Shown: positions 1 through 64,000, counted from the first letter of the stretch. The stretch: DNA of 64,000 bases from Aquipuribacter sp. SD81 (GCF_037153975.1 NZ_JBBAYJ010000004.1:62001-126000), one strand, 5' to 3'. Translations and numbers: made by a program. Notes: generated by a model not told the origin, from the letters alone.

Positions 1-1041
1 GGCCGCCTCGAGGACCTCATGGGCCAGCGCGAGATCCGGCTCGACCAGGTCGACGTCACCGTGCTCGACGAGGCCGACCACATGGCCGACCTCGGCTTCC
101 TGCCCGCGGTCCAGCGCATCCTCGACGCGACGCCGAAGGGCCGCCAGCGGCTGCTGTTCTCCGCGACGCTCGACAACGGCGTGGACCGCCTCGTCCGCCG
201 GTACCTGCAGGACCCCCGCACGCACTCGGTCGACCCGGCCGTCGCGCCGGTCTCCACCATGACCCACCACGTGCTGACGATCGCCGACCGCGACAGCAAG
301 CCCGCCGTGGTCCGCGAGCTCGCGAGCGGCACCGGGCGCCGGGTGCTGTTCCTGCGCACCAAGCACGCGGCCAAGAAGCTCGCCCGCCAGCTCACCGCCT
401 CCGGCATCCCCGCGGTCGACCTCCACGGCAACCTGTCGCAGAACGCGCGGCAGCGGAACCTCGCCGCGTTCTCCGGCGGGGAGGTCGCCGTGCTCGTCGC
501 GACCGACGTCGCCGCCCGCGGCCTGCACGTCGACGACGTCGAGCTCGTCGTGCACGTCGACCCGCCGACCGAGCACAAGGCGTACCTGCACCGCTCCGGG
601 CGCACCGCCCGGGCCGGCTCCGGCGGGACCGTCGTCACCCTCGCCCTGCCCGAGCAGGACCGGGACGTCCGCACCCTCATGCGGCAGGCCAAGGTCACCC
701 CTCGTACCGACGCCGTCCGGCCCGGCTCGCCGGTCCTGCGCGACCTCGTCGGCGAGGTCGCGGCCCTGCGCGAGTGGACGCCGCCGAACCAGCGCGAGGA
801 GCAGCCGTCGCGCCCGCGCCGCTCCGGCGGCGAGGGCCGCGGTCGGCGACCCGGCGCCCGGCAGGGCCAGGGCACGCGCGACGGCGTCGCACAGCCGTCG
901 ACCCAGGGCTCCTCGGCCCGGCACGGCGCGCGGCCCTCGTCCGGGCCGGGCGACGTGGCCCGCGAGGCGGGCCGACCGGGTGCCCGGCGCAGCGGCCGCC
1001 GTCGCGGCGGCCGCGGCCGGGGCGCCGCCGAGCGCGCCTGA
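1..1041 (+). CDS. DEAD-box ATP-dependent RNA helicase, 5'-truncated
   Basis: The C-terminal part of a cytoplasmic DEAD-box RNA helicase, which unwinds RNA duplexes with ATP during ribosome assembly or mRNA decay. The frame is already open at base 1, which falls in motif Ib (GRLEDL). Motif II follows (VLDEADHMADLGF), then motif III (LLFSATLD), the second RecA domain with VATDVAARGLHVDDVE, and motif VI (HRSGRTARAG). The last 90 or so residues form a basic Arg/Gly-rich tail, common in actinobacterial RhlE-type helicases and probably an RNA-binding extension. The N-terminal domain with motifs Q and I lies outside the window. The family is certain; the exact subfamily is not. Confidence 0.95.
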   Translation, partial: GRLEDLMGQREIRLDQVDVTVLDEADHMADLGFLPAVQRILDATPKGRQRLLFSATLDNGVDRLVRRYLQDPRTHSVDPAVAPVSTMTHHVLTIADRDSKPAVVRELASGTGRRVLFLRTKHAAKKLARQLTASGIPAVDLHGNLSQNARQRNLAAFSGGEVAVLVATDVAARGLHVDDVELVVHVDPPTEHKAYLHRSGRTARAGSGGTVVTLALPEQDRDVRTLMRQAKVTPRTDAVRPGSPVLRDLVGEVAALREWTPPNQREEQPSRPRRSGGEGRGRRPGARQGQGTRDGVAQPSTQGSSARHGARPSSGPGDVAREAGRPGARRSGRRRGGRGRGAAERA

Positions 1042-1085
1042 GCCCACCGCGGGTCCCTGTCGCGTCCCAGGCCGACGGTGACGGC

Positions 1086-1240
1086 GTAGGTCGACATCCC
1101 TGTCGACACATGACGCGTACGTCGACATTCCTGCCGACACCCGACGCGTACGTCGACATCCCTGTCGACGCACGACGCGTACGTCGACGTTCCTGTCGAC
1201 GCACGACGTGTACGTCGACGTTCCTGCCGACGCACCCGAC
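1086..1240. repeat. Five 31-bp direct tandem repeats with GTCGAC arms
   Basis: Five head-to-tail units of exactly 31 bp begin at 1086, 1117, 1148, 1179 and 1210. Each starts GTACGTCGAC (the first GTAGGTCGAC). Most carry two GTCGAC half-sites separated by 6 bp, so each unit could fold into a short hairpin; in two units the second arm is degenerate (GCCGAC). Units differ at only a few positions. The array fills most of the 224-bp gap between the convergent helicase and FUSC genes. There are no spacers, so it is not a CRISPR array. The function is unknown. Confidence 0.9.
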
Positions 1241-1265
1241 GCGCCCCGCCCCTCCGCCGACGGCG

Positions 1266-2390
1266 TCAGGGGTAGGGCGCGTCCCGGCTGCCGTCGAGCA
1301 GGCGGCGCGTGGCGGTGAGCACGCTCGCCGCCACCGGCAGCGGATCCGGCCCGTCGTCGCCCGCGCCCCCGGACTCCTCCGCGACGAGCCGCTGGCGCAC
1401 GGCGAGCGACAGCTCGCGGACCGCCTCGTCACCGCGGTCGCGCACGACCTCGTGCGGGGCCGCGCACCGCTCCGGCGCGACGGCCCGACCGACCGCGCGC
1501 AGCGCCGCCCCCGTCCTCGCACCCAGCACCGGGTCGGCCCCGAGGACCCCCAGCTCGGCGTCGCTCAGCTGCTCGACGAGGTCCACGACGACGACGGCGA
1601 GCCGCTGCTCGCGCTGCAAGGCCGCCTGCTGAGCCGTCAGCTCGGCGGAGCGCCGGGACAGGCGCACGTTGCCGCGGGCCGCCTTGCGGGCGGCGGTCGC
1701 CGACGACGCGGCCTCCGTGATGCCGTCGCGGACCGCCCCGACCCGTTCCTGCACCGTCCGCGAGCGGCTGCCGGTCTCGACGTCGTCCGCGAGGTCGCCG
1801 AGCAGGACGGCGGCCTCGTGCAGGGCCGAGCGGTTCTGGCGCTCGGCCCTGCCCTGCAGCGACGACGGCGCCACGAGACCCACGACGACGCCGACGAGGG
1901 CGCCGAGCAGGACGAGCCCTGCGTACGCCGCGAGGTACTCCACGGGGTCGCCGCTGCCGACGAGGAGGGTGAAGAGCGCGGCCGTCGGCACCCACGCGCG
2001 CTGCGAGCCGAAGGCGGGCACCCCGGCGAGCAGCACGCCGACCCCGACCGCCAGCGCCAGGCCGAGGCCGTAGCGCTCCGGCAGCAGCAGGCAGACCGCA
2101 CCCAGCAGACCGCCCGAGGCGACGGCGAACAGCGACCGCCAGGCCGAGGACACGGTGTCCACGACGGTCGGGTAGGTGACGAGCAGCGCGCCGAGCGGGG
2201 CGTAGTAGAGGTAGTCACCGGCGCCGGGCACGAGCGCGGCCACGTGCCAGGCGACGACGGCGGCGAGGGCGCTGCGCGCGGCCAGGGCCAGCCGCGTGCC
2301 GCTCGGCAGGCGCGACCGGGACACGGCACGGCGCACCCGCGCCGCGACGGGTCGACGGGCGGGGCCGGGGGTGGCGTGCGAGCCGGGCAC
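1266..2390 (-). CDS. FUSC / aromatic-acid-exporter-like membrane protein
   Basis: A 374-residue inner-membrane protein. The N-terminal half (about residues 30-175) carries roughly six hydrophobic segments, with a conserved-looking stretch around the second (YYAPLGALLVTYPTVVDT), as in the FUSC/aromatic acid exporter superfamily. The C-terminal half is soluble, charged and helical, and probably cytoplasmic. Family members are thought to export small organic acids, but the substrate here cannot be read from sequence. The start is a GTG at 2390, 94 bp from the divergent sigma-factor gene, so the two may share a regulatory region. The family call is good; the transport role is inferred. Confidence 0.7.
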   Translation of the reverse strand: MPGSHATPGPARRPVAARVRRAVSRSRLPSGTRLALAARSALAAVVAWHVAALVPGAGDYLYYAPLGALLVTYPTVVDTVSSAWRSLFAVASGGLLGAVCLLLPERYGLGLALAVGVGVLLAGVPAFGSQRAWVPTAALFTLLVGSGDPVEYLAAYAGLVLLGALVGVVVGLVAPSSLQGRAERQNRSALHEAAVLLGDLADDVETGSRSRTVQERVGAVRDGITEAASSATAARKAARGNVRLSRRSAELTAQQAALQREQRLAVVVVDLVEQLSDAELGVLGADPVLGARTGAALRAVGRAVAPERCAAPHEVVRDRGDEAVRELSLAVRQRLVAEESGGAGDDGPDPLPVAASVLTATRRLLDGSRDAPYP

Positions 2391-2484
2391 GCTCGTGCCC
2401 TACCCGTCTCGGCCGTGCGGACACGTGGGCCGTCGTGGACGGCGGCCCGCTCGGTTTGCGGGGGCGCCCCGGTGACGGTCTGCT

Positions 2485-3051
2485 GTGCCCGTGTCGGCAG
2501 GGCGGTCGCGGGAGGCGGACCTGGCCCTCGCGCGCGCGGCCGCCCTCGGCGACCGCGAGGCCTTCGAGGAGGTCGTGCAGCGGCACGGTCCGGTCATGCT
2601 CCGCTACGCCCGCCGCGTGCTGCGCGACCGCGGCGACGCGGAGGAGGCGGTGCAGGACGCCCTCGTCGCCGCCTGGCGCACCATGGAGCGCTACCGCGGC
2701 GACTCGGCGCTGCGCACGTGGCTGCTCGGGCTCACCTCGCACAAGGCGCTCGACGTGGCCCGGCGGCGCCGGCCGCAGCCCGTGGACGACGAGGTGCTGG
2801 CCGCCACGCCGGCCGACGACCGCAGCGACCCGTGGGCGGCCACGAGCGGCAGCGAGCTCGCCGCGGCCCTCCAGGAGGCCCTGCTCGCGCTGCCCTACGG
2901 CCAGCGGGCCGCCTGGGTCCTCGTCGAGCTCGAGGGGATGACGCAGCAGGAGGCCGCGGACATCATGAGCACCACGCCCGACTCCGTGCGCGGGAACCTC
3001 TACCGCGCCCGTCGACGGCTCGAGGAGAGGATGGCGCGATGGCGACCGTGA
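2485..3051 (+). CDS. ECF-type RNA polymerase sigma factor
   Basis: A 188-residue alternative sigma factor that directs RNA polymerase to a dedicated regulon. Region 2 spans about residues 25-95 (AFEEVVQRHG, then [15 protein letters not shown]). Region 4 covers about 130-185 (MTQQEAADIM, SVRGNLYRARRRLEERM). There is no region 3, which fits the ECF class. The GTG start at 2485 opens the Asp23 cassette, and the next gene begins 7 bp after its stop. No classical zinc-binding anti-sigma gene follows; the usual anti-sigma slot holds an Asp23-like protein instead. Control of envelope homeostasis is inferred from this context. Confidence 0.9.
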   Translation: MPVSAGRSREADLALARAAALGDREAFEEVVQRHGPVMLRYARRVLRDRGDAEEAVQDALVAAWRTMERYRGDSALRTWLLGLTSHKALDVARRRRPQPVDDEVLAATPADDRSDPWAATSGSELAAALQEALLALPYGQRAAWVLVELEGMTQQEAADIMSTTPDSVRGNLYRARRRLEERMARWRP

Positions 3052-3058
3052 CGGCGGC

Positions 3059-3529
3059 ATGACGGCGCCGGACCCCGGGCCGGGCCCGGGCGCCGACGCG
3101 CTCGCCCGCGCCCGCGACGAGCTCCGCCGGGCCCGCCCGGACGACGCCGAGGGCTGGACGGCCTTCGCCGCCACCCTCCAGCGGCGCCTGCGCGACGTCG
3201 CCCGTCCCGGCCGGGCGCTGCGGGTGCTCGAGGACGGCCCGGCCGCGGCGGGCGCCGGCGTGCTGCGGGTCGACGAGCGCGTCGTCGCCGACGCCGCCCG
3301 ACGGGCGGTGGCCGCCACCGGTGCGCGGCTCGTCGGCCTCTTGCTCGATGTCACCGACGAGGTGCCGACCCGGGTGGCCCTCCAGGTGTGGGCGCCCTAC
3401 GGCACCGACGTCCGCGAGGCCGCCGACGGGGCCCGCGCCGCGGTGGCCCGGGTCGTCGAGGAGGTCCTCGCCCGCCGCTGCCCCGTCGACGTCGACGTCG
3501 TGGACGTGTGGACCGACGAGGCGTCGTGA
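3059..3529 (+). CDS. Asp23/Gls24-like protein in the anti-sigma position
   Basis: A 156-residue soluble protein. Its N-terminal 70 residues are Pro/Arg-rich and helical. The C-terminal part (about 75-150) has the Asp23/Gls24 pattern: a strand-helix start (LRVDERVVADAARRAV), a middle strand (RVALQVWAPYGTDV), a long helix (AARAAVARVVEEVLARR-like) and a closing strand (VDVDVVDVWT). Asp23 proteins form membrane-associated assemblies in Gram-positive envelopes. Because it directly follows the ECF sigma gene by 7 bp, it may sense the envelope for, or restrain, the sigma factor; that is inference. No Cys/His anti-sigma motif is visible. Confidence 0.6.
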   Translation: MTAPDPGPGPGADALARARDELRRARPDDAEGWTAFAATLQRRLRDVARPGRALRVLEDGPAAAGAGVLRVDERVVADAARRAVAATGARLVGLLLDVTDEVPTRVALQVWAPYGTDVREAADGARAAVARVVEEVLARRCPVDVDVVDVWTDEAS

Positions 3530-3635
3530 CGCAGGTCACAGCCGCAGGGCGTGCGGATCGGGCCGTCCGGCGCGACCCACTACCGGACGCGTCGGCAGCC
3601 CGCCGCCGCCCCGCCCCACGAGAGGACGCACGCCG

Positions 3636-4118
3636 ATGACCCAGAGCACCCCCGAGACCACGACCCGCTCCCGCGGGACGGCCGGCGGCGGCACCGTCGC
3701 GACGACCGGTTCCGCCGCCCTCGACAGCGGCCAGGGCCGCACGACCATCGCCGACACCGTCGTGTCGAAGATCGCCGGCATCGCGGCCCGCGACGTCGTC
3801 GGCGTGCACAGCCTCGGTGGCGGCGGCGCCCGTGCCGTCGCCGCGCTCCGCGAGCGCATCCCCGGCGGTCGGACCAACTACTCCCAGGGCGTGGCCGTCG
3901 AGGTGGGCGAGCGGCAGACCGCCGTCGACGTCGACATCGTCGCGGAGTACGGCGTCGCGATCGCCGACCTCGCCGCGGGGATCCGCGAGAACGTCATCAC
4001 CGCCGTGGAGCGCATGACGGGCCTGGAGGTCACCGAGGTCAACATCGTCGTCCACGACGTGCACGTCGAGAGCGACGACGACACCGACGACCAGGGCGAG
4101 CCCGCCCGGGTGCAGTGA
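3636..4118 (+). CDS. Asp23/Gls24 family envelope stress response protein
   Basis: The clearest Asp23 family member in the cassette, 160 residues. After a 35-residue polar N-terminus it shows the family core: IADTVVSKIAGIAARDVVGV, a Gly-rich turn, a strand with VAVEVGERQTAVDVDIVAEY, the helix GIRENVITAVERMTGLEV and the final strand VNIVVHDVHV. The tail is acidic (SDDDTDDQ). The ATG at 3636 is chosen because a GAGAGGA ribosome site lies just upstream (3620-3627). Its stop overlaps the next gene's GTG by 4 bp. It is probably anchored at the membrane by the AmaP-like partner at the end of the operon, as in staphylococci. Confidence 0.88.
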   Translation: MTQSTPETTTRSRGTAGGGTVATTGSAALDSGQGRTTIADTVVSKIAGIAARDVVGVHSLGGGGARAVAALRERIPGGRTNYSQGVAVEVGERQTAVDVDIVAEYGVAIADLAAGIRENVITAVERMTGLEVTEVNIVVHDVHVESDDDTDDQGEPARVQ

Positions 4119-4429
4119 GCCCGTCGGACCACCGGACCGCCGGCCGGCACGAGGCGGACGTCGTCCGCGAGACCGTGCTGTCGGTCCCGGGCGTGGTCGA
4201 CCTCCACGGCGGCTCCCTCGGCGAGGTCGGCACCTACCTGCCGGGCCGACGGGTCGTGGGGGTACGGCTGCGCCCCGAGCGCACCGAGGTGCACGTCGTC
4301 GTGACGCACGGCTCGCCCGTTCGGGCGACCGCGGACCTCGTCCGCGGCGCCGTGGCGCGGGTGCGGCCCGGCGCCGTCGACGTCACCGTCGAGGACGTGG
4401 CCCCCGCCCCGGCGCCGGGCCCGACGTGA
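4115..4429 (+). CDS. Second small Asp23-like protein
   Basis: A 104-residue protein beginning at the GTG of a GTGA overlap with the preceding stop. It retains a shortened Asp23 fold: a helix followed by VLSVPGVVDLHGGSLGEVGT, a strand (VVGVRLRPERTEVHVVV), the helix ATADLVRGAVARVRPGAV and a final strand (VDVTVEDV). The C-terminus is Pro/Ala-rich. It is cytoplasmic with no membrane segment. The overlap arrangement indicates translational coupling and a fixed stoichiometry with the neighbouring Asp23 proteins. Assignment rests on pattern similarity and context, so it is less certain than for 3636-4118. Confidence 0.7.
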   Translation: MSPSDHRTAGRHEADVVRETVLSVPGVVDLHGGSLGEVGTYLPGRRVVGVRLRPERTEVHVVVTHGSPVRATADLVRGAVARVRPGAVDVTVEDVAPAPAPGPT

Positions 4430-4698
4430 GCGAGGCCGCGGCGCTCCGGTCGGCCCGTCGCCAGCTGGCGCGCCGGCTGCACCCCGACCTCGGCGGGGAC
4501 CCCGAGGCCTACCTCGAAGCCATGGCCGCGCTCGACGCGCACGCGGCCCGCGCCGCCTCCCACGACGCCGTCGTGGTGGGGCGGACCGGGCGCCTGAGGC
4601 GCGCGCTGCCCGTCCGGCGCGTCCGCGGCGCCGTCCGCCGCGTGCAGCAGCACCTGCCGCGCCACCTGCCCGGCGCCCGTCGCTGGGCACGACTCTGA
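4426..4698 (+). CDS. Small basic protein with a truncated J-domain-like motif
   Basis: A 90-residue protein, GTG start, again overlapping the previous stop by 4 bp. Residues 11-32 (RRQLARRLHPDLGGDPEAYL) match the core of a J domain: helix II, the HPD triad at residues 19-21 with the GG that often follows it, and the start of helix III. Helix I is absent. The rest is Arg-rich (RGAVRRVQQHLPRHLP). In DnaJ-type proteins HPD stimulates Hsp70 ATPase; whether this shortened form does so is unknown. Its position inside an Asp23 operon suggests an assembly or disassembly role for the Asp23 complex, by inference only. Confidence 0.6.
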   Translation: MSEAAALRSARRQLARRLHPDLGGDPEAYLEAMAALDAHAARAASHDAVVVGRTGRLRRALPVRRVRGAVRRVQQHLPRHLPGARRWARL

Positions 4699-4730
4699 CC
4701 ACCCGCACTTCCCCACTCCTGGAGGACCAC

Positions 4731-4910
4731 ATGAGCTCCACCGCGACCGGGCTCCTCACCGGCCTGCTCCTCGCCATCGCCTGGACGACCGGCGGCTTCA
4801 CCGGCTTCCTGCTGGCGGTCGTGCTCGGCGCCGTCGGCGCCGTCGTCGGCCTGTGGCGGGACGGCAGGATCGACTCGTCGTCGTTCGGCCGCGGGCGACC
4901 GCGTGCCTGA
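4731..4910 (+). CDS. DUF2273-type small membrane protein
   Basis: A 59-residue membrane protein. The ATG at 4731 is preceded by a GGAGG ribosome site. Two hydrophobic segments (GLLTGLLLAIAWTTGG and FLLAVVLGAVGAVVGLW) are followed by a short polar tail (RDGRIDSSS). Small two-helix proteins of the DUF2273 family are regular members of Asp23/AmaP operons in Gram-positive bacteria. Its stop overlaps the start of the next Asp23-like gene (GTG at 4903) by 8 bp. Likely a membrane subunit for the Asp23 assembly. The family is recognised from size, topology and context. Confidence 0.8.
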   Translation: MSSTATGLLTGLLLAIAWTTGGFTGFLLAVVLGAVGAVVGLWRDGRIDSSSFGRGRPRA

Positions 4911-5274
4911 GCCGCTCGCCGCACCGGCCGACCGCGGCCACCTCGAGGTGCGTTCCGTGGTGCTGGACCGCGTCGCCGGTCGAGCCGCCGGCGGCGTCCG
5001 CGGGGTCGTCCCGGGGAAGGTCGGCCGCCTCACCCGGCGGCGGCTGCCGCACGTCGAGACGCACACCGAGACGCGCGCCGACGGTGAGCACGCCCGCCTG
5101 CGGGTCGAGGTCGCCGTCGCCTGGGGGCACCGCCTCGACGTGGTGGCCGGCGGCGTCCAGTCCGCCGTCGTCGACACGGTCCGGCGGCTCACGGGGGTGC
5201 AGGTCGACCGGGTCGACGTCAGCGTCGACGACGTCGTCGTCCCGGAGCAGCCCGAGGAGAGGAGGGTGTCATGA
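4903..5274 (+). CDS. Asp23-like protein, third soluble paralogue
   Basis: A 123-residue soluble protein starting at GTG 4903 inside the end of the DUF2273 gene. It has a basic segment (GKVGRLTRRRLPHVE), then strand ETRADGEHARLRVEVAVAWG, the helix AGGVQSAVVDTVRRLTGVQV and the last strand VDRVDVSVDDVVV, which together follow the Asp23 core order. It ends in an acidic, then basic stretch (EQPEERRVS). Its stop overlaps the DUF6286 gene by 4 bp. With the proteins at 3059, 3636 and 4115 it makes four Asp23-like products in one cassette, suggesting a hetero-oligomeric assembly. Confidence 0.7.
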   Translation: MPEPLAAPADRGHLEVRSVVLDRVAGRAAGGVRGVVPGKVGRLTRRRLPHVETHTETRADGEHARLRVEVAVAWGHRLDVVAGGVQSAVVDTVRRLTGVQVDRVDVSVDDVVVPEQPEERRVS

Positions 5275-5909
5275 GCGCCGAGACCGCGGCGCCGGCGCAC
5301 GAGGAGACGCCGACCCGTCCCGACGCCGCCCGAGAGGCCACGGTGCCGACCGCCGGCGTGCCGCTCGGCGTCCCCGCCGTCGCGGGCGTGGCCGTCGTGC
5401 TCTGCCTCGCCCTCGTCGCGGCGGGCGTGGTCCTGCTGCGCGAGGTGCTCGTCGACCGCGTGGTCGCTGGTCGTGTTCTTGTCCCCGGCGAGCCGTGGCT
5501 CGCCCCGGCCGCCGAGGAGGCGACCGGCGTCGTGCAGGGCACGCTCACGGTCGGCGTCGGGGCGGTGTCCGCCCTGGTCGGCCTGCTCCTGCTCGTCCTC
5601 GCCGTGCGTCGCCGACCGCGGCTCGGGACCGCGTGGCGCCCCGCGGACGCGGAGCTGCCGCTGTGGGTGTCCGGGGCCGGCGTGGCCGCGGTCGCGGCGG
5701 ACGCCGCCCTCGCCGCGGACCCCGTCGAGACGTCCCGCGCCCGGGCCCGACGGCGCCGCGTGGACGTCGACGTCAGCGTCGACCCCCGCGACGGCCACGG
5801 CCGCAGCGCCGTCGAGACCGACGTCCGCGAGCGCGTCGAGCAGGCCCTGCGCGGTCTCGCGACGCAGCCGCGGGTGCGGGTGCACGTGCACGGGGCGGTG
5901 GCCCGGTGA
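5271..5909 (+). CDS. DUF6286-type membrane protein of the Asp23 cassette
   Basis: A 212-residue protein with two membrane segments, about residues 35-62 (VAGVAVVLCLALVAAGVVLL) and 90-110 (VGVGAVSALVGLLLLVLAV). They are linked by an external loop and followed by a basic cytoplasmic domain (RARARRRRVDVDVSVDPRDG). That domain, with its helix TDVRERVEQALRGLA and strand VRVHVHGAV, resembles a half Asp23 module. Proteins of this kind (DUF6286) lie between DUF2273 and AmaP in actinobacterial Asp23 operons. Both ends overlap neighbours by 4 bp. A membrane-anchoring or scaffolding role is likely. Confidence 0.75.
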   Translation: MSAETAAPAHEETPTRPDAAREATVPTAGVPLGVPAVAGVAVVLCLALVAAGVVLLREVLVDRVVAGRVLVPGEPWLAPAAEEATGVVQGTLTVGVGAVSALVGLLLLVLAVRRRPRLGTAWRPADAELPLWVSGAGVAAVAADAALAADPVETSRARARRRRVDVDVSVDPRDGHGRSAVETDVRERVEQALRGLATQPRVRVHVHGAVAR

Positions 5910-6499
5910 GCCGCGGGGCGCTGGCCCTGGACCGGGTCGCCGTGGCGCTCCTCGGTCTCGTGCTCCTGGTCGGCGGCGGGCTGCTCGCCGTGTGGGGCCT
6001 CGGGCGCCTGCCCGGCACCGTCGACGAGATCGACCTAGGTGTGCTGCGCGGCCTCCCCGCCCACCCATGGTGGCCGTGGGCGGTCGGGGTCGCGGGCGCG
6101 GTGGCCGTCCTCGCGGGGCTCCGGGCGCTCTTCGCCCACACGGTGCGACCGCGCGTGCGGGACGTGACGTTCGCCGCGGCCGGCGACGGCACCGACGACG
6201 CACGTCGCCCGGGCGGGCGGCTCCAGGCCGACCTGCCCGCGGTGGCGGACGCCGCGGCCGAGGTGCTCTCGCAGGCCCCCGGCGTGCACGGCTGCCAGGG
6301 CCGGGCGGTGCCGGGACGGGACGGTGCCGTCGTGGACCTGCGGGCGCGGGTCGCCGCGGAGACCGACCCCGCGGCCCTGCACCGGGCGGTGCAGGCGGTC
6401 GCGGACGGCCTCGCCCGGACACTGCCCCCGGGCACCGCGTCGCTGCGGGTGAGTCTCGACGTGCGACGCGGCCGCTACGAGGCGCCGCGCGTCCGCTGA
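5906..6499 (+). CDS. amaP: AmaP-like alkaline shock response membrane anchor
   Basis: A 197-residue protein with two N-terminal membrane segments (ALLGLVLLVGGGLLAVWGLG and WAVGVAGAVAVLAGLRALF), then a cytoplasmic Asp23-like domain from about residue 100 (ADLPAVADAAAEVLSQAPGV through LRVSLDVRRGRYEAP). This is the layout of AmaP, which tethers Asp23 to the membrane in staphylococci. It is the last gene of the cassette, starting at the GTG of a GTGA overlap at 5906. The minus-strand paa cluster begins just beyond. Function is by homology and context; the symbol is used in that sense. Confidence 0.75.
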   Translation: MSRGALALDRVAVALLGLVLLVGGGLLAVWGLGRLPGTVDEIDLGVLRGLPAHPWWPWAVGVAGAVAVLAGLRALFAHTVRPRVRDVTFAAAGDGTDDARRPGGRLQADLPAVADAAAEVLSQAPGVHGCQGRAVPGRDGAVVDLRARVAAETDPAALHRAVQAVADGLARTLPPGTASLRVSLDVRRGRYEAPRVR

Positions 6500-6524
6500 C
6501 CGCGGTCGCGCACCGGGACCCGCG

Positions 6525-6689
6525 TCACCTCGGGTGGCGCGGGTCCTTCGTGCCGGCGCTGCCGCCGCGGCCGCGGTTGGTCAGCGACCGGAAGGCATTC
6601 TTCAGCCGGCGCTGGTTCTCGGGCTTGCGCGCCTCCTTGGCGACGAAGCCGACGACGGCGCCCTTGGCGAGTCCACGGAAAAGAGCCAT
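6525..6689 (-). CDS. Small basic hypothetical protein
   Basis: A 54-residue open frame from an ATG at 6689 to a stop at 6525. The N-terminus is weakly hydrophobic and helical (MALFRGLAKGAVVGFVAKEA). The rest is strongly basic and polar (RKPENQRRLKNAFRSLTNRG). The coding frame looks real because codon third positions are GC-rich and no overlapping gene accounts for it. It lies 17 bp beyond the paaE stop on the same strand, so it could be the tail of the paaABCDE transcript. I do not recognise the family and assign no function. Confidence 0.45.
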   Translation of the reverse strand: MALFRGLAKGAVVGFVAKEARKPENQRRLKNAFRSLTNRGRGGSAGTKDPRHPR

Positions 6690-6706
6690 GCCGGGGACTA
6701 CCCCGC

Positions 6707-7807
6707 TCAGACGAACTCCACACGCAGCGTGGGGGTGGTCGGCCGCGACTGGCACATGAGCCGCAGGCCGCGCTGCAGCTCGTCGGGCTCCAGCGCGTAG
6801 TTGGCGTCCATCTCGACCTCGCCCTCGACCACCTGGGCGCGGCACGTGCCGCACACCCCGCCGCGGCACGCGTACGGCGCGTCGGCGCGGGCGCGGAGGA
6901 CGGCGTCGAGCACGGTCTCGTCCCCGCCGGACATGTCGAGCGACGTGCGCCGCCCCTCCAGCAGGACGTCCACCTGCGTCGTGCCGGCCGCGTCGGCGGC
7001 CCTCGGCCGCGGCGCGACGGGCTCGGCGTGGAACAGCTCGACGTGCACGCGGGCGCGGTCCACCCCCAGGTCGCCCGTCAGGGTGTCGCGGACGGCCGTC
7101 ACCATCTCCAGCGGCCCGCACAGGAACCACTCGTCGACGTCACCGACATCGAGCAGCGTCCCCGCGAGCGCGAGCAGCCGCTCGCGGTCGATGCGCCCGC
7201 TGAGCAGCGGCGACTCCTGCTCCTCCCGGCTCAGGACGTTGAGCAGGCGGAACCGCGCGCCCCACCGGTCCCGCAGGTCGTACAGGTCCTCGAGGAACAT
7301 GACGTCGCGCGCCGTGCGGTTGCCGTACAGCAGCGTGACCCGGCTGCCCGGCTCACCGGCGAGGACGGCTCGGGCGATGCCGAGCACCGGCGTGATGCCG
7401 CTCCCGGCGACGACACCGGCGACGTGCCTGGCCCGGGCGGGGTCGACGTCGGTGCCGAAGCTGCCACCGGGGGCCGCGACGTCGAGCGTGTCGCCGGGGC
7501 GCAGGTCCTGCGTGGCGTACCGCGTGAAGACGCCGTCCGGGATCGCCTTGATGCCGACGGTCAGGTGCTCGCCGTCCGGCTCCCCGCACAGCGAGTACGT
7601 GCGGCGGACCTCCTGCCCGCCGAGCACGGCGCGCAGCGTCAGGTGCTGCCCGGGCCGGGCGGCGAAGAGCGGCCGCAGCCGGGCCGGCACCCCGAGCGAG
7701 ACGGCGACGGCGTCGTCGGTGAGGCGCTCGACGGCCGTGACGGGCAGGGCGTGGAACGCGCCCTGCGGCAGCTCGGCGGCGCTCGCGCCCGTGCTCGTGT
7801 CGGTCAC
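6707..7807 (-). CDS. paaE: 1,2-phenylacetyl-CoA epoxidase, reductase subunit PaaE
   Basis: A 366-residue oxidoreductase that passes electrons from NADPH through FAD and a 2Fe-2S cluster to the PaaA diiron centre. An FAD-binding domain (RTYSLCGEPD), an NAD(P)-binding domain (GVVAGSGITPVLGIARAVL, FLCGPLEMV) and a C-terminal plant-type ferredoxin domain with cluster cysteines (CRGGVCGTCRAQV, then LMCQS) appear in that order. The length matches the family. The start is a GTG at 7807, 2 bp after the paaD stop. It is the last core subunit of the epoxidase operon and is probably translated with paaD. Confidence 0.95.
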   Translation of the reverse strand: MTDTSTGASAAELPQGAFHALPVTAVERLTDDAVAVSLGVPARLRPLFAARPGQHLTLRAVLGGQEVRRTYSLCGEPDGEHLTVGIKAIPDGVFTRYATQDLRPGDTLDVAAPGGSFGTDVDPARARHVAGVVAGSGITPVLGIARAVLAGEPGSRVTLLYGNRTARDVMFLEDLYDLRDRWGARFRLLNVLSREEQESPLLSGRIDRERLLALAGTLLDVGDVDEWFLCGPLEMVTAVRDTLTGDLGVDRARVHVELFHAEPVAPRPRAADAAGTTQVDVLLEGRRTSLDMSGGDETVLDAVLRARADAPYACRGGVCGTCRAQVVEGEVEMDANYALEPDELQRGLRLMCQSRPTTPTLRVEFV

Positions 7808-7809
7808 CC

Positions 7810-8337
7810 TCAGAACTCCTTGAAGTGGTCGAACGGCTCGCGGCAGGCCCGGCACCGCCACAGCGACTTGCACGCCGTCGACGCGAAGCGCGCGAGCTCC
7901 TCGGTGTCGCGGGAGCCGCAGCGCGGACAGGTCGGGGCCGGGGTGCCGTCGCCCGCCCCGAGACCGGGCCGGTAGCCGAGCTCGAGCGGCACGGGGCCGC
8001 CCGACGGCCGCGGCCCGGGCGGGGCGATGCCGTACTCGGCGAGCTTGCGACGGCCGTCCGCGCTCATCCAGTCCGTCGTCCACGACGGCTCGAGCACGAG
8101 CCGCACGTCGACGCCGGCGGCCCCCGCGCCGAGCAGCGCCGAGCGCACGTCGGCGGTGATCTCGTCCATGGCCGGGCAGCCGGAGTAGGTGGGGGTGATG
8201 TCGACGCGCACCGTGCCGTCGTCGGTCACCGTCACCCCGCGCAGGATGCCGAGGTCGGCGATGGTGAGGACCGGGATCTCCGGGTCCGTCACCTGCTCGA
8301 GGACCCGGACGGCGTCGTCGGGGGTGAGCACCGGCAC
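7810..8337 (-). CDS. paaD: Phenylacetyl-CoA epoxidase accessory protein PaaD
   Basis: A 175-residue protein of the MIP18/SufT-like class, needed for maturation of the multicomponent epoxidase, probably through iron-sulfur cluster handling. The DUF59 domain (residues about 1-90) contains VTDPEIPVLTIADLGILRGV and TYSGCPAMDEI. The C-terminus carries a CxxC...CxxC knuckle (CPRCGSRD, WRCRACREPFDHFKEF) typical of PaaD. I place the start at GTG 8337, because the preceding in-frame codon group contains only a GTA near the paaC stop. It begins 2 bp after that stop. Confidence 0.93.
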   Translation of the reverse strand: MPVLTPDDAVRVLEQVTDPEIPVLTIADLGILRGVTVTDDGTVRVDITPTYSGCPAMDEITADVRSALLGAGAAGVDVRLVLEPSWTTDWMSADGRRKLAEYGIAPPGPRPSGGPVPLELGYRPGLGAGDGTPAPTCPRCGSRDTEELARFASTACKSLWRCRACREPFDHFKEF

Positions 8338-8339
8338 CG

Positions 8340-9167
8340 CTACCAGCCGGCGCCGGGGTGGGAGCGCGCGACGTGCTGGAGCTCCGCGAGCAGGTAGCCG
8401 AGGTGCTCGGTGTGCACGCCCCGCCGCCCGCCGCTCGGCTGCCAGCGCGTGCCGGGGCGCTCCAACGTCGCGTCGGCGAGGACCGCGTCGACCGTGCCGT
8501 CCCACGTCGCGCGCAGCGGGGCCGGGTCGGGGGCGGCACCGGCGGCGACGAGCCGGTCGAGGACCTCGTCGCGCTCCCACAGCTCGGCGGCGTGGGGCCA
8601 CACGGTGTCCAGACCCGCCTGCACGCGCCGCCGGGACTCCTCGGTGCCGTCGCCGAGGCGGACCACCCACGTCGCGGCGTGGTCGAGGTGGTAGCGAGAC
8701 TCCTTGACGGCCCTGCTCGCGACCGCGGCGAGCACCGGGTCGGTGCTCGAGCGGAGGGCGGCGAAGAACGGCACGTGCCACGCCGACACGAGCAGCTGCC
8801 GCGCCATGGTCTGCCCGAAGTCGCCGTTGGGCAGCTCGACGACCTGCGCGTTGAGGAAGTCCCGCTCGTCGCGGAAGTACGCGAGGTCGTCCTCGCTGCG
8901 TCCCGTGCCGTCCAGCTGCCCGACGCGGGTCAGCAGGGTCCGGGCCTGCCCGAGGAGGTCGAGGCCGATGTTGAGGAGGGCGACGTCCTCCTCGATCGTC
9001 GGTCCCCGCGCGGCCCACTCCCCCAGGCGCTGGCCGAGCACGAGGGCGTCGTCGGCGAGGCGGAGCGTGTACGTGGCGAGGTCCCCGACATCGACGCCCT
9101 CCGGCGCCGGCTCGGTGGTCGCGACCGCCGTGGGGTCCACCGCGCCGGTGGGGGCGTTCCCGCTCAC
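8340..9167 (-). CDS. paaC: 1,2-phenylacetyl-CoA epoxidase structural subunit PaaC
   Basis: A 275-residue helical protein of the ferritin-like fold. It forms the non-catalytic partner of PaaA in the epoxidase core. Recognisable stretches are YTLRLADDALVLGQRLGEW, the dimer-forming helices ALLNIGLDLLGQARTLLTRV and the conserved AVKESRYHLDHAATWVVRLG. The family length is about 250 residues; the extra residues are a polar N-terminal tail (GNAPTGAVDPTAVATTEP). The GTG start at 9167 overlaps the paaB stop in a GTGA arrangement, indicating coupled translation. Confidence 0.93.
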   Translation of the reverse strand: MSGNAPTGAVDPTAVATTEPAPEGVDVGDLATYTLRLADDALVLGQRLGEWAARGPTIEEDVALLNIGLDLLGQARTLLTRVGQLDGTGRSEDDLAYFRDERDFLNAQVVELPNGDFGQTMARQLLVSAWHVPFFAALRSSTDPVLAAVASRAVKESRYHLDHAATWVVRLGDGTEESRRRVQAGLDTVWPHAAELWERDEVLDRLVAAGAAPDPAPLRATWDGTVDAVLADATLERPGTRWQPSGGRRGVHTEHLGYLLAELQHVARSHPGAGW

Positions 9168-9448
9168 AGGTTCTGCACCTCGTCGGGGACGGCGTAGAAC
9201 GTCGGGTGGCGGTACGGCTTGTCCCCCGCCGGGTCGAAGAAGGCGTCCTTCTCGTCCGGGCTGCTCGCCGTGATGTCCTCGGCGCGCACCACCCAGATGC
9301 TCACGCCCTCCTGACGGCGCGTGTAGACGTCGCGGGCGTTGCGCAGCGCGAGGTGCTCGTCGGCGGCGTGCAGGCTGCCGACGTGGGTGTGGGACAGGCC
9401 GCGCCGGCTGCGGACGAACACCTCCCACAGCGGCTCACGGTCGCTCAC
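9164..9448 (-). CDS. paaB: 1,2-phenylacetyl-CoA epoxidase subunit PaaB
   Basis: A 94-residue small subunit that bridges the PaaAC units in the epoxidase complex. Diagnostic family sequence is present throughout: [40 protein letters not shown] and the end [16 protein letters not shown]. The length matches the family closely. Its GTG start overlaps the stop of paaA by 4 bp, and its own stop overlaps paaC in the same way. The whole order paaABCDE is the standard one. Confidence 0.95.
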
Positions 9449-10491
9449 GCGGCCCCCGTCGTCACGGCAGCGGTGCCACCGACCTTCGCGTCGGACCGCG
9501 TCCGCGCCGCACGCCGCGCGGCGTGGGCCGCCGCGGCCTCGCGCACCCAGGCGCCCTCGTCGTGCGCGCGGCGCCGCTGCTCCAGACGCTGCCGGTTGCA
9601 GGGGCCGTCGCCCTTGACGACGCGCATGAACTCGTCCCAGTCCGGCGTGCCGAAGTCGTAGTGGCCGCGCTCGGCGTTCCAGCGCAGGTCCGGGTCGGGC
9701 ACGGTGAGCCCGAGGTAGTCCGCCTGCGGGACGGTGACGTCGACGAACTTCTGCCGCAGCTCGTCGTTGCTGAACCGCTTGATCCCCCACGCCATCGACT
9801 GCGCGGAGTTGGGCGAGGCGTCGTCGGGCGGACCGAACATCATGAGCGAGGGCCACCAGAACCGGTCGAGCGCGTCCTGGGCCATCCGGCGCTGCGCCTC
9901 GGTGCCGCGCGAGAGCGTCACCATGCCCTCGAAGCCCTGCCGCTGGTGGAACGACTCCTCCTTGCACACGCGCGTCATCGCGCGGGCGTAGGGCCCGTAC
10001 GAGCAGCGGGACAGCGGCACCTGGTTCATGATCGCGGCGCCGTCGACGAGCCAGCCGATCGCCATGGTGTCCGCCCACGTGAGCGTGGGGTAGTTGAAGA
10101 TCGTCGAGTACTTGTGCCGGCCCTCGTGCAGCGCGTCGAGCAGGTCGGCCCGGTCGGCGCCGAGCGTCTCGGCGGCGGAGTAGAGGTACAGCCCGTGGCC
10201 CGCCTCGTCCTGCACCTTCGCGTAGAGGATGGCCTTGCGGCGCAGGCTCGGCGCCCGGGTGATCCAGTTGCCCTCGGGCTGCATGCCGATGATCTCGGAG
10301 TGGGCGTGCTGCGCGATCTGGCGGACGAGCGTCCGGCGGTAGCCGTCCGGCATGGCGTCGCGCGGCTCGATGCGGCCGTCGTCGGCGACGACCCGCTCGA
10401 AGGCGGCGTGCTGCTCGGCGTCGAGGCCGTCGAGGAGCTCCTGGCCCGCGGGGGCGCCCGCGACAGCGGGCGCGGTGGTGGCGCTCGTCAT
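9445..10491 (-). CDS. paaA: 1,2-phenylacetyl-CoA epoxidase catalytic subunit PaaA
   Basis: A 348-residue diiron mono-oxygenase subunit that inserts oxygen into the aromatic ring of phenylacetyl-CoA to give the 1,2-epoxide. Iron-binding carboxylate/histidine motifs are visible as [16 protein letters not shown] and [15 protein letters not shown] (ExxH twice). The stretch [20 protein letters not shown] is also family-typical. It is the first gene of the paaABCDE operon. Upstream lies an ACCGATCGGT palindrome that may be the regulator's operator. The C-terminus carries an extra Ala/Arg-rich tail. Confidence 0.96.
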
Positions 10492-10509
10492 CTCGTCCTC
10501 CCAATCCCT

Positions 10510-10519
10510 ACCGATCGGT
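10510..10519. promoter_or_regulatory. Candidate TetR operator upstream of paaA
   Basis: A perfect 10-bp palindrome (ACCGATCGGT), 18 bp upstream of the paaA start, in a locally AT-richer promoter region (AACAATACTG follows). The ACCG...CGGT half-sites recur in the longer palindrome at 12657-12672 before the paaH-paaI gene. That makes it a plausible binding site for the TetR protein encoded at 11973. Confidence 0.5.
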
Positions 10520-10648
10520 CAACAATACTGTCGGCCCTGGTCCGGCGTGTGTCAAGGTGCCCAGAGGAGTACCCACCCGAGCAGCCGGCCAGACGTGCCC
10601 GCCCTCCGGCGGCCCCGTCGTCCTTCTCCCGCGACCCTCTCGCACTCC

Positions 10649-11674
10649 TCACCGCCCGGGTCGCAACGGCTCCGAGCCCGGCCAGCCCGACGTCCGCCGG
10701 GTCCCCTCCACCGTCTCGGACACGGCGGCGAGCGCGTCGTGCGCAGGCCGCCAGCCGAGCTCGGCGCGTACGCGCGACGTGTCGAGCAGCGGCGTCCAGA
10801 CCGCCATGTCGAGCCACCCCGGGTCGACGGGCTGCAGCCGCAGCCGCCACGTCGCCCCGACCACGCCCCGCAGGACCGAGGCGTCCACCGGCACGGCGCG
10901 GCGCGCGCCGAGGGCGCGGACCAGGTCCTCGCCGGACACGACCGGCTCACCCGTCACGTTGAGCGCACCGCCCGGCCGGGCGGCCGCGGCCAGCCGCAGC
11001 GCCTCGGCGAGGTCCTCGGCGTGCACGACCTGGGTCCGCAGCCGGGCAGGGACCGGGAGCACGGGCGCCGCGAGGCGACCGACGACCGAGCGCGGGACGA
11101 GCGGGCCGAGGAAGTAGCGCCCCACCTCGGCGCCCGCAGCCCGCTGCACGACGATGCCCGGGCGGACCCGGGTCACGCCGAGCCGGTCCTGCCCGGCCTC
11201 CACCTCGTCGAGGTAGCGCTCCGCCGCGGCCTTCTGCCGGCTGTACGGCGACCCCGCGATCCCGCCCGTGGGCCACGACTCGGGGACCCTACGGTCCTTG
11301 GGGCCGGGGCTGTAGGCGCCGAGGCTGCTCACGTGGACCAGGTGCGGCACGCCGGCGTCGAGCAGCCCCGCCACCACGTGCTGCAGGCCGCCGAGGTTGA
11401 CCCGCCGCTGCAGGTGCTGGTCGTGGCTCGGCTGGATGCGCCACGCGAGGTGCACGGCGACGTCGCAGCCCCGGGCGGCCGCCGCCACCGCCGCCCGGCT
11501 CGAGGGGTCGGCGAGGTCCGCGCTCACCCAGCGCACGCCCGCCCAGGGCGCCGCACCCGGTTCGGGGGAGCGCCGGGCCAGCCCCACCACCTCCTCCACG
11601 GCGGCGTCGGCGCGCAGGGCGCGCACGAGCATCGAGCCGACGTTGCCGGTGGCACCGGTCACGAGCACTCGCAC
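10649..11674 (-). CDS. NAD-dependent epimerase/dehydratase (extended SDR)
   Basis: A 341-residue cytoplasmic enzyme of the extended short-chain dehydrogenase fold. The N-terminal nucleotide-binding motif is GATGNVGSMLVRAL, the acidic adenine-binding region is ADLADPSSRAAV, and the catalytic set is the Ser of VHVSSLGAYSPG with YSRQK (Tyr-x3-Lys). The substrate is unknown. Relatives are annotated as sugar or nucleotide-sugar epimerases. It sits between the two paa arms on the minus strand, ending 157 bp before paaA, but shows no clear link to phenylacetate metabolism. Confidence 0.85.
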   Translation of the reverse strand: MRVLVTGATGNVGSMLVRALRADAAVEEVVGLARRSPEPGAAPWAGVRWVSADLADPSSRAAVAAAARGCDVAVHLAWRIQPSHDQHLQRRVNLGGLQHVVAGLLDAGVPHLVHVSSLGAYSPGPKDRRVPESWPTGGIAGSPYSRQKAAAERYLDEVEAGQDRLGVTRVRPGIVVQRAAGAEVGRYFLGPLVPRSVVGRLAAPVLPVPARLRTQVVHAEDLAEALRLAAAARPGGALNVTGEPVVSGEDLVRALGARRAVPVDASVLRGVVGATWRLRLQPVDPGWLDMAVWTPLLDTSRVRAELGWRPAHDALAAVSETVEGTRRTSGWPGSEPLRPGR

Positions 11675-11861
11675 CCGCCCAGGCTCGCGCCGGCCCCGGC
11701 CGGGCGCACCCGGACGGGACGCACGCGCGGCGTCGCGGCGGTGGCGACGCCCTCACGACTGCACCGCAGCGCCCACGGCACGCGCCGGGCGGGGCGGCCG
11801 ACCCCGAGGGCTGCACGGCAGGGCTGAGGGCCCGTCGGCATGACCCTCGGCAGCCGCACGG

Positions 11862-11877
11862 TCACCCTCGGGTGACG
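11862..11877. promoter_or_regulatory. Inverted repeat upstream of the TetR gene
   Basis: GTCACCC-TC-GGGTGAC: two 7-bp arms with a 2-bp centre, about 95 bp before the TetR start at 11973. It could be a regulatory protein site for the TetR gene or for the divergent epimerase. It does not resemble the ACCG/CGGT palindromes near the paa genes, so the protein that binds it is unclear. Confidence 0.35.
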
Positions 11878-11972
11878 ATCCGCGCCCGCGACGCCCCGAC
11901 CGTCCCCAGATGTCGCGAGCCGCTGCCCCGCGGACCACGCTGCGGCGTACGGTTCCCGGACAGGGAGGACGC

Positions 11973-12611
11973 ATGAGCAGCACGGACGCGGTCAGACAGC
12001 GGGGGCGACCTGCGCGCCACTCGCTGGACGAGCTGGTGCACATCGTCGCCGAGGAGTTCATCGAGCGCGGCTACGACGCGACGTCGATGGAGGACCTCGC
12101 GCGCGCCACCGGCCTCACGAAGGCGGCGCTCTACCACCACGTGCCGGGCAAGGAGCAGTTCCTCCGGCTGGCGGTGTCGCGGGGCGTCGACGCGCTCGAG
12201 GAGGCGGTCGAGGAGGCGGAGCAGCTGCCCGTGCCGGCGGTGCAGCAGCTCGAGCACGTCGTGCGCCGCAGCGTCGCCGTCCTCGTCGACCAGCTGCCGT
12301 ACGTGTGCCTGCTGCTGCGGGTGCGGGGCAACACCGAGACCGAGCAGTGGGCGCTGGCCCGGCGGCGCGACCTCGACGCCCGCGTCGCCTCACTCACCGC
12401 GAAGGCGGTCGCCGACGGCGACCTCGACCCCGACCTCGACCCGCGGCTGGCCACGCGGCTGGTGTTCGGGGCCGTCAACTCGGTGACCGAGTGGTACCGG
12501 CCCGACGGCGGGGTCGGCCCCGACGAGGTCGCCGACGTGCTGTGCCGCATGCTGGTCGACGGGCTGCGGCCCCACGGCACGGCGCCGGTCGTCGCGCCCC
12601 GTCGGGCCTGA
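11973..12611 (+). CDS. TetR-family regulator, probable PaaR-like
   Basis: A 212-residue repressor. The N-terminal helix-turn-helix is TSMEDLARATGLTKAALYHHV (about residues 35-55), followed by a ligand-binding domain including TRLVFGAVNSVTEWYRPDG, typical of TetR proteins of acyl-CoA or aromatic catabolism. The ATG at 11973 is chosen for its AGGGAGGA ribosome site. It stands just upstream of the paaH-paaI gene and faces away from paaABCDE, so it most likely controls both arms in response to phenylacetyl-CoA. That role is inferred from location and nearby palindromes. Confidence 0.8.
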   Translation: MSSTDAVRQRGRPARHSLDELVHIVAEEFIERGYDATSMEDLARATGLTKAALYHHVPGKEQFLRLAVSRGVDALEEAVEEAEQLPVPAVQQLEHVVRRSVAVLVDQLPYVCLLLRVRGNTETEQWALARRRDLDARVASLTAKAVADGDLDPDLDPRLATRLVFGAVNSVTEWYRPDGGVGPDEVADVLCRMLVDGLRPHGTAPVVAPRRA

Positions 12612-12656
12612 GCCGCGCCCTCGCCCGACGAGGGGCCGCCCGGCCCGCGTATGCTC

Positions 12657-12672
12657 CCGACCGCGCGGTCGG
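12657..12672. promoter_or_regulatory. 16-bp perfect palindrome, candidate TetR operator
   Basis: CCGACCGCGCGGTCGG reads identically on both strands. It lies 35 bp upstream of the GTG of the paaH-paaI fusion and 46 bp after the TetR stop. Its ACCG/CGGT half-sites match the shorter palindrome before paaA, supporting a common regulator. TetR-family PaaR proteins of corynebacteria are known to bind ACCG/CGGT-type palindromes. Confidence 0.55.
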
Positions 12673-12706
12673 TAAAGCCGCGCGACCCGTTCGCGAGGAG
12701 GCGCCG

Positions 12707-14620
12707 GTGACGTCCGAGGACGACGTGACCTCCCGCGCCGCCCCCGGCGTCGTGGTCGAGGTGGGCGTGGTGGGCGCGGGCACGATGGGCGCGGGTATCG
12801 CCCAGGTCGCCGCGGCGGCAGGTCACCCGACCCTGCTGCTCGACGCCCGGTCCGGGGCCGCCGAGCGCGCCGTCGAGGCGGTGGCCGCCCGGCTCGAGCG
12901 CTCGGTCGCGAAGGGGCGGACGAGCCGCGAGGACGCCGACGCCCTGGTCGCGCGGCTGCGCCCGGTGGCCGCCGTGGCCGACCTCGCCGCCTGCGACGTC
13001 GTCGTCGAGGCCGTCGTGGAGGACCTCGACGTCAAGCGCCGCGTGCTCGCCGACCTCGAGGCGGTCGTCGCGCCGACCGCGCTCGTCGGCACGAACACCT
13101 CCTCGCTGTCGGTGGCCGACCTCGCCGCGACCGCCGCGAGGCCGCAGCGGGTCGTGGGCCTGCACTTCTTCAACCCGGCGCCGCTCATGCGGCTCGTCGA
13201 GGTCGTGCGGACCGACGCCGGCGACGACGCGACCGTGCGACGGGCCCTCGAGCTCGTGCGGGCCTGGGGCAAGGAGCCGGTCCTGTGCGCCTCGACGCCC
13301 GGCTTCGTCGTCAACCGGGTGGCCAGGCCGTTCTACGGCGAGGCGTTCCGGCTGCTCGCCCGCCCCGACCGCGACGGCCTCGACCCCGCCACCGTCGACG
13401 CGCTGCTCACGGGCGCGGGCGGCTTCCCGATGGGCCCGTGCGCGCTCACCGACCTCATCGGCCACGACGTCAACGCCGCGGTCAACCGCTCGGTGTGGCA
13501 CGGCTTCGGGCAGGACCCGCGCTTCGAGCCGTCGAGCGTCCAGGACGCGCTCGTGGCGGCCGGGCACCTCGGCCGCAAGAGCGGCCTCGGGTTCTTCGAC
13601 CACACCGAGGGCGCCGTACCCCCCGGACCGGCCACCGTGGAGCCCGCCGGCACGGGCGACGGCACCACGACGCCGGCGCTCGTGGCGGGACCCGGCCTGG
13701 CGGGGCTCGCGGCCCGCACCGGCTGGTCGCGTCCCGCCGACCCGGCCGCCGTCGAGGTCCGGCTCACCGACGGCCGGACGGCGGCGGACGTGGAGACGGC
13801 CACCGGCCGCCCCGTCGTGCTGCTCGACGCGGCCCGGGACTGGGACGCGGTGACCCGGGTCGGCGCGACCGCCTCCCCCGGCTGCCCGCCGGGCGCGCTG
13901 GGCGCGCTGGCCGCGGTGCTGTCGCCCGCGGGGGTGGCGCTGAGCCCGCTGCCGGACGTGCCCGGCCTGGTGGTCGCGCGCACGGCCGCCGCGCTGGTCA
14001 ACGCGGCGGAGGACGCCGCCGAGGCGGGCGTCGCGAGCCGCGCGGACGTCGACCGCGCGATGGAGCTCGGCGCCGGGCACCCCGCGGGCCCGCTCGCGTG
14101 GGGCCAGGACCTCGGCGACGCCTGGGTGGTCGGCGTCCTCGACGCCCTGCACGCCGCCGAGCCGACCGGCCGCTACCGGGTCGCGGCGACCCTGCGCGCC
14201 CGCGCGATGCTCGCGGCGGACCGGGTGTCGACCGCGCTCGGCGTCGAGCTGGTCGAGGCCGGTCCGGGCCGCGGCGTCGTGCGCGCGGAGGTCACCGAGG
14301 AGCTCCTCAACGGCTTCGGCATCGTCCACGGCGGCGTCGTGTGCGTCGTCGCGGACACGGCCATGGCCGTCGCGTGCAACAGCCACGGGCCGCTGACGGT
14401 CGGCTCGGGCCTCGACGTCGTGTGGTGCTCCCCCGGTCGGGTCGGCGACGTGATCGTCGCGGAGGCCGTGGAACGGGCGCGATACGGCTCGGGGCGGCGC
14501 AACGGCGTGTACGACGTCACCGTCAGACGGGCCGACGGCACCCTCGTCGCCGAGGTCCGGGGACGCACGAGGACGGTCGGCCCCGTCGCCGACCCGGACG
14601 ACCGAGGAGGTCACCCGTGA
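12707..14620 (+). CDS. paaH: PaaH-PaaI fusion: 3-hydroxyadipyl-CoA dehydrogenase plus thioesterase
   Basis: A 637-residue two-part enzyme of the phenylacetate pathway. Residues about 20-500 are a complete PaaH-type 3-hydroxyacyl-CoA dehydrogenase: the NAD site [62 protein letters not shown], and a second C-terminal helical domain. Residues about 501-637 form a PaaI hotdog thioesterase ([28 protein letters not shown]). There is no stop or new ribosome site between them. PaaI normally removes dead-end CoA thioesters. The GTG at 12707 follows an AGGAG site. The gene overlaps the thiolase by 4 bp. Confidence 0.9.
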
Positions 14621-15831
14621 CCGAGGAGAGCAGCACCGCCTGGCTCGTCGACGGCGTCCGGACGCCCGTGGGCCGCTACGGCGGCGCCCTGGCGGCCGTC
14701 CGCCCCGACGACCTCGCCGCGCACGTGCTGACCGCGCTGCGCGAGCGGCAGCCCGGCGTCGACTGGGACGCGGTCGACGAGGTCGTCCTCGGCTGCGCGA
14801 ACCAGGCCGGCGAGGACAACCGCGACGTCGCCCGCATGGCGCTGCTGCTCGCCGGGCTGCCCGACACCACCCCCGGGATCACCGTCAACCGGCTGTGCGC
14901 GTCCGGCGCCGACGCCGTCGCGCACGCCGCGCGCATGGTCCGCACCGGGGAGGCCCACTGCGTCGTCGCGGGCGGCGTGGAGTCGATGAGCCGCGCCCCG
15001 TTCGTGATGGGCAAGGCGGAGACCGCGTTCGACCGGCGTGCGGAGGTGCACGACACGACGATCGGCTGGCGGTTCGTCAACCCCCGCATGCGCGAGGCGT
15101 ACGGCACGGACTCGATGGGTGAGACCGCCGAGAACGTCGCCGAGGACCACGGCGTCGCCCGCGAGGACCAGGACGCGTACGCCCTGCGCTCGCAGCAGCG
15201 CTACGGCGCGGCGCGGGACGCGGGGTGGTTCGACGGCGAGGTCGTGCCGGTGCCCGTCGCCCAGCGGAAGGGTGAGCCCGTCGTCGTCGAGGCCGACGAG
15301 CACCCCCGCCCGGGCACGACCGCCGAGCAGCTCGCCCGGCTACGGCCGGCGTTCCGCGCCGGCGGGAGCGTCACCGCCGGCAACTCCTCCGGGGTCAACG
15401 ACGGTGCGGCGGCGCTGCTCGTCGCGAGCGAGGCCTTCGTCGAGCGGCACGGCCTGGAGCCCCTCGCGCGGGTGAGCGGGGCCGCGAGCGCCGGGGTCCC
15501 GCCCCGCGTCATGGGTGTCGGCCCGGTGCCGGCCACCGAGAAGCTGCTCGGGCGCGCCGGGCTCGGGATCGGCGACGTCGACCTCGTCGAGCTCAACGAG
15601 GCGTTCGCCGCACAGGTCCTCGCCGTGCTGCGCGGGCTGGGCCTGCCGGACGACGCCGAGCACGTCAACCCGCACGGCGGCGCCATCGCGATCGGGCACC
15701 CGCTCGGCATGAGCGGGGCCAGGCTCGCGCTCACCGCCGCACGCGCGCTCGCCCACCGCGACGCCCGCCGCGCCGTCGTCACCATGTGCGTCGGGGTCGG
15801 GCAGGGCGTCTCGCTGCTGCTGGAACGCTGA
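14617..15831 (+). CDS. paaJ: 3-oxoadipyl-CoA thiolase
   Basis: A 404-residue thiolase that cleaves 3-oxoadipyl-CoA (and probably the dehydro form) to acetyl-CoA and succinyl-CoA at the end of the phenylacetate pathway. The acylated cysteine lies in [30 protein letters not shown] carries the catalytic His, and the C-terminal cysteine is in MCVGVGQG, slightly different from the usual CIGGG. The length matches the PaaJ/PcaF family. It begins at the GTG of a GTGA overlap and is followed by paaZ after an AGAAGGAGA ribosome site. Confidence 0.92.
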
Positions 15832-15842
15832 GAAGGAGACCC

Positions 15843-17873
15843 GTGGCCGTGCTCGAGAGCTACGTCGCCGGCGCGTGGCGCACCCCGGACGACGAGGGCG
15901 CCCCCCTGCTCGACGCCGCGACCGGCGTGGAGGTCGCCCGCATCTCGCAGCGGCCCGTGGCCGCCGCCGACGCGGTCCGGCACGCCCGCGAGGTCGGCGG
16001 TCCCGCCCTGCGGGCGCTGACGTTCCACGAGCGCGCCATGCTCGTCAAGGAGCTCGCGCTCGCGCTCAAGCAGCACACCGAGGAGCTGTACGAGCTGTCG
16101 TACTCGACGGGCTGCACGGCGCGGGACACCGCGGTCGACGTCGACGGCGGCATCGTCACCATGCTCGGCATGTCGTCGGTGGCGCGGAAGACGCTGCCCA
16201 ACGACGTCGTGGCCACCGACGGGCCCGTCGAGCGGGTGAGCCGCGGCGGCACGTTCCTCGCCCAGCACGTGTGGACGCCGCTGCGCGGTGTCGCCGTGCA
16301 GGTCAACGCCTACAACTTCCCGGTCTGGGGCGCGCTGGAGAAGCTCGCGCCCGCGCTCGTCGCGGGGGTGCCGAGCATCGTGAAGCCGGCCGAGCAGACC
16401 TCCTACGTCACCGAGCGGATGGTGCGGCTGGCGCTGGGGACCGGGATCCTCCCCGAGGGCGCGCTGCAGCTGCTCGTGGGCGCTCCCGACGGCCTGCTCG
16501 ACGCCCTCGACGCCCAGGACCTGCTCGGCTTCACCGGCTCCGCCGAGACCGCGGCCGTGCTGCGCGCCCACCCGGCCGTGGTCCACCGCGGGGTCCGGTT
16601 CACCGCCGAGGCCGACTCGCTCAACGCGGCGGTCCTCGGCCCGGACGCGACCCCCGGCACGCCGGAGCTCGACCTCTTCGTCAAGGAGGTCGCCCGGGAG
16701 ATGACGGTCAAGGCGGGGCAGAAGTGCACCGCCGTGCGGCGGGCGTTCGTGCCGTCGTCGCTCCTGGCCGACGTCGAGGAAGCCCTCGCCGCGCGGCTCG
16801 CCGGCGCCCCGCTCGGCGACCCGAGGGACCCCGCCACCCGGGTGGGCGCCCTCGTCGACCTCGAGCAGCGCGACGCGGTGCGCGAGGCCGTCCGGCGGAT
16901 AGCGGTGGACGCCACCGTCGTGCACGGCTCGCTGGAGCCGACGGTGGTCGACGGCCTCGAGCGCGGCGCGTTCATGGCGCCGGTCCTGCTGCGCGCCGGC
17001 GACGCGCGCCGCAGCGCCGCGCACGAGGTCGAGCCGTTCGGGCCCGTCGCCTCGCTCATGGCCTACGACAGCGCCGAGGAGGTCGTCGACCTGCTCGCCC
17101 TCGGCCGCGGCTCGCTCGTCGCGAGCGTCGTGAGCCACGACCCGGAGTTCGTGCGGAGCGTCGTGCTCGGGTCCGCGGCGTACCACGGCCGGATCCACGT
17201 GCTCGACCGCGACGACGCGGCGGAGTCGACCGGGCACGGCAGCCCGCTGCCGCACCTCGTGCACGGCGGTCCCGGTCGCGCCGGCGGCGGCGAGGAGCTC
17301 GGCGGCGTCCGCGGGGTGTTCCACCACATGCAGCGCACCGCCGTCCAGGGCTCCCCCGACATGCTGACGGCCGTCACCGGGCAGTGGGTCGCGGGCTCGG
17401 TCCGCCGCACCGAGGGCCCGCACCCGTTCCGGAGGTCGATGGCGGAGCTGACGGTCGGCGACGGGTTCGTGTCCGGCTGGCACGACGTGACGGCCGAGGA
17501 CATCGACTCCTTCGCCGCCATGACCGGCGACACGTTCTACGCCCACACCGACCCCGAGGCCGCCGCCGCGAACCCGATCTTCGGCGGCATCGTCGCGCAC
17601 GGGTACTGGGTGCTGTCGCGCGCGGCCGGGCTGTTCGTCGACCCGGCGCCCGGGCCGGTGCTCGCGAACACCGGCCTGGAGAACCTGCGCTTCACCGAGC
17701 CGGTCCGGGTCGGCGACCGGATCCGGGTCGCCCTCACGTGCAAGGCGCTCAACCCGCGCGAGCACGCCGACTACGGCGAGGTGCGCTGGGACGCGCAGGT
17801 CACCAACGACCGCGACGAGCTGTGCGCGACGTACACCCTGCTCACGATGGTGAACAAGCGCCCGGGCGGCTGA
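15843..17873 (+). CDS. paaZ: Bifunctional PaaZ: oxepin-CoA hydrolase / aldehyde dehydrogenase
   Basis: A 676-residue fusion of the usual PaaZ length. The N-terminal aldehyde dehydrogenase domain (about 1-520) oxidises the ring-opened semialdehyde. It shows AYNFPVWGALEKLAPAL, GFTGSAETA and the catalytic cysteine at about residue 295 (AGQKCTAVRRAF). The C-terminal MaoC-type hydratase domain (about 530-676) opens the oxepin ring; it shows DSFAAMTGDTFYAHTD and IFGGIVAHGYWVLSRAAGL. The GTG at 15843 follows a good ribosome site. No paaG, paaF or paaK is in the window, so they must lie elsewhere. Confidence 0.95.
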   Translation: MAVLESYVAGAWRTPDDEGAPLLDAATGVEVARISQRPVAAADAVRHAREVGGPALRALTFHERAMLVKELALALKQHTEELYELSYSTGCTARDTAVDVDGGIVTMLGMSSVARKTLPNDVVATDGPVERVSRGGTFLAQHVWTPLRGVAVQVNAYNFPVWGALEKLAPALVAGVPSIVKPAEQTSYVTERMVRLALGTGILPEGALQLLVGAPDGLLDALDAQDLLGFTGSAETAAVLRAHPAVVHRGVRFTAEADSLNAAVLGPDATPGTPELDLFVKEVAREMTVKAGQKCTAVRRAFVPSSLLADVEEALAARLAGAPLGDPRDPATRVGALVDLEQRDAVREAVRRIAVDATVVHGSLEPTVVDGLERGAFMAPVLLRAGDARRSAAHEVEPFGPVASLMAYDSAEEVVDLLALGRGSLVASVVSHDPEFVRSVVLGSAAYHGRIHVLDRDDAAESTGHGSPLPHLVHGGPGRAGGGEELGGVRGVFHHMQRTAVQGSPDMLTAVTGQWVAGSVRRTEGPHPFRRSMAELTVGDGFVSGWHDVTAEDIDSFAAMTGDTFYAHTDPEAAAANPIFGGIVAHGYWVLSRAAGLFVDPAPGPVLANTGLENLRFTEPVRVGDRIRVALTCKALNPREHADYGEVRWDAQVTNDRDELCATYTLLTMVNKRPGG

Positions 17874-17876
17874 GTC

Positions 17877-18182
17877 GTGCGGAACCGGGAGGGGCCCACC
17901 GCGCGTCCCACCGGCGTGAGCAACGAACGGCTCTTCTGGACCGCGGCGGTGATCGGGGCGCTGCTGCCCTTCCCCGTCGCGCTGCTCGCGCTCGTGTGGC
18001 GACCCGCGGAGGCCGTCGCGCCCCTGCTCACGCCGGGCCTCGTGCTGCTCGCCCCGCTCGGCGGCGTGACGGCGGGCTGGCCGGCGCTCGTCACCGTGCT
18101 GCTGGCCTCGGCGGCGAACGGCCTCGTCGCGGGGGTGGGCGCGCTCCTCGTGCGACGCGTGTGGGGCATGCTGCGCCGGTGA
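17877..18182 (+). CDS. Small hydrophobic membrane protein
   Basis: A 101-residue protein with about three hydrophobic segments (FWTAAVIGALLPFPVALLAL, APLLTPGLVLLAPLGGVTAG, LVTVLLASAANGLVAGVGAL). The start is either GTG 17877, 3 bp after the paaZ stop, or an internal GTG at 17916 that removes a polar 13-residue leader. Its stop overlaps the next gene by 4 bp. I do not recognise the family. It is probably co-transcribed with paaZ and the dimethylargininase, but nothing in it points to a role in phenylacetate uptake. Confidence 0.55.
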   Translation: MRNREGPTARPTGVSNERLFWTAAVIGALLPFPVALLALVWRPAEAVAPLLTPGLVLLAPLGGVTAGWPALVTVLLASAANGLVAGVGALLVRRVWGMLRR

Positions 18183-18961
18183 CCCTGCCGCTCGCCCTCG
18201 TCCGCCCCGTCTCGCCCCGGCTCGCCGAGGCCGAGCTCAGCTTCCTCGACCGCGTCGCCATCGACCCCGAGCGGGCGGCGGCGCAGCACGCGGGCTACGT
18301 CGACCTGCTCCGGCGGCTGGGGCACGACGTCATCGAGGTGGCCGCGGCGCCCGAGCACCCGGACGGCACGTTCGTCGAGGACGCGGCCGTCGTGGTGGAC
18401 GACCTCGCGGTCTGCACCCGGCCGGGCGCCGCGAGCAGGCGCGGCGAGGTCGACTCCGTCCGGGCCGCGCTCGAGGGGCTCGGGCTGCGGACGGTCCGGA
18501 TGAGCGAGCCCGCGACCCTCGACGGCGGCGACGTGCTGCAGGTCGGCCCGACCGTCTTCGTGGGGCTCGGCGGGCGCACCAACGCCGCGGGCGTCGCGGC
18601 CCTGGAGGAGGCGCTGGCCCCGCTCGGCCGCACGGTCGTGCCCGTGACGGTCACCGGCTGCCTGCACCTCAAGAGCGGCGCGACGGCCCTGCCCGACGGC
18701 ACCGTGGTCGCGGTGACGTCGTGGCTCGACACGGCGCCCTTCGAGGCCGCGGGTCTGCAGGTCGTGGAGGCGCCGGAGCCCGCCGGGGCGGACCTGCTGC
18801 TGAGCGGCGACCGGGTCGTGGTGTCCGCCGCCGCCCCGCGCACCGCGGCGATGGTCCGCACGCTCGGCTTCGAGGCGCACCCGGTCGAGATCGACGAGCT
18901 GGAGAAGGCCGAGTGCGGCGTCACGTGCCTCTCGGTGCTCGTCAGCCCTCCGGCCGGCTGA
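18179..18961 (+). CDS. ddaH: Dimethylarginine dimethylaminohydrolase-like amidinohydrolase
   Basis: A 260-residue enzyme of the guanidine-modifying fold. DDAH converts methylated arginines to citrulline and methylamines. The family motifs appear in order: TFVEDAAVVVDDLAVCTRPG with the acidic substrate clamp, TLDGGDVLQVG, the catalytic His in GCLHLKSGATALPDG, and the C-terminal cysteine in AECGVTCLSVL. The length is typical. It starts at a GTGA overlap with the small membrane protein. The 3' end overlaps the convergent metallo-hydrolase gene by 20 bp. Confidence 0.85.
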   Translation: MTLPLALVRPVSPRLAEAELSFLDRVAIDPERAAAQHAGYVDLLRRLGHDVIEVAAAPEHPDGTFVEDAAVVVDDLAVCTRPGAASRRGEVDSVRAALEGLGLRTVRMSEPATLDGGDVLQVGPTVFVGLGGRTNAAGVAALEEALAPLGRTVVPVTVTGCLHLKSGATALPDGTVVAVTSWLDTAPFEAAGLQVVEAPEPAGADLLLSGDRVVVSAAAPRTAAMVRTLGFEAHPVEIDELEKAECGVTCLSVLVSPPAG

Positions 18962-19772
18962 GCGCGCCCGGACCGAAGGCGTCCGTGACCCACTCCCACC
19001 CCGGCGCGGGCGAGTCGACCCGCGGGTCGGCGACGGACCGCCCGTCGCGCCGGGCCTTGACGACGGCGCGGTCGAGCGCCAGGCGCGCCCGCACCTCCTC
19101 GCCCACCGCTACCGAGCCGTGCCCGGGCACCGCCGCACGCACCCGGTCGGCGACCCCGTCGAGGGCGTCCAGGCCCGCGAGGTACTCCCCGAGCGGGTCG
19201 TCGGAGTCGTCCGGCATGGGCGGCAGGACGTCCGACAGCATGTCGCCGGCCACGAGCACGCCCGCGTCCTCCACGAGCAGGGCGGCATGGCCGGGGCTGT
19301 GCGCGGGGTGCTCGATCACCCGCACGGGCGGGCCGTCCCACGGCACGCGCGTCGCCCGGGCGGGCAGCGCGGTGAGCAGCCCGTACAGCTCGACCGGCAC
19401 CTCGTCGGCGATCTCGGACGGCAGGCCCTCGGCCACGCGCTCGCGCCAGGCCGGGTCGGCGCGCAGCGAACGGACCTGCTCGACGCAGCGGGTGGTCCCG
19501 TAGCGCGGCACGTCGCCGAGCGCCTCGTGCCACAGCACGTGGTCCCAGTCCGGGTGCGTGGCGAACCCCGCGACGACGCGCCGGCCGCTGCGCGCGAGGT
19601 CGTCGGCGAGGCACGTCAGCTCGCTCGCGGTGAGGCCGGGGTCGACGAGCAGCACACCCGTCGGGCCGTCGACGACGACGGCGTTGTTGGCGAGCAGGGC
19701 GCTGCGGTGGACCAGCACGCCGTCGGCGACCGGTTCGAGCCCGTGGGTGTCCGTCACGACCGTTTCGACCAC
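18942..19772 (-). CDS. Metallo-beta-lactamase-fold hydrolase
   Basis: A 276-residue cytoplasmic metallo-hydrolase. The signature metal site is THPDWDH near residue 72 (a HxHxDH variant with the first His kept), with further ligands in HPAHSPGHAALLVED and GDMLSDV. Such proteins are glyoxalase II- or lactonase-like hydrolases of diverse substrates; none can be assigned. The GTG start at 19772 could move to a GTG about 18 codons in. It overlaps the convergent ddaH by 20 bp at the 3' ends. Confidence 0.8.
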   Translation of the reverse strand: MVETVVTDTHGLEPVADGVLVHRSALLANNAVVVDGPTGVLLVDPGLTASELTCLADDLARSGRRVVAGFATHPDWDHVLWHEALGDVPRYGTTRCVEQVRSLRADPAWRERVAEGLPSEIADEVPVELYGLLTALPARATRVPWDGPPVRVIEHPAHSPGHAALLVEDAGVLVAGDMLSDVLPPMPDDSDDPLGEYLAGLDALDGVADRVRAAVPGHGSVAVGEEVRARLALDRAVVKARRDGRSVADPRVDSPAPGWEWVTDAFGPGALSRPEG

Positions 19773-19805
19773 CGGTCCCGCCAGGACTCATCGGCGGGCC
19801 GCCGC

Positions 19806-20870
19806 CTACGAGGTGGTGCCGAAGGTGTGCAGCGTCGTGGAGCGGAGCACCTCGCCCGGGCGGAGCACGGTCGAGGGGTACGAGGGACGGTTCGGCGAGT
19901 CCGGCCAGTGCTGGGTCTCCAGGCACAGCCCGTCGCCCTGCCGCATGACCCGCCCGTCGCGGCCGGCGACCGTGCCGGGCAGCTGGTTGCCGGTGTAGAC
20001 CTGCAGGCCGGGCTCGTCGGTGCGGACCTCGAGGGTGCGCCCGCTCGCGGGGTCGTGCACGCGGGCGGCGAGCGCGAGGCCGTCGGCGCCGTCGTCACCG
20101 CTGTCGGCCCCGTCGAGCACGTAGCAGTGGTCGAACCCGCCGGCCAGGCGCAGCTGCTCGTCGCCGTGCCGCACGCGGTCGCCGAGCCGCGCGCCGTCGC
20201 GCAGGTCGAACACCGTGCCCTCGACCGGGACCGGGTCGCCGAGGGGCACGAACGCGTCGTCGACGGGCAGGTAGCGCGCCGCGGGCACCGTGAGCACGTG
20301 GTCGTCGACCGTGCCGGTGCCCGGACCGGCGAGGTTCCAGTACGCGTGGTTCGTGAGGGTGACGACGGTCGGGGCGTCGGTCGTCGCCTCGTACGCCAGC
20401 CGCAGGCCGTCGTCGTCGAGGGTGACGGTGACGGCCACGTCGACGGCCCCCGGGAAGCCCATGTCGCCGTCGGGGCTGCGGAGCCGCAGCGCGACGCCGT
20501 CGGCGGCCTCCTCGGCGTCCCACACCCGTGTGTGGAAGCCGTCCGCGCCGCCGTGGAGGGTCGCGGTGCCGTGGTTCTGCGGCAGCCGGTGCTCAGTGCC
20601 GTCGAGGGTGAACCGCCCGCCGCCGATCCGGTTGGCGTAGCGCCCGACGGTCGCGCCGAGGAAGGCCCGGTCCCCGAGGTACCCCGCGAGGTCGTCGTAG
20701 CCGAGCGTCACCTCGCCGGGGCGGCCGTCGCGGTCGGGCACGACGACCGACTGCAGCCGGGCGCCGTAGGTGAGCACCGTGACCGCGAGCGGACCATGGG
20801 ACAGGTCGAGCGCGTGGACCTCGACGCCGTCCGGCGTCGTGCCGACCGGGCGTCGTACGAGCTCGCTCAC
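19806..20870 (-). CDS. galM: Aldose 1-epimerase (mutarotase)
   Basis: A 354-residue enzyme that interconverts alpha and beta anomers of aldoses such as galactose. Family motifs: GRYANRIGGGRFTLDG, TLHGGADGFHTRVWD, the catalytic histidine in TLTNHAYWNLAGPG, and the general base Glu in CLETQHWPDSPNRP. The length matches the family. The GTG start at 20870 was preferred over an upstream frame extension that is low-complexity and basic. No galactose genes are adjacent, so a housekeeping role is most likely. Confidence 0.93.
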   Translation of the reverse strand: MSELVRRPVGTTPDGVEVHALDLSHGPLAVTVLTYGARLQSVVVPDRDGRPGEVTLGYDDLAGYLGDRAFLGATVGRYANRIGGGRFTLDGTEHRLPQNHGTATLHGGADGFHTRVWDAEEAADGVALRLRSPDGDMGFPGAVDVAVTVTLDDDGLRLAYEATTDAPTVVTLTNHAYWNLAGPGTGTVDDHVLTVPAARYLPVDDAFVPLGDPVPVEGTVFDLRDGARLGDRVRHGDEQLRLAGGFDHCYVLDGADSGDDGADGLALAARVHDPASGRTLEVRTDEPGLQVYTGNQLPGTVAGRDGRVMRQGDGLCLETQHWPDSPNRPSYPSTVLRPGEVLRSTTLHTFGTTS

Positions 20871-20978
20871 CGCTGGACCCCCGTCGCCGTCACGGCCGCG
20901 AGCATAGGGCGACGGTCGGGCCCCGGACCCCGGTGCCCTCGGTCGCGCCGGCCGTCGGGCGGCCACGACGTCACACCC

Positions 20979-21018
20979 GACGGCCCCCGCCGCCGACGAG
21001 GGACGTGCGGGGGCCGTC
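20979..21018 (-). terminator. Hairpin after the 21051-21941 gene
   Basis: A 12-bp perfect stem (GACGGCCCCCGC pairing with GCGGGGGCCGTC) around a 16-base loop. It is placed 33 bp past the stop of the minus-strand gene, between it and galM. It lacks a U-run, as is usual for high-GC actinobacteria. Probably a terminator. Confidence 0.6.
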
Positions 21019-21050
21019 TCAGGTGTGGCTGTGGCGGGCGGGTCGCCGCC

Positions 21051-21941
21051 TCAGCGGCGCTCGTCGGACGAGCCGGCCCCGGCGGGGCGCGCAGCCAGGC
21101 CGTCGGCCTCGCGCACGTCGACCTCGTGCGGGCGGTCCGCCCGGTGCCGGCCGTCGGTCGAGCCGTCGGTCGAGCCGTCGGTCGAGCCGTCGTCGAGCCT
21201 CGCCGTGCCCGCCTGGTGGTCGGCGTGCGTCCGGTCCTCGTGGGTGCGGTCGTCGGACCGGCTGTCGTCGGCCTGTCCGACGTGGCCGCGCTCGTCGTGG
21301 CCGTGCCCGTCGTCGCCGCGCCCGTCGTGCCCGGCCGCCACCGGCCCGCCGTCCCGGGCCGCGGCGGCGCCCGGCGCGTCGGCCACGTCGTCGACGAGGG
21401 TGTCGAACAGCCGCCGGTAGAAGACGAAGGCCTGCCGCAGGTCCTCGGTGCCGCCCTCTCCGGAGCGGTAGCGCTCCCGGTACGCCTCGGCCCCTCGGTG
21501 GTTCTCCACGACGTCGCCGTGGTCGGCGCGGTCCGCCGCGAGCATGCGCGCCCGCTCGTCGGTGTCCTCGGTGGGGTAGCCGCGCTCGTGCATGACGTCG
21601 AGCACGAGGCTGCGGGCGCTCTCGACCGCCTCGACGGGCGCGTCGACGAACATCGCCTGCACGGTCGACCACTGCTCGGTGCGGCGCGCCCGCGAGGAGC
21701 TCGTGAGCGGACGGATGTCGAGCCCGTCTCGGCGCTCGGCCGCCTGCTGCAGCTCGCGCTCGGCCTCGCGGCGGTCGTCGGCCTCGCTCACGGTCCGCTC
21801 GTACTCGGGACCGAAGCGCTCCTGCAGCTCCTCGCTGCGGCGCCGGTCGTCCTTGCGGCGCACGGCGCGGCCGACGACGGCGACCGCGACGAGCACGAGC
21901 ACGGCCAGCACGACGACCGTGACGACGGTGGCGGTGTCCAT
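21051..21941 (-). CDS. Membrane-anchored hypothetical protein, conserved in actinobacteria
   Basis: A 296-residue protein with one N-terminal membrane helix ([19 protein letters not shown]), then a charged cytoplasmic or external helical part containing [20 protein letters not shown] and [21 protein letters not shown] know these segments from a family of anonymous actinobacterial membrane proteins with a RFGPEY-like motif. The C-terminal third is disordered, His/Asp-rich and contains a DGST repeat (three perfect 12-bp copies). No enzymatic motif is seen and no function is assigned. Confidence 0.7.
21153..21188. repeat. Three perfect 12-bp repeats coding DGST
   Basis: Three exact copies of GTCGGTCGAGCC (plus strand), followed by a degenerate 11-bp copy. 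Read on the minus strand they encode a GSTD repeat in the disordered tail of the membrane protein. The unit differs by one base from the 12-bp unit at 31141, which codes a different peptide. Confidence 0.85.
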
Positions 21942-22143
21942 GGTGTCCTCCCTCGCGCGGTCGGCGCGGAGGTGGGGCCACCTCCGGGCGACGTCGGCCC
22001 GCGCGCGGTCGGAGTACCCGGATCGCCCGCTGTCAACCCCTGGCGCGCACGGATCGCCCGGGAGGGCTCAGGTGTCGGGCCCCGCGGCCGATGAGGCAGG
22101 TGCGGGCCGACCGGCCCGGCCCACCGAGACGACGAGGCGCTCC

Positions 22144-23286
22144 ATGACCTTCGCCCAGCTCCTGCAGAACGGCTTCCGTCCGTCGACGACGCAGGCCGAC
22201 ATCAACGCGGCCCTCGCCGACGAGGGCAACCCGCTGCGAGCGACGCTCGACAGCCTGGCCGGCAACTGCTTCATCGCCGACCTGTCGCTCACGCTCGTCT
22301 ACATGAACCGTCGAGCGCGCACCACGGTGCAGGAGATCTCCGGCGCGGTCCGCCAGGCGTTCGGCATGAGCGTCGAGCAGCTGCTCGGCGGCTCCATCCA
22401 CCGCTTCCACAAGGACCCCGCGCGGATCGACCGGATCCTCGCCGACCCCGCCCAGCTGCCCCGCGAGGCCGTCTTCGGCTTCGGCGGCAGGACGCTGCGC
22501 ACGAGCATCAACGCCATCACCGACCAGACCGGCAACCGCCTCGGCTTCGTCGTGCTGTGGGACGACGTCTCGGGCCGCAACGCCTCCGCCGACGCCGCCT
22601 TCGCCGACGTGCGGCAGGCCACCGAGCGCATCGGCACCGTGTCCGGGCGCCTCCTCGAGGTCGCGGCCGACACCTCCGGGCAGGCCGACAGCGCCGCCGC
22701 CGCGACCGAGGAGATGCGCGCGGCCGTCGGGTCGATCTCGCAGTCCTCGGTGCACGTCGGCTCGCAGGTCCGCGAGACGATGGCCGCCACCAGCGAGGGC
22801 GTGCAACGCATGGAGGACCTCCAGCGCTCGAGCCAGGAGATCGGCGACTTCCTCCGCCTCATCACGACGGTCGCCGACCAGACGAAGCTGCTCGCGCTCA
22901 ACGCGACGATCGAGGCGGCGCGCGCGGGCGAGGCCGGACGCGGCTTCGCCGTGGTCGCCGAGGAGGTCAAGCAGCTCGCCGGCACCACGTCGAGCTCCAT
23001 CAGCGACATCGAGCAGCGCATCGAGGCCATCCAGCGCGCCGCGCAGGAGGCCGTCACCACCCTCGCGCGCATCTCGAGCCTCGTCGACGGCATCAACGAG
23101 TCGCAGGACACGGTCGCGGCCGCCATCGAGCAGCAGTCCGCCGTCACGTCCGAGATCGCGGCCGCGATCGCGCACATCGCCTCCGGCGCGCGCGAGACGG
23201 TCGAGCAGTCCGAGCTGATCCCGCAGGCCGCCGCCGAGGTCACCGCCGAGGCGACGACGCTCCACGAGATCATCCTCAAGTCCTGA
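22144..23286 (+). CDS. Soluble methyl-accepting protein with PAS-like sensor
   Basis: A 380-residue signalling protein without membrane segments. Residues about 30-150 look like a PAS domain ([18 protein letters not shown], then [18 protein letters not shown] and [12 protein letters not shown]). From about 165 it is a methyl-accepting coiled coil whose conserved tip reads [20 protein letters not shown] and [12 protein letters not shown]. It would sit in the cytoplasm and sense an internal ligand. No cheA, cheW or flagellar gene is in the window, so its output partner is unseen. The ATG at 22144 begins the conserved domain. A strong hairpin follows the stop. Confidence 0.88.
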
Positions 23287-23310
23287 CGCGCGCCCGTCAG
23301 GCCCACCGAC

Positions 23311-23342
23311 ACGGCCGCCCCGGGGTATCCCGGGGCGGCCGT
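23311..23342 (+). terminator. Strong 14-bp GC hairpin after the methyl-accepting protein gene
   Basis: ACGGCCGCCCCGGG, a GTAT loop, then its exact complement. No U-run follows. It begins 25 bp after the stop and separates the gene from the downstream acyl-CoA oxidase promoter. Confidence 0.75.
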
Positions 23343-23399
23343 CGCCATGCGGGTCGGACCCGGGCGGGTCGGCCCGCCGCGACGCACTCCCGGCGCCAT

Positions 23400-23430
23400 G
23401 TTACCGTCGAGTAACCTACGTGGACGTAGG
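23400..23430. promoter_or_regulatory. Two adjacent inverted repeats in the acyl-CoA oxidase promoter
   Basis: GTTAC-N6-GTAAC (23400-23415), immediately followed by CCTACG-TGGA-CGTAGG (23415-23430), directly upstream of the AAGGAGG ribosome site of the next gene. Their position suits repressor operators; TetR-type fatty-acid regulators bind similar TTAC...GTAA sites. The regulator itself is not identified here. Confidence 0.5.
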
Positions 23431-23448
23431 TAGAAGGAGGCGGTTCCC

Positions 23449-25320
23449 GTGGTCGACGTCCCCACCCTGGTCCGGCTGCTCGACGGTGAGCACCACACGC
23501 TGCGCACCGAGCTGCGCGAGGTCCACCGTGCCGAGTGGTTCACCCCCCGCGAGCACGCGGAGCGCGAAGCGCACCGGGCCTGGGTGCTCGAGGCGATGCA
23601 CCGGATGGCGGACCTGCCCCAGCAGAAGCTCGGGTTCCCGCGCGAGTTCGGCGGGCAGGACGACGTGGGCGCCTCGGTCGCCGCCTACGAGATGCTCGCG
23701 ACGGGCGACCTCTCCCTCACCGTCAAGGCGGGCGTGCAGTGGGGCCTGTTCGGCGGGGCGGTGCAGGCGCTCGGCGGACCCGAGCAGCACCGTCGTCTCG
23801 TGCCCGGGCTCATGAACATGTCGGTGACGGGCTGCTTCGCCATGACCGAGAGCGACCACGGGTCCGACGTGTCGTCGCTGCGGACGACGGCCACCTACGA
23901 CACCGAGGCCGAGGAGTTCGTCGTCCACACCCCGGACCGCGGCGCGTGGAAGGACTACATCGGCAACGCCGCGCGCGACGGGGACACCGCCGTGGTGTTC
24001 GCCCAGCTCGTCGTGGGCGGGCAGGAGCACGGCGTGCACGCGCTCGTCGTGCCGATCCGCGACCCCGACGGCCGCCCGTGCCCCGGCGTGACGATCGAGG
24101 ACTGCGGGGGCAAGGCCGGTCTCGCCGGGGTCGACAACGGCCGGCTCGCCTTCGACTCGGTCCGGGTGCCGCGGGAGGCCCTGCTCGACCGCTTCGCGCA
24201 GGTGTCGGCCGACGGCACGTACGCCAGCGACATCAGGTCCCGCAACGCCCGCTTCTTCACCATGCTCGGTGCGCTCGTGCGGGGCCGGGTCAGCATCTCC
24301 GGCGCCGCCCTCAGCGCCACGAAGGTCGGGCTCGCCGCGGCCGTGCGCCACGGCGACCGCCGTCGCCAGTTCACCGACCCGGTGGCCGGGCACGAGATCC
24401 TGCTGCTGGACCACCCCGCCCACCAGCGCCGGCTGCTGCCGCCGCTCGCGCGGACCTACGCCGTCGCCTTCGCGCAGCAGCAGCTCGTCGCCGACCTGCA
24501 GGCCGTGCACGAGGGCCGCCGCGACGAGGCCGCGCGCCGGGTGCTCGAGACCGACGCCGCCGCGCTCAAGGCCGCGAGCACGTGGCACGCCGTCCGCACG
24601 CTGCAGACGGCGCGCGAGTCCTGCGGCGGTGCGGGCTACCTGTCGAGCAGCCCGCTCGGGCGCCTGCGCGCCGACACCGACGTGTTCGCCACCTTCGAGG
24701 GCGACAACACCGTGCTGTGCCAGCTGGTCGCGAAGAACCTCGTCGGCGACCTCGCCGCCCGCTCCCGGGGGGCGGCCGGGCAGGCGCGCTCGGCCCTGCG
24801 GGCCCTGCGCCTGCGCCTCGGTGACCGGCTGCCGCCGCTGGCCCGCGGCGGGCTGCGTGGCGACGCGGCGACGGAGCTGCTGCACGAGCGGCGCGAGCAC
24901 CTGCTCGCCTCGCTCGCGGCCCGGCTGCGCCACGCCCGCGCGCTGCCCGACCCGGCCGCGGCCGCCCGGGCGACCGCCGCCACCCAGCAGCACATGGTCG
25001 CCGTCGGGCTCGCGCACGCCGACGTGCTCCTCGCGGCCGGCTTCGACCGGGCGGTGGCCCGGGCCGAGGCGGTGGCCGACGACGCGACCCTCGCGGTGCT
25101 GCGGCAGGTGCGTGAGCTGTTCCTGCTCGCGACCGTCGAGGAGGACCTCGGCTGGTTCCTCACCCACGGCCGGGTCCGCCGGCACGAGGCGCGCGTCCTG
25201 CGCGACCGGATCACGGGGCTGTGCGCGGCCCTGCGCCCGGTCGCGGTCGACCTCGTCGACGGCTTCGCGGTCGAGCCCGTCCGGGCCGCCGACCGGGAGA
25301 CGGCCGGGCTCGCGGCCTGA
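23449..25320 (+). CDS. Acyl-CoA oxidase / dehydrogenase family enzyme
   Basis: A 623-residue FAD enzyme of the peroxisomal-type acyl-CoA oxidase branch, introducing a 2,3 double bond into acyl-CoA. Visible motifs are GCFAMTESDHGSDVSSL (the flavin/acyl signature; eukaryotic oxidases usually have TELGHGSN), GVDNGRLAFDSVRVPREALL, ARESCGGAGYLSSS and the catalytic Glu in TFEGDNTVLCQLV. A C-terminal oxidase domain with helical bundle follows. GTG 23449 has an AAGGAGG site. Whether electrons go to oxygen or ETF cannot be decided from sequence. Confidence 0.85.
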   Translation: MVDVPTLVRLLDGEHHTLRTELREVHRAEWFTPREHAEREAHRAWVLEAMHRMADLPQQKLGFPREFGGQDDVGASVAAYEMLATGDLSLTVKAGVQWGLFGGAVQALGGPEQHRRLVPGLMNMSVTGCFAMTESDHGSDVSSLRTTATYDTEAEEFVVHTPDRGAWKDYIGNAARDGDTAVVFAQLVVGGQEHGVHALVVPIRDPDGRPCPGVTIEDCGGKAGLAGVDNGRLAFDSVRVPREALLDRFAQVSADGTYASDIRSRNARFFTMLGALVRGRVSISGAALSATKVGLAAAVRHGDRRRQFTDPVAGHEILLLDHPAHQRRLLPPLARTYAVAFAQQQLVADLQAVHEGRRDEAARRVLETDAAALKAASTWHAVRTLQTARESCGGAGYLSSSPLGRLRADTDVFATFEGDNTVLCQLVAKNLVGDLAARSRGAAGQARSALRALRLRLGDRLPPLARGGLRGDAATELLHERREHLLASLAARLRHARALPDPAAAARATAATQQHMVAVGLAHADVLLAAGFDRAVARAEAVADDATLAVLRQVRELFLLATVEEDLGWFLTHGRVRRHEARVLRDRITGLCAALRPVAVDLVDGFAVEPVRAADRETAGLAA

Positions 25321-25332
25321 GCCGCCCAGGGC

Positions 25333-25365
25333 ACGCGTCCGGCCCCGCGAGGGGCCCGGGCGCGT
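25333..25365. terminator. Bidirectional hairpin between convergent genes
   Basis: A GC-rich imperfect hairpin: CGGCCCC, a GCGA loop, then GGGGCCCGG, extended outward by ACGCG/CGCGT. It lies in the 52-bp gap between the convergent acyl-CoA oxidase and prfC genes and could stop transcripts from both sides. Confidence 0.55.
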
Positions 25366-25372
25366 CCGCGTC

Positions 25373-27013
25373 TCAGGCCAGCGAGTCCGCCGCGAGCGCG
25401 TCGAGGACCACGTCGGGGTTCTCGCGCTCGATGCGCTGCAGGCGCCACCGGTCGGGGAAGAGCGCGAAGTGGTCCCCGTCGAGGCTCGTCAGCACCTCGA
25501 CGCCGGGCACCGCGTCGAGCAGCGCGCGGTGCTCGGCCGTCGTGCGCCGGGCGATCTGGTACGGCAGCGGCTCCAGCGTCACCTCGCAGCCGAACTCGCC
25601 GGCCATGCGGTGCTGCACGACGTCGAACTGCATGGGCCCGACCGCGGCGAGCACCGGTGCGGGCTCCCCGCGCAGGTCGGAGCGCAGCGTCTGCACGACG
25701 CCCTCGTGGTGCAGCTCGGTGATGCCCCGCTGGAACTGCTTGTAGCGGCCGAGGTCCTTGGCCCGGCACACCGCGAAGTGCTCTGGGGCGAACGTCGGGA
25801 TCGGCGGGTACTCGACCTTGCGGCCGGAGTACAGCGTGTCGCCGACCCGCACGCCGGTCGCGTTGACGATGGCAACGACGTCACCGGGCCACGCGTCCTC
25901 GACCCCGGAGCGGGTGCCGCCGAAGACGCGGTGGGCGTACTTGGTGCCGACGGCCTTGCCCGTGCGGGCGTTGACGACGTTCTCCCCGCGCTGGAAGCGT
26001 CCGGAGCTCACGCGGATGAAGGCGACGTGGTCGCGGTGCGCCGCGTCCATGCCGGCCTGCACCTTGAACACCTGCCCGCTGAACGGCTCGGTTACCGCGC
26101 GCACGCCGCCGCCGGCCGCGGGCCGGTCCGCGGGCGGGGGCGCGGTGTCGACGAGCAGGTCGAGCAGCTGCTCGACGCCGCGGTTGAGCACGGCGGCGGC
26201 GAAGACGACCGGCGTGGTGCGTCCGGCCCGGAAGGTGGCGTCGTCGTGGCGGCCGTTGCTGTCCAGGACGAGCTCGACCTCCTCCTGCGCGGTCGCGAGG
26301 AGGTCGCCGTCGCGGTCGAGGCCCGCCTGCAGCGACATGGGCGTCCACGTCGTACGGGTCGCCCCGCCGGAGCCCTCGTCGAAGGCGATGTAGGCGGCCT
26401 CGGCGGGCGTGCCATCACGCAGGTCGAGCAGGCCGCGGAAGTCCCCGCCGATGCCGACCGGCCAGAGCACGGGCGTCGGGACCATGCCCGTGACGGTCTG
26501 GAACTCGTCGAGCAGCTCCAGCGCCTCCCGGCCCGGCCGGTCCCACTTGTTGACGACCGTCACGATGGGCAGCCCGCGCAGCCGGCACACCTCGAACAGC
26601 TTGACGGTCTGCCGCTCCATGCCCTTCGCGGCGTCCACGAGCATGACCGCGGAGTCGACGGCGGTGAGGACGCGGTAGGTGTCCTCGGAGAAGTCGGCGT
26701 GGCCGGGGGTGTCGAGCAGGTTGACGACCCGGTCGCGGTAGGTGAACTGCAGCGCCGCGGAGGTGATGGAGATGCCCCGGGCCTTCTCCATGTCGAGCCA
26801 GTCGCTGACGACCCCCCGCCGACCGCCCTTGCCCTGCACGATGCCGGCCTGCCCGATCGCGCCACCGTGGAGGGCGAGCGCCTCGGTGAGGGTCGACTTG
26901 CCCGCGTCGGGGTGGCTGATGACGGCGAAGGTGCGCCGGCGGGAGGCGGCCTCCAGCGGCGCGGTGCCGTCGGCGTCGGTCGCCGGGGGCGCCGGCAGGT
27001 CGGTGGCGGTCAT
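25373..27013 (-). CDS. prfC: Peptide chain release factor 3
   Basis: A 546-residue translational GTPase that recycles release factors 1 and 2 from the ribosome after termination. The G-domain motifs are intact: G1 SHPDAGKST, G2 in EKARGISIT, G3 LLDTPGHADFSEDTYR, G4 NKWDRPGREALELLDE. Domains II and III with CRAKDLGRYKQFQRGITELH are typical of RF3 rather than EF-G, and the length is right. The start is an ATG/GTG-type codon at 27013. It is a stand-alone gene. Confidence 0.96.
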   Translation of the reverse strand: MTATDLPAPPATDADGTAPLEAASRRRTFAVISHPDAGKSTLTEALALHGGAIGQAGIVQGKGGRRGVVSDWLDMEKARGISITSAALQFTYRDRVVNLLDTPGHADFSEDTYRVLTAVDSAVMLVDAAKGMERQTVKLFEVCRLRGLPIVTVVNKWDRPGREALELLDEFQTVTGMVPTPVLWPVGIGGDFRGLLDLRDGTPAEAAYIAFDEGSGGATRTTWTPMSLQAGLDRDGDLLATAQEEVELVLDSNGRHDDATFRAGRTTPVVFAAAVLNRGVEQLLDLLVDTAPPPADRPAAGGGVRAVTEPFSGQVFKVQAGMDAAHRDHVAFIRVSSGRFQRGENVVNARTGKAVGTKYAHRVFGGTRSGVEDAWPGDVVAIVNATGVRVGDTLYSGRKVEYPPIPTFAPEHFAVCRAKDLGRYKQFQRGITELHHEGVVQTLRSDLRGEPAPVLAAVGPMQFDVVQHRMAGEFGCEVTLEPLPYQIARRTTAEHRALLDAVPGVEVLTSLDGDHFALFPDRWRLQRIERENPDVVLDALAADSLA

Positions 27014-27072
27014 CGCCTCCAGGGTACGGCTCGGGGCGACCGCGACCGCCGGGTCGCCCGGGCCGGTCCGCC

Positions 27073-28119
27073 TCAGCGGTGCGACAGCCCGAGCAGCTCC
27101 AGCGCGCGGTTGTGCGCGGCCGGCACCGCCTCCGCCTCGCTCACCGGGCCGGGCGGCGTGCCGTCGCCGAACGGGCTGCCACCGAGCTCCTCACGGTGGT
27201 GCGGGGTCGCCCACACCCGCTCGTCGGGCCCCTTCGGCACGATGCCGGTCGGGTTGATGTCGAGGTGCGTGGCGTAGTAGTGCTGCTTGATCTGCACGAA
27301 GTCCTGCGTGTCGCCGAAGCCGGGGGTCTGGAACAGGTCGCGGGCGTAGGCCCACAGGACCGGCATCTCCGTCAGCTTCGACCGGTTGCACTTGAAGTGG
27401 CCGTGGTACACGGCGTCGAAGCGCGCGAGCGTGGTGAACAGGCGGACGTCGGCCTCGGTGATCGAGTCGCCGACGAGGTAGCGGCGCCGCTCCAGCCGCT
27501 CGCTCAGGGCGTCGAGCCGCGAGAACAGCGCGTCGTACGCGCGCTCGTAGGACGCCTGCTTCCCCGCGAAGCCGCACTTGTAGACCCCGTTGTTGACGTC
27601 CTCGTAGAAGGAGTCCGCGACCTCGAGGATCTCCTCGCGGTGCTCCTCGGGGAACAGGTCGGGCGCGCCGTCGCGGTGGTGCGCGATCCACTGCGTCGAC
27701 AGGTCGAGCGTGAGCTGCGGGTGGTCGTTCGTGACGACCTCGCCGCTGCGCTCGTCGACCAGCGCCGGGACGGTGATGCCCTTGGGGTAGCCGGGGAAGC
27801 GCTTCTCGTAGGCGTCCTTCAGCCGCGGGACGCCGAGCACCGGGTCGACCTCGCCCGGGTCGAGGTCGAAGGTCCACGAGTCGGCGTCGTGCACCGGCCC
27901 GGCGACGGCGAGGGAGATGGCGTCCTCGAGGCCGAGCAGGCGCCGGTCGATGAGGGCGCGGTTGGCCCACGGGCACGCGCGGGCGACGACCAGCCGGTAC
28001 CGGCCCGCCTCGACCGGCCACTCCCCGTCCCGGGTGGGCTGGGCCACCACCCGGTCGGGGATGTACTGCGTGTCACGCTGGAAGGAGTCCTCGATGTACT
28101 TCTGCTGCGCGGGAGCCAC
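27073..28119 (-). CDS. Xi-class GST, glutathionyl-hydroquinone-reductase-like
   Basis: A 348-residue cytoplasmic enzyme of the ECM4/YqjG class (Xi GST). The catalytic cysteine is in ARACPWANRALI at about residue 49. The thioredoxin-like half is followed by a helical half with YLVGDSITEADVRLFTTLAR and YHGHFKCNRSKL, both diagnostic. The known reaction reduces glutathionyl-hydroquinones. Most actinobacteria make mycothiol rather than glutathione, so the native thiol substrate may be a mycothiol conjugate. The family is certain; the substrate is inferred. Confidence 0.9.
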   Translation of the reverse strand: MAPAQQKYIEDSFQRDTQYIPDRVVAQPTRDGEWPVEAGRYRLVVARACPWANRALIDRRLLGLEDAISLAVAGPVHDADSWTFDLDPGEVDPVLGVPRLKDAYEKRFPGYPKGITVPALVDERSGEVVTNDHPQLTLDLSTQWIAHHRDGAPDLFPEEHREEILEVADSFYEDVNNGVYKCGFAGKQASYERAYDALFSRLDALSERLERRRYLVGDSITEADVRLFTTLARFDAVYHGHFKCNRSKLTEMPVLWAYARDLFQTPGFGDTQDFVQIKQHYYATHLDINPTGIVPKGPDERVWATPHHREELGGSPFGDGTPPGPVSEAEAVPAAHNRALELLGLSHR

Positions 28120-28294
28120 ACCCCGACGCTAGGCAGCGCGAGGCCCGACGGCACGTCGAGGACCGCGACGCGCCCCGTGTCCTGCTGGCGCCCGGGGCAA
28201 ATGCCCCTACGGTGGCCGGTGAAGACCGTTGTCACGGGCCGGACCAGCAGGCGAACGCGCCGTCGGGCCGTGACGACCCCGACCAGGAGGACAC

Positions 28295-28573
28295 ATGAAC
28301 CGCAAGGAGCTCATCAGCGCCGTCGCCGACAAGTCGGGCGTCTCGCAGGCCGACGCCGACAAGGTGCTCGCGGCCTTCCAGGACGTCGTGTTCGACGTCG
28401 TCGCCAAGGGCGAGGACAAGATCACCCTCCCCGGCTTCCTCTCCTTCGAGCAGGGCTCGCGCTCGGCACGTGAGGGCCGCAACCCCGCGACGGGCGAGAC
28501 CATCCAGATCCCGGCGTCCAAGACCGCCAAGGTCAGCGCCGGCAGCAAGCTGAAGGCTGCCGCGGCCGGCTGA
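28295..28573 (+). CDS. hup: HU-family nucleoid protein
   Basis: A 92-residue DNA-bending protein. The HU signature GFLSFEQGSRSAREGRNPAT (residues about 46-65) is complete, with helix ELISAVADKSGVSQADADKV before it and the beta-arm around GETIQIPASKTAKVSAG. The length is that of a short HU, without the Lys-rich tail of mycobacterial HupB or streptomycete HupS. The ATG at 28295 has an AGGAGG site. A large hairpin follows the stop. It organises the chromosome. Confidence 0.96.
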   Translation: MNRKELISAVADKSGVSQADADKVLAAFQDVVFDVVAKGEDKITLPGFLSFEQGSRSAREGRNPATGETIQIPASKTAKVSAGSKLKAAAAG

Positions 28574-28616
28574 GCCGCGCGGCACGGCGGGTCCGCGACC
28601 CGCCGGCGAGCACGCC

Positions 28617-28656
28617 ACGGCCCGTGCGCCGGGGGACCTCCCCGGCCACGGGCCGT
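28617..28656 (+). terminator. Compound hairpin after hup
   Basis: An outer stem ACGGCCCGTG / CACGGGCCGT encloses an inner hairpin CCGGGG-GACCT-CCCCGG. It lies 44 bp after the hup stop and directly before the 3' end of the convergent NERD gene, so it may serve both. Confidence 0.7.
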
Positions 28657-28663
28657 CGCCGTG

Positions 28664-29572
28664 TCAGGCGACGGCGGAGCGGACGGGGTCCTCGTGGCCC
28701 GGCCAGCGGCGGGCGTCCTCGAGGACGCCCGCCAGACGGGCGACGTCGGTGGAGGCGAGCACCGCGGGTCGGGCGCGCAGCCACTCCAGCAGCCCACCGC
28801 CCGGCAGGACCGCGACCCCCGCCGCGGGCCGGCGGACGTCCACGGCGCGCGGCCCGACGAGCACGAGGACGGGCTGCACCGGCACGGACGCGGCCAGGGT
28901 CCCGGAGACCACCGCGGCCACGGCCGCGGCACGGCGGCGGCTGTCGCGCACGTACGTCTTCGGCTGGCCGCCCACCCGCAGCCGGTCCCCGTCGAGCCAC
29001 GCGGTCGGGACGGCGTGACTGCGGGTCGTCACGGCGAGCACGCCGCCGGGCCCGACCAGGACGTGGTCCACGACGGCGCCGCCGCCGAGGGGGGCCGCGT
29101 GGAGGACCTGCCAGGTGGGGCCGAGCCCGGCGAGGGCGTCGCCCACGAGGCGCTGGCCGTGGGCGGCCTGCAGCCAGGGCAGCGCCTCCCGGGGCGGGCG
29201 GGAGCGGCCGAGCAGCCGCCGCGGCTGGGGTGCACGGTCGAGCAGGACGCGCGCGCGGTGCGCCGCCGGACCGCCGGGCTCGTTGAGCCGCAGCGACGGC
29301 GCCGCCTCCACGAGCGGCTCGGACGCCGCGCGCGGTGCCGGGACGCGGACGGCTGCGGCGGTCGGGTCCCCCGCCGCGCGCAGCGTGGTCGGCAGCGGCC
29401 GGCGACGCAGCGGGCTCTCGCGACGCACCCAGTCGTCGACGGCCCCGCGGACGGCCTGCTCGTGACCGGGGGCGGAGCGGACGTCGCCGCTGGAGAGGTC
29501 GTACCAGCCGACGGTGCGACCACCGCGGCTCACGTACAGCCGGCCCTGTCGTCGCACCGTGGTGGTCCCCAT
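28664..29572 (-). CDS. NERD-domain (nuclease-related) protein
   Basis: A 302-residue protein. The middle part (about residues 130-245) fits a NERD domain: GQRLVGDALAGLGPTWQVLH, then VDHVLVGPGGVLAVTTRSH and the following W..G..L.VGGQPKTYVRDSR. The fold is shared with Holliday-junction resolvases and restriction enzymes. The conserved Lys expected in the V.TK strand is replaced by TTRSH here, so nuclease activity is doubtful. The N-terminal 100 residues are Arg/Pro-rich with no known domain. The biological role is unknown. Confidence 0.65.
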   Translation of the reverse strand: MGTTTVRRQGRLYVSRGGRTVGWYDLSSGDVRSAPGHEQAVRGAVDDWVRRESPLRRRPLPTTLRAAGDPTAAAVRVPAPRAASEPLVEAAPSLRLNEPGGPAAHRARVLLDRAPQPRRLLGRSRPPREALPWLQAAHGQRLVGDALAGLGPTWQVLHAAPLGGGAVVDHVLVGPGGVLAVTTRSHAVPTAWLDGDRLRVGGQPKTYVRDSRRRAAAVAAVVSGTLAASVPVQPVLVLVGPRAVDVRRPAAGVAVLPGGGLLEWLRARPAVLASTDVARLAGVLEDARRWPGHEDPVRSAVA

Positions 29573-29624
29573 GGGGACCCCATCGGCACGACGGGCGACC
29601 GGCTTGAGCGGCGGGTCCCGCCCC

Positions 29625-30590
29625 TCACGCCTCCAGCTGCTCGAGGAACCCCAGGAGCAGGGCGTCGAGGGCCGAGGGCGCGCGCACCGGCACCCAGTGG
29701 TCGACGCCGACGAGCGTCTCGTAGCGCCACGGGCCGGTGACGAAGCGGGCGCTGGCGGTCATCTGCCGCTCGGTGAGCGCGGGGTCCCGGTCGGACCACA
29801 CCCCCATGACGGGACGGTCGACCACGCCCCTGCGCACGCCGGGCCCCTGCGCACCTACCGCGGCGCTCCCGGCCCGCCGCCGGCGCCGGCCGGGCGTCGC
29901 GTTGGCGCGGTACCAGGCGAGCCCGGCGGCGAGGCGACCCGGGCGGGACAGGTCCGCCACCTGCCGGGCGAGGTCGGGCTCGTCGGCCGGCCGGGCACCC
30001 CGCCAGGCGAGCGCGCGCCACAGCCACCACCCCCGCCACGGCAGCAGCCGCTCGGCGAGACCCGGCACGAGGAAGGCGAGCACGTACAGGCCGCGCCACA
30101 GCTGGGCGGGACCGCCGGCGGCGCGTGCCCCCGGGTGCCCGACGCTCACCGCGACCAGCGCCCGCACCCGCTCGGGGTGGGCGGCGGCGAGCCGCCACGC
30201 GACCAGGCTCCCCCAGTCGTGCCCGACGACGACCACCCGGTCGAGGCCGAGGGCGTCGAGGACCGCGAGCACGTCGTCAACGACGAGCCCGAGCCGGTAG
30301 GCGCCGACGCGGTCGGGCGCGTCGGTGTCGCCGAAGCCGCGCAGGTCCGGCGCCACGACCCGGTGGCCGGCGTCGGCGAGCGCCCGCACCTGGTGCCGCC
30401 ACAGCCGCCGCGAGTCGGGGAAGCCGTGCAGGAGCAGGACCGCCGGCCCCGACTCCGGCCCGGCGTCCGTCACCGCCACCTCGACCGGGCTGGTGATGCC
30501 GTCTCCGACCCGCGCGCCGGGCACCCGCCGCTCGCGCGCACCGGGCACCGCCTCGTCGGCCGTCGTGCTGTCCGAGGAGCGGTCCGTCAC
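29625..30590 (-). CDS. Alpha/beta hydrolase, epoxide-hydrolase-like
   Basis: A hydrolase of about 321 residues. The oxyanion region is LLLHGFPDSRRLWRHQ, then DLRGFGDTDAP, and the nucleophile elbow VVGHDWGSLVAWRLA uses Asp rather than Ser, as in soluble epoxide hydrolases and haloalkane dehalogenases. The catalytic acid/His region is VMGVWSDRDPAL and GVDHWVPVRAP. A cap insert lies between. I place the start at GTG 30590; an alternative GTG at 30629 adds 13 residues of doubtful sequence. The substrate is unknown. Confidence 0.85.
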   Translation of the reverse strand: MTDRSSDSTTADEAVPGARERRVPGARVGDGITSPVEVAVTDAGPESGPAVLLLHGFPDSRRLWRHQVRALADAGHRVVAPDLRGFGDTDAPDRVGAYRLGLVVDDVLAVLDALGLDRVVVVGHDWGSLVAWRLAAAHPERVRALVAVSVGHPGARAAGGPAQLWRGLYVLAFLVPGLAERLLPWRGWWLWRALAWRGARPADEPDLARQVADLSRPGRLAAGLAWYRANATPGRRRRRAGSAAVGAQGPGVRRGVVDRPVMGVWSDRDPALTERQMTASARFVTGPWRYETLVGVDHWVPVRAPSALDALLLGFLEQLEA

Positions 30591-30638
30591 GGGCCCCAGC
30601 GTGGTCGCCGTGCGGCGACCACGCCACACCGCGCGGGC

Positions 30639-31373
30639 TCAGTCCTTGCCGCCGCCCGTGCCGCCGCCTCTGCCGCCGCCCGTGCCGCCCTCGGCGCCCG
30701 CGCCGCCGCCGGCGCTCCTCGGGCCCTCGTCGGAGGCCTCGTCCACCTCGACCGGCTCCTCGGCCTCACCGTCGTTCGCGGGCTTCGCCGCCTTCGCGGG
30801 CTTCTCCGTCTTCCCGGGCTTCTCCGCCTTCGCGGGCTTCTCGGCCTTCGCGGGCTTCTCCATGTCGTCCTCGCCTCGCGAGCCCCGCCCGGCCGCCTGG
30901 TCCGCGAGGACGGTCGCGCAGTACCCGTCGACCGCGTCGGCGCCGCCGGCGGCCTCGACGAGGTTCGCGCGCGCGACGGAGGACGCCCCGAGGCCGCCCT
31001 TCGACCACGCGGTGCACAGGCCCTTCGCCGCGGGGCCGGTGGCGTCGGGTCCGACGGGGCCCTCCTCCGGCGCCTCCGACGGCTCCGGCGACGGCTCCAC
31101 CGAGGGCGCGACGGACGGCTCGATCGACGGCTGCACCGGCGGCTCCACCGACGGCTCCACCGACGGCTCCACCGACGGCTCCACCGAGGGCTCGGTCGAC
31201 GGGTCCACCGACGGCTGCCCGGTCGGTTCCGCCGAGGGTGCGGCCGACGGCTCCGACGTCGGCTCGGTCGGCTCGGCGAGCTGCGCCGACGCGGCGAGCG
31301 AGCCCGTCACGACCAGGACGCCCGCGGCGGCGAGGACGACGGCGTGCTTCGTGACGAACGTGCGGACCTGCAT
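30639..31373 (-). CDS. Secreted Pro/Glu/Ser-repeat protein with Lys-rich tail
   Basis: A 244-residue exported protein. The signal peptide is clear: [20 protein letters not shown], then SLAASA with cleavage before QLAEP. The mature part begins with about 75 residues of EPSVEPS-type repeats, continues through a compact Cys-containing segment ([20 protein letters not shown], then GYCATVLAD) and a Lys/Ala/Glu/Pro repeat ([20 protein letters not shown]), and ends Gly-rich. The ATG at 31373 has an AGGAG site 7 bp upstream, which decides the start. Likely a cell-wall-embedded or surface protein; function unknown. Confidence 0.8.
31117..31188. repeat. Period-12 repeats coding PSVE in the secreted protein
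   Basis: Six 12-bp units; the last four (31141-31188) read GGCTCCACCGAC three times, then once with a final G. On the coding (minus) strand they give a VEPS repeat. The unit is one base from the reverse complement of the unit at 21153. Confidence 0.85.
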
Positions 31374-31583
31374 GTGGACGCTCCTGCGCTTGGGGCCGCT
31401 CGACGACCCGGTCACCTCGAGCATCGGTCCCGTCGCGACCGCCGTTACCGCGCGAACGGGTGAGCCGGTGACGTCACCGCCCCGGCGGGTGACGCACCGC
31501 GTTCATCCCGGCCCGCGTCCTGCCGATCGTGCACGGGACAGCGACGAGGACGCCGGACCCCGGCGTCACGGGAGGAGTGGGCC

Positions 31584-33737
31584 GTGCAGCCGGGCGACAC
31601 CACCGCGCCACCCCGGCGCCTCGGGCTGCCGGTCCCGCGTCGGGACCGCACGGCCCTGCCGCTGCCCGGGGCCACGGACCGTTTCCGCGTCCTCGTCGAG
31701 ACGATGCCGGGCGTCGCCTACGTCGCCGCGCCGGGCGAGGCCGGCGCGTGGCACTACCTGAGCCCCCGCCTCACCGACGTGCTGGGCCACGACCCCGCCA
31801 CGTGGCTCGACGACCCGTCCGCCTGGGTGCGCCTGCTGCACCCCGAGGACCGCGACCGCGTCCTCGCGGCGGAGGCCGGGTGGGGGCGGGACGTCGACTG
31901 CGTGCACGTCAGCGAGTACCGGCTGCGGGACGCGAGCGGCCGGTGGCGGTGGATCCAGGACGCCGTCACGGCCCGCGCCGGCGGTCCCGACGGGACGGAC
32001 GTCGTGTGGTTCGGCGTGCTCACGGACGTCACGGAGGTCCGCGAGTCCCAGCAGGCGCTGCGGGTGAGCGAGCAGCAGCTCCGATCGGTGCTGGAGACGG
32101 CCCAGGACGGCTTCGTCAGCCTCGACGAGGCCGGCCGCGTGCTGGAGTGGAACGAGCGGGCGGAGGAGATGTTCGGCCGTCGCCGCGCGGAGGTGCTGGG
32201 CCGGGTGTTCGCCGACGTCGTCGTGCCGCCCGCGAAGCGCGCGGCCCACACGGCGGCGCTGGGGCGGCTGGCCGGGCGGCCCGACCGTCCGGTGGTGCGG
32301 CGCAGCGTCGAGACGACCGCCCTGCGGGCCGACGGCTCGGAGTTCCCGGTCGACCTCGTCCTGTGGGAGACGCGTGCGGGCGGGGTACGCCGCTACAACG
32401 CGTTCGTCCGCGACATCACGGAGCGGCGCCAGATGCAGGACGACCTGCGCTCGCTCGCCTACAGCGACACCCTCACCGGCCTGGCGAACCGGACGCGGCT
32501 CACCGAGCGGCTCCAGGACGCCCTCCGGCGGCCCGCGCGGGCCGGCGGGCGCCCCGCGCTGGTCTTCCTGGACCTCGACGACTTCAAGGCCGTCAACGAC
32601 AGCCTCGGGCACGTGGCAGGTGACCGGGTGCTCACGACCGTCGCCGCGCGCCTGGTCGCGGTGTGCCCGGCCACGGCCACGGTCGCGCGCTTCGCCGGCG
32701 ACGAGTTCGCCGTCCTGCTGCCCTCGGTGCCGGGCACCGACGCCGCCCTGGCCGTGGCCGAGCAGGTCGCCGCCGTCCTGCGCGAGCCCGTGACGGTCGA
32801 CGGCCGGCGGCTCGTGCTGGGTGCGAGCGTGGGGCTCGCGGTCGCCGGCCCCGACACCGGGGCGACCGAGGTGCTGCGGGACGCCGACGCGGCCATGTAC
32901 GAGGCCAAGCGCGCCGGCAAGGACCGCTGCACGGTCTTCGACCCGGAGGTGCACGCGCGTGCGCTCGCCCGCCTGGAGCTGCGCAACGACCTCGAGCACG
33001 CGCTCGAGCGCGAGGAGCTGTCCGTCGTCTTCCAGCCGTACGTGCGGCTGAGCACCGGCCGCATCGCCGGGTTCGAGACGCTCCTGCGGTGGCGTCACCC
33101 GCAGCGTGGCGCGGTCCCGCCGCTGGACTTCGTGCCGCTCGCGGAGGAGACGGGCCGCATCCGCGAGATCGGCGCGTGGGTGCTGCGCCGGGCGTGCGCC
33201 GCCGCCGCGGGCTGGCCCGCGGCCGCGGACGGCGGTGCACCCACGGTGAGCGTCAACGTGTCCACCGTGCAGCTGCGCGACACCGGCTTCGCCGCGACCG
33301 TCACCGACGTCCTCGCCACGACGGGCCTGCCGCCGAGCCGGCTCGTGCTGGAGATCACGGAGTCGGTGCTCCTCACCGACGTCGACGGCAGCCGCGAGCA
33401 GCTGGAACGGCTGCGCGGGCTGGGCGTGCGGGTCGCGGTCGACGACTTCGGCACGGGGTACTCCTCGCTGCGCTACCTCCAGGACCTGCCCCTGGACATC
33501 CTCAAGATCGACAAGTCGTTCGTCGAGCACCTGACGGGCGACCCGGACCGCACGTCCATGGCCGAGCTCGTCGTGCTCATCGGTCGGGCCCTGGGGCTGA
33601 GCGTCGTCGGCGAGGGCGTCGAGGGCCCCGACCAGGTCGAGGCGCTGCAGCGCCTCGGCTGCGACCTCGCGCAGGGGTACCACCTCGGCCACCCGGTCGA
33701 CGGCGTCACGGCTCTGGCCCTCGCCTCGGGACGCTGA
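31584..33737 (+). CDS. PAS-PAS-GGDEF-EAL c-di-GMP signalling protein
   Basis: A 717-residue cytoplasmic protein. Two PAS/PAC sensor modules (about 33-155, ending VLTDVTEVRESQQALRVSEQ, and about 160-285) precede a GGDEF domain whose site reads AGDEF (371-375, in RFAGDEFAVLLP). An EAL domain follows: ETL at 498-500 in place of EAL, DDFGTGYSSLRYL at about 620, IDKSFVEHL. The first GGDEF glycine is replaced by Ala, a variant that can retain activity. The phosphodiesterase residues look complete, so net c-di-GMP breakdown is plausible. The ATG at 31584 follows a GGAGGAG site. Confidence 0.92.
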   Translation: MQPGDTTAPPRRLGLPVPRRDRTALPLPGATDRFRVLVETMPGVAYVAAPGEAGAWHYLSPRLTDVLGHDPATWLDDPSAWVRLLHPEDRDRVLAAEAGWGRDVDCVHVSEYRLRDASGRWRWIQDAVTARAGGPDGTDVVWFGVLTDVTEVRESQQALRVSEQQLRSVLETAQDGFVSLDEAGRVLEWNERAEEMFGRRRAEVLGRVFADVVVPPAKRAAHTAALGRLAGRPDRPVVRRSVETTALRADGSEFPVDLVLWETRAGGVRRYNAFVRDITERRQMQDDLRSLAYSDTLTGLANRTRLTERLQDALRRPARAGGRPALVFLDLDDFKAVNDSLGHVAGDRVLTTVAARLVAVCPATATVARFAGDEFAVLLPSVPGTDAALAVAEQVAAVLREPVTVDGRRLVLGASVGLAVAGPDTGATEVLRDADAAMYEAKRAGKDRCTVFDPEVHARALARLELRNDLEHALEREELSVVFQPYVRLSTGRIAGFETLLRWRHPQRGAVPPLDFVPLAEETGRIREIGAWVLRRACAAAAGWPAAADGGAPTVSVNVSTVQLRDTGFAATVTDVLATTGLPPSRLVLEITESVLLTDVDGSREQLERLRGLGVRVAVDDFGTGYSSLRYLQDLPLDILKIDKSFVEHLTGDPDRTSMAELVVLIGRALGLSVVGEGVEGPDQVEALQRLGCDLAQGYHLGHPVDGVTALALASGR

Positions 33738-33807
33738 CGCCCCCCCGCCCGCGCGCCGCGCGGCGGGACCCGTGGCCGGCCGCGGGCGGGTGGGGCAGGC
33801 TTGGCCC

Positions 33808-34101
33808 GTGCCCGGTGCCTACTGGATCAACTGCGTGCGGCAGGTCCGCGACCCCGAGCGGCTCGCGGCCTACGTCCGCCTCGCCGGCCCCGCCGTCGCC
33901 GACGCCGGCGGCACGTTCCTCGCCCGGGGGACGGCCGCGGCCGCCTTCGAGGACGGCGTCGCGGAGCGCACCGCCCTCATCGGCTTCGACAGCGTCGAAG
34001 CCGCCGTCGCCTGCTACGAGAGCCCCGCCTACCAGGAGGCGCTCGCCGCCCTCGGCGACGGCGCCGTGCGCGAAATCCGGATCGTGCCCGCCGCCGGCTG
34101 A
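33808..34101 (+). CDS. DUF1330 family protein
   Basis: A 97-residue protein of the dimeric alpha/beta-barrel type. The DUF1330 signature is complete: GAYWINCVRQVRDPERLAAY, GGTFLARG, ALIGFDSVEAAVACYESPAY and the end REIRIVPA. The function of the family is unknown. The GTG at 33808 is the first start within the domain; an upstream in-frame extension is low-complexity and not credible. Single gene, 70 bp after the GGDEF-EAL gene. Confidence 0.88.
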   Translation: MPGAYWINCVRQVRDPERLAAYVRLAGPAVADAGGTFLARGTAAAAFEDGVAERTALIGFDSVEAAVACYESPAYQEALAALGDGAVREIRIVPAAG

Positions 34102-34219
34102 CGGACCCCTACCCGGCCCGTTCGCGGCACCCGGGCGCGCCCGGGCGACCACGACGACACACCGGGACGCTCGGGCGGTCGCCGGACGCCGCGCAGGGTC
34201 GTCGGAGGTGTCGTTGTGG

Positions 34220-34252
34220 CCGCGACAGTGCCGCGACAGTGCCGCGACAGTG
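34220..34252. repeat. Three 11-bp direct repeats upstream of the M15 peptidase
   Basis: CCGCGACAGTG occurs three times without gaps, 40 bp before the GTG of the lipoprotein gene. The 11-bp period puts copies on one helical face, as expected for an iterated protein site. A TGTCG just before (34209-34213) forms an inverted pair with CGACA of the first copy. Confidence 0.7.
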
Positions 34253-34291
34253 CCGCTCGGCGAGCGGGACCCGGCGCGTACCGTCGTCGGG

Positions 34292-35380
34292 GTGAGGGGC
34301 GCACCGGGGGTCGGCGCGCGCGGCCGTGGTCCGCACCGGGCGGGCGTCGCGCTCGCGGCCGTGCTGTGCCTCCTGCTCCCCGGCTGCGGCACGGGAGCCG
34401 GGTCGTCGGGCCCGGCGACGGCCGCGGTGTCACCGCGCTCGACGGCCGGGCCGAGCGAGCCGGTCGCCGGTCCGCCCGTGCCGTCCCCGGCCACCTCGGT
34501 GGCCACGCGCGAGCCGTCCGTACCGGCCGGCAGCGGGCCGTCGTCGACGGTCGGGGGCGCGACGCCGCCGTCACCCGGCGCACCGACGGGCGGTGCGACG
34601 AACGGGCCCGGTGCGTCCCCGTCGCGCCCCGTCGCCGGGGCCGGCCCCGGCGGGGGTACCACGGCCACGCCGGCGCCGGACTGGCTCGGCACGCGGGCCC
34701 TCGCCCCGCCGGGCGGCGGCCCGGTCGCCCCGCAGGAGACCCCGCCGGAGCTGAGGGACCGGCGCATCGTGACGGTCGACCGGCTGCCCCCGCCGTCCGA
34801 CGGGCAGTTCCACGCCTCCGTGGAGCAGGTCCCCGACGACGTGCTGGCCCGCTCGACGTGGCAGCCCGCGTGCCCCGTCGGGGTCGAGGACCTCCGGTAC
34901 GTGCGGGTCGCGTTCTGGGGCTTCGACGGCCGGCCGCACACCGGCGAGCTGCTGCTGCACGCCGACGCGGTGGACGCGGTCGTCGGCGCGTTCCGGGCCA
35001 TGCACGCCGAGCGGTTCCCGCTGGAGGAGGTGCGGGTCGTCCGCGCCGACGAGCTGGACGCGGCACCCACCGGCGACGGCAACGTGACGTCGGCCTTCGT
35101 GTGCCGTCCGGTGACCGGGGGCAGCGGGTGGTCACAGCACGCGTACGGGCGCGCCCTCGACGTCAACCCGTTCCACAACCCGTACGAGCGCGGCACCGGC
35201 GGCGACCGCGTCGTCATCCCGGAGCTCGCCACCTCCTACACCGACCGATCCCGCGACCTGCCCGGCATGGTGGTGCCCGGCTCCGTCGTCGAGCGCGCCT
35301 TCGCCGACGCGGCATGGGGCTGGGGCGGGGACTACCGGTCCTCGAAGGACTGGATGCACTTCTCGGCGACGGGCGGCTGA
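34292..35380 (+). CDS. Secreted M15-family peptidase lipoprotein
   Basis: A 362-residue exported metallopeptidase. The N-terminus is a lipoprotein signal (AGVALAAVLCLLLPGC, cleavage before Cys). Then come about 120 residues of Pro/Gly/Thr-rich linker, followed by an M15 D-Ala-D-Ala carboxypeptidase-type domain. The zinc site is visible as SQHAYGRALDVNPFHNP (SxHxxGxAxD) and DWMHFSATGG (third His). Substrate peptidoglycan cross-links are likely but inferred. The GTG at 34292 is chosen because it begins the signal peptide. Confidence 0.85.
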   Translation: MRGAPGVGARGRGPHRAGVALAAVLCLLLPGCGTGAGSSGPATAAVSPRSTAGPSEPVAGPPVPSPATSVATREPSVPAGSGPSSTVGGATPPSPGAPTGGATNGPGASPSRPVAGAGPGGGTTATPAPDWLGTRALAPPGGGPVAPQETPPELRDRRIVTVDRLPPPSDGQFHASVEQVPDDVLARSTWQPACPVGVEDLRYVRVAFWGFDGRPHTGELLLHADAVDAVVGAFRAMHAERFPLEEVRVVRADELDAAPTGDGNVTSAFVCRPVTGGSGWSQHAYGRALDVNPFHNPYERGTGGDRVVIPELATSYTDRSRDLPGMVVPGSVVERAFADAAWGWGGDYRSSKDWMHFSATGG

Positions 35381-35425
35381 GCCCCGGGCGAGGCGGCCCC
35401 GGGCGAGGCGGGCCCGGGCGAGGCG
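35381..35425. repeat. Three 15-bp direct repeats at the M15 gene end
   Basis: GCCCCGGGCGAGGCG appears twice exactly and a third time with one change, starting right after the M15 stop. The run borders the decaying peptidase E gene and may have arisen by slippage. In the minus frame it encodes a Pro-Arg-Pro-Gly run at the end of the pseudogene. Confidence 0.7.
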
Positions 35426-35429
35426 GCGT

Positions 35430-35794
35430 CGCCCGACGCGACCGGGACCGCCACCGCCCCCGCGACGCGACCTCGACGACGCCGTCGTCGACGACGAGCG
35501 CGGTCTGCTCGCCAACGGCGTAGGCCGGGACCCCCATGCCGGCCGCCCTCGACTCCGCCGCCGCCATGGTGTTCGTCGGGACAGCGTCGAGGTGCGGGAA
35601 GAGCGTGAAGTCGACCAGCCCGAGCGTGCGGTCGTCCACCGCGGCGTGCCGGGACCGCACAGCGGGTGCCCCCACCGCGCCGTCGGCACGACGAGCGCGA
35701 CGCACTCGTCGACGGGCCGGCCGAGCAGGCGGACCAGCGCAGCGTGGGCCTCGGCGTTCGTCACGCCACCGGACGACAGCAGCAGCCTGAAGGG
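35430..35794 (-). pseudogene. Remnant of a peptidase E (S51, Asp-dipeptidase) gene
   Basis: Two pieces of an S51 peptidase are readable in different frames of the minus strand. The N-terminal piece (35794 to about 35654) reads RLLLSSGGVTNAEAHAALVR and VDECVALVVPTARWGHP. The C-terminal piece (about 35639 to 35451) reads DDRTLGLVDFTLFPHLD, NTMAAAESRAAGMGVPAYAV and TALVVDDGVVEVASRGRW. Intact family members have about 220 residues; here roughly 100 middle residues, including the nucleophile serine (GxSAG) region, are missing and the frame changes at the junction. The start codon is not evident. Clearly broken, next to a tRNA gene. Confidence 0.8.
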
Positions 35795-35908
35795 TTCCTC
35801 CGGGGGTCGGCACGGTCGTGCGACCCGGCCGGGAGCGCGGACCCACCGGTCGCCGGACACGACACGGCCCCCGCGACGCACGTCGCGGGGGCCGGACCTC
35901 CACCTGGG

Positions 35909-35981
35909 AGCCGCCTCGGGGAATCGAACCCCGGACCTATTCATTACGAGTGAATCGCTCTGCCGACTGAGCTAAGGCGGC
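35909..35981 (-). tRNA. tRNA-Thr (anticodon CGU)
   Basis: A full cloverleaf on the minus strand, 73 nt. Acceptor stem GCCGCCT/AGGCGGC pairs perfectly. The D arm GCTC...GAGC, anticodon stem ATTCA/TGAAT with loop CTCGTAA (anticodon CGU, threonine codon ACG), and T arm CGGGG-TTCGATT-CCCCG are all present. The discriminator is U and CCA is not encoded, as is usual in actinobacteria. It sits in the gap between the peptidase remnant and a small hypothetical gene. Confidence 0.97.
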
Positions 35982-36021
35982 CGGCGCACGCGCGCGTGCG
36001 ACCGCTGACGAGTGTAGAGGG

Positions 36022-36375
36022 TCAGCGGCGGTGCCGCGGTCCACCCGCCCCCACCCCGGCCCCCACCCCGGCGTCCACCCCGGCGTCCACGGCGGCCTCG
36101 GGCGTCGGCTCCCGCAGGTCGACGACGAGCACGCGGTGCCGCGGGGAGGGCACCGGCGCCCCGAGGGCCGCAGCCGGGGCGACGGACGTCGCTGCCTCCC
36201 TCGCCGACGGACCCCGGGTGGCCGGGTCCTGCGTCGCAGCCGGGGCGGTCACGTCGGCGGGCCGTCGCAGGGACCGCCTGTGCAGGGACCACCCCCGCGG
36301 CCGCGCACCGCGGTCCCGCGCCCACCACCCGTCGGCCTGCACCAGGTGCGTGCTCACCATCGCCCGTGCCGACAT
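36022..36375 (-). CDS. Hypothetical basic protein with C-terminal DAG repeats
   Basis: A 117-residue protein, ATG at 36375 with a strong GAGGAGGG ribosome site, which supports it as a real gene. The first half is basic and aromatic (DGWWARDRGARPRGWSLHRR). A single hydrophobic strand (HRVLVVDLREP) lies near the end, then a VDAGVDAGVGAGVGAG repeat made of 12-bp units (at 36050-36100 on the plus strand). No known domain, signal peptide or membrane segment. It shares a 208-bp promoter region with the divergent GGDEF-EAL gene. Confidence 0.5.
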   Translation of the reverse strand: MSARAMVSTHLVQADGWWARDRGARPRGWSLHRRSLRRPADVTAPAATQDPATRGPSAREAATSVAPAAALGAPVPSPRHRVLVVDLREPTPEAAVDAGVDAGVGAGVGAGGPRHRR

Positions 36376-36583
36376 CGCGCCCTCCTCGTCCTGCCGACCA
36401 GGAGCAGCATGACCGCCGGGCGATACAGGGCACATCGGGGCCAGCACGGCACCGCGTCGGGGCCAGCACCACGTGGGCGGCGACACCGAGGGACACGACC
36501 ACGTGGACGGGGGCGTTGACACCGGGGCGTCCCGCCCCCGAGGTTGACCCCCAGCGCCCGGGTGCACCGAAGGGAGGACGCGG

Positions 36584-38971
36584 ATGCCGTCCGCCGTGGT
36601 CGCGCCCGCACGAGGCCGGGCGCTGGTCGCCGCCCTCGCGGTCGCCTGGCTGGTCGGCCTCGCCGTCTTCGTCGCCACGACGGTGCTCGTCGGCCGCGAC
36701 TCCCGCAGCGAGGCGCTCGACACGTGGCTGTACTCCGCGCTGGCGCTCGGCGCGGCGGCGCTAGCGGTCCTGCGCGTCGTGCTCGTCCGCGGCGAGCGGC
36801 GGCTGTGGTCGCTGAACGCGCTCGCCCTCTGCGTCTACACGGCCGGCGACGTGACGTACAGCTTCTGGGTGGTCGGGCTCGACCCTGAGCCGTACCCGTC
36901 GCCGGCCGACGGCCTCTGGCTCGCGTACTACGTGCTGGCGGTCGCCTTCCTCGTCGCCCTGCTGCGCCGCCACGCCCGCGACGTGAGCCGCAGCACGGCC
37001 GTCGACGGCGTCGTGGTCGGGCTCGGTGCGGCCGCGGCCACCGCGGCGGTGTCCTTCGACACGATCCTCGCGGCGACCGAGGGCGGCGGGCCGGAGACCG
37101 TGGCGACGCTCGCCTACCCGGTGGGGGCGCTCGTGCTGCTCGGGACCGCGGGCGCCGCGCTGGCGGTCCTGGGGTGGCGCGTCGGCCGGCAGTGGTGGGC
37201 GCTCGTGCTCGGCGGCCTGCTGTTCGCGGCCGCCGACACGGTCTACGCGTTCCTCAGCGCCACCGACGGCTACACCGACGGCGGTCCCGTGGACGCGATG
37301 TGGCTCGCGGCCCTCGGCCTGCAGGCGGGCGCGGCGTGGCTGCGGCCACGCACCGCCCGCCACGCCGCGGACCGCAGCCTCGCCACGCTCGTCGTCCCGC
37401 TCGCCTTCGCGGGCGCCGCGCTCGTCCTGCTCGTGCTCGAGCACTTCCAGCGCCTCAGCCTCCTCGCCCTCGTCCTCGCCGCGGGGACCGTCGCGGCGGC
37501 GCTGCTGCGCATCACGCTCACGGTCGAGGAGACGCGGCAGCTCGCGGTCGTGCGCGTGCAGGCCGTCACCGACGACCTCACCGGCCTGCCGAACCGCCGG
37601 CGCCTGGACCAGTCGCTGCGCGCGGCGACGACCCGCGAGGGCCGGCCGGTGGGGCTGCTCATGCTCGACCTCGACCGCTTCAAGGACGTCAACGACGCGC
37701 TCGGGCACCCCGTCGGCGACGCCCTGCTCGTCGAGGTGTCACGCCGCCTCCAGGGCGCGACCAGCGGCGAGGAGCTCGTGGCCCGGCTCGGCGGCGACGA
37801 GTTCGCCGTGCTGCTGCCCGGCGTCCGCGGCGAGGAGCTGCTGGAGCGCGCGCGGGCGGTGGCGGCGCTGCTCGGTCCGCCCGTGGACCTCGGCCACATC
37901 AGCCTGCACGTGAGCACGAGCGTCGGGGCCGCCGCGTACCCGGACCACGCCGGCGACGCCTCGCACCTCATGCGTGCCGCCGACGTCGCGATGTACCGCG
38001 CGAAGCGACGCGGCACCGGCGTCGCGCTGTACGAGTCCTCTGCGGACACCGCCACGCCGGAGCACCTGCGGGTCATCGAGGAGTTCCGCACCGGCTTCGC
38101 CGAGAGCGGCGTGCGCTGCGTGTACCGCCCGGTGCGGGACCTGCGGGACGGGCGCGTGCTGCGCTGGCTCGCGGAGCCGCGCTGGACCCACCCCCGCCTG
38201 GGTGACGTGCCGACGCGGGAGCTGCTGGAGATGGTCGAGCGCACGGGACTCGTGCGCGAGCACACCACCCACGTGCTGCACCGCGCGCTCGCGGACCTCC
38301 CCCTGCTGCCCGCACCGCTCACGGGACGCCACGGCGGCGGGGGACGGGGCGACGGGGCGGGCGGGGAACGGGTCGTCGTCGTCCGCCTGTCGGCGGTCGA
38401 GCTCCTCGACGCCCGCCTGCCCGGGACGGTCGTGACCGCCCTCGAACGCAGCGGCACGGGCCCGGGCTCGCTGCTGCTGGAGTGCGAGGAGAGCACGCTC
38501 GTGGCCGAGCCGGAACGGTGCACCCGGGCGCTGCTGGCAGTACGGCGCGTCGGCGTGCGGATCGGGGTGACGGGGCACGGCACGGGGCCGACGTCGCTGC
38601 CGCACCTGCGGAGCCTGCCGCTGAGCAGCCTGGCGGTCGACGGCGCGCTCGTGGGCGCGGTCCAGCGCGACAGCGCGGCGCTCGCGGTCCTCAAGGCGGC
38701 GGTCGTCCTCGGCCACGAGCTCGGCGTCGAGGTCGTCGCCTCCGGCGTGCCCGACGAGCGGCTGCTCGACGAGCTCGCGGCGCTCGGCGTCGACGCCGTC
38801 GACGGCCCCGCGCTCGGCGACCCGGTCGAGCCGGCGGTGGTCACGACCGCGTCGCCAGGCGGGGCGAGCATCGACGGCACGCAGGACGGGACGCTCGACG
38901 GCACGCTCGGCGGGTCGCCCGAGCGGTCTGTCGACGGCAGCCGGTCCAGCCGGGAGGCGCAGCCTCAGTAG
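36584..38971 (+). CDS. Membrane GGDEF protein with degenerate EAL domain
   Basis: A 795-residue protein. About eight or nine membrane segments fill residues 10-310. A GGDEF diguanylate cyclase follows, with an intact GGDEF site at 403-407 (ARLGGDEFAVLLP) and DLDRFKDVNDALGHPVGD. The C-terminal EAL region is decayed: the first motif reads WLAEPRW (Glu near 531), the DDFGTG loop reads VTGHGTGPTSL, and the Lys of the LKID motif is lost (SSLAVDGALV). So it probably makes, but does not degrade, c-di-GMP. The tail holds DGT repeats. Its 3' end overlaps the convergent TAP gene by 7 bp. Confidence 0.92.
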   Translation: MPSAVVAPARGRALVAALAVAWLVGLAVFVATTVLVGRDSRSEALDTWLYSALALGAAALAVLRVVLVRGERRLWSLNALALCVYTAGDVTYSFWVVGLDPEPYPSPADGLWLAYYVLAVAFLVALLRRHARDVSRSTAVDGVVVGLGAAAATAAVSFDTILAATEGGGPETVATLAYPVGALVLLGTAGAALAVLGWRVGRQWWALVLGGLLFAAADTVYAFLSATDGYTDGGPVDAMWLAALGLQAGAAWLRPRTARHAADRSLATLVVPLAFAGAALVLLVLEHFQRLSLLALVLAAGTVAAALLRITLTVEETRQLAVVRVQAVTDDLTGLPNRRRLDQSLRAATTREGRPVGLLMLDLDRFKDVNDALGHPVGDALLVEVSRRLQGATSGEELVARLGGDEFAVLLPGVRGEELLERARAVAALLGPPVDLGHISLHVSTSVGAAAYPDHAGDASHLMRAADVAMYRAKRRGTGVALYESSADTATPEHLRVIEEFRTGFAESGVRCVYRPVRDLRDGRVLRWLAEPRWTHPRLGDVPTRELLEMVERTGLVREHTTHVLHRALADLPLLPAPLTGRHGGGGRGDGAGGERVVVVRLSAVELLDARLPGTVVTALERSGTGPGSLLLECEESTLVAEPERCTRALLAVRRVGVRIGVTGHGTGPTSLPHLRSLPLSSLAVDGALVGAVQRDSAALAVLKAAVVLGHELGVEVVASGVPDERLLDELAALGVDAVDGPALGDPVEPAVVTTASPGGASIDGTQDGTLDGTLGGSPERSVDGSRSSREAQPQ

Positions 38972-40620
38972 GCCGCCTCGCAGGTCGTCCCGTCCGCCGG
39001 CACCTCGCCCTCGAGCCAGAACGCGTCGAGCAGCTCGTCGACGCACCCCGAGCCCGCGCGGCCGTAGGCGGTGTGCCCGTCGCCGTCGAAGCGGACGAGG
39101 ACCCCGGTGTCGAGCTGGTCGGCGAGCCGTTCCGCCCACACCATCGGCGTCGCCGGGTCCCGGGTGGTCCCCACGACGACGACCGGGGGCGCGCCCTGCC
39201 CGTCGACCTCGGGCCACGGCACGGCCGTGTGCTCCCAGTCCAGGCACGGCAGCGCGCCGTAGGCGAGCTGCGGGCCGAACGTCGGCGCCGCCTCGGTCAG
39301 CTCCCGGGAGAGCCGGTCGAGGTCGTCGGGCCCGACCGAGCCGCGGCGCACCGGGTCGCCACCGCGGTCCAGGCAGTTGACGGCGTAGATGGCCTCGCCC
39401 GCGTTCGAGCGGTACGACCCGTCGGGCTGCCGCTCGCGGAAGAAGTCGTTGAGCCGGAGCAGCACCGAGCCGTCGCCGGTGTAGGCCAGGCCGAGCGCCA
39501 GCCGGAGACCGGGCCAGAGGTCGTAGTTGTAGAGCGGGCTGATCAGCCCGGCGAGACCCAGCCCCTGGTTGACCTCGCGGTCGTCGCCCTCGGCGGGCAG
39601 GGGCGCGGTGTCGAGCGAGGCGAGCAGCGCCCGCACCTGGCCGACGCCCTCCTCCGTCGTACCGGCGAGGGGGCAGTCGTCCTGCTGCAGGCAGTCGGCG
39701 ACGAACGCCTCGAGCGCGACCTCGAAACCACCGGCCTGCTCCAGCGCCCGCGTGAAGTCGTCCGGTGCGCGGGGCGTCAGGTCGACCGCCCCGTCGAGCA
39801 CGACCCGGCCGACGCGGTCGGGGAACAGCTCGACGTACAGCGCCCCGATGACCGTCCCGTAGGACTTGCCGAGGTAGTCCAGCTCCGTCTCGCCGAGCGC
39901 CGCGCGCAGGACGTCCATGTCGCGGGCGACGCTCACCGAGTCGACGTGCGGCGCCACGGGGTCGTCGCCGCACCCGGTGGCGAGCTCGCCCGCGAGAGCC
40001 TCGAGCGCGTCGAGCTCGCGCGGGTCGTCGGGGCTCGGGTCCGCGGCCACGAAGGCGTCGTACGTGCCGTCGTCGACGCAGTCGACCGGCGCGGAGCGGG
40101 CGACGCCGCGCGGGTCGAAGCCGACGACGTCGTAGGCGGCCCGCAGGCGGTCGGTCGTGACGAGCTCGGCCTGCAGCGCGTAGTCCACACCCGACCCACC
40201 CGGACCGCCCGGGTTGAGCACGAGGGAGCCGGCCCGCTCGCCGGAGGCGGGCAGGCGGGCGAGCGCGAGCCCGATCGTGTCGCCGTCGGGCTCGTCGTAG
40301 TCCAGCGGCACCTCGAGCGTGCCGCACTCCTGGCGCGTGAGCTCCAGCCCCTCGGGCGGGCGGACGTCGTCGCAGGGGCCCCACTGCACCCGCTGGGCGT
40401 AGAAGGGGGCGAGGGCGTCGTCCGGCGCCGCGGTGACGGCGGGGTCCGTGACCGGCGGCACGGAGCCGGCGGTCCCGGGCTGCCCGGCCCCGCCGGCGTC
40501 GGGCGGGGCGGCGAGCGAGCAGCCGGCGAGGGCGAGCGCGGCGAGCACCACCGCCGGCGCCGCTCGCGGGAGGCGTCCGGCGCCGGACGCGGGCCGGCCG
40601 GAGGCGGTCGCGTGCCTCAC
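38965..40620 (-). CDS. TAP-like alpha/beta hydrolase lipoprotein
   Basis: A 551-residue exported serine hydrolase of the tripeptidyl-aminopeptidase (SlpD/SlpE) type. The lipobox is LAALALAGCSLA. The oxyanion region is LVLNPGGPGGSG, the nucleophile is in DYLGKSYGTVIGALYVELFP, and the C-terminal TAP-like domain holds the catalytic Asp and His (VVGTTRDPATPMVWA, FDGDGHTAYGRAGSGCVD). It would remove tripeptides from proteins outside the cell. It starts at a GTGA overlap with holB, so it is the last gene of an MFS-tmk, holB, TAP operon. Confidence 0.9.
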   Translation of the reverse strand: MRHATASGRPASGAGRLPRAAPAVVLAALALAGCSLAAPPDAGGAGQPGTAGSVPPVTDPAVTAAPDDALAPFYAQRVQWGPCDDVRPPEGLELTRQECGTLEVPLDYDEPDGDTIGLALARLPASGERAGSLVLNPGGPGGSGVDYALQAELVTTDRLRAAYDVVGFDPRGVARSAPVDCVDDGTYDAFVAADPSPDDPRELDALEALAGELATGCGDDPVAPHVDSVSVARDMDVLRAALGETELDYLGKSYGTVIGALYVELFPDRVGRVVLDGAVDLTPRAPDDFTRALEQAGGFEVALEAFVADCLQQDDCPLAGTTEEGVGQVRALLASLDTAPLPAEGDDREVNQGLGLAGLISPLYNYDLWPGLRLALGLAYTGDGSVLLRLNDFFRERQPDGSYRSNAGEAIYAVNCLDRGGDPVRRGSVGPDDLDRLSRELTEAAPTFGPQLAYGALPCLDWEHTAVPWPEVDGQGAPPVVVVGTTRDPATPMVWAERLADQLDTGVLVRFDGDGHTAYGRAGSGCVDELLDAFWLEGEVPADGTTCEAAY

Positions 40621-41762
40621 GCCGGCTCGCCCAGCCGGAGCGTCATGCCCTCGAGCGCGAGCGGCAGGGCCGCGTTCTGCGTGAGGCGCCGGCGCGTCGT
40701 GGTGATGACGTCGCACGTGCGCAGGACGTCCGCGGGCGGGGTGCGCCGCGCCAGCCGCTCCACGTCGGCGCGCAGGTCGGCGTTGACCAGCGGGACGCTC
40801 GCGCCGGCCTGGACGAGCAGCACGTCCCGGTACAGCGACAGCAGGTCGAGCAGGGCGCGGTCGAGGCCGTCGGTCGCGCTGCGGCGCGCGCGCCGGCGGT
40901 GCTGCTCCTGCAGCTCGCGCCACTGCGCCCGCACCTGCCGCGGCAGCTCCTCCGGAGCGCTCACCCCCATCGCCCGCAGCCACGCGGCGTTCTCGTGCTC
41001 CTGCTGCGCCTCGACCGCGGCCGTCGACTCCTCGGTGGCGATCTCGCGCAGCTCCTGCGCCGCGTCGACGGCGCCGGGCACCCCCACGGCCCGGCCCGGC
41101 ACCTGCAGGACCTCGCGGCGACGGCGTCGTGCGTCCGGGTCGAGGGCGAGCCGGCGCGCGACCCCGATGTGGCCCTGCGACGCGGCCGCCGCCCACGCCG
41201 CCTCGGCCGCGCTCACGCCGTGCTGCTCCACGAGCACCCGCGCCACCGCGTCGGCGGCGGGGACGCCGAGGCCGACCTGGCGGCAGCGGCTGCGGATGGT
41301 GGGCAGCAGGTCGTCGGGCGAGGGCGCGCACAGCACCCACACCGTGTGCGGGGGCGGCTCCTCCACCTCCTTGAGGAGCATGTTGGCCGCGACGTCGCGC
41401 AGCCGGTCGGCGTCCTCCACGACCACGACGACGTGGCGGCCGCGCGTCGGGGCCATGGCCGCGCGGCGCACCAGCTGGACGACGACGTCCTTGCGCAGCT
41501 GCATCTCGTCGGTGGCGAGGACCGTGACGTCGGGGTGGGACCCGGCGAGCGCCTCGATGCAGTCGGGGCAGCGCCCGCACCCGTCGTCGGGGCACTGCAG
41601 GGCCGCCGCGAAGGCGCGGGCCGCGACCGAGCGCCCCGACCCGGGCGGGCCGGTGACGAGCCACGCGTGCGCCAGCCCCGACGGCTCGAGGCGTCGCGCG
41701 ACGGCCCGCCGCAGCGTCGCCACCGCCCGCTCCTGGCCGACGACCGCGTCCCAGACGCTCAC
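40617..41762 (-). CDS. holB: DNA polymerase III subunit delta prime
   Basis: A 381-residue clamp-loader subunit. The AAA+ ATP site is VTGPPGSGRSVAARAF (Walker A variant). The zinc-binding module has CPDDGCGRCPDCIEAL, and the sensor region is VVVEDADRLRDVAANMLLKE with the SRC finger IRSRCRQVGLG. The length matches actinobacterial HolB. It is coupled to MFS-tmk and to the TAP gene by 4-bp overlaps. The tmk-holB order is a conserved actinobacterial arrangement. Confidence 0.95.
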   Translation of the reverse strand: MSVWDAVVGQERAVATLRRAVARRLEPSGLAHAWLVTGPPGSGRSVAARAFAAALQCPDDGCGRCPDCIEALAGSHPDVTVLATDEMQLRKDVVVQLVRRAAMAPTRGRHVVVVVEDADRLRDVAANMLLKEVEEPPPHTVWVLCAPSPDDLLPTIRSRCRQVGLGVPAADAVARVLVEQHGVSAAEAAWAAAASQGHIGVARRLALDPDARRRRREVLQVPGRAVGVPGAVDAAQELREIATEESTAAVEAQQEHENAAWLRAMGVSAPEELPRQVRAQWRELQEQHRRRARRSATDGLDRALLDLLSLYRDVLLVQAGASVPLVNADLRADVERLARRTPPADVLRTCDVITTTRRRLTQNAALPLALEGMTLRLGEPA

Positions 41763-44503
41763 CGGCCGCGTTCCCCCCGCTCGGCCTCGCTCGTGCCGGG
41801 CAGCTCGATGACGTGCGGGCGGGTCCCGCCCGGACCCGTACCGTCGTCGGGCCCGTCACCGCCGCCGGCCCGGCCCCAGCCGTCCTGCCCGTCCCGGTCC
41901 TCCTGCCCTTCCCAGCCGTCCTGCCTGTCCCAGTCCTCCCAGTCGTCCCAGCCGTCCCCGGCGCCGTCCCGCTGCCCGGTGGGCGGCGCGTCCACCAGCA
42001 CGGGAAGCACGTCGGTGTCGCCCTCGTGCAGGTGCCGGCGGTGCTCCTCGGCGCGGGCCCGCATGCGCTCGGCCTCGGTGGCCAGCCGCTCCCGCTCCGC
42101 CTGCTCCTGCCGCCGGCGGTCGACCGCGAGCCGCTCGCGGACGTCGGCCCGGACGGCCTCCTCGGCGGACGCCTCCTCCACCGCGCGGGCCTCGCGGTGC
42201 TCGCGGCGGCGGGCGTCGGCGGCGAGCCGCTCGGCCATCGTGTCGCGCTGCCGCGGCGACAGCGGGAGCATGCGCCGCACCCGCCGGTCCACCTCGCGCA
42301 GGACCTCGGCCTCCGGGCGGGACGCGTCGACGACGAGGTAGCGGCGCGGGTCGAGCGCCGCCCGCTCGAGGAAGGTCCGGCGCACGCGGGCGTGGAAGTC
42401 CGCCCCCGCCGACTCCAGCCGGTCGGCGCCGTCGGCGCCGTCGCGCTCCTCCAGACGTCCGCGCGCGGTCGACGGGTCGATGTCGAGCACGACGGTGAGG
42501 TCCGGCCGCAGCCCGTCGGTGGCCCACCGCGACAGCCGTGCGACCTCCGCCCCCTGGAGGTCCCCGCGCGCACCCTGGTAGGCGACCGAGGAGTCGACGT
42601 AGCGGTCCCCCACGACGACGCGCCCCGCCGCGAGCGCCGGCCGCACGACCGTCGCCACGTGCTGGGCGCGGTCCGCGGCGAACAGCAGCGCCTCCGCGCG
42701 GGGCACCGGTCCGAGGGCGGGGTCGCCGGGGTCCAGGACGAGCCGGCGCACCTCGCGGCCCAGCGGCGTGCCGCCCGGCTCGCGGGTGAGCAGCACGTCG
42801 TGCCCGAGCTCGTCGACCAGCACGCGCTCCAGCGCGGTGACGAGGGTCGACTTGCCGGAGCCGTCCCCGCCCTCGACGACGAGGAAGAAGCCGGGGTGCG
42901 GCCGCTCGACGTCGAACGGGTCGCCGGTCCCCCGACGCACCGCCTCCACGACCTCCGCGCGCAGCGACAGCCCCGGGCGGTCGTCGAGCTGACGGAAGGT
43001 GACCACCCCGACGACCACTGCGAGCGCGCCGGCGAGGGCGAGCACGGTCCCCGGGCCGCCGAAGGTCCACGTCAGGGTGTCGGTGACGTCGAGGGAGCGC
43101 TCGCCCACGACGCTCGCGAGCGCGGGACCGGCGGCCATGACGCCCACGAGGACGATGCGCACCGCGGTCTGCACGAAGGCGAAGGTCCTGCCCCGGACGG
43201 TGTCGTCGACCTCGGCGCCGAGCAGCGTCATGCCCGTGACCCACGCGAGGCCGGCGAAGAAGCCGAGCACCGTGACGACGAGGACCGACAGCACGATGTC
43301 CGCGGACAGCCCCACCACCACGAGCACGACGCCCGCCGCCGCGATCGAGGCGCCGAACAGGCGGCGGCGCGACACGTCGCGCAGCGTCCGGGGGCCCTGC
43401 CAGACCCCGAGCGCCATGCCGACGAAGACCGCACCGAAAAGGACGCCGTAGCCGGGTGCCCCCGCCCCCAGGCGCGCGACGTAGGGGATGCCGAGGCCGA
43501 TGACGAAGCCGCCCGCCGCGAAGGCGCCGATCATGCCGCCGACCAGCCCGCGGACCACCGGCGTCCGTGCGATGAACGACCAGCCGTCGAGCACCTGCCG
43601 CCACACCGACGGCCTGGCCGGCGCCGCGCCGGGCATGCCGTCGTCGGTGACGTCGGCGCGCGCGTCGGGGGCGGCCTCGTGGCGCAGCGCGGGTCCGCGT
43701 GCACCGGGCGGCAGCGGGAGGCGGGCGATGACGACCGCCGCCACGAGGAACGTGACGCCGTTGACGTACAGCGCGAGGTCGACGGGGCTGACGAGCGCGT
43801 CGGCGAGGCCGCCGAGGACGTCGTCGAGCATGTTGCTCAGCCACACGAGGACCACGAAGAGCAGCGCGGCGACCGGTGCGGTGCCGTAGGTGGCGACGAC
43901 GCCGAGCTGGTTGGCGGCCTCCAGGCGCCGGCGCGGCACGAGGTTGGGCACCATCGCGTCCTTGGCCGGCATCCAGAACAGGGCCGTCACCTCGACGAGC
44001 ACCGTCGCCACGTACAGCCACCACAGCTCGCCGACTAGCGGTACGGACAGGAACAGCAGACCGCGGACGACGTCGCCCACCACGAGGGTCGTCCGCCGGT
44101 CGAGGCGGTCCGCGAGCACGCCCGCGAGTGGCCCGAGCAGCAGGGCGGGCGCGAGCCGGGCGACGAACACGAGCGAGACCGCGACGCCCGCCTGCGCGCT
44201 CGTGAGGTCGACCGAGCCGAGGTCGAGCAGGTCGGCGTCGCCGGCGGAGCCCGCGAGGACGGCCGCGAAGAACGTGACGGCGAGCAGCCCCAGCCAGTCA
44301 CCGAGGCTCGACAGCCCGAGCACCACCCACAGGCGCCGGAAGGCGCGGTGGCGCAGCACCCCGGACGGGCTGTGGTCGGGCAGCCCGGAGCCGTCCGCCG
44401 GGTCGACGGTCTCCGGGTCCGCGAGCACGTGGCCGTGGCCCTCGTGGCCCCCGGAGCCGTCCGGGCCGTCGGGTCCGCCGGGTCCGTCGAGGCGCGCGCT
44501 CAC
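41759..44503 (-). CDS. tmk: MFS transporter-dTMP kinase fusion with charged C-terminus
   Basis: A 914-residue three-part protein. Residues about 25-480 are an MFS-type transporter with roughly 12 hydrophobic segments and the loop GPLAGVLADRLDRRTT. Residues about 535-745 are thymidylate kinase: Walker A EGGDGSGKST at 544-553, REPGGTPLGREVRRLVLD, and the family GDRYVDSSVAYQG. The rest is a charged helix (REHREARAVEEASAEEAVRA) and a Trp/Asp/Gln-rich tail (DDWEDWDRQDGWEGQEDRDG). MFS-Tmk fusions are known in actinobacteria; the tail is not familiar. GTG start at 44503. The transported substrate is unknown. Confidence 0.92.
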   Translation of the reverse strand: MSARLDGPGGPDGPDGSGGHEGHGHVLADPETVDPADGSGLPDHSPSGVLRHRAFRRLWVVLGLSSLGDWLGLLAVTFFAAVLAGSAGDADLLDLGSVDLTSAQAGVAVSLVFVARLAPALLLGPLAGVLADRLDRRTTLVVGDVVRGLLFLSVPLVGELWWLYVATVLVEVTALFWMPAKDAMVPNLVPRRRLEAANQLGVVATYGTAPVAALLFVVLVWLSNMLDDVLGGLADALVSPVDLALYVNGVTFLVAAVVIARLPLPPGARGPALRHEAAPDARADVTDDGMPGAAPARPSVWRQVLDGWSFIARTPVVRGLVGGMIGAFAAGGFVIGLGIPYVARLGAGAPGYGVLFGAVFVGMALGVWQGPRTLRDVSRRRLFGASIAAAGVVLVVVGLSADIVLSVLVVTVLGFFAGLAWVTGMTLLGAEVDDTVRGRTFAFVQTAVRIVLVGVMAAGPALASVVGERSLDVTDTLTWTFGGPGTVLALAGALAVVVGVVTFRQLDDRPGLSLRAEVVEAVRRGTGDPFDVERPHPGFFLVVEGGDGSGKSTLVTALERVLVDELGHDVLLTREPGGTPLGREVRRLVLDPGDPALGPVPRAEALLFAADRAQHVATVVRPALAAGRVVVGDRYVDSSVAYQGARGDLQGAEVARLSRWATDGLRPDLTVVLDIDPSTARGRLEERDGADGADRLESAGADFHARVRRTFLERAALDPRRYLVVDASRPEAEVLREVDRRVRRMLPLSPRQRDTMAERLAADARRREHREARAVEEASAEEAVRADVRERLAVDRRRQEQAERERLATEAERMRARAEEHRRHLHEGDTDVLPVLVDAPPTGQRDGAGDGWDDWEDWDRQDGWEGQEDRDGQDGWGRAGGGDGPDDGTGPGGTRPHVIELPGTSEAERGERGR

Positions 44504-44537
44504 GTCGCCAGGGTACGTGCGGCCCCCGTCACGACGG

Positions 44538-44574
44538 CGCAGCCGCCGCCACCCTGTGGGTGACGGCGGCTGCG
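44538..44574 (-). terminator. Hairpin after doxX
   Basis: An 11-bp perfect stem CGCAGCCGCCG/CGGCGGCTGCG with an inner CACCC-TGT-GGGTG hairpin. It lies between the doxX 3' end at 44654 and the MFS-tmk start at 44503. It separates the two transcription units. Confidence 0.65.
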
Positions 44575-44653
44575 TGACGGCCGGTGAAGGGGGCCGGCCG
44601 TCCGGGTGCCTGCCCGGGACCCCGCCGTCCTCACGGCCGGGCCCGTCGTCGGG

Positions 44654-45223
44654 TCAGTGGAGGACGGGCAGTGCCCGCACCCCGGGCAGGTCCCGCCAGC
44701 GACGGCCCAGCCCGAGCACGTCGCCGGCGTGGAGCACCACGAGGAGCACGAGGACCATCGCGTACACCAGGTGGTCGTCCATGAAGGGGTTGTTGGCGGG
44801 GGGCAGGACGGCCGCCCACATGAGGACGAGCATGACCGCACCGGAGGCGGCGGCGATCCTCATGCCGATGCCGAGCACGAGGGCGACACCGATGCCGAGC
44901 AGGCCGACCATGAACAGCCAGTCGGCCCAGGCGGCTCCGGCGATGCTGTTGAAGGTGCTCGCGAAGGGCCCGGTGGGGGCGTTGGCGAGGAAGCCCTCGG
45001 TGGGCGACCCGCCGGCGGTCCAGGCGCCCTCGGCGGGCGTCGCCCGGCCGAGGCCGAACGTCTTGTCGAGGAACGCCCAGAGGAACACGAAGCCGAGGCT
45101 GAGGCGCAGCGCCGCGAGCAGGTACCGGGCGGTGGTGGGCAGGCGGTCGGCCCGGCTCACGACCGTCGGCTCGTCGGTGTGCGTCGCACGCGGGGCGGTG
45201 CTGTGACGCTCGATGGTGGCCAT
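44654..45223 (-). CDS. DoxX-family membrane protein
   Basis: A 189-residue membrane protein with four hydrophobic segments: ALRLSLGFVFLWAFLDKTFG, WLFMVGLLGIGVALVLGIGM, AAASGAVMLVLMWAAVLPPA and LVYAMVLVLLVVLHAGDVL. DoxX relatives are membrane partners of thiosulfate or quinone-linked oxidation and of redox-stress resistance. The ATG at 45223 has an AGGAGG site. Two DevR-like boxes lie 96-124 bp upstream (45319-45347), suggesting control by a hypoxia or nitric-oxide response. The family call is good; the physiological role is inferred. Confidence 0.82.
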   Translation of the reverse strand: MATIERHSTAPRATHTDEPTVVSRADRLPTTARYLLAALRLSLGFVFLWAFLDKTFGLGRATPAEGAWTAGGSPTEGFLANAPTGPFASTFNSIAGAAWADWLFMVGLLGIGVALVLGIGMRIAAASGAVMLVLMWAAVLPPANNPFMDDHLVYAMVLVLLVVLHAGDVLGLGRRWRDLPGVRALPVLH

Positions 45224-45318
45224 GTCGACCTCCTGCAGGTCCGCCGGCCTGACGGCCGGGCCGCCACCGCGGGTCGGTGGCGCACTACGAGAGTGGCGCC
45301 TCCGCAGGGCCCTGACCT

Positions 45319-45347
45319 GGGACGAAGGTCCCCGGGACGTAGGTCCC
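45319..45347 (-). promoter_or_regulatory. Two DevR/DosR-like boxes upstream of doxX
   Basis: GGGAC-GAAG-GTCCC (45319-45332) and GGGAC-GTAG-GTCCC (45334-45347). Each has 5-bp inverted arms with a 4-bp centre, the spacing of the DevR consensus TTSGGGACTWWAGTCCCSAA. Two adjacent sites are typical of DevR promoters. No devR or devS gene is in the window. Confidence 0.6.
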
Positions 45348-45439
45348 GGGCCCGGCGCCGCCTCAGCGTCAGCCGCCACCAGGACTGCACCGCAGCCGAC
45401 CCTGCCGGACTGCAGGGTCACCCGCTCGGTGCGCCGGAC

Positions 45440-48274
45440 CTAGGCCCCGGTCGTCGTCTTCTTCGCGGTCGTCTTCTTCGCCGTCGTCTTCTTGGCAGTC
45501 GTCTTCTTGGCAGTCGTCTTCTTCGCGGCCGTCTTCTTCGCGGCGGTCTTCTTGGCGCCGCGCTTCTTGGCCGGTCCGGCGGCGCGCCGCTCGGCCAGCA
45601 GCTCGACGGCCCGCTCGAGGCTGACGGACTCCTTGGTGTCGTCGCCGCGCAGGGTCGCGTTCGTCTCCCCGTCGGACACGTAGTCCCCGTAGCGGCCCGA
45701 GCGCACGGTGATGGTGCCGCCGCTCACGGGGTCGGCGCCGAGCTCCTTGAGCGGGGCCGGCGCGGCACGACCGCCGCGTCCGCGCTTGGGCTGGGCGTAG
45801 ATGGCGAGCGCCTGCTCGAGCGTGACGGTGAAGATCTGCTCCTCGCTCTCGAGCGAGCGCGAGTCGCTGCCCTTGCGCAGGTAGGGCCCGTAGCGGCCGT
45901 TCTGCGCCGTGATCTCCTCGTCGGTCTCGGGGTCGGTGCCCACGACGCGCGGCAGCGACAGCAGCCGGAGGGCGTCCTCGAGCGTGACGCTCTCCATCGA
46001 CATGGACGCCAGCAGGCTCGCCCGACGGGGCTTGTCCGCGGACCCCTCGGGCAGCACCTCCGCGACGAACGGGCCGAAGCGGCCGGACTTCACGATGACG
46101 TCGTGGCCGGTGTCGGGGTCCTGCCCGAGCACGGTGTCGCCCTTGGCGGCGTCGGCGAGCAGGACGCGCGCCCGCTCGACGGTCAGCTCGTCCGGCGCGA
46201 TGTCGTCGGGCACGGAGGCGCGCAGCTCCTTGCCGTCGGCACCGGCCGGCGCCTCCTCGTCCTGCAGGTAGGGGCCGTAGCGCCCGACCCTCAGCACGAC
46301 GCCGTCGCCGATCTCGATGGTCGACACGGCCCGCGCGTCGATGTCGCCGAGTCCGTCGGCGAGGCCCTTGAGGCCCTCCGCGAGGCCCGTCAGCCCCTGG
46401 CCGGCACCCCCGGGCAGCGGCGGGAGGCCGCCGCCGCCCGCGGCGTCGCCGTGACCGCCCGCGCCGAAGTAGAAGCGGGCGAGCCAGTCGGCACCCGCCA
46501 CCTCGCCCGCCGCGACGCGGTCGAGGTCGGCCTCCATCTCGGCGGTGAAGTCGTAGTCGACGAGGCGCGGGAAGTGCTCCTCGAGCAGCCGCGTGACGGC
46601 GAAGGCGAGCCACTCCGGCACGAGCGCCGTGCCCTTGTGCCGCACGTAGCCCCGGTCGATGATCGTCCCGATGGTGGCGGCGTAGGTGGACGGGCGACCG
46701 ATGCCGCGCTCCTCCAGCGCCTTGACGAGGCTCGCCTCGGTGTAGCGCGACGGAGGGGTCGTGCGGTGCTCGGTGGTGAGGAGCTCCTCGGCGTCGACCC
46801 GGTCGCCCTCCTCCAGCCGCGGCAGGCGGGCCTCGCCCTTGTCGTCCTCCGCGGCCCCCGCGGCCGGCTCGGCGTACCGGTCGGCGTCGCGGCCCTCCTC
46901 GTACGCGGCGAGGAACCCGCGGAAGGTGATCACGGTGCCGGAGGCGGCGAACTCCGTCGCCCGGCCGTCGGAGGTCGTCGCGGCGAGGCGTACCGAGGCG
47001 GTCGTGCCGCGGGCGTCGGCCATCTGCGAGGCGACGGTCCGCTGCCAGATGAGCTCGTAGAGGCGGAACTCGTCGCCGCGCAGCGCGCCGGCGACCTGCG
47101 CGGGCGTCCGGAAGGAGTCCCCGGCGGGGCGGATCGCCTCGTGGGCCTCCTGCGCGTTCTTCGCCTTGGACGAGTACACGCGCGGCTGCGCGGGCACCGA
47201 CTCGGCGCCGTACAGGTCACCGGCCTGACGGCGCGCGGCGTCGACCGCCTGCTGCGACAGGGCGGTGGAGTCGGTCCGCATGTACGTGATGAAGCCGCCC
47301 TCGTACAGCGTCTGCGCGACGCGCATCGCCTGCTTGCTGCTGAGGCGCAGCTTGCGGCTGGCCTCCTGCTGCAGGGTGGACGTGGTGAACGGGGCGGCGG
47401 GCCTGCGCGTGTACGGCTTCTCCTCGACGCGCGCGACGGTGACGTCCGCGCCGTCCAGCGCCGTGACGAGCCCGCGCGCCTCCTCCACCGTGAGCGCGAC
47501 CGCGCTCTCGCCCCGCAGCCGCCCGCGGTCGTCGAAGTCGCGGCCGGTGGCGACGCGGGCGCCGTCGAGCGCGGCGAGCCGCGCGACGAAGCGCTGCCGG
47601 TCGCCGGGGGCGGCGAACGTGCCGGACACGCCCGCGTAGTCCGCGGCGACGAAGGCCATGCGCTCGCGCTCGCGCTCGACGACGAGGCGGGTGGCGACGG
47701 ACTGCACGCGTCCGGCCGACAGGCCCTGCCGCACCTTGCGCCACAGGACGGGGCTGACCTCGTAGCCGTACAGGCGGTCGAGGATGCGCCGGGTCTCCTG
47801 CGCGTCGACGAGGGCGTCGTCGATGTCGCGGGTGGACTCCAGCGCCCGGCTGATCGCCTCGCGCGTGATCTCGTGGAAGACCATCCGCTTGACGGGGACC
47901 TTGGGCTTGAGCTCCTCGAGCAGGTGCCACGCGATGGCCTCGCCCTCGCGGTCCTCGTCGGTCGCGAGGATGAGCTCGTCGACGTCCTTGAGCGCGCGGC
48001 GCAGCTCGGTGACCTTCTTCTTCTTGTCCGCGTCGACGACGTAGTAGGGCTCGAACCCGTTCTCGACGTCGACCGCGAACTTGCCGAGCGGTCCCTTCTT
48101 CAGCTCCGGCGGGAGCTCCGAGGGCTGCGGCAGGTCGCGGATGTGGCCGACCGACGCCTCCACGACGTAGCCGTCGCCGAGGTAGCCCCCGATGGTCCGC
48201 GCCTTCGCGGGGGACTCGACGATGACGAGCGCACGGGTGCTCTGCCCGGCGGCGGTGGTGGTGCTGCGTGCCAC
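45440..48274 (-). CDS. topA: DNA topoisomerase I
   Basis: A 944-residue type IA topoisomerase that relaxes negative supercoils. The Toprim domain opens LVIVESPAKARTIGGYLGDG and has acidic DEDREGEAIAWHL. The active-site tyrosine is in GGFITYMRTDSTALSQQ. The C-terminal third consists of repeated modules ending in GRYGPYLQ/GRYGDYVS-type motifs (four copies), with no Cys zinc fingers, as in other actinobacteria. The last 45 residues are Lys/Ala/Thr repeats (AAKKTTAKKTT). ATG/GTG start at 48274. Housekeeping. Confidence 0.97.
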   Translation of the reverse strand: MARSTTTAAGQSTRALVIVESPAKARTIGGYLGDGYVVEASVGHIRDLPQPSELPPELKKGPLGKFAVDVENGFEPYYVVDADKKKKVTELRRALKDVDELILATDEDREGEAIAWHLLEELKPKVPVKRMVFHEITREAISRALESTRDIDDALVDAQETRRILDRLYGYEVSPVLWRKVRQGLSAGRVQSVATRLVVERERERMAFVAADYAGVSGTFAAPGDRQRFVARLAALDGARVATGRDFDDRGRLRGESAVALTVEEARGLVTALDGADVTVARVEEKPYTRRPAAPFTTSTLQQEASRKLRLSSKQAMRVAQTLYEGGFITYMRTDSTALSQQAVDAARRQAGDLYGAESVPAQPRVYSSKAKNAQEAHEAIRPAGDSFRTPAQVAGALRGDEFRLYELIWQRTVASQMADARGTTASVRLAATTSDGRATEFAASGTVITFRGFLAAYEEGRDADRYAEPAAGAAEDDKGEARLPRLEEGDRVDAEELLTTEHRTTPPSRYTEASLVKALEERGIGRPSTYAATIGTIIDRGYVRHKGTALVPEWLAFAVTRLLEEHFPRLVDYDFTAEMEADLDRVAAGEVAGADWLARFYFGAGGHGDAAGGGGLPPLPGGAGQGLTGLAEGLKGLADGLGDIDARAVSTIEIGDGVVLRVGRYGPYLQDEEAPAGADGKELRASVPDDIAPDELTVERARVLLADAAKGDTVLGQDPDTGHDVIVKSGRFGPFVAEVLPEGSADKPRRASLLASMSMESVTLEDALRLLSLPRVVGTDPETDEEITAQNGRYGPYLRKGSDSRSLESEEQIFTVTLEQALAIYAQPKRGRGGRAAPAPLKELGADPVSGGTITVRSGRYGDYVSDGETNATLRGDDTKESVSLERAVELLAERRAAGPAKKRGAKKTAAKKTAAKKTTAKKTTAKKTTAKKTTAKKTTTGA

Positions 48275-48499
48275 GTGGTGCGTCCTCTCTCGCGGGCGGT
48301 GACCTCCGCCCGACCGCGCAACGGTAACGGCACGCCGTGCCGGCCGGTCCCGAGGCGGCCGCCTGTGGAGGACCGGACGGCCCCGGTGCGGACCCGGGTT
48401 AGGGTGCGGTGACGGTCGGGGGGCCAGTCACGCTCGGTCATGATCGCACCAGGCCGGGGTGGCGGGCAGGGACCCGGGGCGGTGGACGAGGGGACGGGC

Positions 48500-49804
48500 A
48501 TGACGACCACGACCGCGCCCTCCCTCGCGCGCGGCGCGCGTCGTCGTCTGGTGGTGCTCACCGCGGTCCGTCACGTCGCGACCGGCACCGTCCTCGCCTC
48601 GTGGCTGCTCACGGCCGGCGCCCGCGGTCTGGAGCCGGCCGCCGTGGGCGCGCTCGTGGCGGTCGTCGGCGTCGGGACGGCGCTGCTCGAGCTCCCGACC
48701 GGCGCGCTCGCGGACGTCGTCGGTCGCCGGGTGGTGCTCGCCGCGGCGGCCGGCGCGGCCGGTGTCGCGTACGTGCTGCTCGCCGTCGCCGCGTCGCTGC
48801 CCGCCCTGTGGGCGGCGGCGGCCCTGCTGGCGGTCGCGCAGGCCCTGGCGAGCGGTCCGCTGGAGGCGTGGTTCGTGGACCGCGTGGGCCCGGACCCCGA
48901 CGCCGTGCGCTCCGGGCTGGCCGCGGCGGGCACCGCCACGGGGCTCGGCCTGGCCGCGGGCGGCCTGCTCGCGGGCGCGCTCGCCGCGCTGGGGTCCGCG
49001 CTCGGCCTGCCCGAGCGGGGCGGGCCGGGGCTGATCGCCCTGTCCGTGCCCGTGCTGGGCGCCGCCGTCCTCGCCGTCGTCGAGGCCGTCCTCGTCGTCG
49101 TGCTGCTGCGGCGGGCGCCCGGTGCGCCCGGTCCGGCGGCCGCCGCCGGGTCACCCTCCGCACCCGAGGCGCCACCGACCGCCTCGGTCGGTGCGCTGCT
49201 GTCCGCGCTGCCACGCACGGTCGCCTCGGGGGCCGGGCTCGCCGTGCGGGACGGGGTGCTCCGGTGGTTCGCGGTGCGGTGGCTCCTCGTGCCGGTCGGC
49301 TTCCTCGCCCTGGAGCTGCTCGGTCCGCTCCGCCTCACCGAGCTGCTCGCCGACCCCTCCGCCGCGGCCGGGGTGCTCGGCCCCCTGACCGCCGGGTGCT
49401 TCGCGGGCGTCGGGCTCACCGCGGCCGTCGCGCCGTGGCTCGCGCGACGTCTCGGTGCGCTGCCGGCGGCGGCAGCGAGCACCGTCGTGGCCGGCGTCGC
49501 CTTCGCTCTCGCGGGGAGCGGCGGCGCCGCGCTCCTCGTCGCGGGCGTGCTGCTGGGCTACCTCGCATCCGGGCCGGGCAACCCGCTGCTGGCCCCGCTC
49601 GTGCACGAGCGGGTCGACGGGGCGCGCCGCGCGACGCTGCTGTCGGTGCGCTCGCTGACGGGCAACCTGGCGGTCGCGGCGGGCGCCCTCGCCCTGGGCG
49701 TGACCGGTGACCTCGCGGGCACGCCGTGGGCTTTCGTGCTCGCCGGGACGCTGACGGCGGCGGCGGCGCTGCCCCTGCTCGGCGTCGCCCGCGCACGGGG
49801 CTGA
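48500..49804 (+). CDS. MFS transporter
   Basis: A 434-residue inner-membrane transporter with about 12 hydrophobic segments. The conserved loop between helices 2 and 3 reads ELPTGALADVVGRRVVLAAA, and GTATGLGLAAGGLLAGALAA follows. It looks like the MFS branch of drug or small-molecule exporters; the substrate is unknown. The ATG at 48500 was chosen over a GTG/ATG at 48440 because the extra residues are polar and Gly-rich and a GAGGGGAC ribosome site precedes 48500. It is divergent from topA. Confidence 0.8.
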   Translation: MTTTTAPSLARGARRRLVVLTAVRHVATGTVLASWLLTAGARGLEPAAVGALVAVVGVGTALLELPTGALADVVGRRVVLAAAAGAAGVAYVLLAVAASLPALWAAAALLAVAQALASGPLEAWFVDRVGPDPDAVRSGLAAAGTATGLGLAAGGLLAGALAALGSALGLPERGGPGLIALSVPVLGAAVLAVVEAVLVVVLLRRAPGAPGPAAAAGSPSAPEAPPTASVGALLSALPRTVASGAGLAVRDGVLRWFAVRWLLVPVGFLALELLGPLRLTELLADPSAAAGVLGPLTAGCFAGVGLTAAVAPWLARRLGALPAAAASTVVAGVAFALAGSGGAALLVAGVLLGYLASGPGNPLLAPLVHERVDGARRATLLSVRSLTGNLAVAAGALALGVTGDLAGTPWAFVLAGTLTAAAALPLLGVARARG

Positions 49805-49835
49805 CAAGGCGGGAGCCGCACCGCACACTGGTGGG

Positions 49836-50174
49836 ATGGCGCCTGCGACGTCGCAGCGGACGCCGCGACCGCGAGTGCTGGTGCCGTGGTGGCGGCGCCC
49901 CTTCGTGCGGTTGCCCGCCCCCACCGCGCCGCCGCTGCACCGTCTCGTCGCCGACCTGCACCGACTGGAGCGCGAGGCCGAGCGGCTGCTGAGCGACGAG
50001 ACGGTCCTCGCGCGCGGCCAGAAGCTGCTGGCGGTGCGGACCGCCTACGACCTCGTGCTGCTCGACGCGTGCAGCGCCGTGGGGGTCCCCGCCCCCCGCC
50101 AGCGGGCGCCCCTCACGAGCAGCGAGCGGCTGCTCACGACGGTCGAGCTGAGTCGGGCGGGCCTGGCCTGGTGA
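49836..50174 (+). CDS. Small hypothetical helical protein
   Basis: A 112-residue protein, ATG at 49836, 31 bp after the MFS stop. It has a basic N-terminus (RPRVLVPWWRRPFVRLPAP) and a helical core (LHRLVADLHRLEREAERLL, then RTAYDLVLLDACSAVGVP), ending in LTTVELSRAGLAW. The look is of a conserved small actinobacterial protein paired with regulators, but I cannot name the family. Its 3' end overlaps the convergent TetR gene by 41 bp. Function unknown. Confidence 0.55.
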   Translation: MAPATSQRTPRPRVLVPWWRRPFVRLPAPTAPPLHRLVADLHRLEREAERLLSDETVLARGQKLLAVRTAYDLVLLDACSAVGVPAPRQRAPLTSSERLLTTVELSRAGLAW

Positions 50175-50853
50175 GGACCAGGTCGTCGAGGAGGTCCTCG
50201 ACCTGGCGCAGCGCGAAGGACTCCGAGTCCGTCACCGCCCAGCGCAGCTGGCCGCTCACCTCTGCGGACACCAGGCCGACCATGCGGGACCAGCCGACGA
50301 GGAAGGCGTAGGCCTCGCCCGGCCGCACTGGCAGCCCGAGGGCGGCCACCGCCCCGGCCAGCTGGGCTCGCAGCCCGGGCTCGAGGTCTTCCTCGGGCAC
50401 CGCCCGCAGCCGACCGACAGCGGCCAGACCGGCGAGGACGTCGGCGAACAGCCCGGCGAGACGGCGCGACGCGCGGTCCGTCGGCCCGCCGACCGGTGCG
50501 GCGTAGCCGGCGAGGGGCGTGCCGAGGGCGAGTCCGAACTCCGCCGGGTTGGCCAGCGCCCACGACCGGAACGCCAGCGTCGCCGCCCTCAGCCTCTCCT
50601 CGTGCTCGACCGCGCCGCAGCGCGCGACCGCATCCTCGACCGCATCGGCGACATCGTCGTAGCAGGCGGCGACGAGCAGGGTGAGCAGGTCGTCGCGGCC
50701 GCGCACGTGGCGGTACAGCGCGGGGGCGCTCACCCCCAGCCGTCGCGCGACCTCACGGACGACGACCGCCTGCGGCCCGGCCTCGGCGAGGAGCTCCCGG
50801 CTCACCCGCACGAGGTCGGCGGTGGTCAACCCCGGCCGATTCGCCCCTTGCAC
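50134..50853 (-). CDS. TetR-family regulator with GTTAAC operators
   Basis: A 239-residue repressor. The DNA-binding helix-turn-helix is VVREVARRLGVSAPALYRHV (about residues 31-50), then a C-terminal ligand domain of the WHG type (FRSWALANPAEFGLALGTPL). I place the start at GTG 50853; a longer version from 50898 would read through the operators. The start lies 2 bp from the first operator, so the transcript may be leaderless. It is divergent from the DUF2834 gene and probably represses both itself and that gene. Confidence 0.85.
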   Translation of the reverse strand: MQGANRPGLTTADLVRVSRELLAEAGPQAVVVREVARRLGVSAPALYRHVRGRDDLLTLLVAACYDDVADAVEDAVARCGAVEHEERLRAATLAFRSWALANPAEFGLALGTPLAGYAAPVGGPTDRASRRLAGLFADVLAGLAAVGRLRAVPEEDLEPGLRAQLAGAVAALGLPVRPGEAYAFLVGWSRMVGLVSAEVSGQLRWAVTDSESFALRQVEDLLDDLVLTRPGPPDSARPS

Positions 50854-50876
50854 GGTTAACAACGTTAACCTAACGT
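50848..50876 (+). promoter_or_regulatory. Candidate promoter of the DUF2834 gene
   Basis: TTGCAC (50848-50853) and TAACGT (50871-50876) with a 17-bp spacer, resembling -35 and -10 boxes. The first operator lies inside the spacer, so repressor binding would block polymerase. Confidence 0.4.
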
Positions 50877-50895
50877 CGTGGTTAACATCGTTAAC
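50855..50895. promoter_or_regulatory. Two GTTAAC-N3-GTTAAC operators
   Basis: GTTAAC-AAC-GTTAAC (50855-50869) and GTTAAC-ATC-GTTAAC (50881-50895), centres 26 bp apart, in the divergent region between the TetR and DUF2834 genes. AT-rich palindromes stand out sharply in this GC-rich genome. Almost certainly TetR operators. Confidence 0.8.
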
Positions 50896-50912
50896 CAACC
50901 TGAGGAGGCCTC

Positions 50913-51257
50913 GTGGTCGTCGTGTACGCAGTGCTCGCCGTCATCGGTCTGGCCGGCACGTGGTTCTTCAACATCCGCTCCATGACCGCGGGCGAGGACT
51001 ACCTCGCCGGCTGGTTCGGCACCGCCGCCTCGAGCAGCGCCGCCGCCGACGTCCTCGTCGCGGCGGTCGCGGCCTGTCTGTTCCTGCTGGTGGAGGCACG
51101 CCGTCTCGGCATGCGGTGGGCGTGGGTGCTCGTGCCGCTCACCCTCGCGGTGGCGGTCGCCTTCACGTTCCCCCTGTTCCTCGCGTGGCGGGAGGTCGTG
51201 CTGCGCCGACGTGCCGAGCGGTCCACCCCCGGAGCCGCACACCACCTACCCGCCTGA
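50913..51257 (+). CDS. DUF2834 family membrane protein
   Basis: A 114-residue membrane protein with about three hydrophobic segments (VVVYAVLAVIGLAGTWFFN, AAADVLVAAVAACLFLLVEA, WAWVLVPLTLAVAVAFTFPL). The TWFFN and FLLVEARRLGM parts match the DUF2834 family. The start is GTG 50913 with a GAGGAGG site. It is under the two GTTAAC operators and likely regulated by the adjacent TetR protein. Function unknown. Confidence 0.8.
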   Translation: MVVVYAVLAVIGLAGTWFFNIRSMTAGEDYLAGWFGTAASSSAAADVLVAAVAACLFLLVEARRLGMRWAWVLVPLTLAVAVAFTFPLFLAWREVVLRRRAERSTPGAAHHLPA

Positions 51258-51268
51258 CACGGCGCGCC

Positions 51269-51808
51269 TCAGCCGGCCGTTCGGCCCGCGGCGCGCTCGA
51301 GGCGGAAGCAGAACGGCTCGGCGTGGCCCCGGCAGTCCATGAGCCCGAGCACTACGCGGGGCAGGTCACCGGTGTCGTCGGGGTCACGGCGGAACGCGTC
51401 GAGCACCGGCACGTGGTCGTAGACCATGGCCGCGCTCACCCGGCCGCGGACCTCGACGGCCCGCAGCCGCGCCCGCGGTCGGCGCGTCGCCAGCAAGGGG
51501 TGCGCGACGGCGGCCAGGCGGCCGGCCGCCGCCGAGCGAGGCAGCACACCCAGCGTACGCGCGGCCAGTGGCAGCAGCCGGGGCTCCAGCGCCCGGACCC
51601 GGCCGTCGCGGCCCTCGAAGAGCAGGGGGTCGACGTCGTCGTCGGAGCGGAACGCCTTGCCCCACCAGCCGTAGGTCCCCAGCAGCCCGTCGAGCACGTG
51701 CCCGGTCGGCACCGCCGAGCCCCGCCAACGGCCGTGCAGGGCCGAGGTCGGCAGCGGCTCGCCGGCGTCGAAGCGCTCGAGCGCCCTGTCCCGGTCGCCG
51801 CGGCTCAC
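51269..51808 (-). CDS. GXWXG/DUF4334 family protein
   Basis: A 179-residue soluble protein. The N-terminal GXWXG module is ALHGRWRGSAVPTGHVLDGL with GTYGWWGKAF. The DUF4334 part has SAAMVYDHVPVLDAFRRDPD and LGLMDCRGHAEPFCFRLER. Both domains occur together in many actinobacterial proteins of unknown function. The GTG start at 51808 overlaps the methyltransferase stop by 4 bp (GTGA), so the two genes are co-translated. Confidence 0.85.
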   Translation of the reverse strand: MSRGDRDRALERFDAGEPLPTSALHGRWRGSAVPTGHVLDGLLGTYGWWGKAFRSDDDVDPLLFEGRDGRVRALEPRLLPLAARTLGVLPRSAAAGRLAAVAHPLLATRRPRARLRAVEVRGRVSAAMVYDHVPVLDAFRRDPDDTGDLPRVVLGLMDCRGHAEPFCFRLERAAGRTAG

Positions 51809-53406
51809 CCCGCCGTCCCAGGCTGCGGCAGCTCGAGCAGCCCCTCGCGGACGAGGTCCTCGACGGCCGGCAGCAGCCGGTCGACGAGCGGTCCGGCCGG
51901 CTCCTCGAGGAGGTCCGCGAGCGCGGCGGCCAGCTGCCCGACGGTCAGCTCCCCGTCGCAGGCACCGACGAGGCCCGCGAGCGCGGCCGAGGCCTCGACG
52001 ACCCGGCCCCGGCGACGGGTGTCGACGAGGTGCACCGTTCGCAGGTCGGCCGCGCCGGGGTCGAGCTCGCGGCGCTCCACGACCCCGGCGGCGACGACCG
52101 GGCGGGCGGCGAGCAGCGCCGAGCGGTCGCGGTGGGCGCCCGCGCGTCCGAGGGCGTCGTGACCCGCGAGGCCCGCGGCGAGCACGTCACGCCACGCGCC
52201 CGGGACGCTCGCGTGCTCCTCGTCGAGCCGCAGCAGCGGCGGGGTCGAGGGGTCGGCGGCCCGGCGGCGCAGCGTGACGACACCGAAGCCGACGGCCTCG
52301 ACGCCGCGGGCGTCGAAGTCCTCCAGCCACGCCCGGTACCAGCGCGCCGCCTCGGCGGGGTCCGGCCGCCCGCCGTCGGCGATCCACGCCTCGGCGTACA
52401 GGGCGGGGTCGGCGAGCTCGCGCTGCACGACCCACACGTCGAGCACGTCGGCGCCCCCGCTCGCGGTCGCGACGTCGTGCTGCGACTGCTCCGCCCAGCC
52501 CCGCAGCCGCGCCCGCCAGCCCTCGCCCGCACGGTCCTCCCAGTTGCCGAGGAACTGCGCGAGGCCGCCCTCGGCGAGGTGCAGCGGCGCCTCCCGCAGC
52601 ATCCGGCGCACCACGTCGTCGCCGTCGAGGCCGGCGTCACGGTACGTGTACGTCGGCACGTCGGGCCGACGGGGCGTGACGACGAAGGGCAGGTTCGCGA
52701 CGACCCGGTCGAAGCGCTCGCCCGCGACGGGGGCCAGCAGGCTGCCGGGCCGCACGTCGACGTCGACGTCGTTGAGCGCGGCGGTGAAGCGGGCGAAGGC
52801 GCACGCCCGCTCGCTGAGGTCGGTGGCGACGACGCTCGCGCCCGTGCGCGCCAGGTGCAGCGACTGCACGCCGGACCCGGCTCCCACGTCCAGGCAGCGC
52901 ATGCCGGACAGGGCGGGCACCGTGGCCTCCACCAGCGTGGTCGACGCCGCGCCGACCCCCAGCACGTGGTCGGTGGGCAGCACCCCACCCTGCTGCGCGA
53001 CCTCGCCCAGGTCGGCGCACACCCACCAGGCCGACTCCCCCAGGTCGTCGGCGACCGCGTGCGGCTGCAGGTCGACGCAGGCGCGGACCCCGCCGTCGAC
53101 GACGCGCAGCAGGCCGAGCGACTCCGCGGCGGCGACCCCGGTGGACGGCAGGGCCGCCTCCGCCTGCGCCCGCGACACCTCGTCGCCCAGGGTGAACAGC
53201 CGCAGCAGGACCCCCACCGGGTCGTCACCGTCGGCCAGGACCCGGCGGGCGGGGACGGCCTGGTCCCGGGCCAGCGCCCGCGCGGCGACGTCCCCGAGCC
53301 GCTCGACCACGCCGTCGACCGTGTAGCCGGCGGCCGCCAGGTCCGCCCGCAGCGGCCCCAGGTCGAGGTCGGCTCGGGGCGGGGGCGTGGGGAGGTCCTC
53401 GGGCAC
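51805..53406 (-). CDS. Class I SAM-dependent methyltransferase with DUF7059
   Basis: A 533-residue protein. Residues about 1-90 carry a DUF7059-type N-terminal domain. The SAM-binding fold is at about 165-290: CLDVGAGSGVQSLHLARTGA, VVATDLSERACAFARFT, and the motif IV region VVANLPFVVTP, an NLPF variant of the NPPY motif found in N- or protein-methyltransferases. The C-terminus is helical and unassigned. The target could be nucleic acid or protein, like PrmC/PrmB. The start is an ATG/GTG at 53406. Coupled to the DUF4334 gene downstream. Confidence 0.8.
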   Translation of the reverse strand: MPEDLPTPPPRADLDLGPLRADLAAAGYTVDGVVERLGDVAARALARDQAVPARRVLADGDDPVGVLLRLFTLGDEVSRAQAEAALPSTGVAAAESLGLLRVVDGGVRACVDLQPHAVADDLGESAWWVCADLGEVAQQGGVLPTDHVLGVGAASTTLVEATVPALSGMRCLDVGAGSGVQSLHLARTGASVVATDLSERACAFARFTAALNDVDVDVRPGSLLAPVAGERFDRVVANLPFVVTPRRPDVPTYTYRDAGLDGDDVVRRMLREAPLHLAEGGLAQFLGNWEDRAGEGWRARLRGWAEQSQHDVATASGGADVLDVWVVQRELADPALYAEAWIADGGRPDPAEAARWYRAWLEDFDARGVEAVGFGVVTLRRRAADPSTPPLLRLDEEHASVPGAWRDVLAAGLAGHDALGRAGAHRDRSALLAARPVVAAGVVERRELDPGAADLRTVHLVDTRRRGRVVEASAALAGLVGACDGELTVGQLAAALADLLEEPAGPLVDRLLPAVEDLVREGLLELPQPGTAG

Positions 53407-53498
53407 CGGCCCACGCTATCCACCGGCCGGGGCACGACCACCCGCGAGGAACGTCCCGTCGTGCGGTTCCGGTGCGTGCGGTCCTAGCGTGGCAGCCC

Positions 53499-53767
53499 AT
53501 GACCGGCCGGGACCGTCGTCGCCACCGTCCCGCCCCCGGGGGGACCGTGGCCGTGCTGGCCCTGGTCCTCGCGGGCTGCTCGGCCTCCGGCGGGGTCACG
53601 TCGGCCCCGGTCACCGACGCGCCGAGCACGGCCGTGGCCGCACCGAGCACTGCGGATCTACCCCCCCGAACGAGACCGCGTCGCTGTTCGCGCCCTACCC
53701 GTCCACCGGGTGCGCGGCCGACGACGTCCGGCTGCTGACGGTGCGGCCGTACGCACCCGAGGGCTGA
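53499..53767 (+). pseudogene. Frameshifted small lipoprotein gene
   Basis: The ATG at 53499 opens a lipoprotein: signal APGGTVAVLALVLAGCSASG, then PVTDAPSTAVAAPSTADL. At a run of seven C (53661-53667) the frame breaks. A sensible C-terminus (NETASLFAPYPSTGCAADDV, RLLTVRPYAPEG) continues in the next frame to the stop at 53767. Adding one C restores a product of about 89 residues. In the unshifted frame the gene ends at 53738 with an Arg/Pro-rich tail. It may be a real mutation, a slippery site, or a sequence error. Function unknown. Confidence 0.55.
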
Positions 53768-53812
53768 GCCGACGGCTACCCACCACGAGCCGATACGGGC
53801 AGACTGCTCTCG

Positions 53813-55282
53813 GTGACGACCGAGAGCATCCCGGACGCGCCCGCCGTGGCCCCGCACGACCCGGGCCCGGACGACCTCCGCTACGACTACGACCTGCTCG
53901 TCATCGGCTCCGGCCCCGGGGGGCAGAAGGCGGCGATCGCCGCGGCCAAGCTCGGCAAGCGGGTCTGCGTGGTCGAGCGCAAGCACATGGTGGGCGGGGT
54001 GTGCGTCAACACCGGCACCATCCCGTCCAAGACGCTGCGCGAGGCCGTCATGTACCTCACGGGCATGGCCCAGCGCGACGTGTACGGCGCCAGCTACCGC
54101 GTCAAGGCCGACATCACCGTGCAGGACCTGCTGGCCCGGACCCAGCACGTCATCGGCCGCGAGGTCGAGGTCGTGCGGGCGCAGCTGCTCCGCAACCACG
54201 TGACGCTGCTGTCGGGCAGCGGCCGCTTCGTCGACCCGCACACCGTCGCGGTGACCGGCGACGCCGGGTCACCCGACCTCACCGTCACCGCGGCGAACGT
54301 CGTGCTCGCCACCGGCACGAGCCCCGCCCGGCCGTCCTCGGTCGAGTTCGGCCCCCGGGTCGTCGACTCCGACGGCGTCATCGACCTCGAGCGCGTGCCG
54401 TCGTCCATGGTCGTGGCCGGCGCCGGGGTCATCGGCATCGAGTACGCGTCGATGTTCGCCGCGCTCGGCACCCGGGTGACGGTCGTCGACAAGCGCCCGG
54501 CGCTGCTGGAGTTCTGCGACCCGGAGGTCGTGGAGTCCCTCAAGTTCCACCTGCGCGACCTCGCGGTCTCCTTCCGGCTCGGCGAGGAGGTCGCCTCGGT
54601 CGAGGCGAACGGCTCGGGGACGGTCACGACGCTGACCTCCGGCAAGCGGATCCCGGCCGAGACGGTCATGTACTCCGCGGGGCGGCAGGGCCAGACCGAC
54701 GCCCTCGACCTCGCCGCCGCCGGCCTGGAGGCGGACTCCCGCGGCCGGATCGCGGTCGGGGACCACTACCGGACCTCGGTGCCGCACATCTACGCCGTCG
54801 GCGACGTCATCGGCTTCCCGGCGCTCGCGGCCACGAGCATGGACCAGGGCCGGATCGCGGCCTACGAGGCGTTCGGCGAGCCGGTGCGCGACCTCACGGC
54901 GCTGCAGCCCATCGGCATCTACACGATCCCCGAGATCAGCTACTGCGGCCGCACCGAGGCGGACCTCACCGCCGACGCCGTCCCGTACGAGGTGGGCGTC
55001 GCGCGCTACCGCGAGCTCGCACGCGGGCAGATCGTCGGTGACCCGTACGGGATGCTCAAGCTGCTCGTCCACACCGGCACCCGCGAGCTGCTCGGCGTGC
55101 ACGTGTTCGGCACGGCCGCGACCGACCTCGTGCACATCGGTCAGGCGATCATGGGCTGCGGCGGCACGGTCGACTACCTCGTCGACACCGTCCTCAACTA
55201 CCCGACCCTGTCCGAGGCGTACAAGGTCGCCGCGCTCGACGTGACGAACAAGATCCGGGCGGTCGAGCGGTTCGCCGTGTGA
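53813..55282 (+). CDS. sthA: Soluble NAD(P)+ transhydrogenase
   Basis: A 489-residue flavoprotein that moves hydride between NADPH and NAD+. The FAD-binding start is [19 protein letters not shown]. The usual disulfide site of the family is altered to [16 protein letters not shown] (a lone Cys, no CxxxxC), which marks the SthA branch rather than lipoamide dehydrogenase. The second nucleotide site is [20 protein letters not shown] and the C-terminal dimer domain includes [12 protein letters not shown]. The start is GTG 53813. A strong hairpin follows the gene. Confidence 0.94.
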
Positions 55283-55292
55283 GGCGTGGGTC

Positions 55293-55335
55293 TGCGTCCC
55301 TGTCGACGGACGCGCCGTCCGTCGACAGGAACGCA
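55293..55335 (+). terminator. Strong hairpin after sthA, echoing the 31-bp repeats
   Basis: A 14-bp perfect stem CCTGTCGACGGACG/CGTCCGTCGACAGG with a CGC loop, extended by TGCGT/ACGCA. It sits between convergent sthA and hppA. It contains TCCCTGTCGACG, a 12-base match to units of the tandem array at 1086-1240. Confidence 0.8.
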
Positions 55336-55345
55336 GGCACGGGGC

Positions 55346-57646
55346 TCAGACGCGCGTGGCCACCGGCACGTCGTCGGTCATGCTCGACCTGCGGAACTTC
55401 GACACGACGACCGCGACGACGATGACGGCGAACGCGACACCGGCGATGCCGTAGCGCAGCGCGTCGTTCTGCCCGTCGCCGATGCTGAGCGACACGACCG
55501 CGGGGGCGATGAGGACCGCGACGAGGTTCATCACCTTGATGAGCGGGTTGATGGCCGGGCCGGCGGTGTCCTTGAACGGGTCACCGACGGTGTCGCCGAT
55601 GATCGTCGCCTCGTGGGCGGGAGAGCCCTTGCCGCCGTGGGCGCCGTCCTCGACGAGCTTCTTCGCGTTGTCCCACGCGCCGCCGGAGTTGGCGAGCAGC
55701 ACGGCCATGAGCGCACCGGCCGCGATCGCGCCGGCGAGGTAGCCCGCGAGGGGGCCGACACCGAGGCCGAAGCCGACGGCGATCGGCGCGAAGGCGGCGA
55801 GCAGGCCCGGCGTGGCGAGCTCGCGCAGCGAGTCGCGCGTCACGATGTCGACGACCTTGCCGTACTCGGGCTTGCCCGTGCCCTCCATGATCCCGGGGAT
55901 GTCGCGGAACTGGCGGCGCACCTCGAACACGACGGCGCCGGCCGCCCGGCCGACCGCGTTGATGGCCAGGCCCGAGAAGAGGAACACGACGGCCGCGCCG
56001 AGCAGGACGCCGACGAGCGTGGCCGGGGAGACGATGCCGTAGTCGACGCTGTCGAGCGCGGCGCCCGCCTCGCCGAGCGCGGTGCGGATCGCGTCGGTGT
56101 AGGAGCCGAAGAGCGCCGTCGCCGCCAGCACGGCGGTCGCGATGGCGATGCCCTTGGTGATGGCCTTGGTCGTGTTCCCCACCGCGTCGAGGTCGGTGAG
56201 GATCTGCGCGCCGGTCGCGTCGACGTCGCCGGACATCTCGGCGATGCCCTGGGCGTTGTCGCTCACCGGGCCGAAGGTGTCCATCGCGACGATGACGCCG
56301 ACGGTGGTGAGCAGGCCGCAGCCGGCGAGCGCGATGAGGAACAGCGACAGCGTGACCGAGCCGCCGCCGAGCAGGAAGAGGCCGAAGACGGCCGCGGCGA
56401 GGACACCGACGGTGTAGACGGCGGACTCCAGGCCGAGGCCGAAGCCGGACAGCACGACCGTCGCAGGACCGGTGAGGGCCGTCTCCGCGACGTTGCGGGT
56501 GGGCGGCTTGATGGTGTCGGTGAAGTAGCCGGTGAGCCACAGGATGACGCCGGCCAGCACGATGCCGACGACGACCGCGACGGTGGCGACCAGGCGGGGG
56601 TCGCCCGGCAGGTCGAGGATCGCGGTGTCGGCGACCTCGGAGAACTCGGAGAACGACCCCGGCAGGTACAGGTACGCGGCGGCCGCGGACAGCGCCGCGG
56701 CGATGAGCGCCGACAGGTAGAAGCCACGGTTGATCGAGGTGAGGCCCGACTCGCCCTCGCGCGGCTTCACGAGGTAGACGCCGAGGACCGCCGTGATCGC
56801 ACCGAGCGCGGGCACGATGAGCGGGAACACGAGACCGGCCTCGCCGAAGGCGGCCTTGCCGAGGATGAGGGCGGCCACGAGCGTGACGGCGTAGGACTCG
56901 AAGAGGTCCGCGGCCATGCCGGCGCAGTCGCCGACGTTGTCGCCGACGTTGTCGGCGATCGTCGCGGCGTTGCGCGGGTCGTCCTCCGGGATGCCCGCCT
57001 CGACCTTGCCGACGAGGTCGGCACCGACGTCGGCGCCCTTGGTGAAGATGCCGCCGCCGACGCGCATGAACATGGCGAGGAGGGCGGCCCCGAAGCCGAA
57101 GCCCTCGAGCACGGTGGGGGCGCTGCTGCGGTAGATGAGCACGACGAGCGCCGCGCCGAGCAGGCCGAGGCCGACCGTCGCCATGCCGACCGTCCCGCCG
57201 GTGCGGAACGCGATGCGCATGCCGAGGTCGCGGCCGCCGGGGTGGCGGGCCGCGGCGGCGACGCGCAGGTTGGCGCGGGTGGCCAGCCACATGCCGAGGT
57301 AGCCGATGCCGGCGGAGAACGCGGCGCCGACGACGAAGGCGATGCTGCGCCCGACGCGGATGTCGCCGTCGCCCGGCAGCAGGAACAGCAGGCCGAAGAC
57401 GAGGACGACGAACAGGCCGAGGGTCCGGAACTGCCGGCTCAGGTAGGCCGAGGCCCCCTCCTGCACGGCGGTGGCGATCTCCCCCATGCCCGGCGTGCCC
57501 TCGGGGGCGCTGAGGACCTGGCGGCGGAAGACGGCGGCCATGGCCAGCGACGCGACGGCGATCGCGAAGACCACGGCGACGATGGCGTACGACGACGCGC
57601 CGAAGCCGACGTCGACCCCTCCGGCCGCGAGCGTGGGGCTGGGCAT
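55346..57646 (-). CDS. hppA: Membrane proton-pumping pyrophosphatase, potassium-independent type
   Basis: A 766-residue integral membrane pump with about 15-16 membrane segments. Pyrophosphate-binding motifs are intact: DVGADLVGKVEAGIPEDDPR and NVGDNVGDCAGMAADLFE. The region GNTTKAITKG has Lys and Thr where K+-dependent enzymes have Ala and Gly, so it should be the K+-independent H+-pumping form. The ATG at 57646 has a GGAGGA site. It hydrolyses PPi to build a proton gradient. The 247-bp upstream region is gene-free and contains a short hairpin. Confidence 0.96.
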   Translation of the reverse strand: MPSPTLAAGGVDVGFGASSYAIVAVVFAIAVASLAMAAVFRRQVLSAPEGTPGMGEIATAVQEGASAYLSRQFRTLGLFVVLVFGLLFLLPGDGDIRVGRSIAFVVGAAFSAGIGYLGMWLATRANLRVAAAARHPGGRDLGMRIAFRTGGTVGMATVGLGLLGAALVVLIYRSSAPTVLEGFGFGAALLAMFMRVGGGIFTKGADVGADLVGKVEAGIPEDDPRNAATIADNVGDNVGDCAGMAADLFESYAVTLVAALILGKAAFGEAGLVFPLIVPALGAITAVLGVYLVKPREGESGLTSINRGFYLSALIAAALSAAAAYLYLPGSFSEFSEVADTAILDLPGDPRLVATVAVVVGIVLAGVILWLTGYFTDTIKPPTRNVAETALTGPATVVLSGFGLGLESAVYTVGVLAAAVFGLFLLGGGSVTLSLFLIALAGCGLLTTVGVIVAMDTFGPVSDNAQGIAEMSGDVDATGAQILTDLDAVGNTTKAITKGIAIATAVLAATALFGSYTDAIRTALGEAGAALDSVDYGIVSPATLVGVLLGAAVVFLFSGLAINAVGRAAGAVVFEVRRQFRDIPGIMEGTGKPEYGKVVDIVTRDSLRELATPGLLAAFAPIAVGFGLGVGPLAGYLAGAIAAGALMAVLLANSGGAWDNAKKLVEDGAHGGKGSPAHEATIIGDTVGDPFKDTAGPAINPLIKVMNLVAVLIAPAVVSLSIGDGQNDALRYGIAGVAFAVIVVAVVVSKFRRSSMTDDVPVATRV

Positions 57647-57689
57647 CGGTCCTCCTCAGGACGGCCGGGCAGGGCCGTGTCGTGGTGCG

Positions 57690-57707
57690 GTCCAGCACCG
57701 GCTGGAC
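57690..57707 (-). promoter_or_regulatory. Small hairpin in the hppA upstream region
   Basis: GTCCAGC-ACCG-GCTGGAC, 44 bp before the hppA start, in an otherwise gene-free 247-bp stretch (57647-57893). It may be a leader stem or an operator. I see no riboswitch-type conserved pattern and nothing else identifiable in this region. Confidence 0.35.
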
Positions 57708-57893
57708 GGTGGCGTGCGGGTGGGTGGTGCAGCACCTGCCGCGGCGGCACACCGGCAGCCTCGTCGTCGAGTCACCGGGGCCCCCTCTGTCACGGTGGGT
57801 GAGCGCTCGGAGTCTAGGGGGTGGGGGCAGCGCCCGCCGACACCCGGGCGGACCGGTGTGGCCCGCGTCACGTCGCGGAGGTGGCCGCCCGGG

Positions 57894-58328
57894 TCAGAGG
57901 AGGTCGCGCCAGGTCAGCACCGTGACGTCGCCGTCGACGTGGACGTCGTCGGCCAGCCCGCGCAGCAGGGCGAGCGCGAGGTCGTCGCCGCCGGCCTCGG
58001 GCAGGCCGGTCGCGACGCTGCTGAGCAACGACAGGCCCCCGCCGACGCGGACCACGAACTGCTCACCCAGCTCGCCGCCGGGGCCGAGGACCACCTCGAC
58101 CGCGCGGTCGGTGATGGTGTTGAGCGCCCACGTCACCGCCTCGCCGACGGCGATGCGCACCTCGTCGACGCGGTCCTCGGGCAGCCCCTCGCGCCGCGCG
58201 ACCGCGGCCGCGACGAGGCGGGCGGTCCGGACGTTCTCCGGGGAGCCGCCGATCCGCAGGACGACGTCCTCGTCGCCCGCGACGGCCCCCATCGGCAGCT
58301 CCACGGCGTCGGACCCCGGCGACGGCAC
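57894..58328 (-). CDS. HATPase_c anti-sigma/regulatory kinase partner of the STAS gene
   Basis: A 144-residue protein of the RsbW/SpoIIAB-like GHKL type. The N-box region is VDEVRIAVGEAVTWALNTIT and the later region LLRGLADDVHVDGDVTVLTW fits the fold, with a short form of the Gly-rich lid. Such proteins bind a sigma factor and phosphorylate the STAS antagonist. It follows the BldG-like gene by 4 bp in one operon, which supports the pairing. Several canonical residues are unclear, so it may be a divergent kinase. GTG start at 58328. Confidence 0.75.
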   Translation of the reverse strand: MPSPGSDAVELPMGAVAGDEDVVLRIGGSPENVRTARLVAAAVARREGLPEDRVDEVRIAVGEAVTWALNTITDRAVEVVLGPGGELGEQFVVRVGGGLSLLSSVATGLPEAGGDDLALALLRGLADDVHVDGDVTVLTWRDLL

Positions 58329-58332
58329 GACC

Positions 58333-58725
58333 TCAGCCGGCCGTGCCGGTGCCGTCCCGGCCCGCCTCCGCGGCCCCGCCGTCGGAGGCCGAGGAGCCGA
58401 GGGCCTCGTCGAGCGAGCCGTGGATGGTGAAGACCTTCGTCAGGCCGGTGATGCGGAAGACCTTGAGGATCTTCTCGCTGGAGCAGACCAGCTCGAGGTC
58501 GCCGTCCATGGTGCGCACCCGCTTGAGCCCGCCGACGAGGACCCCGAGGCCCGTCGAGTCGAGGAAGTCGGTGCCGCTCATGTCCACGACGATGTGGCGG
58601 GCGCCGTCGGCGACGGCGTCGTTGAGCTGGCTGCGCAGCTGGGGGGCGGTGTACACGTCGATCTCGCCGCCGACCTCGACGACCGTCCGGTCACCGACCG
58701 TCCGCGTGGCCAGGGACAGGTCCAC
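58333..58725 (-). CDS. bldG: BldG-like STAS anti-sigma factor antagonist
   Basis: A 130-residue protein closely resembling Bld[21 protein letters not shown], the phospho-site segment [20 protein letters not shown] (Ser of DST), and [12 protein letters not shown]. In streptomycetes BldG controls sporulation and antibiotic regulation through anti-sigma partners. The C-terminal 25 residues are a Ser/Gly/Ala-rich tail. The GTG at 58725 has a GAGGAGGA site. It is divergent from the helicase gene and leads the operon with the HATPase gene. Confidence 0.92.
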
Positions 58726-58922
58726 GGGGGTCCTCCTCGTCAGTCCGTTCACGCGCTCCCGCGCGTGCGCCGCCGGGGGTCTCCCGGGGCGCTCCGCGAC
58801 AGTCAAGCACCCACCCGCCTCCCTCGTCCTGTCCACGCGGGGCGGGTCGCCCGATCCGCCCCCACCCGACCCGACGTGTCCCGGTGCTCGGATCCGTCCG
58901 GGGCGTGGTCCACCCTGGGACC

Positions 58923-61499
58923 GTGCACGAGCCCGAGGTCGCGACGCTGACGGGGGCCGGCGTGCCCGCGCCGGGCCGGCCGGCGGGGTCGGTGCCGGAC
59001 CTGCCGCCCGCCGCCCGCGCGGTGCTGGCCGACCCGCGCGCGGCCCACTGCGTGCGCGGGGTGCTCGTCGACCCCGCGAGGCGGGCCGACACCGTGCCGT
59101 TCCCCGCCTGGACCCACCCGGCGCTGCTGGACCGGCTCGCCCGCCACGGCATCGGCTCCGCGTGGTCGCACCAGGTGGAGGCGGCCGAGGCCCTGCGGGC
59201 CGGGCGTCACGTGGTGCTGTCCTCCGGTACCGCGTCCGGCAAGTCGCTGGCGTACCTGCTGCCGGTGCTGTCGGGGGTGCTCGACGCGCTCGACGGCCCG
59301 CAGGGCGCCCACGACGCGCCGTGCGCGCTGTACCTGTCGCCGACCAAGGCGCTCGCCGCGGACCAGGACCGCCGGCTGCGGGAGCTGGGGGTCCCCGGGC
59401 TGCTCACCGGCACGGTGGACGGTGACGCCTCACGCGAGCAGCGCGACTGGGTGCGCGACCACGCGCACGTCGTGCTGTCGAACCCCGACCTGCTCGCCCA
59501 CGCGCTGCTGCCGGACCACGCCCGCTGGTCGCGGCTCCTGCGCCGGCTGCGCTGGGTCGTCGTCGACGAGTGCCACGTCTACCGAGGCGTCTTCGGGGCG
59601 CACGTCGGGGCGGTGCTGCGACGCCTGCGGCGCGTCGCCGCCGCGCACGGCGCCCGACCGGCCGTGGTGCTGTGCTCCGCGACGGTGGCCGAGCCCGGCC
59701 GCTTCGCCGAGCGGCTGCTCGGGGAGCCCGTCCTCACCGTGGACGTCGACGGCTCGCCGCACCCCGGTCGGGTCACGGTCCTGTGGGACCCCGTGGTGGG
59801 GACCGACGGGACGGGGCGCGGCGCGGGCGACGGACCCGGGGACGGACCCGGGGACGGGCACGGGCACGGCGGCGAGCACGGCGACGAGCACGGCGACGGG
59901 GACCGGTCGGGTCTCCGGGACGGCTCGGGCGGGGCGCGGGACGTCGGGGCCGACCGGACGGGCGGCGGTCCCGGGTCCGGTCCCGGGTCGGGTCGCGACC
60001 AGGTCCGCCGGCGCTCCGCGACGACTGAGTCCGCCGACCTCCTGGCCGGACTCGTCGGCTCGGGGACGCGCACCCTCGCCTTCGTGGGCAGCCGACGCGG
60101 CACCGAGGTGATCGCCGCCCGCGCGCGCGAGCACCTCGTCGACCGGCACGGCGCGCTCGAGGGGGCCGCGCTCGCGGGCACCGTCGTGCCCTACCGCGGT
60201 GGCCACCTGCCCGAGGAGCGACGCGCCACCGAGCGGGGTCTGCGTGACGGGTCGGTGCGCGGGGTGGCCGCGACGTCGGCGCTCGAGCTGGGCGTGGACG
60301 TGGTCGGCCTCGACGCGGTCGTGATGGCCGGCTGGCCCGGGTCGCTCGCGTCGTGGCGGCAGCGGCTGGGTCGGGCCGGACGGGCCGACGTGCCCGGCAC
60401 GGGGGTGCTCGTCGCCCACGACGACCCGCTCGACGCCTACGTGCTGGCCCACCCCGACCGCGTCCTCAGCGGCGGGCACGAGGCGGTGACGACCGACCCC
60501 GACAACCCCTACGTCCTCCTGCCGCACCTCGCCGCCGCGGCGGCCGAGCTGCCGCTCACCGAGGTCGACCTCGCGCTCTTCGGCCCTGCGGCCGCCCCGC
60601 TCGTCGACGTGCTCGTGGAGCGCGGCGACCTGCGGCGACGCCCCGGCGGCTGGTTCTGGTCCCGGCCGCACCGCCCGGGCGTCGACCTGCGCGGGTCCGG
60701 TGGCGCGGAGGTGCAGCTGGTCGAGGCCGCCACGGGCCGCGTGCTCGGCACGGTCGACGCGTCCCGGGCGACCGCGACCGTGCACCCCGGCGCCGTCTAC
60801 GAGCACCTGCTGCGCCGCTACGTCGTCGAGGAGCTCGACCTCGACGGCGGCTGCGCCCTGCTGCGCGCCGAGGACCCCGGCTACGTGACGTTCTCCCGCT
60901 CGGTCACGACGACGCACGTCGTGGCCGTCGAGCGCGAGCGTGCGCTCGGGGAGGGCGGTGCCGGCTTCGGCACCCTGGACGTCGTCGAGGCCGTCACGGG
61001 GTTCGTCCGCGTCGACCCGCGCTCGGGCGCGGTGCTGGACCAGGAGCACCTGGACCTGCCCACGCGCACGATGCGGACGCGGGGGGCGTGGGTGCTCGCC
61101 CCGACCTCGCCGGACGCGCCGGGCGGGCGACGAGGTCGCGGCGCCGTCGCCGGTCGCGCCGTGGCGGCGCTGCACGCGGCCGAGCACGCCCTCACCTCGC
61201 TCGTGCCCCTCGTGACGGTCAGCGACCGCCACGACGTCGGCGGCAGCCACGACGCCCACCACCCGGACCTCGCCGGGCCGGCCGTGCTGCTGCACGACAC
61301 CTGGCCCGGTGGCGCCGGGTTCGCGGAACGGGCCTTCGAGCAGGTCGAGGCGCTCGTCGACGCCGCCGCGGAGGCGGTCGGCGGGTGCTCGTGCCGGGGC
61401 GGGTGCCCGGCGTGCGTGGTGCGCGCCGGGTGCGGCAGCGGCAACCAGCCGCTCGACAAGGCCGGGGCGGTCGGGCTGCTGCGGTTGCTGCGCGGCTGA
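58923..61499 (+). CDS. DEAD/DEAH-box DNA helicase of the MrfA/Lhr-like class
   Basis: An 858-residue helicase. The Walker A site is [18 protein letters not shown] and the Walker B site [14 protein letters not shown]. The second RecA domain carries [20 protein letters not shown] and [13 protein letters not shown]. Near the C-terminus is the four-cysteine cluster [20 protein letters not shown], then [12 protein letters not shown], the signature of MrfA-type mitomycin-repair helicases with a DUF1998 region. A low-complexity Gly/Asp/His-rich insert (about residues 295-360) is unusual. GTG start at 58923, divergent from bldG. Likely DNA repair. Confidence 0.88.
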
Positions 61500-61613
61500 C
61501 GGGAGCCGCCGGGCGCGCCGGGGGGACCTCGCCCCGGGCCGCCGCTAGCGTGGACGGACCGACGAGCCGGACCTTCCGCGGCCGGCCGCGCGGCGACACG
61601 GAAGGAAGGCGCC

Positions 61614-62261
61614 ATGATCGTTCTCGGCATCCTGCTGCTGGTGGTGGCGCTGGCTGTGCTGGCGTTCGTCCTGCTCGGGGGCCTGCCCCCCAGCACCGAC
61701 ACCGACGTGTCCATCGAGGTGTACGGGCTCGCCCTCGACACGACGGCCGTCGCGGTGTTCGCCCTCGGCGCCCTCACCCTGCTGCTCCTGGAGCTCGCCG
61801 TCCTGGCGATGCGTTCGGGCGCCCGCAAGTCGGCCCGCCGGCGCGCGGAGCTGCAGCGGCTGCGTCGCGTCGAGGCCGAGGTGCAGTCGCGGCAGGCCGC
61901 CGAGGCCCAGCGCAACGCCGCGGCCGAGCCCGTCTACGCCCCTGCCGCCGCACCCTTCGCGCGTCGCGAGAGCGCCGAGCGTCCGCCCGTGCGGCCGGAC
62001 GGCGACACCGGTTCGCACGACGCGCACAGGGGCGACGACCGGCACGACGACCGGCACGAGGGCGACCGGCCGACGGGCGAGCGGCCCGACGCGGCGACCG
62101 ACGACCGGGTCGACGAGTCCCGGCGGGACCGGCCCGGTGACGACGACACGGCGGTGGACCGCCGTCCGGACGACAGCGCGGAGTCCGCTCCCGGCCCGCT
62201 CGCCACGCCGAGCCCCACCCGACCCACCACGGCACCGGACGAGCACGACCGGAGCTCCTGA
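61614..62261 (+). CDS. Membrane protein with charged C-terminal tail
   Basis: A 215-residue protein. Two hydrophobic segments (IVLGILLLVVALAVLAFVLL and AVAVFALGALTLLLLELAVL) are separated by a short acidic loop. A basic helix follows (RSGARKSARRRAELQRLRRV), then a long Asp/Arg/His-rich disordered tail from about residue 115. LapA-like envelope proteins look similar, but this is a weak match. The ATG at 61614 has a GGAAGGA site. Function unknown. The gene converges on the pilus cluster. Confidence 0.6.
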   Translation: MIVLGILLLVVALAVLAFVLLGGLPPSTDTDVSIEVYGLALDTTAVAVFALGALTLLLLELAVLAMRSGARKSARRRAELQRLRRVEAEVQSRQAAEAQRNAAAEPVYAPAAAPFARRESAERPPVRPDGDTGSHDAHRGDDRHDDRHEGDRPTGERPDAATDDRVDESRRDRPGDDDTAVDRRPDDSAESAPGPLATPSPTRPTTAPDEHDRSS

Positions 62262-62271
62262 CCCACGCACC

Positions 62272-62313
62272 GGCTGCGGCTCGCGCCGCAGCCCGGTGGC
62301 GGCGTCCCGCCAC
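62272..62313. terminator. Two tandem hairpins between convergent genes
   Basis: GGCTGCGG-N6-CCGCAGCC (62272-62293) and GTGGCGG-CGTC-CCGCCAC (62296-62313) fill most of the gap between the membrane protein and the pilus gene. They probably terminate transcription from both sides. Confidence 0.7.
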
Positions 62314-62331
62314 GGGGAGGAGCGCTCCTCC

Positions 62332-62691
62332 TCACGGCGCGGGTCCGGCCCGTGACCGGCCGCTGACCCCGACGCCGGGGTCGAGGCGGACGAGGCGACC
62401 GCCGAGCCGGACGGGCGCCCTCACCTCGACCGTCACGTCCCGACCTGCCACGGCGCACCTCGTAAGCGTCACCGGCCGGCCGGTGTGCGCGGCGGTGACC
62501 GCGGCAGCCCGCTCGCACGACTCGGCGTGCGTCGAGCCCGTCGACAGTGACGCCGCGGCCGCGAGCGCCGCGAGGTCCGCCACGGCGTCGGCCTGCGCCC
62601 GCGACACCGCGACCTGCCCGACGCCGGCGACGACGGAGCAGGCGAGCAGGCAGCCGCCGAGGGCGACCGACACCGTCGCCACCGCCGTCAC
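62332..62691 (-). CDS. Rv3654c-family TadE-like pilus protein
   Basis: A 119-residue protein with an N-terminal hydrophobic segment (ATVSVALGGCLLACSVVAGV) followed by AVSRAQADAVADLAALAAAA, the pattern of the Rv3654c family. It is a helical, weakly charged pseudopilin-like protein found beside TadE in actinobacterial Tad clusters. The start is GTG 62691, overlapping the TadE stop by 4 bp. Probably an assembly component or minor pilin of the Flp pilus, by homology and context. Confidence 0.75.
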   Translation of the reverse strand: MTAVATVSVALGGCLLACSVVAGVGQVAVSRAQADAVADLAALAAAASLSTGSTHAESCERAAAVTAAHTGRPVTLTRCAVAGRDVTVEVRAPVRLGGRLVRLDPGVGVSGRSRAGPAP

Positions 62692-63074
62692 GGCCCGGGC
62701 TCCCGCCACGCGTGGGCGGTGCAGGACAGCGTCGTGACGTCGGCCGGCAGCAGCAGCGCCCCGGGCGCCCGCACCCGGGTCGTCACCCTCACCGCCACCA
62801 TGCCCGAGGGTGCGGCCGACACGGCGACCGTCCCCGGCCCGCGCAGCACGGCCTCGCCCGCGGCACGGGCCGCGGGCGCACCGTCCCCGCGAGCGAGCGC
62901 CCGGGCCGCCGCCCGGGCCGAGTCCGCGCACGTGAGCGCCCCGGCCGAGAGCGCACCCCCGGCCAGGACGACGGCGAGGGCGAGAACCACGACGGGCAGC
63001 ACGACGGCCGTCTCCGCCGTCACGGTCCCGCGGTCGCCGCGTCCGCGACGGTCCGTCCCCGGCCACCCGCTCAC
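62688..63074 (-). CDS. TadE-like pilus assembly protein
   Basis: A 128-residue protein. After a short basic leader (GWPGTDRRGRGDRG) it has the TadE hallmark GTVTAETAVVLPVVVLALAV, with the Glu five residues into the hydrophobic stretch of class III prepilin-like proteins. The rest is a soluble periplasmic-type domain. The GTG start at 63074 is coupled by overlap to a tiny open frame ending at 63071. It supports a Tad/Flp pilus system together with the DUF4244 and TadC genes. Confidence 0.82.
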   Translation of the reverse strand: MSGWPGTDRRGRGDRGTVTAETAVVLPVVVLALAVVLAGGALSAGALTCADSARAAARALARGDGAPAARAAGEAVLRGPGTVAVSAAPSGMVAVRVTTRVRAPGALLLPADVTTLSCTAHAWREPGP

Positions 63075-63136
63075 GGTTCGCCCGCACCCCCCTCGTCGAC
63101 CCGGGTGACCGGCGCCCCGACGCTGCCCGCGGTCAC
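63071..63136 (-). CDS. Possible 21-residue coupling mini-ORF
   Basis: From GTG 63136 (inside the DUF4244 stop region, GTGA) to a stop at 63071, overlapping the TadE start by 4 bp. The predicted peptide ends in ...DEGGAGEP. Its only apparent reason to exist is that ribosomes could pass from DUF4244 to TadE through linked overlaps. It may be chance, since GTGA overlaps are common here. No family. Confidence 0.3.
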   Translation of the reverse strand: MTAGSVGAPVTRVDEGGAGEP

Positions 63137-63402
63137 GGCGTGCCGAGGGCGCTGCGGATGAGCGCGGTGAGCATCTCCTGCACCTCGCCGCTGCGGAGCA
63201 CCGCGTACAGCAGCCCGGCGAAGCCGACGGCGGCGAGGGTCGCGACGGCGTACTCGGCCGTCGCCATGCCGGCGTCCCCGGCCCACCGGGCCGCGGGTGC
63301 GCCGCTGTCGGGCGCGCGCTCGGGTGCCGGTGCGACCCCGTCCCCGCGGGCGCCGGTCGGCGTCGACGGCGTGGTTCCGGCGGTGCTGCTCCTGCGTGAC
63401 AT
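63133..63402 (-). CDS. DUF4244 Flp-like pilin
   Basis: An 89-residue small pilin. A polar leader of about 50 residues precedes the hydrophobic class III pilin-like segment DAGMATAEYAVATLAAVGFA with the TAEYA Glu, ending GLLYAVLRSGEVQEMLTALI. DUF4244 proteins are the major Flp-like pilin candidates in actinobacterial Tad loci. The ATG at 63402 has a GGGAGG ribosome site. A prepilin peptidase would cut at the Gly before Met; that enzyme is not in the window. Probable surface pilus subunit. Confidence 0.88.
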   Translation of the reverse strand: MSRRSSTAGTTPSTPTGARGDGVAPAPERAPDSGAPAARWAGDAGMATAEYAVATLAAVGFAGLLYAVLRSGEVQEMLTALIRSALGTP

Positions 63403-63571
63403 GGTGCCTCCCAGTGACTGCGGGCCGGTCGGCCCGTCCCTGCCCCGACCCTGACGGCGACGGCCGACCCGGCGCGGGCCGCCGACGCCGGTCGGTGGAC
63501 GACGGGGGTCCCTCCGGCCTGTGGGCACATCGCGGGCACGCCCGCGGGCACGGCGGGGCGCGGCCGGCGCG

Positions 63572-64000
63572 TCACGCCAGGCCGTCGCTCAGCAGCCGGA
63601 GCACCACCGGGGCGATGCCGAGCAGCAGGAAGCCGGGCAGGGCCGCGAGGCCGAGCGGCAGGACGAGCCGCGCGGCGAGGCGCCCGGTCGCGGCCTGCAC
63701 CTCGGTCTCCGCCTCCCGGCGGACCTCCTCCGCCGCGAGGCGCAGCGACCTGGCCGCCGGGGCGCCGGTGGCCAGGGAGAACCCGACGGCGTCGCGCAGC
63801 GGCTCCAGGGGTCCGTGCACCACCGCGAGGCGGAGGTCCCCGACGTCCGTCCCGTCGGCGAGGCGGTGCAGCTCCGCCACGCGGGCGTCGCTCGGCTGAA
63901 CCCCGGCGAGCGCGTCGGCGACCGCCCGCAGGGCGGTCGCCGTGCCGCAACCGGAGCCGAGGGCGGCAGCCGCGAGGTCGCAGACCGTGGCGTCGTCGAC
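63572..64000 (-). CDS. tadC: TadC-like type II secretion F-domain protein, partial
   Basis: The C-terminal 142 residues of an integral-membrane T2SSF/TadC protein, running off the window's right edge. The soluble helical loop has AELHRLADGTDVGDLRLAVV, then LATGAPAARSLRLAAEEVRR, followed by a membrane part LVLPLGLAALPGFLLLGIAP and a final VVLRLLSDGLA. The frame is open to base 64000, so the N-terminus with the remaining membrane segments lies outside. TadC forms the inner-membrane platform of the pilus machine. The upstream genes tadA and tadB are expected beyond the window. Confidence 0.82.
   Translation of the reverse strand, partial: VDDATVCDLAAAALGSGCGTATALRAVADALAGVQPSDARVAELHRLADGTDVGDLRLAVVHGPLEPLRDAVGFSLATGAPAARSLRLAAEEVRREAETEVQAATGRLAARLVLPLGLAALPGFLLLGIAPVVLRLLSDGLA

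Follow-up and report, generated by a model that had tools for sequence, protein, structure and literature searches.

A locus in Aquipuribacter sp. SD81 carries an Asp23-like protein, here AspA, in the anti-sigma slot behind an ECF sigma factor, next to a cassette that encodes further Asp23-like proteins and membrane proteins. This arrangement raises the question of whether AspA is the anti-sigma factor of its neighbor, and whether the pair controls the cassette. In the window, by which we mean the whole 64-kb stretch of DNA that was analyzed, the locus holds nine plus-strand genes between positions 2485 and 6499, all found to be present by translation and profile scans:

2485..3051, + strand: ECF sigma factor, regions 2 and 4 (Pfam Sigma70_r2 2.8e-15, Sigma70_r4_2 1.1e-11; NCBIfam sigma70-ECF 1.2e-26)
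3059..3529, + strand: AspA, an N-terminal two-helix hairpin (residues 10-48), then an Asp23 domain (Pfam Asp23 E 0.0083, weak)
3636..4118, + strand: AspB, the main Asp23 protein (Pfam Asp23 6.8e-30)
4115..4429, + strand: AspC, a small Asp23-like protein (Pfam Asp23 E 0.063)
4426..4698, + strand: small J-like protein with an HPD motif and a basic tail (DnaJ E 0.22)
4731..4910, + strand: DUF2273-like small membrane protein, hydrophobic (Pfam 0.00026; 21.4 bits, cut-off 25.4)
4903..5274, + strand: AspD, an Asp23 protein (Pfam Asp23 9.3e-11)
5271..5909, + strand: DUF6286 protein, two membrane segments by hydropathy (Pfam 9.2e-10; 39.4 bits, cut-off 35)
5906..6499, + strand: AmaP-like membrane anchor, two membrane segments by hydropathy (NCBIfam anchor_AmaP 3.7e-8)

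Gene set and layout

The matches to Sigma70_r2, Sigma70_r4_2 and sigma70-ECF bear out the sequence-only reading that the locus includes an ECF sigma factor. Measured against the curated cut-off of the Asp23/Gls24 family (PF03780), AspB and AspD score above it and AspA and AspC below. In hhalign comparisons, however, the AspA- and AspC-family profiles are linked to that of AspB at probabilities of 97.6% and 97.4%, so the earlier description of four Asp23-like proteins holds. The J-domain-like assignment also stands: its DnaJ match is weak alone, and the HPD motif with the glycine-rich turn after it is kept in 40/40 family matches. Among the membrane proteins, DUF6286 passes its cut-off, while the DUF2273 and AmaP-like proteins are present with weak matches below theirs; the latter reaches 33.3 bits against the AmaP model NF033218 (curated cut-off 55) and is therefore called AmaP-like only. 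Five joints, rather than the six first counted, overlap by 4-8 bp (4115/4118, 4426/4429, 4903/4910, 5271/5274 and 5906/5909), and gaps of 7, 32 and 106 bp separate sigma from AspA, the J-like gene from DUF2273, and AspA from AspB, respectively.

Linkage of sigma and AspA across actinobacteria

Relatives were chosen by AspB alone, which made the selection independent of both sigma and AspA, and comprised 40 places in same-order genomes and 80 named genome records. Where the sigma gene of these loci is uncut, an Asp23-like gene lies directly behind it in 66/67. Another 60 places, retrieved through AspA and therefore biased by design, mostly have sigma in front, with 56 paired and one further sigma followed by an AspC-like protein. 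Over all sigma-AspA pairs, the commonest joint is a 10-bp overlap as called (99), followed by a 4-bp overlap (14). The pair occurs in Rhodococcus, Mycolicibacterium, Nocardia, Nocardioides, Aeromicrobium, Kineococcus and Geodermatophilus, and also in Kribbella, Cellulomonas, Georgenia, Isoptericola, Lentzea and Streptomyces. Judged from these surveys, the sigma-Asp23 linkage is strongly conserved, far beyond chance and widespread in actinobacteria, in keeping with the sequence-only reading. The cassette can do without the sigma factor, since the sigma gene is absent from the fetched stretch in 54/180 loci.

Across 113 loci, the sigma-AspA pair is divergent from the AspB cassette in 92, ahead of it on the same strand in 13 and behind it in 8, which makes the window order, with sigma first on the same strand, a minority form (13/113). 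The pair is divergent in both of two congeners; one of them has enough flank to compare, and there the right side (a PaaE-like gene) is common with the window and the left side differs. The window order resembles the outcome of local rearrangement within a conserved set, and misassembly may be an alternative source of it. The reversed pair in both congeners and the differing left flank could also be taken to mean that pair and cassette are neighbors by chance or through local rearrangement. We consider this extremely improbable in view of the 66/67 linkage, which contradicts a chance neighborhood, and of the domain fusion and shared promoter motif described below.

Zinc anti-sigma domains in AspA counterparts

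An HxxxCxxC motif stands ahead of the Asp23 domain in 46 of 120 non-redundant AspA proteins and in 0/405 other Asp23 ORFs of the same loci. A cysteine upstream of it, which played no part in the selection, is invariant in 40/40 aligned proteins. The aligned zinc forms (n = 40) thus share C...H-x3-C-x2-C, the CHCC motif of zinc anti-sigma (ZAS) factors (PMC5358783). The NCBIfam 'anti-sigma factor' model recognizes 12 of the 40 (best 1.7e-5), and the RsrA or ChrR models a few. When the zinc-form profile was compared with the whole PDB, the top two chains were RsiW (E 0.019) and 3hug_B (E 0.056), the latter taken here as the M. tuberculosis RslA domain. These E-values are weak alone, but both matches are of the kind expected and cover the zinc site, and that to RsiW also covers the fourth helix. 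The presence of a ZAS domain in counterparts strengthens the anti-sigma reading of AspA, and the placement of an Asp23-like protein in the anti-sigma slot is well supported by these ZAS-Asp23 proteins together with the conserved linkage.

Eleven proteins retain the ZAS domain without the full set of zinc ligands. In the sigma tree, a starred branch splits a zinc-free clade (56 rows, with the window inside) from a 64-row side that holds all 46 zinc forms; Streptomyces lies on the zinc side, and Mycolicibacterium lies with the window on the zinc-free side. Although this tree is unrooted, loss of zinc explains the pattern more simply than gain, given that eroded forms are found among the zinc forms. 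The AspA counterparts resemble the soluble ZAS anti-sigma factors RsrA, ChrR and RshA in sharing C...HxxxCxxC and in lying directly behind an ECF sigma gene, but differ in having an Asp23 domain behind the ZAS domain. Window AspA departs further still: its zinc site is lost, and helices 1-2 probably are as well.

The N terminus of window AspA

Profile searches with Pfam and NCBIfam find no anti-sigma domain in window AspA, in agreement with the earlier view of the 3059-3529 product as an Asp23-like protein rather than one with a classical anti-sigma domain. The ligands of the C/H...H-x3-C-x2-C zinc motif are absent from its sequence, and it is predicted to be soluble, with no membrane segment. 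A fold search for an anti-sigma domain was uninformative, being swamped by matches of the Asp23 domain to the MamM C-terminal domain and OsmC. The AlphaFold2 model of window AspA has helices at 10-25 and 30-48, then an Asp23 fold (mean pLDDT 85.8), while that of a Nocardia zinc form has four helices, then the same kind of fold (mean pLDDT 85.7). Short-form N-termini align in register with zinc-form helices 3-4, a weak match (hhalign E 3.4e-4, probability only 38%), against E 0.016 and probability 3% for a control alignment of the short N-termini to the Asp23 part. The main positions of the short-form hairpin are conserved (A93%, R88%, L84%, W82%, R86%). In RsiW, helix 3, the linker and helix 4 fill the sigma groove; zinc is dispensable for the binding of SigW by RsiW, and E. 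coli RseA lacks a zinc site altogether (PMC5358783).

From the alignment and the models, window AspA appears to keep just the last two helices of the ZAS domain, and on that account is probably a zinc-free soluble anti-sigma factor. Alternatively, AspA could act as an adaptor or co-activator, recruiting sigma to the Asp23 scaffold or stabilizing it, the short forms having lost anti-sigma activity. The short forms do lack a detectable anti-sigma domain, but their hairpin is conserved and placed where ASD helices 3-4 sit, and their linkage to sigma is as strict as that of the zinc forms, so we regard the adaptor role as distinctly unlikely.

A predicted promoter ahead of the AspB cassette

Two sequence elements lie at and beyond the end of the AspA gene:

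3525..3540, unstranded: CRP-like palindrome CGTGAC-GCAG-GTCACA (GTGA-N6-TCAC), overlapping the AspA stop codon
3550..3579, + strand: predicted ECF-type promoter of the aspB cassette, CGTGCGGAT-N12-CGCGACCCA

The consensus upstream of AspB in sigma-linked loci is CGTGASGAT-N11/12-cGyGTCcaA. With one block resembling a -35 element and one resembling a -10 element, at ECF-like spacing, it has a form that fits a sigma target. The motif exceeds 12 bits in 88/112 sigma-linked loci against 2.7 in shuffles, and a model built from one half of the loci finds it in 44/56 of the other half against 1 in shuffles. The window site scores 13.2 with its own genus left out, a score reached by 3/500 shuffles, and is the sole pattern match within the window. 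The motif also stands ahead of aspB in both congeners. A strict pattern matches one other site in the window's own genome, beside no clear target gene, and with a looser pattern the aspB site alone recurs by place across three congeneric genomes; a wide regulon was rejected on these results.

A conserved promoter-like element within the 106-bp AspA-AspB gap points to two transcription units, so that the locus is probably divided into sigma-AspA and aspB-amaP. The sequence-only reading of one tightly packed plus-strand unit stands as to the nine genes and their strand, whereas a single-unit operon is weakened by this promoter-bearing gap and by the orientation of sigma-AspA in the congeners. 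With the motif before aspB and the pair reversed in congeners, the sigma factor most likely drives the aspB-amaP cassette from the predicted promoter.

The motif might instead belong to another sigma factor or regulator, with sigma-AspA acting mainly elsewhere. GTGA-N6-TCAC, a palindrome of the kind that CRP/GlxR regulators bind, adjoins the motif just upstream and occurs in 51/169 AspB upstream regions against 0.5 in shuffles, and 12/54 cassettes with no sigma nearby still carry the motif. However, at 14 bits sigma-linked loci carry the motif more often (82/112, compared with those 12/54; Fisher p 5.5e-10, with a model trained on the linked set), and in Nocardia and Lentzea, whose cassettes are headed by sigma, it stands before sigma itself. 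Control by another factor therefore seems unlikely.

Relation to known systems

The earlier statement that the signaling wiring is not described needs to be narrowed. ECF286 and ECF292, groups that PMC8999054 reports from the classification of Casas-Pastor et al. 2021, are listed there with soluble Asp23-family neighbors predicted as anti-sigma factors, Streptomyces rimosus providing the example for ECF286 and Mycolicibacterium cosmeticum that for ECF292. As the window likewise has an ECF sigma factor with the soluble Asp23-family AspA 7 bp behind it, its pair is a member of this already predicted kind; from its tree neighbors only, we would guess that the window sigma is ECF292-like. The statement stands as to experiment: a full-text literature search, with most subscription papers outside its coverage, found no experimental study of an ECF sigma/Asp23-type pair. 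Relative to the passage of the review that treats these groups, which is without a ZAS-Asp23 fusion or a cassette promoter (PMC8999054), our analysis contributes the fusion together with its erosion, a promoter motif for the cassette, and the division of the locus into two probable units.

The membrane tether of Asp23 in S. aureus is AmaP; Asp23 can form filaments there, and deleting asp23 or amaP induces the cell-wall stress response, while the role of Asp23 is described as still unclear (PMC6954212). The window shares with this system its Asp23 proteins and its AmaP-like and DUF2273-like membrane proteins, the last two with matches under curated cut-offs. What sets it apart is the presence of several Asp23 paralogues, of DUF6286 and J-like proteins, and of its own probable ECF sigma/anti-sigma pair. 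SigX-CfrX of Pseudomonas aeruginosa (ECF102) pairs a sigma factor with a soluble putative anti-sigma factor, for which the review passage gives a proposed coupling to a membrane mechanosensing complex (PMC8999054); its proteins differ from those of the window, and the comparison is one of working principle only.

Model for control of the Asp23 scaffold

The gene set, the linkage, the domain fusion in counterparts and the promoter conservation form the basis of our best explanation, in which sigma and AspA are quite likely an ECF sigma factor and its anti-sigma factor, with the aspB cassette as their target. The N-terminal helix hairpin of AspA, as a reduced, zinc-free form of the ZAS domain, would hold sigma and thereby inhibit it, and the Asp23 domain would be the sensory or tethering part. 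Upon a signal, sigma would be freed, read the promoter at 3550-3579 and transcribe aspB-aspC-J-DUF2273-aspD-DUF6286-amaP. The cassette would in turn build an Asp23 scaffold, held at the inner face of the membrane by the AmaP-like proteins.

How the signal might reach AspA is a more tentative matter, and this applies also to the earlier proposal of a membrane-anchored sensor that could control sigma through its assembly state. Because AmaP anchors Asp23 in S. aureus, the Asp23 domain of AspA could by analogy bind the scaffold, whose state would then be the signal. AspA may thus join the scaffold through this domain, with envelope stress freeing sigma and new scaffold silencing it again, a sequence of events to which we give somewhat less than an even chance. 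More specifically, the membrane scaffold may itself be the sensor: AspA would co-assemble with the AmaP-anchored lattice, and lattice integrity would set the activity of a sigma factor whose main target is the lattice operon. This we offer as a possibility, and a speculative one.

A different arrangement, which we hold to be a serious possibility though short of probable, keeps AspA as the anti-sigma factor but has its Asp23 domain answer a cytoplasmic signal, or only dimerize, outside the scaffold, with the cassette simply a target. AspA is predicted to be soluble, the review describes cytoplasmic sensing by other soluble anti-sigma factors of ECF sigmas (PMC8999054), and a redox-sensing role like that of RsrA is conceivable for the zinc forms. 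Against this, though not decisively, the sensor domain of AspA has the fold of the target scaffold proteins, and AspA distances track those of AmaP given AspB (0.50). Given AspB, sigma distances likewise correlate more closely with those of AspA (0.48) than with those of AmaP (0.25), a point in favor of the sigma-AspA pairing; these correlations are suggestive only.

Whichever signal AspA answers, the ZAS-Asp23 fusions offer separate evidence, from sequence, for the anti-sigma role predicted in the review passage (PMC8999054). Across actinobacteria, Asp23 scaffold genes appear to be under the control of a sigma/anti-sigma pair of their own, in which the anti-sigma factor carries an Asp23 domain, a link between scaffold and transcription within one short locus. 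Should the scaffold prove to be the sensor, this locus would be a self-contained thermostat for the envelope scaffold.

Flanking genes and accessory components of the Asp23 cassette

The cassette and its surroundings contain further features:

1266-2390, minus strand, membrane protein resembling FUSC_2 (E 0.0021, short of the cut-off), divergent from the sigma factor gene
3525-3540, CRP/GlxR-like palindrome, GTGA-N6-TCAC, adjoining the ECF-type promoter
4426-4698, plus strand, small J-like protein of about 90 aa, inside the cassette
6707-7813, minus strand, PaaE-like ferredoxin reductase with Fer2, NAD- and FAD-binding domains

In the window, the PaaE-like gene is followed by further minus-strand ORFs, reaching about 10500, that look like a set of genes for phenylacetate degradation. 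One congener likewise has the PaaE-like gene next to its cassette. No FUSC_2-like gene was found beside the locus in the one congener tested.

Within the cassette, the J-like protein carries a basic C-terminal tail and looks like a mini J-protein. The HPD motif and a glycine-rich turn are kept in all 40 J-like family hits (40/40) from the fetched relative loci (L031-L210). When the AF2 models m310d2cdf30ad and m6715ad818abc were used as Foldseek queries, the predicted Asp23 domain resembled the C-terminal domain of MamM, a metal transporter, with target TM-scores of about 0.6-0.7.

Possible regulatory inputs to the cassette

The sigma factor gene is absent from the fetched stretch in 54 of the 180 Asp23 cassette loci (for example, L035, L036, L088 and L094), and the promoter motif is still present in 12 of these 54. 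Such cassettes are perhaps controlled from a second locus. Upstream of aspB, which encodes the main Asp23 protein, GTGA-N6-TCAC occurs in 51/169 of the regions compared. The position of this palindrome beside the ECF-type promoter suggests that the cassette may receive a second, global regulatory input through a CRP/GlxR-like site.
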